From positions 1 through 23,297 of the IMG/VR virus record IMGVR_UViG_3300044237_002694: a stretch of 23,297 bases of DNA; one strand, 5' to 3'. Of the stretch, positions 1-23,297 are shown piece by piece (position 1 is the first letter of the stretch; each line of letters begins with the position of its first letter). The notes beneath the pieces were generated by a model. The model was not told the DNA's origin. It did not search any database and saw nothing but the letters and a program-made list of their open reading frames with translations. The DNA comes from a virus. Made by a program: the position numbers and the translations under genes.

Positions 1-15
1 AAAAACATATATTAG
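1..15 (+). CDS. Possible 3' tail of an upstream gene (partial)
   Basis: The first five codons in frame 1 read K-N-I-Y-stop, and the TAG directly abuts the ATG of the next gene at position 16. Because the following genes are packed with 0-26 base spacing, this is most simply the last codons of a gene beginning before the window. Nothing can be said about its product. Confidence 0.3.
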   Translation, partial: KNIY

Positions 16-639
16 ATGAAATTATTTAATTTTAATAAAGTATTATGTCTATCTCCCCACCCAGATGATGTAGAATATAGTATGTTAGGTACTATAATGA
101 AATATCCTGATACACAATTTGAATTACTTCAATTAGCACAAGGAGGAGATTGTGATCCTACAACAAATTCTTCTAGATTAGAAGAAGTTAAAAATGTTTG
201 GGAAAAATCAAAATGTAAAAATATCAATATAAATTTTACAGAACATAAATTTATAAAAGAACTAGCAGAAGATAAATGGATAAATAAAATAGAAAATTAT
301 TTAGAAAATATTAACGCTATATTTTTACCTAATGAATGTGATAGTCATTTTGAACATAGATTTATTTCAAGGTTTGGTCCTGCTTTAATTAGAAATAAAA
401 ATATAAGTCTTATTCAATACTATACTCCTAGCACACAGGATGAATGGAATCCTAATTTATATATTGATATTAAAAATACTTATGATCTTAAAATAGATGC
501 TTTAAATGAATTTAAAAGCCAAAACCATAGATATTATTTTAGAAAAGATGTATTAAGAGCATTCCATAGTGATTTTCAATGTTCTAAAAAAGGAGTACAT
601 TATATAGAAAAATATAAAATATTAAACTTATTTAACTAA
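16..639 (+). CDS. PIG-L/LmbE family N-deacetylase
   Basis: This 207-residue protein has the LmbE/PIG-L zinc-hydrolase signature. After a short first strand it reads SPHPDD (HPDD at residues 15-18), followed by a glycine-containing helix, with a second metal motif D109-x-H111-x-x-H114 (DSHFEH). Family members remove the N-acetyl group from GlcNAc-type sugars or related small molecules using one zinc ion. Length fits a single catalytic domain and no signal peptide is visible, so it should act in the cytoplasm. It is the first of five sugar-related genes; its stop overlaps the next ATG (TAATG at 637-641). A role in tailoring a sugar used by the neighbouring glycosyltransferases is inferred; the true substrate is unknown. 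Confidence 0.85.
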   Translation: MKLFNFNKVLCLSPHPDDVEYSMLGTIMKYPDTQFELLQLAQGGDCDPTTNSSRLEEVKNVWEKSKCKNININFTEHKFIKELAEDKWINKIENYLENINAIFLPNECDSHFEHRFISRFGPALIRNKNISLIQYYTPSTQDEWNPNLYIDIKNTYDLKIDALNEFKSQNHRYYFRKDVLRAFHSDFQCSKKGVHYIEKYKILNLFN

Positions 640-1439
640 TGGATACTTTAGTTTTTTTAATTAAATCATATGATAGACATCTAGAATGGACTAAACATTT
701 AGTAGAGTCTATAAATAAACATAATAAAGATAATATTAAGGTCTATCTTTCTATTCCTAAAAAAGATATAGGATTATTTAAAAATTCTATTAATACTACA
801 AATTGTGAAATTATATCAGATGAAGATGTTGTTAAAAGTAATATAACACAAAACTGGTACACTCAACAATTAGTAAAAATGAAATTTAGTGAATTTGAAG
901 TATGTAAAAATTATTTTTGGATAGATGCCGATTCTTATTTTATAAAAGATTTTTACTTATCGGATTTTATGTATGATGAAGAAACTCCATATACAACTAT
1001 ACACGAAAATAAAGACTTATTTTCATGGTTAGCTCAAACAGACATAAATAAACTAAATAATATATTAGATGGTTATCAAAATGATAGACAAAAAGTAATG
1101 GATCTTTTTAATAGAAAAGGAAGATATTATGATTGGACATGTCCTAATTTATGGTCTGTTAAAGTATTTAATCATATGAAAGAAAATTATTTAAAACCTA
1201 ATAATCTAACCTATGAAAAACTACTACAGTATGTCCCTGGCGAATTAATATGGTATGGAGAATATTTACTAGCTTCAGAAGCTATTAAAATAATACCATG
1301 TGAACCCTGGTTTAAACCTTTTCATTATTTACAACAAATGTTAGATTGTAAAAATCAAGGTAATACAGAAGAAACATTAGCTAAAAATTATTTAGGTATC
1401 GTAATGCCCAGTAAAGAAACAAATCAATTAAAATTTTAA
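639..1439 (+). CDS. Glycosyltransferase, DUF6492-like GT-A fold
   Basis: This 266-residue protein opens with an LIKSYDRHLEW segment, then a donor-side helix NWYTQQLVKM (residues 72-81) and a D96-A-D98 DxD motif in FWIDADSYF, which in GT-A glycosyltransferases binds the metal and nucleotide-sugar phosphate. The order SYxRD..., W..QQ.-K. and .DaDs.f resembles DUF6492-type phage and bacterial transferases. No membrane segment is seen. It is translationally coupled to the deacetylase upstream (shared TAATG) and followed one base later by the next transferase. Acceptor and donor cannot be read from the sequence. The glycosyltransferase call is firm; the subfamily call is from memory of motifs. Confidence 0.75.
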   Translation: MDTLVFLIKSYDRHLEWTKHLVESINKHNKDNIKVYLSIPKKDIGLFKNSINTTNCEIISDEDVVKSNITQNWYTQQLVKMKFSEFEVCKNYFWIDADSYFIKDFYLSDFMYDEETPYTTIHENKDLFSWLAQTDINKLNNILDGYQNDRQKVMDLFNRKGRYYDWTCPNLWSVKVFNHMKENYLKPNNLTYEKLLQYVPGELIWYGEYLLASEAIKIIPCEPWFKPFHYLQQMLDCKNQGNTEETLAKNYLGIVMPSKETNQLKF

Positions 1440-1440
1440 T

Positions 1441-2169
1441 ATGTTAATAGCAACACTAAATCATAATCTACCTGATCTAACTGATAATTTAGTTAATCAA
1501 TTAAAAAAAGACCCATTATTTGAAAAATGTGAATTAATGGTAGTAGATAATGGTTCTAATACAGAATCATTAGCTAAATCTACTACCCATAAATTAGAAG
1601 AAAATACATTCTTTGGAGGTGGTTTTAATATAGTTTTAGATTATTTTTTATCTACCAACCATGAATATCTTTATTTTTTAAATAATGATTTAATATTCCA
1701 TGGTCCTTCTTTTTTAACAACATCATTAAAAGAAGCTAAAGAAACTAATGCAGGAGTATATTCACCTTCTATAATAAATGCTTCTATAGATCAATGCCAC
1801 TGGAAACAAATGTGGAATTGGGGTAAAGGATTAAGAGCAGTAAGATGGATAGATTTTCAATGTCCATTACTTAGAAGAGATGTATTAGAGATAATAAAAA
1901 AATACCCAGATGAATTAATGTTTGGTTGGGGTTTAGATTTTTATACAGGGTGTATAACTGAACCTAAAGGAATAACTACTATAGTATCAGATAATCATAC
2001 TATTTGTCATTTAAATTCCCAAACATTTAAACAAAATAAAATAAATATAGGTGTATCAGAATTTTGTAGAAATGCAGAAACTAATATGGATAATTATTTT
2101 AAAAATTCAGAATACTTTAAACAATATATAGAATTAAGAAATTATGGAGAAACTTACCTTTTGTATTAG
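1441..2169 (+). CDS. Family 2-like glycosyltransferase
   Basis: The 242-residue product has a short GT2 N-terminus (IATLNHNLPDLTDNLV), the V-D-N-G-S-N motif at residues 35-40 that contacts the nucleotide, an FGGGFN turn (58-63) typical of rhamnosyl/galactofuranosyl-like GT2 enzymes, and N81-N-D83 at the DxD position. The C-terminal third holds FGWGLDFYTG, similar to the acceptor-side ED motif region. It ends inside the next gene, with a 26-base overlap (2144-2169), an arrangement suggesting coupled translation. Substrate unknown. The absence of an aspartate at the first DxD position is normal for some GT2 members. Confidence 0.75.
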   Translation: MLIATLNHNLPDLTDNLVNQLKKDPLFEKCELMVVDNGSNTESLAKSTTHKLEENTFFGGGFNIVLDYFLSTNHEYLYFLNNDLIFHGPSFLTTSLKEAKETNAGVYSPSIINASIDQCHWKQMWNWGKGLRAVRWIDFQCPLLRRDVLEIIKKYPDELMFGWGLDFYTGCITEPKGITTIVSDNHTICHLNSQTFKQNKINIGVSEFCRNAETNMDNYFKNSEYFKQYIELRNYGETYLLY

Positions 2170-2986
2170 TACATTTAACAATTTACCTTATTTAAAAATA
2201 GCAGTTGATTCAGTAAGAAAAAATAGTTATTTTAAAAAGGCACCATTTATAATCCATGCTGAAAATTGTAGTGATGGGACAGATGAATGGTTAAAAGAAA
2301 ATTCAGAAAAATATAATTTAGAATATTATATAGATAAAAATGATATACCTTTAGGCATAGGTGGAGGTATGAATTTTTGTGCGGACAGAGTAAAAACAGA
2401 ATATATAATGTTTTTACATTCTGATTTTTATGTTACAACTAATTGGGATAAATCATTATTAGAGATATTTGATAAATACCCTACTAAAAAAATGTGGGTA
2501 TGTTCACATAGAGTAGAACCTAATATGTTTGGTAATATTAACTCTAGACCAGGTACTGTAATATTACCTAAAGATGAATTTGGAGCTTATTATGATGATT
2601 TTAAAAGTAAAGATTTTAATGAATGGGCTAATGAGTTTACTAGTATAAATGATTTTGAAATTCCTAAAGGTGAGGGTGTAAGTGGATTAATAAGAAAAAA
2701 AGATTGGGATGAGATAGGTGGTAATGATTCTTTATTTGCTCCCGCTAGTTGGGAAGATATGGATTTATTTTTAAGAATGTTACAAAAAGGATATGAATTT
2801 ATATTAACCTCTAAATCTTTAGTTTGGCATTTTGGAGCTAGAGGAAGTCATAGATTAGAAGAAAATGATGGTAAATCATCAGAAAGACAAATTAAAGCTG
2901 AAAGAGATAATAGAGAAAAATGGTTATCTAAATGGGGTAGACTACCAGCATTTAATGAAATAGGAATGATAAAAGGATTACAATGA
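2144..2986 (+). CDS. Family 2 glycosyltransferase
   Basis: This 280-residue GT2 protein begins LTFCISTFNNLPYLKIAVDSV, has the nucleotide-binding NCSDGTDEW segment, a GIGGGMN turn (71-77), an H92-S-D94 motif in place of DxD and the catalytic-base-type SWEDMDLFLRM region, followed by VWHFGARGSHR. It resembles the next gene in motif order (HSD, then (W/Y)EDxD, then a histidine near RG-(S)H-R), so the two look like an old tandem duplication. The start at 2144 lies inside the previous gene. An earlier start is not possible without removing the GT2 N-terminal strand from its normal place. It probably adds a sugar in the same glycan pathway. Confidence 0.85.
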   Translation: MEKLTFCISTFNNLPYLKIAVDSVRKNSYFKKAPFIIHAENCSDGTDEWLKENSEKYNLEYYIDKNDIPLGIGGGMNFCADRVKTEYIMFLHSDFYVTTNWDKSLLEIFDKYPTKKMWVCSHRVEPNMFGNINSRPGTVILPKDEFGAYYDDFKSKDFNEWANEFTSINDFEIPKGEGVSGLIRKKDWDEIGGNDSLFAPASWEDMDLFLRMLQKGYEFILTSKSLVWHFGARGSHRLEENDGKSSERQIKAERDNREKWLSKWGRLPAFNEIGMIKGLQ

Positions 2987-4146
2987 TAAGCTTAATTATA
3001 CCAAGTTACAATACAGAAAAACACCTAATAAATACTTATAATTCAGTTAGAAAATATTATAAGGATATTGAAATGGTTATTATTAATGATGGGTCTACAG
3101 ATAATACCTCTGAGTGGTTAGAGGCACTAGAAGATAATAATGTAATAAAGATAAATTCTAAAGAAAGAAAAGGACATACATTTTTTTATGACGAAGGAAT
3201 GAGACAAGCTACTAATGAAATAGTAGGTATAATGCATTCTGATATGATTATAGGTCCTAATTACATAGAAAATATGTTAAAACATTTAAAACGAGGTAAA
3301 GTAGTATGTGCTACTAGAATTGAACCACCTATTCATCCAGCGGGTAAAGAAAAAATAGTAATGGATTTTGGAATGGATCATAATGATCTTAAACTAGATG
3401 AATTTGAAAAATTTTGTAATGAAAAATCAAATGAATTTAAAGATATAACTACAAGAGGTATATTTGCACCTTGGGTATTATATAAAGAAGACCATTTTGC
3501 TATAGGAGGACATGATCAAACATTTGCACCTTATGGTTATGAAGACTCAGATATTTTTAATAGATGGATTTTAGCAGGTTATGAAATGGTACAAAGTAGA
3601 GATGCTTTTGTTTATCATTTAACTTGTAGAGGTCATAGATGGAATAAAGGAGTTGGTATTGTAAATGATGATTATGAATCAACTATGAATAGGTGTAGAC
3701 GTGATTTTATAAGAAAATGGGGAGATTGGATACAGAATGATGAATATCAATTCCCTACTATAAACCCAAAATATGATATAGGTTTTATAGTAAAAAATTG
3801 TAATGATCAATTGTTAGCAGCTTTAGAACCATGGTGTAGTAATATCTATGTAGATGAAGGAAATATTCCTTCAATGATTGATAATTATATAACATTAGAA
3901 TCACCTAATACAAGTTTTGATTTATATGAAAGAATAAGACCTTTTGATAATGAAAAAAATAATGAAATTTTAGTTACTATTAATGGTAATTTATTCAACC
4001 AACAAGATTTTCAATATATTCAACAATTATCTGCTATATTAACAGATAGTGGTGAACCTGCATTTCATGGTGAATTAGGAAATATTACAGTTGAGATATT
4101 TGAACAAATGAATACGTATGAAAAAACACTAATAAATAATGGATAA
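2983..4146 (+). CDS. Family 2 glycosyltransferase with C-terminal extension
   Basis: This 387-residue protein has a clear GT2 catalytic domain: SLIIPSYN at residues 3-10, VIINDGSTDNT (32-42), H85-S-D87 as the metal motif and YGYEDSDIFNRW as the ED motif. About 130 residues follow the usual end of the domain, beginning near KYDIGFIVKNCNDQ; this tail has no motif that I recognise and may be an acceptor-binding or oligomerisation domain. The start overlaps the previous stop by 4 bases and is preceded by AAAGGATT, one of the few purine-rich, Shine-Dalgarno-like stretches in the window. The end overlaps the thermonuclease gene by 8 bases. Confidence 0.85.
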   Translation: MISLIIPSYNTEKHLINTYNSVRKYYKDIEMVIINDGSTDNTSEWLEALEDNNVIKINSKERKGHTFFYDEGMRQATNEIVGIMHSDMIIGPNYIENMLKHLKRGKVVCATRIEPPIHPAGKEKIVMDFGMDHNDLKLDEFEKFCNEKSNEFKDITTRGIFAPWVLYKEDHFAIGGHDQTFAPYGYEDSDIFNRWILAGYEMVQSRDAFVYHLTCRGHRWNKGVGIVNDDYESTMNRCRRDFIRKWGDWIQNDEYQFPTINPKYDIGFIVKNCNDQLLAALEPWCSNIYVDEGNIPSMIDNYITLESPNTSFDLYERIRPFDNEKNNEILVTINGNLFNQQDFQYIQQLSAILTDSGEPAFHGELGNITVEIFEQMNTYEKTLINNG

Positions 4147-4528
4147 ATATATTTATAAAGCAAAATTAGATAGAGTAGTAGACGGTGATACAGTAGATGC
4201 CTTAATAGATGTTGGATTCGACATTTGGTTTAAAAAACGAATTCGATTTAAAGGTGTTGATACTTGGGAATCAAGAACTAGAAATTTAGAAGAAAAAGCA
4301 TTAGGATTAAAAGCTAAAGCTAGAACAAAAGAGTTATTAGAAAAAGTATCTTCTAAATCTGGATATTTTAGAATTAAATCCTATGGTTTAGGAAAATATG
4401 GTAGAGTATTAGCAGATGTTTTTATAATGGATAAAGACGGTAAACAATGGAATGTTAATAAAACACTAATTTCTGAAGGCCATGCTTACATTTATGATGG
4501 GGGTAAAAAGAAAATATTCACCTCGTAA
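4139..4528 (+). CDS. Staphylococcal-nuclease-like (thermonuclease) protein
   Basis: The 129-residue product matches the SNase OB-fold: RVVDGDTVDA (residues 12-21) supplies calcium-binding aspartates, RIRFKGVDTWESR (34-46) supplies the catalytic Arg, Asp-Thr and Glu equivalents of SNase R35/D40/T41/E43, and KYGRVLADV (87-94) supplies the R87 equivalent. The family hydrolyses DNA or RNA 5' phosphodiester bonds with calcium. No signal peptide is present, so it would act inside the infected cell or be packaged. It overlaps the last glycosyltransferase by 8 bases. All key residues appear intact, so it is probably active; degradation of host DNA or a DNA-entry role is possible but not shown. Confidence 0.9.
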   Translation: MDKYIYKAKLDRVVDGDTVDALIDVGFDIWFKKRIRFKGVDTWESRTRNLEEKALGLKAKARTKELLEKVSSKSGYFRIKSYGLGKYGRVLADVFIMDKDGKQWNVNKTLISEGHAYIYDGGKKKIFTS

Positions 4529-4539
4529 AGTTTTTTTAT

Positions 4540-4788
4540 ATGTATCAACGAATAAAATTAAAAATTATAGCTATGTGGTCAATTTTTAAAGATAATAATG
4601 ATTGGAATGAAAAATCAGTTGTAGGCTTTATAGCTTTTTTAATTATGTGTCTAATAATGATCGCTGATTTAGTTACAGGGTATGTCGGTAAAGATCTTGT
4701 AATAAATGAATTTGTATATAATTCATTTGTTTGGGTTGTTCTTGGATGTTTTGGTATAGCAGGTGTAGAAAAATTCGCTAAAAAGTAA
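4540..4788 (+). CDS. Small two-helix membrane protein, holin candidate
   Basis: This 82-residue protein has a charged N-terminal part (residues 1-26), a hydrophobic helix at about 27-46 (VVGFIAFLIMCLIMIADLVTG) and a second at about 57-75 (FVYNSFVWVVLGCFGIAGV), ending in a short basic tail EKFAKK. Size, two membrane segments and charged tail fit phage holins, which permeabilise the inner membrane to release the endolysin; an M15 peptidase lies 3.3 kb downstream in the same direction. The start ATG follows an A/T stretch with no Shine-Dalgarno sequence. The holin role is an inference from topology only. Confidence 0.5.
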   Translation: MYQRIKLKIIAMWSIFKDNNDWNEKSVVGFIAFLIMCLIMIADLVTGYVGKDLVINEFVYNSFVWVVLGCFGIAGVEKFAKK

Positions 4789-4795
4789 AAAAATA

Positions 4796-5302
4796 ATGTC
4801 TGATAATATATTAAAAGTAACCGTAAGAGAAGAAATAAATCTTAATGGAGATAGTTATGATGCTCTTAATATTAATGAAATTGGTAGTATAAATGAAATA
4901 TCTAAACGTATTGTAACTATACCTACAGGTTCAGAAATAAATTTAATTAATTTTAGTAGTTCTATAGGAAGTGGACAATTTATAAATTCAGATGTAAAAT
5001 ATTTAAGATTTACAAATTTAGGAAGTACAGAATCAGAAGAAGATACAATACATGTAACTTTTAAAAATTTTGTTAATCCTGCTAATACAAGTAGTAAAGC
5101 AGAATTTGCAGTACGAATTCCTAAAGGCCAAACATTTATGTATAATGGAACTAATACAGGAGTATCTGGTTCTTCTTTTGCAGCATCTGGATCTGCATTA
5201 TCATCTAGTTTAGACACAGTACTTACATCATTGGAAGCTATTCATGCTATCACTTCAGGTTCTGCAGGGTGTGATTTAGAATATTTTGTAGCTTCTTTAT
5301 AA
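4796..5302 (+). CDS. Probable virion protein, beta-rich, unknown
   Basis: This 168-residue protein has alternating short hydrophobic and polar strands (KVTVREEINLN, KRIVTIPTGSEINLI, VKYLRFTNLG, TIHVTFKNF, AEFAVRIPKGQTFMYNG), a low-complexity Ser/Ala/Gly stretch (about residues 124-138), and ends LEYFVASL. I believe similar short beta-rich proteins occur in marine phages next to structural genes, but I cannot name a function. It has no signal peptide or membrane helix. It sits between the holin candidate and the first leader-bearing protein, which suggests a late, virion-related role. Confidence 0.5.
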   Translation: MSDNILKVTVREEINLNGDSYDALNINEIGSINEISKRIVTIPTGSEINLINFSSSIGSGQFINSDVKYLRFTNLGSTESEEDTIHVTFKNFVNPANTSSKAEFAVRIPKGQTFMYNGTNTGVSGSSFAASGSALSSSLDTVLTSLEAIHAITSGSAGCDLEYFVASL

Positions 5303-5313
5303 AAAATAAAATT

Positions 5314-5841
5314 ATGAAAAAATCAGAATTAAGAAAAATAATTAGAGAAACTATAAAAGAACAAGCAATAGATCAATTTGGGGGAACTTCAGGTTTTGGT
5401 CCTATGACAGATCCACAAACTTTTGGAAATATAGCAGGTGGAACTAATACTGGTATGTCATTTGGTGTTGGTGATCAAGAACAATTACCAGCAACCACTA
5501 GTTACACGGATTTTATAGCGGCCAATCCAGGCGTAGAAGGACAATTTGATGACGCAGGAACTTTTAATGCAGAAGTTTTTTTCAGTAATTTTTCTGAAAA
5601 GGTAGCAAACGCACAAAATCCATGTAATTTTTTAAAAAACCAATCTGATAATTTAGCTTCTAAATATCCAACAGCTGGTAGAAAGTATAAGTCACAATTA
5701 TTTATGAAAATCTTTATAATGAATACTTTGGCAATGAGTTTTTATGGTTGCGGAATGTTACCATCAACTCCAGTAATTTTTGGAACTCTTGATCTCGGAC
5801 AAGCGGGCCCACAGAATCCTAATATTTCAGTTAGCGAATAA
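5314..5841 (+). CDS. Leader-bearing protein with a C-terminal CNF module
   Basis: The 175-residue protein begins MKKSELRKIIRETIKEQ, a charged amphipathic leader shared with five other genes here. The leader ends in I-K-E before Q, matching (L/I)-x-E prohead-protease sites. A Gly/Thr/Asn-rich segment (residues 22-80) follows, then the module F84...NPCNF (102-106)...Y144-G-C146 shared with the proteins at 6556, 13745 and 14634. This copy is the most diverged: it lacks the tryptophan before CNF and has only one other cysteine, the paired C146. There is no classical signal peptide. Function unknown; a virion-associated protein is inferred from the leader and neighbourhood. Confidence 0.6.
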   Translation: MKKSELRKIIRETIKEQAIDQFGGTSGFGPMTDPQTFGNIAGGTNTGMSFGVGDQEQLPATTSYTDFIAANPGVEGQFDDAGTFNAEVFFSNFSEKVANAQNPCNFLKNQSDNLASKYPTAGRKYKSQLFMKIFIMNTLAMSFYGCGMLPSTPVIFGTLDLGQAGPQNPNISVSE

Positions 5842-5851
5842 AACATAAATT

Positions 5852-6553
5852 ATGTCAAATATATTAAATAAATTAATTAAAAAAGCTCTTAAAGAGGCAG
5901 ATGATGCTGCAATGAAAAAATCAGCTAAGGGAATGGCTATGTATGGTAAAAAATCTAAAATAAAAGAAGCAGAAGTTACTGCGGGAGCTGAAAATACAAA
6001 ATTTAATTTAAAAATAGATGTTAGTAATCCTCAATCAGAAACTAAATTAGGTGTTAGAATTCAATTAGAGCCTAAAGAAGGATTTTTAGAGCCAGAAATA
6101 AAAGATAACTTAGAAACAGCGTTAATGAAAAAATTAAATAACGCTTTAGAACAATTTGATATACAAATAAGTAAAGATACAGATGTGCCAGATCCAACTA
6201 TAATTGGATTTTTTATCCCATTATCGCAAATTAAAAATATGATAGTTAAATCTATTAAAGGACCATCTACACCAACTACACCAACTACACCTCCAGTACC
6301 AAAACCTTCAACTCCTAGCCCTAAACCAACAGAACCTATAGATGAGTCTATCAATAATTTAATTGATGATCAACTTATTACTGAAATGAGACAAAGAACA
6401 CTAAATGAAATTTCTCAAATAGTAATGAGAGAAGATTTTTATGGATTTATAAATTCAGGAAATAATATGCTTCGTTCACTTGAAGAAAGAGGTTATGATA
6501 TGAGAGAAGCCAAAAAATATTTAGGCTACTTAGTTAAACATAATATAATGTAA
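5852..6553 (+). CDS. Leader-like protein with a Pro/Thr-rich linker, unknown
   Basis: This 233-residue protein starts MSNILNKLIKKALKEAD, a short charged helix resembling the leaders of its neighbours and ending in L-K-E before A. A lysine-rich stretch (about 21-40) leads into a possible alpha/beta domain (residues 50-128; KFNLKIDV, LGVRIQLEP). A Pro/Thr/Ser linker follows at about 138-162, built of repeated TPTTP and PKPSTPSPKP units. A helical tail (164-233) ends YLGYLVKHNIM. It lies between two leader proteins with 10 and 2 bases of spacing, so it probably belongs to the same transcription unit. I do not recognise a family. Confidence 0.5.
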   Translation: MSNILNKLIKKALKEADDAAMKKSAKGMAMYGKKSKIKEAEVTAGAENTKFNLKIDVSNPQSETKLGVRIQLEPKEGFLEPEIKDNLETALMKKLNNALEQFDIQISKDTDVPDPTIIGFFIPLSQIKNMIVKSIKGPSTPTTPTTPPVPKPSTPSPKPTEPIDESINNLIDDQLITEMRQRTLNEISQIVMREDFYGFINSGNNMLRSLEERGYDMREAKKYLGYLVKHNIM

Positions 6554-6555
6554 TT

Positions 6556-7677
6556 ATGAAAAAGTCAGAATTAAGAAATATAATTAAAGAGTCAATCAAA
6601 GAATTGATGAATGAACAATCCCAATATCCGGGATTTGATTTAACAAATCAAAACCAGATAGGTACTTTATATAACCAAGCACTCGCATTATCAACTTTTA
6701 CAGGAATTGTAGATTTGGAATTTTCAACTGGAGCTACTAATAGTTATTCTAAGGTTGCTTGTTATTCTTCTGATGCTGTAAATTGTGTACCTACAGCTCT
6801 TCCAGATTATAACACCTTAGCAGGAATGCAATCTTTGATAGATTGGAGGGTCTGTATATCTCAACATAGCGTTCCATGTCAAGTAGGAGATCTGGTTAAG
6901 ACAACTTTTAATATGAACCCTGCTAATCTTCCAAATTATGCGAATGCAAGTGGAGCATGTGTAGTAAATGTCACTCAAGCTTCCTATTCAGGTCAACCTG
7001 TTACAGGAGGACATACCAATTTCCTAGTTGTAGATGACATCAACGGGCAATGTTCTAATATAACACCAGGTTGTACAGATTCAACAGCTAATAATTATGA
7101 TCCTAATGCTACAGTAGATGATGGTTCTTGTGATTTTGGACCAGGTTCCTTAGGAATAACAGGAAATTATACAGTATTCAATTACCCATCAGGGTTTGAT
7201 GTTACAGATTGGACAAATAATTTTGTTGATATGATTATGAACCATCCAAACCCATGTAATTTCTTAGTACAAAGAATAATCCAATTCTATACAGCCCTAG
7301 GTAATCAAATTTCCTTTGATATAAATGGTAATATATTTAACCCACAAGATTTAATTGTTGGACCACTTCAAGCTAATATGCTAATGCAAAAATTAGTAGT
7401 GTGTGTAGAATTATATAACCAACTATGTGCTGGAATACAAGAACAAAGTGGAAACATTAGTCAAATTATCCAAACTGCTAAAAACATTAAAATGGATCCT
7501 AAAATTGGGGGTATAGTTAAACAAGCTGTTATTAAACTTAGAGATAAAATGAGTAAGCCAGCAGACCCTAAATTAGACAGAATGCAAAAACTAGCAGGTA
7601 TTCCTGCGGATAAACCAATGGACAAACCGATGGATAAACCAATGGATAAACCAATGGATAAACCTGAAGAAAAATAA
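6556..7677 (+). CDS. Leader protein with GCTD motif, CNF module and DKPM tail
   Basis: At 373 residues this is the largest of the leader family. The leader MKKSELRNIIKESIKEL runs into L18-x-E20 (LMNE, then Q). A cysteine-containing region (about 60-165) follows, then G172-C-T-D...NYDPNA...DDGSC192, a motif common in Bacteroidota secreted proteins. The CNF module covers F214-C291 (NPCNF at 232-236). Residues 300-350 are helical and end with DRMQKLAGIP, and the tail is about five tandem DKPM repeats. No signal peptide or membrane helix is visible despite the extracellular-type motif. It overlaps no neighbour and begins 2 bases after the previous stop. Function is unknown; a virion or ejected protein is inferred. 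Confidence 0.6.
   Translation: MKKSELRNIIKESIKELMNEQSQYPGFDLTNQNQIGTLYNQALALSTFTGIVDLEFSTGATNSYSKVACYSSDAVNCVPTALPDYNTLAGMQSLIDWRVCISQHSVPCQVGDLVKTTFNMNPANLPNYANASGACVVNVTQASYSGQPVTGGHTNFLVVDDINGQCSNITPGCTDSTANNYDPNATVDDGSCDFGPGSLGITGNYTVFNYPSGFDVTDWTNNFVDMIMNHPNPCNFLVQRIIQFYTALGNQISFDINGNIFNPQDLIVGPLQANMLMQKLVVCVELYNQLCAGIQEQSGNISQIIQTAKNIKMDPKIGGIVKQAVIKLRDKMSKPADPKLDRMQKLAGIPADKPMDKPMDKPMDKPMDKPEEK
7609..7664 (+). repeat. 12-bp tandem repeat encoding DKPM
   Basis: Four full 12-base units of GATAAACCAATG (the second unit carries two substitutions) and a partial fifth are in frame at the 3' end of the gene at 6556. They encode consecutive Asp-Lys-Pro-Met units. Length variation between relatives would be expected from slippage. 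Confidence 0.9.
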
Positions 7678-7680
7678 TTC

Positions 7681-7959
7681 ATGAAAAAAAAACGACATAT
7701 ACCAGTTATATCGTTTAATGAATTAGAATTAAAACAAAAAAAGCCTCAAGTGTATAAAAGTCTCGTAGAAGGAATCACTGAGGCTTTTAAAAATAATTCT
7801 AATGAAATTAAATTATGCGAATTAAAATATGCAAATACTTACTTAACAGTTCATAAAAATAACTGGTCAAGCAGTTTGGCTCGAGCTTTAGATTTTTATA
7901 TAGAAAGAGAAGAATATGAGAAATGTTCTAAAGTTAAAAAATTAATAGACAAGTTATGA
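7681..7959 (+). CDS. Small unknown protein with UVR-like C-terminal helix
   Basis: This 92-residue protein begins with a basic MKKKRH and ends with ALDFYIEREEYEKCSKVKKL (residues 69-88). This is a helix-turn of the same pattern as the UVR motif that mediates UvrB-UvrC contact (E-x-Y/F-E-x-A/C...L/V-K-x-x-I). The protein at 20706 has a similar C-terminus. No other domain is seen. The stop overlaps the next small gene (ATGA at 7956-7959). Function unknown; a protein-interaction helix is the most that can be suggested. Confidence 0.5.
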   Translation: MKKKRHIPVISFNELELKQKKPQVYKSLVEGITEAFKNNSNEIKLCELKYANTYLTVHKNNWSSSLARALDFYIEREEYEKCSKVKKLIDKL

Positions 7960-8126
7960 ATAAATATGGTATGTTTCTTAGAAATGGAAAAGACTTAATT
8001 AATTTAACAAATCAAGAAACTAAAAAAGAAGCAATAAAATTTTTTGCAGCAGTAAAAAAAATGCCCATTATAGAACTTCTTAAATTATTTATAATTAAAG
8101 AAATAAAAAATGAAACTATCAAATAA
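7956..8126 (+). CDS. Small unknown protein, 56 residues
   Basis: An open frame starts at the ATGA overlap with the previous stop and ends 17 bases inside the M15 peptidase gene. It encodes 56 residues beginning MNKYGMFLRNGKDL and ending in a lysine-rich helix with a hydrophobic stretch (KKMPIIELLKLFIIKEI). The ATGA coupling and the otherwise empty 150-base gap support a real gene. No family is recognised. Confidence 0.5.
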   Translation: MNKYGMFLRNGKDLINLTNQETKKEAIKFFAAVKKMPIIELLKLFIIKEIKNETIK

Positions 8127-8583
8127 TCTATCATTAACAGAAGTAATAAAATCAAACACAGCAATCCGTAGAGGTATAGATAATACACCTACAGATACTC
8201 ACATTGAAAATTTAAAATATTTAGCTAAAAAAGTATTTCAACCAATAAGAGATCATTTTGGTTCAGCTATATATGTTTCTAGTGGTTATAGAAGTAAAGC
8301 ATTAAATGAAGCAATAGGTGGTTCACAACGTAGTTTCCATTCACATGGTATGGCTTTAGATTTAGATCAAGATGGTAGAAGTCAAAAAGTATCAAATACA
8401 GATATATTTTATTATATAAAAGATAATTTATCCTTTTCAGAATTAATTTGGGAATTTGGAGATGAAGATAAACCAGATTGGGTACATGTAGCTATAGCTA
8501 AAGGTAGAGAAAATGAAAAAAATACTAAAATAGCTTATAGAGAAAATGGTAAAACTAAGTACAAAAAATGGGATAGAAATTAA
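8110..8583 (+). CDS. Peptidase M15A family endolysin
   Basis: The 157-residue protein is a complete M15A peptidase domain. It begins LSLTEVIKSNTAIRRGIDN (residues 7-25), the usual N-terminal region, then VSSGYRS (56-62). The zinc motif is S75-x-H77-x-x-G80-x-A82-x-D84 (SFHSHGMALD) and the last ligand is in W124-V-H126. These enzymes cleave D-Ala-D-Ala or D-Ala-containing cross-bridges in peptidoglycan and serve as phage endolysins or tail lysins. No signal sequence is seen, so export would need a holin; a holin candidate is at 4540. Single-domain size fits an endolysin rather than a tail-associated hydrolase. Confidence 0.88.
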   Translation: MKLSNNLSLTEVIKSNTAIRRGIDNTPTDTHIENLKYLAKKVFQPIRDHFGSAIYVSSGYRSKALNEAIGGSQRSFHSHGMALDLDQDGRSQKVSNTDIFYYIKDNLSFSELIWEFGDEDKPDWVHVAIAKGRENEKNTKIAYRENGKTKYKKWDRN

Positions 8584-8597
8584 TTCAATTAAAGGTT

Positions 8598-9017
8598 ATG
8601 TCAAAAGAAAAGGATAATATCAAAAAAATCCAAAAAACAATCGATGACATTTTAGGTATTGAAAGTGGTTTAGCTAAAAAACGCCCAACAGTTAAAGATA
8701 AAAAACGAGAATTATTTAATACTATATTATCTAGTTTAGCTCATATAAATGGACGTTCAGTAAGTTTAAAACATGATTATAAAATTGACTTTATACAATA
8801 TGATGATATGTTTTTTGATGTTATAGAAGCATTAATGGCACTTCTTTTTAATAAAGAACAAAAACAAATAATAGAATGGTGGTTATATGATAAATTCCTC
8901 CCTACAGGTGAAATGTTAGTACTAAATGATATTAAAACAGGCGAAGAAATCCCTACTGAAACACCTGACGATATTTGGGAGTTAGTTTTAAAATATGAAG
9001 AAAAAAATAATAAGTAA
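8598..9017 (+). CDS. Unknown conserved-looking phage protein
   Basis: The 139-residue protein is mixed-charge with a lysine-rich N-terminal helix (residues 1-45), a central hydrophobic helical part (YDDMFFDVIEALMALLF) and a Trp-containing segment (IIEWWLYDKFLP). No catalytic motif or membrane helix is evident. It overlaps the next gene by 23 bases, suggesting coupled translation with the zinc-ribbon protein downstream. I do not recognise a function. Confidence 0.5.
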   Translation: MSKEKDNIKKIQKTIDDILGIESGLAKKRPTVKDKKRELFNTILSSLAHINGRSVSLKHDYKIDFIQYDDMFFDVIEALMALLFNKEQKQIIEWWLYDKFLPTGEMLVLNDIKTGEEIPTETPDDIWELVLKYEEKNNK

Positions 9018-9630
9018 AGACATGATTTTACGTGCTATGAAGCACACTAAATCAAATATGGCTGCTGCTCGTTTTTTAGGTTGTTCATACCCACATTATA
9101 AACAATATGCTAAATTATATAAAAACGAAGAAGGTAAAACCTTGTTTGAAGTACATTTAAATAGACAAGGTAAGGGTATATCAAAACATTTATATAAAAA
9201 AAAAGATCTTACACCAATACATGATATATTAGAAGGTAGAGTTGATGTATCAAATTATAATCCAAAAGAATTAAAAGACAGATTAATACATGAAGGTTTA
9301 CTCGCAGAAGAATGTAATAGTTGTGGATTTAATGAACGTAGAGTAGTTGATTATAAAGTACCATTAATTTTAAATTTTAAAGATGGTAATCAAAAAAACT
9401 GGAAATTAGAAAATTTAGAATTATTATGTTATAATTGTTATTTTTTAAATGTTGGTAATGTATGGAGTGATAATCAATTACAGCAAATGGAAGATTATAA
9501 CCAAAAAAATAAATTTAATAATGATCCAGAACCAGATTGGCAAATGGATAAATCTCATATTGAACATCTTAAAAATCTAGGTTTGTGGGATGAAAAAGAA
9601 GATGGTGAAGAATTTATAGACTTTACATAA
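8995..9630 (+). CDS. HTH plus degenerate HNH-like zinc protein
   Basis: This 211-residue protein has an N-terminal helix-turn-helix-like segment (residues 19-43, TKSNMAAARFLGCSYPHYKQY), as in Fis-type HTH domains. A zinc-ribbon/HNH-like core follows, with C107-x-x-C110 and C145-x-x-C148 framing LILNFKDGN...NWKLENLELLC. In active HNH enzymes of this layout the first part reads LxLHHxDGN and the last cysteine pair is followed by His. Here those positions are Asn-Phe and Tyr, so the nuclease histidines are missing while the cysteine scaffold is kept. DNA binding without cleavage is the likely outcome. A promoter for the next gene lies just beyond its stop. Confidence 0.6.
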   Translation: MKKKIISKDMILRAMKHTKSNMAAARFLGCSYPHYKQYAKLYKNEEGKTLFEVHLNRQGKGISKHLYKKKDLTPIHDILEGRVDVSNYNPKELKDRLIHEGLLAEECNSCGFNERRVVDYKVPLILNFKDGNQKNWKLENLELLCYNCYFLNVGNVWSDNQLQQMEDYNQKNKFNNDPEPDWQMDKSHIEHLKNLGLWDEKEDGEEFIDFT

Positions 9631-9634
9631 AAAA

Positions 9635-9666
9635 TTTGGTTATTTAAAATATTTTTCGTACATTAT
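9635..9666 (+). promoter_or_regulatory. Bacteroidota-type promoter upstream of 9692
   Basis: TTTG at 9635-9638, a 20-base spacer and TACATTAT at 9659-9666 fit the Bacteroidota primary-sigma pattern (TTTG, about 19 bases, TAnnTTTG). The spacer ends TTTTTCG, as in the copy at 16825. A start of transcription near 9672 would leave a leader of about 20 bases. Confidence 0.6.
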
Positions 9667-9691
9667 AGCCTATAATAATAAAGAAAAAATT

Positions 9692-9931
9692 ATGGGTAAA
9701 ATGAAACAAGAATTCGAGAAATTTTATAATGAAAATCCTGATATGTCTGATGCAGAATATCAAGATTGGCTTTATTCACAAGGGTATAAACCGGTTACAA
9801 TGGAAGAAACACAAGCACAACATGATGCTTGGTGGAATAGTTTAACTGAAGAAGAAAAACAAAAAATAGCAGATGAAGCCCAAACAGTTTCAACTTATTT
9901 TGATGAACAAAGAGCAGATAGAGATGAATAA
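9692..9931 (+). CDS. Small acidic unknown protein
   Basis: This 79-residue acidic protein is rich in Glu, Asp, Gln and Trp (YQDWLYSQGY, HDAWWNSLTEEEKQ). It is predicted mostly helical, with no membrane segment or catalytic motif. It is the first gene after the promoter at 9635 and its stop overlaps the next start by 8 bases. It resembles many small early phage proteins in size and charge, but I recognise no family. Confidence 0.55.
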   Translation: MGKMKQEFEKFYNENPDMSDAEYQDWLYSQGYKPVTMEETQAQHDAWWNSLTEEEKQKIADEAQTVSTYFDEQRADRDE

Positions 9932-10286
9932 TATATCACAAGAAAGGTTTTTAGAAGCTAAAAAGAAAATTACTAAAAAATATCCAGGAGCAAAAACAGT
10001 AATGGATCCTTCAGGTAAATATTATGTTGCAACAGCCGATGGTAAAGATATTTGTAATTTACAAATAAGTCAAACTATAAATAGTTATGATTTTGATGGT
10101 GAAGAAGACTTATATGGTTTTAATGCAGCACTAAATAAAGTACCTACAATTCCTCATTCAAATACAGTTAAAGAAGCATGGATTAAAACTGAGGTAGCTA
10201 TTAAATCATACCATGTTGTAAACAGAAATAATAATAAATTTAGTGACGAGAAAGTCATGAGAAAAATGGCAAAAGATTTTGAATAA
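9924..10286 (+). CDS. Unknown 120-residue protein
   Basis: The start at 9924 (MNNISQERFLEAKKKI) is chosen because it overlaps the previous stop by only 8 bases and gives a natural charged N-terminus. An upstream in-frame ATG at 9903 lies deeper inside the previous gene. The protein contains a small beta segment (PSGKYYVATADGKDIC) and a helical C-terminus (SDEKVMRKMAKDFE). No known motif was found. Confidence 0.5.
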   Translation: MNNISQERFLEAKKKITKKYPGAKTVMDPSGKYYVATADGKDICNLQISQTINSYDFDGEEDLYGFNAALNKVPTIPHSNTVKEAWIKTEVAIKSYHVVNRNNNKFSDEKVMRKMAKDFE

Positions 10287-10287
10287 T

Positions 10288-10443
10288 ATGTGTATGTCTG
10301 GAATTCATTATTTAGAAGAAGAAATAATAAAAGAAGAAATAACAAAAGAGGAAAACAACGATGAAGTTGATCCTAAATATATTTGCTATTATTCAAATTT
10401 ACCCTCAGTATTAAATTATCAAGAAGACGACGATGATGAGTAA
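10288..10443 (+). CDS. Very small acidic protein, 51 residues
   Basis: An open frame of 51 codons begins one base after the previous stop and ends inside the start of the membrane protein gene. The product is strongly acidic (EEEIIKEEITKEENNDE and a QEDDDDE end) with two cysteines. Its tight fit between two genes supports it. No family is recognised. Confidence 0.45.
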   Translation: MCMSGIHYLEEEIIKEEITKEENNDEVDPKYICYYSNLPSVLNYQEDDDDE

Positions 10444-10786
10444 AACAACAGCATTAATTTTATGTGTAACCTTATTTTTATTAGTACAAATAGTAACTTG
10501 GTTTCAGCTAAACGGACAGTTTTTTAGTTCATGGTTTAAAAATAACGTATTTTTACTTTGTTTAATGGGGGTTCCTATTAGTTGGCTTTATATTGAAGCT
10601 ACTAGAATGGGTTTTATAGCGTTTGAAGGACTAATATGGCCAGGCAGACTATTAGGCTTTGCAGCTGGTATTTTTACATTTGCAATTTGTGCAAATATTT
10701 TTATGGGAGAAGGATTAAATACTAAAACAATAATAAGTATAATTTTAGCAACTATTTTAACAATTATACAGGTTTTTTGGAAATAA
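10433..10786 (+). CDS. Four-helix inner-membrane protein, unknown
   Basis: The 117-residue protein has about four hydrophobic helices (roughly residues 7-24, 36-56, 70-91 and 97-114) with short polar turns, including WLYIEATRMGF and LIWPGRLLGF between helices. The size is like that of small multidrug transporters but no signature glutamate in the first helix is evident, so I leave it as unknown. Either of two adjacent ATGs (10433, 10436) could be the start. It overlaps the preceding small acidic gene by 11 bases. Confidence 0.6.
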   Translation: MMSKTTALILCVTLFLLVQIVTWFQLNGQFFSSWFKNNVFLLCLMGVPISWLYIEATRMGFIAFEGLIWPGRLLGFAAGIFTFAICANIFMGEGLNTKTIISIILATILTIIQVFWK

Positions 10787-10793
10787 ATTAATT

Positions 10794-11156
10794 ATGAGTT
10801 TAAGATCAGATAAATTTAAAGGACAAACAGGAAAGTACAACACAGTATTTAATGCACTAGTTAGAAGGTATGGATATAAAAATGCTAAATATATTCAACA
10901 AAGTTCAAATTATGAAATTATATGTCAAGATTTAACTAGATTAGCTAAATATTGGAAAGATTATAAAAACCAAAATGTAACACATCCTAACTATAAAGTT
11001 CCAGCTTGGTATGGAATGACAGAAGAAATGAAAGAAAAATTAAAAAATGAAAATAAAAGGCTTGTTACAGCTTACGAAACTGATTGGTTAAATAACCAAC
11101 TAGATAAGGGTAAATCACACAAATTATTAAAATATTTTAATTCTTTTAAGACTTAA
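10794..11156 (+). CDS. Basic unknown protein, 120 residues
   Basis: This basic protein has many Tyr, Lys and Asn residues (NALVRRYGYKNAKYIQQ, LAKYWKDYKNQN) and a helical Lys/Glu-rich C-terminal half. No membrane helix or motif is apparent. It is the last gene before the HSP20 unit; the next 85 bases hold the hairpin and inverted repeat described below. Confidence 0.5.
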   Translation: MSLRSDKFKGQTGKYNTVFNALVRRYGYKNAKYIQQSSNYEIICQDLTRLAKYWKDYKNQNVTHPNYKVPAWYGMTEEMKEKLKNENKRLVTAYETDWLNNQLDKGKSHKLLKYFNSFKT

Positions 11157-11171
11157 ATATATGTATATGTG

Positions 11172-11182
11172 ATTGACTGATC
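11172..11182 (+). repeat. Left arm of inverted repeat flanking hsp20
   Basis: ATTGACTGATC here is the exact reverse complement of GATCAGTCAAT at 11676-11686, so the two arms bracket the HSP20 gene. It partly overlaps the local hairpin at 11178-11198. Confidence 0.7.
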
Positions 11183-11198
11183 GATCTTAGGACGATCA
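11178..11198 (+). promoter_or_regulatory. Small hairpin in the hsp20 5' leader
   Basis: TGATCG (11178-11183) and CGATCA (11193-11198) form a 6-bp stem with a 9-base loop, 43 bases before the hsp20 ATG. It shares bases with the left arm of the long-range inverted repeat, so the two pairings exclude each other. A regulatory role is only a suggestion. Confidence 0.35.
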
Positions 11199-11241
11199 AC
11201 AACAATAAATTTTAGAATTATTAATTAAAAACAGTTTACCA

Positions 11242-11664
11242 ATGGGAACAATTTTATTACAGAGACATTTCTCACCGCTTGACATTCTAGTCAAAAATTT
11301 CTTCCAAGACGAAGAACAATTTCAACAACCAAATAACAGAATTTTAAATCACCCCGTAGATATCTATGAAGATAAAGAAGGTTTATACTTTGATATTGCC
11401 TGTACAGGTTTAACAAAGAAACAAATCGAACTTAAAGTTGAAGATGATGTTTTAAGGGTATCTTATACTAAAAAAGATAAAAGTGAAGATGAAGATCTAC
11501 ACATTTATCATTCAGGTATTGCTAAACGTAGCTTTAATTTAGGATGGAAAATTGCTAGACGATTTGAATTAGCTAAAATTGAAGCAACAATGAAAGATGG
11601 GTTATTGAAACTATTTATCCCACTTACACCTGAAAGCAAACCAAAATCAGTTTCAATTAAATAA
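11242..11664 (+). CDS. HSP20/alpha-crystallin small heat shock protein
   Basis: The 140-residue protein has an alpha-crystallin domain at about residues 37-130: HPVDIYEDKEGLYFDI, the IELKVEDDVLRVSY strands, and the hallmark A-x-x-x-D-G-L-L-x-L-x-I-P-L (residues 115-128). A C-terminal V-S-I (137-139) fits the I/V-x-I/V motif that docks on a neighbouring subunit. Small heat shock proteins hold unfolding proteins in an ATP-independent way and are frequent in T4-like marine phages, where a role in capsid assembly or host stress has been suggested. The gene stands apart as a single unit with its own leader, flanking inverted repeat and terminator. Confidence 0.92.
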   Translation: MGTILLQRHFSPLDILVKNFFQDEEQFQQPNNRILNHPVDIYEDKEGLYFDIACTGLTKKQIELKVEDDVLRVSYTKKDKSEDEDLHIYHSGIAKRSFNLGWKIARRFELAKIEATMKDGLLKLFIPLTPESKPKSVSIK

Positions 11665-11675
11665 GTTTTAAAAGA

Positions 11676-11686
11676 GATCAGTCAAT
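11676..11686 (+). repeat. Right arm of inverted repeat flanking hsp20
   Basis: GATCAGTCAAT, 12 bases after the hsp20 stop, pairs perfectly with ATTGACTGATC at 11172-11182. With a two-base bulge the pairing extends by four more bases (AAGA with TCTT). Confidence 0.7.
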
Positions 11687-11729
11687 TATTCCTCGTTAAA
11701 TAAATAGGTTATGTCCATTTTAAGTAATT

Positions 11730-11760
11730 AAGGATTGGTTTGAGGAGCCAATCCTTTTTT
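11730..11760 (+). terminator. Rho-independent terminator after hsp20
   Basis: AAGGATTGG (11730-11738), a nine-base loop and CCAATCCTT (11748-11756) form a 9-bp stem followed by a run of T, 66 bases beyond the hsp20 stop. It separates this unit from the leader-protein block that follows. Confidence 0.85.
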
Positions 11761-11783
11761 ATATTTATAATAAATGAACAAAA

Positions 11784-12365
11784 ATGTTTGCATTAGGAAT
11801 ACCAAAAAGACAATACAGGAGAACTACTCAGGTTTTAGGACCTTATATGTCAACTCCTACAAGCTATGATGCTGTAAAACAGGATGATGGTTTTTATCTT
11901 TTTACTTTCCCAGATGCTGACGAAGATAAATTTAGAGATATAGTTAATTTACTAAAAAGAAATGGTATAACAACTATTGGAGCTGATTCTCAATTAACAG
12001 AACAAAAAATTATGAAACTAGCAGATTTAATTAAAGAAAGTAATTTAATAGATTTAAAACCTTTAAAAGAACAAGGATTTGATGATAGACTTAAAGCAGC
12101 AGGTGGTTTTAGTGATGAAGAATTTGCAAGTATGACTGCTACAGATCCAAGCCCATTTATGGATGATGATGATGATAGATCTCCAGGAGAAGAGCTCGCT
12201 GATAGAACAATAGAAAAATTAAGACAACAGTATAGAGGTATGTCTGATCAAGATATGGATGATTTTTCTGTTGCAATGATAAAACATTTTTTAGATAATG
12301 TAGAAGCAAAAAATTATGCTAGAAAAAATCTAAACACAACAACTAGCAGATTAGATACTTTATAA
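11784..12365 (+). CDS. Unknown acidic protein with possible internal leader start
   Basis: This 193-residue protein has an N-terminal part (1-76; FYLFTFPDADEDKFRDIVNLLKRNG) and an acidic C-terminal part with a run of five Asp (127-131) and a helical end. Residues 77-97 (MKLADLIKESNLIDLKPLKEQ) resemble the leaders of neighbouring proteins. The ATG at 12012 has the aattATG context seen at many starts here, so a shorter 117-residue product beginning there is possible. Its stop shares TAATG with the next gene. No family is recognised; it opens the leader-protein block after the terminator. Confidence 0.5.
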   Translation: MFALGIPKRQYRRTTQVLGPYMSTPTSYDAVKQDDGFYLFTFPDADEDKFRDIVNLLKRNGITTIGADSQLTEQKIMKLADLIKESNLIDLKPLKEQGFDDRLKAAGGFSDEEFASMTATDPSPFMDDDDDRSPGEELADRTIEKLRQQYRGMSDQDMDDFSVAMIKHFLDNVEAKNYARKNLNTTTSRLDTL

Positions 12366-13129
12366 TGAAAATTACGCTCGCAGAAATAAAATTATTAGTA
12401 GAACAAGCTAAAAAAGAAATTAAAGAAGAATGCCCCGCGGCTACTCAAGATGTATCTTTAAACACTGCTAATCGTGATAGAGCAATTCAAGCTGACTTTA
12501 TTAAATATGGTCCTTTAAATGTAGAAGAACCAGGAGATTTTTGGGAAAAAATAGCTGATAAATGGAATACAGATGTTGAAGCAGCTAAAAAGTCTAAATG
12601 TGCTAATTGTGTTGCATTTGATATTTCACCTAGAATGAAAGAATGTATACCAGGTAAAACATCCGAACCTGTTGAAGATGAATTTGGTGTACTAGGATAC
12701 TGTTGGATGCATCATTTTAAATGTCATTCAGCTCGTAGTTGTAATACTTGGGCAGCAGGTGGTCCTATAAATGAAGATGAAGTATCATTTGATTGGCAAA
12801 AACGTAATTTAAAACAAGCTATAGATCCAGAACCAATTGACCCAGATATGTATCAAGACGATACTGAAGGAGAAAAAAATGAAAGTCTAAGAAATTGGTT
12901 TAAAAAAGAAAAATGGGTACGTATTGACACACAAGGTAATATAACGGGTGCTTGTGGTACAATGAAAAAAGGTAAGGCTAAAACACGTTGTTTACCTCGT
13001 GCTAAAGCACAATCATTAACTAAAGCCCAAAGAAAAGCTACTGTAGCTAAAAAAGTTAGAGGTAGTAGAAAAGGAAAACAATTTGTAAAAAATACTAAGG
13101 CAGCAAAGGTATCACTTAAAAAGAAATAA
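12365..13129 (+). CDS. Cys-rich (HiPIP-like spacing) plus basic-tail protein
   Basis: The 254-residue protein has a short charged leader (MKITLAEIKLLVEQAKKEI, with L11-V-E13). A cysteine cluster follows at C79-x2-C82-x11-C94-x18-C113-x6-C120-x5-C126, with GYCWMHHFKCHSARSC inside; the first four spacings recall high-potential iron-sulfur proteins. An acidic linker (135-170) precedes a strongly basic C-terminal domain (177-254) with W178, W184, CGT and RCLPRAKAQSLTKAQRKA. Similar basic tails are, as far as I recall, found in other marine phages and resemble DUF6321-type domains. Iron-sulfur or zinc binding by the cluster, and DNA binding by the tail, are inferences. It starts at a TAATG overlap and is followed one base later by another basic protein. 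Confidence 0.55.
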   Translation: MKITLAEIKLLVEQAKKEIKEECPAATQDVSLNTANRDRAIQADFIKYGPLNVEEPGDFWEKIADKWNTDVEAAKKSKCANCVAFDISPRMKECIPGKTSEPVEDEFGVLGYCWMHHFKCHSARSCNTWAAGGPINEDEVSFDWQKRNLKQAIDPEPIDPDMYQDDTEGEKNESLRNWFKKEKWVRIDTQGNITGACGTMKKGKAKTRCLPRAKAQSLTKAQRKATVAKKVRGSRKGKQFVKNTKAAKVSLKKK

Positions 13130-13130
13130 A

Positions 13131-13745
13131 ATGAATCTAACAGATATTATATTAGAAAATACTCCCTTTAAACCAGGTTCTCCAAAAGCTAAAAAATGGA
13201 GAAAAGGATTTAAAGAAACAGTAATGAAGTTTAGTACTAAACAAAAAGCTAGAAAATTTTTAAATGATAGACTTGCAATTTTTAGAAAAAAAAGAAAAAA
13301 GGCAGGCCCTGAATATAAAAAACAATTAAATTTTAAAATAAACACAGCTAAAAATTTAAAATCACAATTAAATACTTTATTTAAAGGAAATAAAGTAGAT
13401 TTAAAAAAGATTGTTAAAAAAACTTTAGAAAAAGAAGGTGGAGCAGCAGGTATAAAAGCATTAGTGAAAGCAACTAAAGTTTCTAAAAAAGATTTAGAAA
13501 AAGATTTAGATAAAATGAGTGGTGTTAAACAACATAAAGATGGAGATTATATTTCAACTCCTCTTAAAGAAGTTAGAAATATTATTGAGGTAATGCTTGA
13601 TGAAAAGAAAAAAAAGAAAAAAGATAGATGTCATAGAAAAGCAGACCAAGTATACGGAACTAAAACATCAGCTTACAAATCAGGTGCTATAGTTAAATGT
13701 AGAAAAGGAATGATTTGGAAAGTAGGAAGTAAAAAGAAAAAATAA
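13131..13745 (+). CDS. Very lysine-rich protein with two-cysteine basic tail
   Basis: This 204-residue protein is dominated by lysine. It starts MNLTDIILEN, a short leader ending I-L-E. The body is helical and basic (KKWRKGFKETVMKF...), with a small winged-helix-like stretch at about 115-142 (VSKKDLEKDLDKMSG...GDYIS). The tail begins directly after L156-D-E158 with six Lys and contains C167-H-R-K...SGAIVKC190-RKG. A prohead protease cutting after L-D-E would release a 46-residue basic peptide. Role in DNA condensation inside the capsid is inferred. The stop overlaps the next ATG by one base (TAATG). Confidence 0.55.
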   Translation: MNLTDIILENTPFKPGSPKAKKWRKGFKETVMKFSTKQKARKFLNDRLAIFRKKRKKAGPEYKKQLNFKINTAKNLKSQLNTLFKGNKVDLKKIVKKTLEKEGGAAGIKALVKATKVSKKDLEKDLDKMSGVKQHKDGDYISTPLKEVRNIIEVMLDEKKKKKKDRCHRKADQVYGTKTSAYKSGAIVKCRKGMIWKVGSKKKK

Positions 13746-14620
13746 TGAAAAAATCAATATTAAGAAAATTAATAAAAGAATCAATCAAGGAATTGATAAA
13801 TGAACAAACTGGAAATACTTTACAACAGGTACCAAATTCTAGAATGGTAGAAGTTGTAGATTGTGATACTCTTGGTTTTACATCAGTAACGACGATTGGT
13901 AGTATGACTATTAATGGACGAGCTCCACAAGAAGGAGATATATACACACAACAGTTCTGTGATCAGAGAAGTACTATTCCAATACCCGGCCGTATACGTT
14001 TTGTAAAAAAAGTATTAGGGCCTGGTGATGTAAATCAGGGAGCAGCCGGTAATATGGGTCATTATTATGCAACAGGAGATCAAAGACAGGCATTTAATCC
14101 AACAAGCACACAACCAGGGGCTGCTTGTTTTAGATGTATATCTAATTACCCACCTAATTTAGCAGCTGGAAATGGTCTGCAGGGGATTATAGACACTAGT
14201 CTTATTCCAGCAGGTGGTTGTCAAGATGTTGCATATAATGCAAGTTTAATAACTAATGCATGTAAACCAGGAGCTGTATCAACTCCTTCACCAACTCCTT
14301 CACCAAACATTCCTTCAATACAGATACCAATCCCAGGAACAAATTTCTCTTGTGATAGAGGACCTAATGCACCATTTCCTTCTAGTTTTGATATGTCAAG
14401 TTGGACTAATACATGGTTAAATTTAGGACCGTTTAATAGTTCTAATCCAAACCAACCATGTAATTTTATTTGTGGAAAAAGAAATCAATGGACAAATCAA
14501 TTAAATGCTGGTGGTATGGGTCCAGCTCAAACTAATATGATATCTTGTAAATTACTAGTAGCAGAAAGTCAATACCAAACACACAATTGTATTAATTCAA
14601 ATGCTAATAATTGTCCTTAA
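13745..14620 (+). CDS. Leader protein with Cys-rich middle and CNF module
   Basis: The 291-residue protein has the leader MKKSILRKLIKESIKEL ending L18-I-N-E20-Q. A middle domain (35-170) contains GSMTINGRAPQEGDIYTQQF and several cysteines. A Thr/Pro/Ser linker (179-190) follows, then the CNF module F215-C282 with W220, NQPCNFICGKRNQW (236-249) and GPAQTNM...CK...QYQTHNC. The C-terminal module is nearly identical, also at DNA level, to that of the next gene. No signal peptide or membrane helix is seen. Function unknown; the leader and gene family suggest a virion-associated or ejected protein. Confidence 0.6.
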   Translation: MKKSILRKLIKESIKELINEQTGNTLQQVPNSRMVEVVDCDTLGFTSVTTIGSMTINGRAPQEGDIYTQQFCDQRSTIPIPGRIRFVKKVLGPGDVNQGAAGNMGHYYATGDQRQAFNPTSTQPGAACFRCISNYPPNLAAGNGLQGIIDTSLIPAGGCQDVAYNASLITNACKPGAVSTPSPTPSPNIPSIQIPIPGTNFSCDRGPNAPFPSSFDMSSWTNTWLNLGPFNSSNPNQPCNFICGKRNQWTNQLNAGGMGPAQTNMISCKLLVAESQYQTHNCINSNANNCP

Positions 14621-14633
14621 AACATAATAAATA

Positions 14634-15332
14634 ATGAAAAAATCTCAATTAAGAAATATAATAAAAGAATCAATCAAAGAATTGATGAAAGAGGCAGCTC
14701 ATACAACACCATGCCCACAAGGTACAGCAAGATTAAGAATGACACCATGCCCTGGAACTACAAATCGTGATGGTAGTCTTTTTTCGCCTGCAGGGATAGA
14801 GTTAGGGTCATGTGTTACAGTTAATGGTCAACAACCTACCCAGGCAAACATAGGGAATGTTGTAAATTTTTATGATTATGCTGGACCAGTGGCTCTTCAA
14901 ATGGGATTAAGTAGCCTGAAATTTAAAATATCAGGAATAATACCTACAGGTCAAGCAAACAATAATTTTGTTCCAATTTATAATCTACTCACTACTACTT
15001 GTGATCCTACGGGACCTAGGCCGTTTTATGGATGTGTTCCTAATGCTCCTTTCCCTCCTAATTTTAATCTTTCAAGTTGGACTAGTACGTGGACAAATTC
15101 AGGACCATTTAATAGTTCTAATCCAAACCAACCTTGTAATTTTATTTGTGGAAAAAGAAATCAATGGGTAAATCAATTAAACGCTGAAATCCAATTGTGG
15201 AGGGCAAATCAATTAAACGCTGGTGGAATGGGTCCAAGACAAATAAATGCATTAGCATGTAAGTTTGCAGAGGCTGAAAACCAGTACCAGATCCATGGAT
15301 GTGCACAAATGAATACCAATAATTGCCCATAA
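14634..15332 (+). CDS. Leader protein with CNF module, tandem paralogue
   Basis: This 232-residue protein is the closest paralogue of the preceding one. Its leader is MKKSQLRNIIKESIKEL, ending L18-M-K-E20 before A-A. The middle domain (27-125) carries GSCVTVNGQQPTQANIGNVV, comparable to the same region of the gene before. The CNF module F144-C223 holds NQPCNFICGKRNQW but has a 12-residue insertion with a repeated NQLNA, caused by a 36-base duplication. It lacks the Thr/Pro linker of its neighbour. Six bases of the 13-base gap before it are AAATA-type, with no Shine-Dalgarno sequence. Confidence 0.6.
   Translation: MKKSQLRNIIKESIKELMKEAAHTTPCPQGTARLRMTPCPGTTNRDGSLFSPAGIELGSCVTVNGQQPTQANIGNVVNFYDYAGPVALQMGLSSLKFKISGIIPTGQANNNFVPIYNLLTTTCDPTGPRPFYGCVPNAPFPPNFNLSSWTSTWTNSGPFNSSNPNQPCNFICGKRNQWVNQLNAEIQLWRANQLNAGGMGPRQINALACKFAEAENQYQIHGCAQMNTNNCP
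15170..15222 (+). repeat. 17-bp direct repeat (36-base in-frame duplication)
   Basis: AAATCAATTAAACGCTG occurs at 15170-15186 and again at 15206-15222, offset by 36 bases. This adds 12 residues to the CNF module relative to the paralogue at 13745, without breaking the frame. Confidence 0.85.
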
Positions 15333-15346
15333 TAATATATTATAAT

Positions 15347-15700
15347 ATGAAAAAAATAAAATTAAAAAATTTAATCAAAAAATTAGTTAAAGAACAATTC
15401 CGTGGTGCACCAGGTGGTACAACTCCTTTTGGAACAGGTACAAATACTTATAGACAAGATGCACAAAGATTTAGAAATGATTTTGTAACAAATTTAGTAA
15501 CTAAATTTGGTCCTCCAGGAGCAACTCGTATAAACCAAATTCCTCAAGGACCAAAAAGAGAACAAGCAAAATCATTTATAATGAAAAGAAAGGCTGCTCT
15601 TATAGCTAAACAGCAAAGTGGTAGAGGTCATGGTGCATATCACAGACAATTATTAGCTAAGATTCAAATTTTAAGCGGAATATTAAGAAATCAATTTTAA
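15347..15700 (+). CDS. Basic leader protein, 117 residues
   Basis: The ATG at 15347 is preferred over a TTG 24 bases upstream because the product then starts MKKIKLKNLIKKLVKEQ, a more basic version of the family leader. The rest is Gly/Thr-rich (residues 19-35) and then basic and helical (RFRNDFVTNLVTKF, KREQAKSFIMKRKAALIAKQ) with no cysteine. The charge pattern suggests nucleic-acid or scaffold contact. No domain is recognised. It lies between the paralogue pair and another lysine-rich protein. Confidence 0.55.
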   Translation: MKKIKLKNLIKKLVKEQFRGAPGGTTPFGTGTNTYRQDAQRFRNDFVTNLVTKFGPPGATRINQIPQGPKREQAKSFIMKRKAALIAKQQSGRGHGAYHRQLLAKIQILSGILRNQF

Positions 15701-15712
15701 TACATTTGTTTA

Positions 15713-16270
15713 ATGATTAAGTTATCAAACATATTAACTGAAGCTCAAGCATCAAAAGAACTTTGGTATCATATTAAAAATAATATTTCACTTGAAGAAT
15801 GTGTGTTTAGATATGGTTCTAAAAAATATTTTTTATTAATAAATGAAGCTAAAGCCCTAATGAAAGAGGGTATTGATTTTGATAATCAAACAAAAGCATT
15901 ATTAGAAACAGATTTAGGTGAATTTGGAATATTTGAAGGTGAAGAAGTACCTTTAGATTTTCCCTTAATAACAGAAAAGAAAAAGAAAAAGAAAAAAGAT
16001 CCTCCAATTGGAAAACCAAAACGAGGAGGTCCTAAAGCGTATTATGTTTATGTCAGAGATCCTAAAACAAAACGTATTAAAAAAGTTACATTTGGTTCAG
16101 GTGGTTTAAGAGCAAAAATTAATAATCCAAAAGCTAGAAAAGCTTTTTCTGCTAGACATAATTGTCCTCAAAAGAAAGACAGAACAAAAGCATCTTATTG
16201 GTCTTGTAGACTACCAAGATATGCTAAACAATTAGGCTTATCAGTTAAAAATCCAGGTGGATTTTGGTAG
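15713..16270 (+). CDS. Lysine-rich protein with RARHN/YWSC basic tail
   Basis: The 185-residue protein starts MIKLSNILTEAQ (leader ending L8-T-E10 before A). Residues 15-85 are helical and mixed charge. A run of seven Lys follows immediately after I87-T-E89. The tail (96-185) reads GPKAYYVYVRDPKTKRIKKV, then KAFSARHNCPQKKD, ASYWSCRLPRYAK and ends GGFW. Tails with the ..F.ARHNC...YWSC.. pattern are, to my memory, frequent in T4-like marine phages without known function. Cleavage after L/I-x-E would free a 96-residue basic, two-cysteine domain. An internal DNA-binding virion role is inferred. Confidence 0.6.
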   Translation: MIKLSNILTEAQASKELWYHIKNNISLEECVFRYGSKKYFLLINEAKALMKEGIDFDNQTKALLETDLGEFGIFEGEEVPLDFPLITEKKKKKKKDPPIGKPKRGGPKAYYVYVRDPKTKRIKKVTFGSGGLRAKINNPKARKAFSARHNCPQKKDRTKASYWSCRLPRYAKQLGLSVKNPGGFW

Positions 16271-16281
16271 AAATTAAGTTT

Positions 16282-16548
16282 ATGAAAAAATCAGAATTAA
16301 AAAATATAATTAGAGAACAAATATTTGAAATTCTAACAGAAAAACTTTGTAAAAGAGGTAAAGCATATATAGCTAGTAGAAAACGTAAAGGAGAAAAACA
16401 TAATCCTTTTTTAGCAGCAAGAGCAGTTAAAGTTTGTAAAGGTCAAATTAGAGGCGTTAATAAAAAAATGAAAAAAGATTTTAGACCAAGCAAAGGAAAA
16501 TCTAGATCAGCACAAGGAAGAAAACCAGATATTATAAAAAATAAATGA
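16282..16548 (+). CDS. Small basic leader protein with two-cysteine motif
   Basis: The ATG at 16282 gives MKKSELKNIIREQIFEI, a good family leader; a TTG 18 bases upstream lies within the previous gene's end and is unlikely. The leader ends L18-T-E20, and the mature part would start KLCKRGKAYIASRKRKG. C23 and C52 bracket a basic segment ending AVKVCKG, comparable to the tail of the protein at 13131 (IVKCRKG). The last 36 residues are Lys/Arg/Ser-rich and likely disordered. The 88-residue size and charge fit a small DNA-binding capsid protein. Confidence 0.55.
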   Translation: MKKSELKNIIREQIFEILTEKLCKRGKAYIASRKRKGEKHNPFLAARAVKVCKGQIRGVNKKMKKDFRPSKGKSRSAQGRKPDIIKNK

Positions 16549-16820
16549 ATTTCCCTTTTACAGAACAACAAATTAACACACAATTATTTATTAGAGAATT
16601 TTCTGCAGATGTAGATGAAATGGAACTAATATGGCATACAGATAAAGAAGATAGAGTTATTACTGTATTAGAAGGTAATGGTTGGAAATTTCAATTTGAT
16701 GAAGAACTACCTATTGAAATGATAAATGGTATTGATATTACTATTCCTAAAGGTGTAATTCATAGAGTTATTAAGGGAAATGGTCCCCTGAAAATAAAGC
16801 TTTTTAAAAATTTTACGTAA
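16545..16820 (+). CDS. Small cupin-like protein
   Basis: The 91-residue protein has a beta-rich pattern: ELIWHTDKEDRVITVLEG (residues 27-44), GWKFQFDEELPIEM and ITIPKGVIHRVIKGNGPLKI. This resembles half a cupin barrel with H31 and H73 as possible metal ligands. I recall comparable WHxDxxDR...IP....HRxIKG proteins in T4-like cyanophages, where the role is unknown. Its start overlaps the previous stop (ATGA) and it is the last gene before the ligase promoter. Confidence 0.6.
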   Translation: MNFPFTEQQINTQLFIREFSADVDEMELIWHTDKEDRVITVLEGNGWKFQFDEELPIEMINGIDITIPKGVIHRVIKGNGPLKIKLFKNFT

Positions 16821-16824
16821 AAAA

Positions 16825-16856
16825 CTTGGAGAAGTAAAAAATTTTTCGTATCTTAT
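16825..16856 (+). promoter_or_regulatory. Bacteroidota-type promoter for DNA ligase
   Basis: CTTG at 16825-16828, a 20-base spacer (ending ATTTTTCG) and TATCTTAT at 16849-16856 match the other two promoters in spacing. The spacer agrees with that of the 18172 promoter at 17 of 20 bases. The expected start of transcription is near 16862, leaving a very short leader before the ligase ATG. Confidence 0.65.
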
Positions 16857-16876
16857 AGTATAATATAAGATAAAAT

Positions 16877-18166
16877 ATGAAAGAATTAAGGTTATTTGTA
16901 GAACAAATGCGAGCTACCTCTAGTAGCTTAGATAAAGTAGAAATACTAAAACAACAGTCGTATACTATTCAAGAAATTTTAAAATATACTTACGATCCCT
17001 ATAGACAATATTATGTTACTAGTAAAACTTGTATTAAAAATAAAGATATAATTGAACCTTATTTTGGTAAAACTATATTTGATTTATTAGATGATTTAAA
17101 TAATCGTCATATGACAGGACATGCTGCTATAGGTGTTGTAAATTATTTTGTAAATAAAAATTTAGAGTATAAAGATTTAATTTATAATATAATTGATAAA
17201 GATCTTAAAATTAGAACAGGTGCTAAAGTAATTAATAAAGCATTTCCGGGTTTAATCCCTGAATTTAATGTTGCATTAGCACAAAATTATGATGATAAAT
17301 GTGATTGGAATGATAGTTGGTATGCTAGTAGAAAATTAGATGGTGTACGTTGTTTAGCAGTTGTAGATAAAAAAGGTGAATGTACTTTATATAGTAGAAT
17401 GGGTAAAGAATTTACCACATTAAATAAAGTAAAAGAAGCAATCGAAGCAACTAATATAATTAATACTGTATTTGATGGTGAAATTTGTTTAATAGATGAA
17501 AATGGTAATGAAGATTTTCAAGGTGTAATGAAACAACTTAGACGTAAAGATCATCAAATTGAAAATCCTGTATTTATGATATTTGATATGATTCATAAAC
17601 CTGATTTTGATAAAAATAAATCAACAGAAATACTATCAGATAGATTACATAAGTTAAGAACATTTATAGATTATGATATGTCTGAACATGCTAATAATTT
17701 CCATTTAGGAACTACATTACGTTATTTAGATCAATTCCAAATAACAGATGGTAGACATTTTGATATGTGGGGTCAAATGGCAAGTGATGGTAATTGGGAA
17801 GGATTTATGTTACGTAAAGATGTAGGTTATGAAGGTAAACGTAGTAAAAATTTACTTAAAGTAAAAACATTCTATGATGCTGAATATGAAGTATTAGGTT
17901 TTGATGTTGATCAACATGAAGTAGTTAGAGATGGTAAATCAGAATCAATGACTATGTTATCACAAGTATGGATTGAACATAAAAATCACCTAGTAAAAGT
18001 AGGTAGTGGGTTTACTCAGGATCAAAGATTACAATATATGGATGGTTCAATTGTAGGTAAAATAATTACAGTACAATATTTTGAAGAAACTAAAAATCAA
18101 GAAGGTGGTGTTAGTTTAAGATTTCCAACTGTAAAGCACATTTATGAATCTGAAAGAAATTGTTAA
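16877..18166 (+). CDS. ATP-dependent DNA ligase
   Basis: The 429-residue protein contains the nucleotidyltransferase motifs of ATP-dependent ligases: adenylated lysine K153 in K-L-D-G-V-R (153-158), the LYSRMGKE segment (171-178), D200-G-E202, FMIFDMI (233-239), E308-G-F-M-L-R313 and LLKVK (326-330), followed by an OB-fold domain to the C-terminus. Residues 1-145 form a helical N-terminal domain. The enzyme seals nicks in DNA during phage replication and repair, as gp30 does in T4; at 429 residues it is a little shorter than gp30. It is the first gene of the downstream unit and has its own promoter. All catalytic residues appear intact. Confidence 0.93.
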   Translation: MKELRLFVEQMRATSSSLDKVEILKQQSYTIQEILKYTYDPYRQYYVTSKTCIKNKDIIEPYFGKTIFDLLDDLNNRHMTGHAAIGVVNYFVNKNLEYKDLIYNIIDKDLKIRTGAKVINKAFPGLIPEFNVALAQNYDDKCDWNDSWYASRKLDGVRCLAVVDKKGECTLYSRMGKEFTTLNKVKEAIEATNIINTVFDGEICLIDENGNEDFQGVMKQLRRKDHQIENPVFMIFDMIHKPDFDKNKSTEILSDRLHKLRTFIDYDMSEHANNFHLGTTLRYLDQFQITDGRHFDMWGQMASDGNWEGFMLRKDVGYEGKRSKNLLKVKTFYDAEYEVLGFDVDQHEVVRDGKSESMTMLSQVWIEHKNHLVKVGSGFTQDQRLQYMDGSIVGKIITVQYFEETKNQEGGVSLRFPTVKHIYESERNC

Positions 18167-18171
18167 AATAA

Positions 18172-18203
18172 TTTGGAGAAGCAAAAAATCTTTTGTATAT
18201 TGT
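18172..18203 (+). promoter_or_regulatory. Bacteroidota-type promoter, near copy of ligase promoter
   Basis: TTTG (18172-18175), a 20-base spacer GAGAAGCAAAAAATCTTTTG and TATATTGT (18196-18203). A transcription start near 18209 leaves about a dozen bases before the ATG at 18221. Confidence 0.6.
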
Positions 18204-18220
18204 ATAAAAATAATAATAAT

Positions 18221-18721
18221 ATGAAAATACCTCCAAAACCAAAACGTGGTAAACGTTCCCCATTTTATTGGTGGCGTAGATGGAAATCACATCAATATTT
18301 ACCCGTCAAAAAAGGATTACTAGCTAGAATACAAAATGGTGATTTTGAATATCCTGATCAATTTGAATGGGCTAAGTATGAATTACATTACATGCAAGAC
18401 GAATTAGATAAATTTGTAAATGAATATCAAGGTTATAGTCCTAAAGAAGATTCTAGATATTATGATATACAAAAACGTTATATGAAACGTCATAATAAAC
18501 TAATTGAAGATGCTCACGAAGTAGAATTAAGACATTTAAATGGTTTAGTAGATGAATTATCTAAAGAATTTCTTATTACTAAAGAAGAAGTTAGAGATAT
18601 AATGGAAGAATTTGGAGATACAACAGAAAAATTGTATATTCATGTAATGGAAAACTATGGTTTAAGAAAACCAAATAAGAAAAAAGTAATTGAATTAATG
18701 AGATATAAACATGGCTTATAG
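18221..18721 (+). CDS. Unknown charged helical protein
   Basis: The start at 18221 is chosen because an in-frame TTG at 18173 lies inside the promoter. The 166-residue product begins MKIPPKPKRGKRSPFYWWRRW, a Pro/Lys/Arg/Trp-rich head that could bind nucleic acid or membrane. The rest is long charged helices (ELHYMQDELDKFVNEY, RHNKLIEDAHEVELRHL) that may form a coiled coil. No enzyme motif is seen. Its last 11 bases overlap the next gene. Confidence 0.55.
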   Translation: MKIPPKPKRGKRSPFYWWRRWKSHQYLPVKKGLLARIQNGDFEYPDQFEWAKYELHYMQDELDKFVNEYQGYSPKEDSRYYDIQKRYMKRHNKLIEDAHEVELRHLNGLVDELSKEFLITKEEVRDIMEEFGDTTEKLYIHVMENYGLRKPNKKKVIELMRYKHGL

Positions 18722-19004
18722 TATAGAAGAAATTAAACGCAAACAATGGCTTAAATTAAAAAGACCATTTAATGATGCAGCTAATTTAGAAGTATATTTA
18801 AATGGTACTTGGCATAGAGTTACAGGTAATGATTTTAGAGCATGGAGTGGTAGAAGACGGATAACAGAACACCATATAACTAGAGATGAACATAAAACCG
18901 AACAATATGAATATGAAGGTCCTGTATATGCTAGAGATACAAATATAGAATATATAGGGGAAGTAGTAAATAGAGTAATACATAGAAGTGAAATCAAAGA
19001 ATAG
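18711..19004 (+). CDS. Unknown small protein, 97 residues
   Basis: This 97-residue hydrophilic protein begins MAYSIEEIKRKQW and contains NLEVYLNGTWHRVTGNDFRAW, a possible small beta-hairpin, and a His/Glu-rich middle (ITEHHITRDEHKTEQ). There is no membrane helix or known motif. It is coupled to the gene before (11-base overlap) and is followed 2 bases later by a small membrane protein. Confidence 0.5.
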   Translation: MAYSIEEIKRKQWLKLKRPFNDAANLEVYLNGTWHRVTGNDFRAWSGRRRITEHHITRDEHKTEQYEYEGPVYARDTNIEYIGEVVNRVIHRSEIKE

Positions 19005-19006
19005 TT

Positions 19007-19168
19007 ATGAAGAATTGTACAGATTATGATGGTATGGGTAATCAAGGTAGATTTCCTAAAACTAAAGAAGTAAAAAAAGAAGTAAAAATAGATAGTGTTA
19101 TGGTATTTTTAATTTTTTCAATAGCATTTTTATCACTAGTATTTTTAGGAATTACATTAAATTATTAA
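19007..19168 (+). CDS. Single-span small membrane protein, 53 residues
   Basis: This frame begins 2 bases after the previous stop. It encodes a charged N-terminal half (MKNCTDYDGMGNQG..., Lys/Glu-rich) and one hydrophobic helix at about residues 30-50 (SVMVFLIFSIAFLSLVFLGI). A single C-terminal span with a basic flank suggests N-in topology. No family is recognised. Confidence 0.5.
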   Translation: MKNCTDYDGMGNQGRFPKTKEVKKEVKIDSVMVFLIFSIAFLSLVFLGITLNY

Positions 19169-19171
19169 GTT

Positions 19172-19372
19172 ATGAAAGATAGATTAAAAATATTAGCCCA
19201 ATGGCTTCAAAAAGTAACAAGTAGTGATTTTGGATATGATGCTTATCATGATGGACAATTAGAAAGTGCAATAGCAGAATCACAAGCAGAAACATGTAAT
19301 AAAATAGGTGGTTATCTAGAAGAAATTCTAGCAATGGACGATGAACAAATAAAAAACGAATCAAATGATTGA
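19172..19372 (+). CDS. Small acidic unknown protein, 66 residues
   Basis: This soluble, helical, acidic protein (LKILAQWLQKVTSSDFGYDAY..., LEEILAMDDEQIKNES) begins 3 bases after the previous stop, in the aattATG-like context (aagttATG). Its end overlaps the next small gene by 8 bases. No motif is recognised. Confidence 0.5.
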   Translation: MKDRLKILAQWLQKVTSSDFGYDAYHDGQLESAIAESQAETCNKIGGYLEEILAMDDEQIKNESND

Positions 19373-19496
19373 ATTTTTAAGACACGCAACAGGATTATGT
19401 GGTGAACCACATCCAAGTTTATTAACATTATTAATGGGAACACCAATATTAGGTTATATAGTATATAAAATTAGACAATTAAAAAATAATAAATGA
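19365..19496 (+). CDS. Very small membrane-type protein, 43 residues
   Basis: The frame overlaps the gene before by 8 bases and the AAA+ ATPase start by 4 (ATGA). It encodes MIEFLRHATGLCGEPHPSLL, followed by one hydrophobic stretch (LLMGTPILGYIVYKI) and a basic end. Short LCGEPHPSLL-type proteins of this form are, in my memory, seen in other phages, supporting a real gene. Function unknown. Confidence 0.55.
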   Translation: MIEFLRHATGLCGEPHPSLLTLLMGTPILGYIVYKIRQLKNNK

Positions 19497-20689
19497 AAGA
19501 ATATATACAAATAATTAAGGGACATTACGATGATAATGGAGCAGTTAAAGCAATTGATATACTTAATGATAGACCTTTAACTAAAGATTATTTTAAGTCA
19601 AGACCAGATATGAAACAACGAGTAGAAAAAGCAATAAATACTAAAACATATTTGGCTGCCTACCAAAGGGGTACTAGATTAGGATATAAATTTATTACAC
19701 AAGAAGAACAAACTAACTATATGGATGGAGCATTAAATGATAAATCACCAATTGAAGGTACAAAAGTAACTAAATTAGTAAGTGACTTTAAACATGCTGA
19801 ACCACCTAAGGACTTTTTTATTGACAAGTTAAAGTGGAAGTTTCTAATACGTAATATAGAAAAAGGTAAAAATATAATGATGACTGGTCCTTCTGGTTGT
19901 GGTAAAACAGATGCTACATTCAAAGCAGCTAAATACCTTGAACGTGAAGTTCATTATTTTAATTTAGGTGCTACACAAGATCCTAGATCTACTCTAATAG
20001 GTAATACGCATTTCAGCAAAGCCGATGGTACCTTCTTCTCTGAAGCACTATTCGTTAAGGCACTCCAAACTGAAAATGCGGTTATCCTATTAGATGAATT
20101 ATCTAGAGCACACCCTGAAGCTTGGAATATTTTAATGACTGTGTTAGATCCAATACAACGTTATTTAAGATTAGATGAAAAAGATGATTCACCAACAATT
20201 AAAGTAGCTGAAGGAGTATCATTTATAGCAACTGCAAATGTAGGAATGGAGTACACAGCAACTAGAGTAATTGATAGAGCTATATTAGACAGGTTTTCAC
20301 TAATTGAAATGGATGTTTTAGGAGAAGATGATGAGTATACTTTACTTAAAGGTAAATTTCCTACAATTAATGAAAACACATTATTACAATTGTGTAACAT
20401 AGTAGGTGATATAAGAAAGGAAGTTAATACTGACTCACCTAGACTATCAACTATAGTTTCTACTAGAAATACTATTGAAATAGCGGAACTAATTATTGAT
20501 GGATTCAGTATACAAGACGCAGCTGAATTATTGATTTATCCCTTATACCCTAATGATGGTAATGATAGTGAAAGGGTATTTGTTAAACAGTTAATTCAAA
20601 AATATGTTGGTAGTAAAAGTAAAGAACAATTATTTGATTTAACAGATTTAGATTCCATAGGTGATCCTTTGAACGTTAATATAGATTAA
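19493..20689 (+). CDS. AAA+ ATPase, MoxR/CobS (AAA_5) type
   Basis: The 398-residue protein carries Walker A G132-P-S-G-C-G-K-T139, Walker B VILLDE (197-202) followed by LSRAHPEAWN, sensor-1 ATAN (246-249) and arginines in DRAILDRF (261-268), the set expected in MoxR/CobS/gvpN-like AAA+ remodelling ATPases. These work as hexameric rings and usually act with a von Willebrand factor A protein; none is seen nearby. T4-like marine phages often carry such an ATPase annotated as CobS. About 110 residues precede the ATPase core and may contact the target. It starts at an ATGA overlap. Confidence 0.85.
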   Translation: MKEYIQIIKGHYDDNGAVKAIDILNDRPLTKDYFKSRPDMKQRVEKAINTKTYLAAYQRGTRLGYKFITQEEQTNYMDGALNDKSPIEGTKVTKLVSDFKHAEPPKDFFIDKLKWKFLIRNIEKGKNIMMTGPSGCGKTDATFKAAKYLEREVHYFNLGATQDPRSTLIGNTHFSKADGTFFSEALFVKALQTENAVILLDELSRAHPEAWNILMTVLDPIQRYLRLDEKDDSPTIKVAEGVSFIATANVGMEYTATRVIDRAILDRFSLIEMDVLGEDDEYTLLKGKFPTINENTLLQLCNIVGDIRKEVNTDSPRLSTIVSTRNTIEIAELIIDGFSIQDAAELLIYPLYPNDGNDSERVFVKQLIQKYVGSKSKEQLFDLTDLDSIGDPLNVNID

Positions 20690-20705
20690 ATTATATTTAT
20701 AATTG

Positions 20706-21296
20706 ATGAGAAAATATAAACGACATAGAGAATTTGAAGTATATTTAACTACATATGATGGTCAACAACATCTTCGTTTACATGGATGGCTTAAAAGAAA
20801 TGATATTTTAATTAAGTCAGAAATAATTCAAAATGATGAAGGTTCATTTGGTAGATTTATGGTTTACATAAATGATATTATGTTAGAAAAATTAAAAGAG
20901 GAAAATTATGAACGTGGTTTATTTTGTGATATAGACGTTATGAATGGAGAAAATGAACGTTGGGATATTATTAGAGGTATTGAAAAATCAAAACCAGAAA
21001 ATCTTTTAGAAAAAATTCAGGATTTTATGTTTAGTTTTCAGATTAAAAATAAAGAAGATATTGAAAAATTTTTAATACAAGCAAATGAAACTTCTCTTAA
21101 ATTATTTAAACAAAATGAATCATTTGTAAATGACTATGTTAAAACAAAAGAAATATCTAAAAATAGTAAATTAAAAGATTTAGATTTAATGATTGAAGCC
21201 TTTGTAGAAGAAGAACGTTATGAAGATTGTGCTTTATTAGTTAAAATAAAAGAAAAGGTTATTAAATTTTATGAAAATTCCATCACTAAAAAATAG
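20706..21296 (+). CDS. Unknown protein with UVR-like C-terminal helix
   Basis: The ATG at 20706 is preferred over a TTG one codon earlier. The 196-residue product has a beta-rich first half (REFEVYLTTYDGQQHLRLHGW, FMVYINDIM) and a helical, Lys/Glu-rich second half ending MIEAFVEEERYEDCALLVKI, which follows the UVR-type pattern also seen at the end of the protein at 7681. It lies 16 bases after the AAA+ ATPase and could be its partner, but only position suggests this. It overlaps the next small gene by 26 bases. Confidence 0.5.
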   Translation: MRKYKRHREFEVYLTTYDGQQHLRLHGWLKRNDILIKSEIIQNDEGSFGRFMVYINDIMLEKLKEENYERGLFCDIDVMNGENERWDIIRGIEKSKPENLLEKIQDFMFSFQIKNKEDIEKFLIQANETSLKLFKQNESFVNDYVKTKEISKNSKLKDLDLMIEAFVEEERYEDCALLVKIKEKVIKFYENSITKK

Positions 21297-21471
21297 TTTT
21301 GATAAGACACTTCTAGTAATTAAAAGTTGTAATTCTAAAAAACAACTAGAAGGTGCTTTTAAAATGGTAAAAAATTTTAAAAATTTATATGATAAAGTTG
21401 GTTATACTAAAATTCTTAATTATAAACTAATTAAAGAATATAATGATAAAAAAATAAAATTATGGAAATAA
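21271..21471 (+). CDS. Small basic unknown protein, 66 residues
   Basis: This frame starts inside the previous gene (26-base overlap) and ends inside the next. It encodes a lysine-rich helical protein (KSCNSKKQLEGAFKMVKNF, LIKEYNDKKIKLW). The KQLEGA..MV..F pattern is of a type I associate with small phage proteins. No function is assigned. Confidence 0.45.
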   Translation: MKIPSLKNSFDKTLLVIKSCNSKKQLEGAFKMVKNFKNLYDKVGYTKILNYKLIKEYNDKKIKLWK

Positions 21472-21797
21472 TAGGTATAGTATTAGGGGTTATAGCAATT
21501 GGTTTATTTATTTGGTTAAAAAATGATCAAAAAATATCTAACGATTTACATGAAGCTGAACTTCATCATACACATCAAGGTATGAAAGCACTAATGGAGG
21601 ATTTTACTAACTATCAATTAAGTCAAGCTAGATTTGAAGAAAAAGAAAAAGCTAAATTAGAAATCAGATTTGATAATGTTGCAAGATCAATTAAAAAAAA
21701 TGAAACAAGAATAAACGTAATAGAAAAAACATTACCTGAAAAAATAGGAACTTTTATTAGTCAAGTTGAATTTGCACAAAATAGAATAAAAAGATAA
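21462..21797 (+). CDS. Membrane-anchored coiled-coil protein
   Basis: The 111-residue protein has one N-terminal membrane span (residues 2-19, EIIGIVLGVIAIGLFIWL) followed by long charged helices (residues 25-105), with heptad-like hydrophobic spacing ending EKTLPEKIGTFISQVEFAQ. This layout is like spanin or membrane-anchored scaffolding proteins but there is no lipobox or partner, so the function stays open. It overlaps its neighbours by 10 bases upstream and one base downstream (TAATG). Confidence 0.55.
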   Translation: MEIIGIVLGVIAIGLFIWLKNDQKISNDLHEAELHHTHQGMKALMEDFTNYQLSQARFEEKEKAKLEIRFDNVARSIKKNETRINVIEKTLPEKIGTFISQVEFAQNRIKR

Positions 21798-22111
21798 TGA
21801 AATATATTTATGAATCACCAGATAAAGGTAAAACAATATATAAAAGAGAATTTGGTAACTATAATAAAAAAGAAAAAATAACTATGGAAAAAATAAGTTT
21901 ATATGATTACTTAGGACACGCAGCGGGCGCTGATTTAGGACAACAAGTAGCATATGCAGCAGCAAAAGCAGGAGTAATAACAGAAACAAGACAAGTTTCA
22001 AATCCAGTATATAAAGGACCTGTTATGTTATACCCAAGATCGTTTTTAGATTTATATTTTAAAGGTGGTTTAAATGAAAGTGCTAGTGGAAAACAATTAT
22101 TAAAAGGATAA
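21797..22111 (+). CDS. Unknown two-part protein, 104 residues
   Basis: The first 29 residues (MKYIYESPDKGKTIYKREFG...) and the rest (from M30, EKISLYDYLGHAAGADLGQQ) look like two separate small phage protein types joined in one frame. The second part ends VMLYPRSFLDLYFKGG and seems a compact helical domain. An internal start at the second methionine (21884) is possible. No catalytic motif is visible. It overlaps the preceding stop (TAATG) and ends 1 base before the next small gene. Confidence 0.5.
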   Translation: MKYIYESPDKGKTIYKREFGNYNKKEKITMEKISLYDYLGHAAGADLGQQVAYAAAKAGVITETRQVSNPVYKGPVMLYPRSFLDLYFKGGLNESASGKQLLKG

Positions 22112-22112
22112 T

Positions 22113-22256
22113 ATGGATTGGTTAGTAGCATTAGGAATTATTACAGTATTGTTTCTATTAGGCAAATATGCTATAGAAGAAGGACAAAGAGCAGAACGTC
22201 AAAAAGAGTTTGAAAAAAATCTTAAAAATTGGGATAAAAAATCTAAGACAAAATAA
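22113..22256 (+). CDS. Small membrane protein, 47 residues
   Basis: A 47-codon frame begins one base after the previous stop. It encodes one N-terminal membrane helix (MDWLVALGIITVLFLLGKYA) and a charged tail rich in Glu, Lys and Gln. The layout is like many small phage membrane proteins. No family is recognised. Confidence 0.5.
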   Translation: MDWLVALGIITVLFLLGKYAIEEGQRAERQKEFEKNLKNWDKKSKTK

Positions 22257-22279
22257 TATGTGGATAACAACAACAACTT

Positions 22280-22381
22280 ATGGGGATATCGAAATTAATT
22301 ATACGATTACAAAATAAAATAAAACAATGGATTAAAAACCATATTATTGATGAAATTGACCCTAATGATTTAAATTTTTGA
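22280..22381 (+). CDS. Very small basic/acidic protein, 33 residues
   Basis: This frame (MGISKLIIRLQNKIKQWIKN..., ending DEIDPNDLNF) is an amphipathic basic helix followed by an acidic end. Short IK.WI..-I.DE-DPN proteins of this type occur in other marine phages as I recall. Its end reaches into the short leader of the next gene. Confidence 0.4.
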   Translation: MGISKLIIRLQNKIKQWIKNHIIDEIDPNDLNF

Positions 22382-22392
22382 TATGTATTACT

Positions 22393-22800
22393 ATGACAAT
22401 AGATGAAATACAAGACATAATAGATTATGCTTATCCTAAGATAAAAAAATACTATGGTAAAAGTAAATTAGATTATCCTAAAATAGAATTATGGAATGAT
22501 ATTTATGCTAGATTAAGTGGTGACCCAGAAGCAAGAGGCGAAGCTAGTAAAACTAGTAAAGCAGAATTTGATGTTGATAGAGCAATTGAAACAGGTGAAG
22601 CCTATATTTATATTTACTACCCAAACGTAAAAGATGAAGAAGACCTACTACGTTCATTAATACATGAATATACTCATTACTTACAAGACTTAACTAAGTT
22701 TAAGGAATTTAGAAGAAAACACTCTTATGATACTGATCCTTATGAAATAGAAGCACACAATGCAGAAAAGGATTATAGTTTATTCTTACAAAATGAATAA
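22393..22800 (+). CDS. HEYTH-motif zinc metallopeptidase-like protein
   Basis: The ATG at 22393 is preferred over a TTG at 22378 that overlaps the previous gene. The 135-residue protein contains LIHEYTHYLQD, the HExxH zinc motif, and about 30 residues later YEIEAHNAEKDY, where a Glu or His could be the third ligand, as in gluzincin-like folds. No signal peptide or membrane helix is present, so it would act in the cytoplasm. The rest is highly charged. The target is unknown; a minimal single-domain phage peptidase or toxin-like factor is possible. Confidence 0.65.
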   Translation: MTIDEIQDIIDYAYPKIKKYYGKSKLDYPKIELWNDIYARLSGDPEARGEASKTSKAEFDVDRAIETGEAYIYIYYPNVKDEEDLLRSLIHEYTHYLQDLTKFKEFRRKHSYDTDPYEIEAHNAEKDYSLFLQNE

Positions 22801-22814
22801 ATGTATGTTTAATT

Positions 22815-23090
22815 ATGGTAAAGTATCCACCTTTAAGTAGAGAATTTTTATTAAAAAGAGGATATTGTTGTGATAATAACTGTAAAAATTGTCCTTACAA
22901 AACTACAAAAATGGATAAAATAAAAAATTATTTATACAATATAGCAATGAAAAGTCCATTACGTAAGTGGGCTTTATCACTAACAGGATGGAAATGGTGG
23001 ATTTGGCAGTTAGTAGTTGGGGGTATTATTTTTGCTATACTAGAATACTTACTTAATTTAATAGGTTTAACCTTACTTCCTTGGAGATAA
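22815..23090 (+). CDS. DUF5522-like CC...C..CPY domain plus membrane helix
   Basis: The 91-residue protein begins with SREFLLKRGYCC, followed by NNCKNCPY (C18, C19, C23, C26), the DUF5522 pattern common in Bacteroidota small proteins. Residues 33-91 then form a separate unit with a basic helix and one membrane span (about 62-84, WIWQLVVGGIIFAILEYLL). An in-frame ATG at 22911 could start the second unit alone, so this may be a fusion. Metal binding by the cysteines is plausible but not shown. It is the last + strand gene, directly before the terminator. Confidence 0.55.
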   Translation: MVKYPPLSREFLLKRGYCCDNNCKNCPYKTTKMDKIKNYLYNIAMKSPLRKWALSLTGWKWWIWQLVVGGIIFAILEYLLNLIGLTLLPWR

Positions 23091-23118
23091 GAAAAGGCGC
23101 TTTATTAAGCGCCTTCTC
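23091..23118. terminator. Bidirectional terminator between convergent genes
   Basis: AAGGCGCTT (23094-23102), a four-base loop and AAGCGCCTT (23107-23115) give a 9-bp GC-rich stem, extendable to 12 positions with one mismatch. On the minus strand a T-rich run follows the stem (TTTTCTT); on the plus strand no long T-run follows. It directly follows the last + strand stop and lies 31 bases from the minus-strand stop. Confidence 0.85.
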
Positions 23119-23148
23119 CATCGTAAATAATTAGTAAAAACCACTAAA

Positions 23149-23297
23149 CTAATCAACCATTTCAAAACTATAATCTACACAACCTCCTCTATGTAATGAA
23201 AAATAAATCTTATCACCTACACTACCACGTCTATTCTTACTAAATTCAATATAACGTTCTGCATCTCTACCTCTACCATCAAAACGTAATGCTGCCA
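23149..23297 (-). CDS. Probable DnaB/gp41-type helicase C-terminus (partial)
   Basis: The minus strand has an open frame running from the window end to a stop at 23149-23151, giving 48 residues. RFDGRGRDAERYIEFSKNRR and GSVGDKIYFSLH match the style of the C-terminal end of replicative DnaB/gp41 helicases (the I-x-x-x-KNRxG...G-x-x-YF strand pair at the end of the RecA-like core). The remaining residues end in SFEMVD. The start lies outside the window. Another RecA-fold ATPase of the phage cannot be excluded. Confidence 0.5.
   Translation of the reverse strand, partial: AALRFDGRGRDAERYIEFSKNRRGSVGDKIYFSLHRGGCVDYSFEMVD

Follow-up and report, generated by a model that had tools for sequence, protein, structure and literature searches.

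The window, by which we mean the whole 23,297-nt stretch of viral DNA analyzed here (positions 1 to 23,297 of IMG/VR record IMGVR_UViG_3300044237_002694), carries a gene for a small heat-shock protein, hsp20, flanked by two sequences, ATTGACTGATC upstream and GATCAGTCAAT downstream, each of which occurs a single time within the window (Table 1). The earlier note, made from the sequence alone, had described these as an inverted repeat with a bulged extension, a local CGATCA partner for the upstream arm and a terminator further downstream, and we found these features at the locus as described. The long-range helix, which we call P1, extends outward to 14 pairs including two G-U pairs, and inward, beyond a short bulge, by TCTT/AAGA. 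The local partner forms a leader hairpin (TGATCG/CGATCA) that shares nucleotides with the 5′ arm and is a competitor of P1. The whole-transcript MFE fold of the window closes P1. The letters of the tentative second hairpin copy are the same in three relatives (L012, L014 and L149), and this copy therefore has no covariation support. Further upstream, a 120-aa ORF (10794-11156) between the ORF at 10433 and hsp20 is absent in L012, in which the preceding gene directly adjoins the promoter of hsp20.

Table 1. Features of the hsp20 locus, numbered from the first nucleotide of the window.
Feature	Position	Strand	Remarks
Promoter-like TATGTAT	11160-11166	+	Immediately 5′ of the P1 5′ arm
P1 5′ arm (long-range helix)	11169-11182	+	Core ATTGACTGATC at 11172-11182
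Leader hairpin TGATCG-A-TC-TTAG-GA-CGATCA	11178-11198	+	Unpaired A at 11184; match to model R1, 25.8 bits, E 0.008
Tentative second hairpin copy, A/T-only, AATAA-A-TT-TTAG-AA-TTATT	11204-11222	+	Folding probability 0.08 at 37 °C
hsp20, small heat-shock protein of 140 aa	11242-11664	+	PF00011, E 5e-13; phrog_432
P1 3′ arm, in the 3′ UTR	11676-11689	+	Core GATCAGTCAAT at 11676-11686
Intrinsic-terminator-like hairpin	11730-11756	+	3′ of the P1 3′ arm; 1 found vs 0.5 expected

Judged without relatives, the window's own helix is weak evidence. The window contains 12 perfect inverted repeats with arms of 11 nt or longer and a spacing of 300-700 nt, compared with 2-29 (mean ~13) in 30 dinucleotide shuffles, and the length of the repeat by itself is thus at the background level expected of a chance inverted repeat. 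When flank was compared with flank in the window, 65 of 5000 shuffles attained 11 or longer, and under gapped scoring the observed score was equalled by 1 of 60 shuffles. Strong evidence came instead from relatives, among which P1 is conserved and covaries; for the family taken together chance is refuted, and we regard its probability as negligible.

Relatives were gathered by scanning IMG/VR with the Hsp20 protein and a small alignment, which returned 8 and 80 loci, and later 16, 5 and 36, many of them repeated; a scan of genome contigs for Hsp20 relatives yielded a single related contig from a MAG and a single distant gene from a phytoplasma. We removed L013 (a copy of L012) and L015 and L016 (which came without upstream DNA) from the 80 loci, and merging near-identical flanks reduced the resulting set, which numbered 79 once the window and L008 were counted, to 49 loci. 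Another 21 were added after the same dereplication, and three distant Hsp20s without the structure (L105, L107 and L150) were set aside as outgroups, giving 67 loci. One of these, L149, was included in the loop tally, the arm-swap test and the own-shuffle test, and was left out of the promoter/terminator, competing-hairpin, motif-anchored and G-U/A-C tests, which therefore cover 66 loci.

Across the 49 dereplicated loci, P1 pairing scores had a median of 39.0 and a minimum of 23.5. Shuffled flanks, by comparison, gave a median of 17.5 and a maximum of 35.5 (n = 735), which 37 of the 49 loci exceeded, and windows shifted along the same contigs gave a median of 17.0 and a maximum of 29.5 (n = 271). 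Held against 60 shuffles of their own, the flanks of 66 of the 67 loci paired better than at least 57, and those of 62 loci better than all 60; shuffles scoring as high numbered 1 for the window, 2 for L012, 3 for L022, 1 for L123 and 51 for L149. The pairing scores of arms with their own partners summed to 2374 over the 67 loci, compared with 1417 ± 42 (maximum 1584.5) in 10,000 reassignments of the 3′ flanks. Lastly, when flank pairing was scored for 778 ORFs on five contigs, hsp20 was the top gene in 5/5, with scores of 42.5, 48.0, 44.5, 37.5 and 32.0 against 95th percentiles of 22.0-24.0; the best other gene in the same contigs scored 35.0, 26.0, 28.0, 32.5 and 26.5.

The arms themselves show how this pairing has been kept. 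In L002/L012, the nearest full-length relative, both arms are identical to those of the window, and in L014 (TTGACTGATT/AATCAGTCAA) the core carries a two-sided compensatory change at its inner end. Very different letters preserve the pairing in L024 (TATAACCTAAGGGCGC/GCGCCCTTGGGTTATA), L008 (GACTCGAGAGCG/CGCTCTCGAGTTT), L095 (GACCCCAGAGCG/TGCTCTGGGGTTT) and L087 (ACTTTAGGGAGCA/TGCTCCCTAAAGT), and the long arms of L143 are unrelated in sequence and still pair. We also placed the arms by sequence motifs rather than by pairing; 27 of the 66 loci lacked the 3′ anchor motif. In the 38 distinct loci anchored in this way, 72.7% of cells were paired vs 62.9% (maximum 66.8%) with swapped 3′ arms, and two-sided changes numbered 141 vs 74.8 (maximum 100), both figures being raised by some pairs that the anchor motifs fix. 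In 34 of these 38 rows, two-sided changes occurred at 10 of 13 P1 pairs (counts that ignore kinship), and the covariation score, which is not tree-aware, was 0.471 vs 0.236 ± 0.018. Covariation of the arms had been set beforehand as the test that could refute the idea, and both the swaps and the two-sided changes showed it; the suggestion that the ends of the hsp20 mRNA could pair is borne out by the same covariation.

Inside P1, symmetric scoring gave 80 G-U pairs vs 31 A-C over 66 loci, an excess which indicates that the structure belongs to the sense RNA. The comparisons show that the predicted P1 helix joins the leader to the 3′ UTR and places hsp20 in the loop of a panhandle, and we consider the repeat almost certain to be an RNA element that acts in cis on the hsp20 mRNA, and not a DNA repeat. 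Its carriers are a large lineage of T4-like phages known only from uncultured material. L149 has kept the gene and the leader and has lost the 3′ arm, with another gene downstream; the same alternative downstream gene is found in L004, whose upstream flank is not covered.

We considered these results together with the genomic context of the block, since the earlier note had also raised the possibility of a gene cassette with remnant recombination ends. We identified gp23 in 6 of 10 contigs, and the cultured phage closest in capsid and polymerase (68%) is Flavobacterium phage immuto, which has the order polA-groES-groEL with hsp20 absent between. L008 and L100, on the other hand, have polA-hsp20-groES-groEL with arms. 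Because immuto is without the whole block where these two carry it, the promoter-arm-hsp20-arm block is, as far as these genomes indicate, gained or lost as a unit at the polA/groES site, and in this sense the cassette idea, along with the proposed check that hsp20 and its arms might be absent as a block, was upheld. The arms, however, do not behave as recombination or transposon ends: they vary between lineages yet pair with their own partners, they show the G-U excess on the sense strand, and L149 lost its 3′ arm and retained the gene, observations on which we rejected recombination ends. In addition, the promoter-like motif lies outside the 5′ arm, so that the arms are not the edges of the block, and so far the arms appear to lie inside the transcript and no target-site duplications are seen. 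A reading at the level of DNA is thus highly improbable, close to negligible, in spite of the block that immuto lacks as a whole. The phage-encoded hsp20-groES-groEL cluster beside a family A DNA polymerase lies at 3001-5427 in L008 and at 1201-2801 in L100. Ten hsp20 genes from cultured cyanophages and pelagiphages (~23-37% identity) are likewise phage-encoded in T4-like phages but differ in being without P1, which was clearly above shuffles in 0/10 of these loci (the best, S-CREM2, had 3.5% of shuffles as high).

We then located the arms relative to signals for transcription and translation. In 58 of 66 loci vs 44 of 2000 random sites, a promoter-like TATTTAT or TATGTAT motif precedes the 5′ arm by at most 30 nt, mostly by 2-8 nt; the message therefore probably begins at this arm, the start site being inferred from the motif. 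P1 usually ends 25-70 nt upstream of the start codon, its 3′ arm comes shortly after the stop codon, and the next ORF begins 5-57 nt past P1 in 56 of 66 loci. A run of at least 4 T after the helix occurred in 20 of 66 loci vs 223 of 2000 random sites; it is enriched and not general, and we therefore rejected P1 as a general intrinsic terminator. A conserved RTG-ATA-TGA mini-ORF spans the hsp20 start (-5 to +4 nt) in 29 of 67 loci, and could serve in translational coupling.

With flanking helices of 11-25 bp or longer and the next ORF so close behind, P1 might instead be a processing stalk, i.e., an RNase III substrate that excises the hsp20 message from longer transcripts in the manner of rRNA stalks. 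Many of the helices are, however, shorter than two turns, the promoter-like motif usually stands directly 5′ of the arm, so that no 5′ cut is needed, and the leader hairpin would be left unexplained; we consider such a stalk distinctly unlikely.

To describe the leader hairpin, we used a descriptor that requires a stem of 3 bp or more, followed on its 5′ strand by a single unpaired A, and then two base pairs closing a loop of 4-5 nt. It was present in 49/49 leaders, compared with a mean of 17.7 and a maximum of 28 in shuffled leaders (200 rounds), and with another unpaired base it was present in 2 (C), 6 (G) and 12 (T) leaders. The descriptor is loose, matching 548 of 1688 other segments, and the count of 49/49 is therefore not decisive by itself. 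The decisive test was a search of IMG/VR (2.9 million viral contigs) with a degenerate leader DNA pattern that is independent of both the protein and P1. This found 15 stretches, 2 of them near-copies of known loci and some of the others alike; an Hsp20 ORF follows in 15/15, and P1 was present in 15/15 (its score being reached by no more than 2 of 100 shuffles). In a hairpin alignment (A2) that retained 49 of 68 segments after A/T-only, clearly spurious and near-copy segments were dropped, two-sided changes were seen at 6/6 pairs, the rows having been picked by the descriptor. Taken with the arm comparisons, these alignments show that P1 and the predicted bulged-A hairpin both keep their pairing despite sequence change. 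The commonest hairpin loops were UUAG (39) and UUCG (10), followed by UAAG (6) and GUAA, GAAA, CUAG and CGAG (4 each).

A covariance model of the hairpin, R1, gave 7 matches at E ≤0.2 in 748 kb (the window plus five contigs), all of them hsp20 leaders and distributed over the window and 4/5 contigs; on the fifth, G004, the hsp20 leader was missed at E up to 10. Matches in the same 748 kb from E 0.44 upward resembled chance, and a phage-wide hairpin regulon was accordingly rejected. The core A-YY-NNAG-RR was also found within the P1 5′ arm in 53 of 66 loci vs 3% of random 25-mers, so that many leaders carry the motif twice, with the first copy inside P1. Rfam release 15 had 0 matches in the window and, over 10 loci, just 2 matches at E 1.4-1.9, far under gathering scores, on which basis a known Rfam family was rejected for the window and these loci. 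The RegA profile PF01818, a possible binding factor, had no match in 10 contigs, and neither had control profiles. In the MS2-type operator, a coat-protein dimer binds a stem with a 5′-side unpaired A, 2 bp and a 4-nt loop. The hsp20 leader hairpin resembles this operator in layout only, and differs in its UUAG, UUCG and GNRA loops and in belonging to a dsDNA phage.

The earlier note had suggested a temperature- or end-dependent RNA switch, and we folded 14 chosen loci at 10, 37 and 50 °C. P1 had a probability of 0.77-1.00 in 14/14 loci at 10-50 °C, and is thus the conformation that the full-length mRNA favours in silico over this range. For the window at 37 °C, P1 reached 0.99 and the hairpin 0.00 with the 3′ arm, and the local hairpin reached 0.91 without it. 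Hairpin probabilities with and without the 3′ arm were 0.00 and 0.97 in L082, 0.25 and 0.80 in L022, and 0.00 and 0.52 in L008; in L014 the hairpin rose from 0.00 to merely 0.25. In the window and some relatives, then, the 5′ arm is predicted to refold into the bulged-A hairpin if the 3′ arm is missing. P1 and a hairpin coexist, however, in the folds of L024, L056, L087, L103 and L069, and the strict descriptor detected a hairpin competing with P1 in only 19 of 66 loci, which means that the switch cannot be general. The end-dependent part of the suggestion thus held in these models for the window, but it applies to some members of the family and not to others.

The temperature-dependent part did not hold. 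That P1 stays unmelted in the predicted folds of all 14 loci makes a thermometer unlikely for P1, and the hairpin lies far upstream of the start in most loci. What recommends an RNA thermometer, besides the identity of the gene as a heat-shock gene, is that in some clades the 3′ strand of a hairpin carries an SD-like AGGAG or AAGGA near the start codon, and the start-proximal hairpin of such SD-using clades is predicted to weaken with heat (L066, 0.87 at 10 °C and 0.18 at 50 °C). SD use above control was nevertheless absent in 4/5 contigs, and we judge a thermometer to be very improbable.

Taken as a whole, an RNA element that controls stability or translation by means of a 5′-3′ panhandle is the reading towards which we lean slightly; its function specifically in mRNA stability or the timing of translation is a plausible but tentative assignment. 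We propose that during transcription the hairpin would hold the 5′ end of the mRNA, and that once the 3′ arm is synthesized P1 would form and close the message. Closed P1 may then protect both mRNA ends against end-dependent decay and so set the amount of Hsp20, and the bulged-A hairpin could be where a protein or the ribosome docks. A more speculative and rather improbable version is that a dedicated factor, possibly Hsp20 itself, binds the bulged-A leader hairpins, the first of which would be erased on panhandle closure, so that the mRNA would report both its completion and the level of its product.

Pairing between the 5′ and 3′ parts of one message has been described in the hok/aapA toxin mRNAs, in which a long-distance interaction joins the two ends and a local 5′ fold may come first (PMC6733600), and in the icaR mRNA of Staphylococcus aureus, in which pairing of the 5′ and 3′ UTRs covers the Shine-Dalgarno region with a UCCCC motif (PMC3868564). 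By analogy with these precedents, P1 could be an off switch, the paired mRNA being silent and stable until trimming of its 3′ end releases the leader and so activates translation. The topology is the same as in hok/aapA, and the predicted 5′ folds of the window, L082, L022 and L008 depend on the 3′ arm. Yet P1 usually stops short of the start codon by the distance given above, so that a block of initiation is not required, and there is no known reason for a silent chaperone; we consider an off switch unlikely. The hok/aapA mRNAs also differ in having a toxin ORF with an overlapping antisense RNA, whereas here the ORF encodes an Hsp20 chaperone of a T4-like phage, the bulged-A hairpin covaries and P1 is mostly not over the start site. 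The hsp20 5′ arm differs from that of icaR in lying at the probable mRNA 5′ end and not at the Shine-Dalgarno sequence, with its sequence free to change, and the hsp20 3′ arm in lying close behind the stop codon. We thus place the element topologically closest to hok/aapA and icaR without claiming membership. The leader pseudoknot of T4 gene 32, which is bound by gp32, is similarly a structured leader upstream of the start region in an mRNA of a T4-type phage, but with another fold and without a 3′ UTR partner (PMC3014915).

No published account of this hsp20 RNA element was found in the open-licence literature, and the comparisons point to an undescribed RNA control element of a viral chaperone gene, one that would add to a gene widespread among viruses. 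Few single cases are known of UTR-UTR pairing within one prokaryotic or phage mRNA; here such pairing persists across dozens of phage lineages while its sequence changes, and it is tied to one gene. The element offers a testable system for the role of end-to-end pairing in stability or the timing of translation, and the bulged-A hairpin a handle for seeking a binding partner.

Several other observations were made in these contigs. On the reverse strand of contig G006, the gene at 43496-43906 has the second-best flank pairing in its contig (32.5) and is not A/T-rich. In the window, the C-terminus encoded by ORF 6556-7677 contains MDKP repeats. An N-terminal peptide like MKKSELRNIIKESIKELMNEQ is common to otherwise different ORFs at 5314, 6556, 13745, 14634 and inside 16264-16548, with weaker versions at 12365, 15323 and 15713. 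The internal proteins of T4 carry a capsid-targeting leader, and by analogy the MKKSELRNIIKESIKELMNEQ-like peptide could be such a leader.
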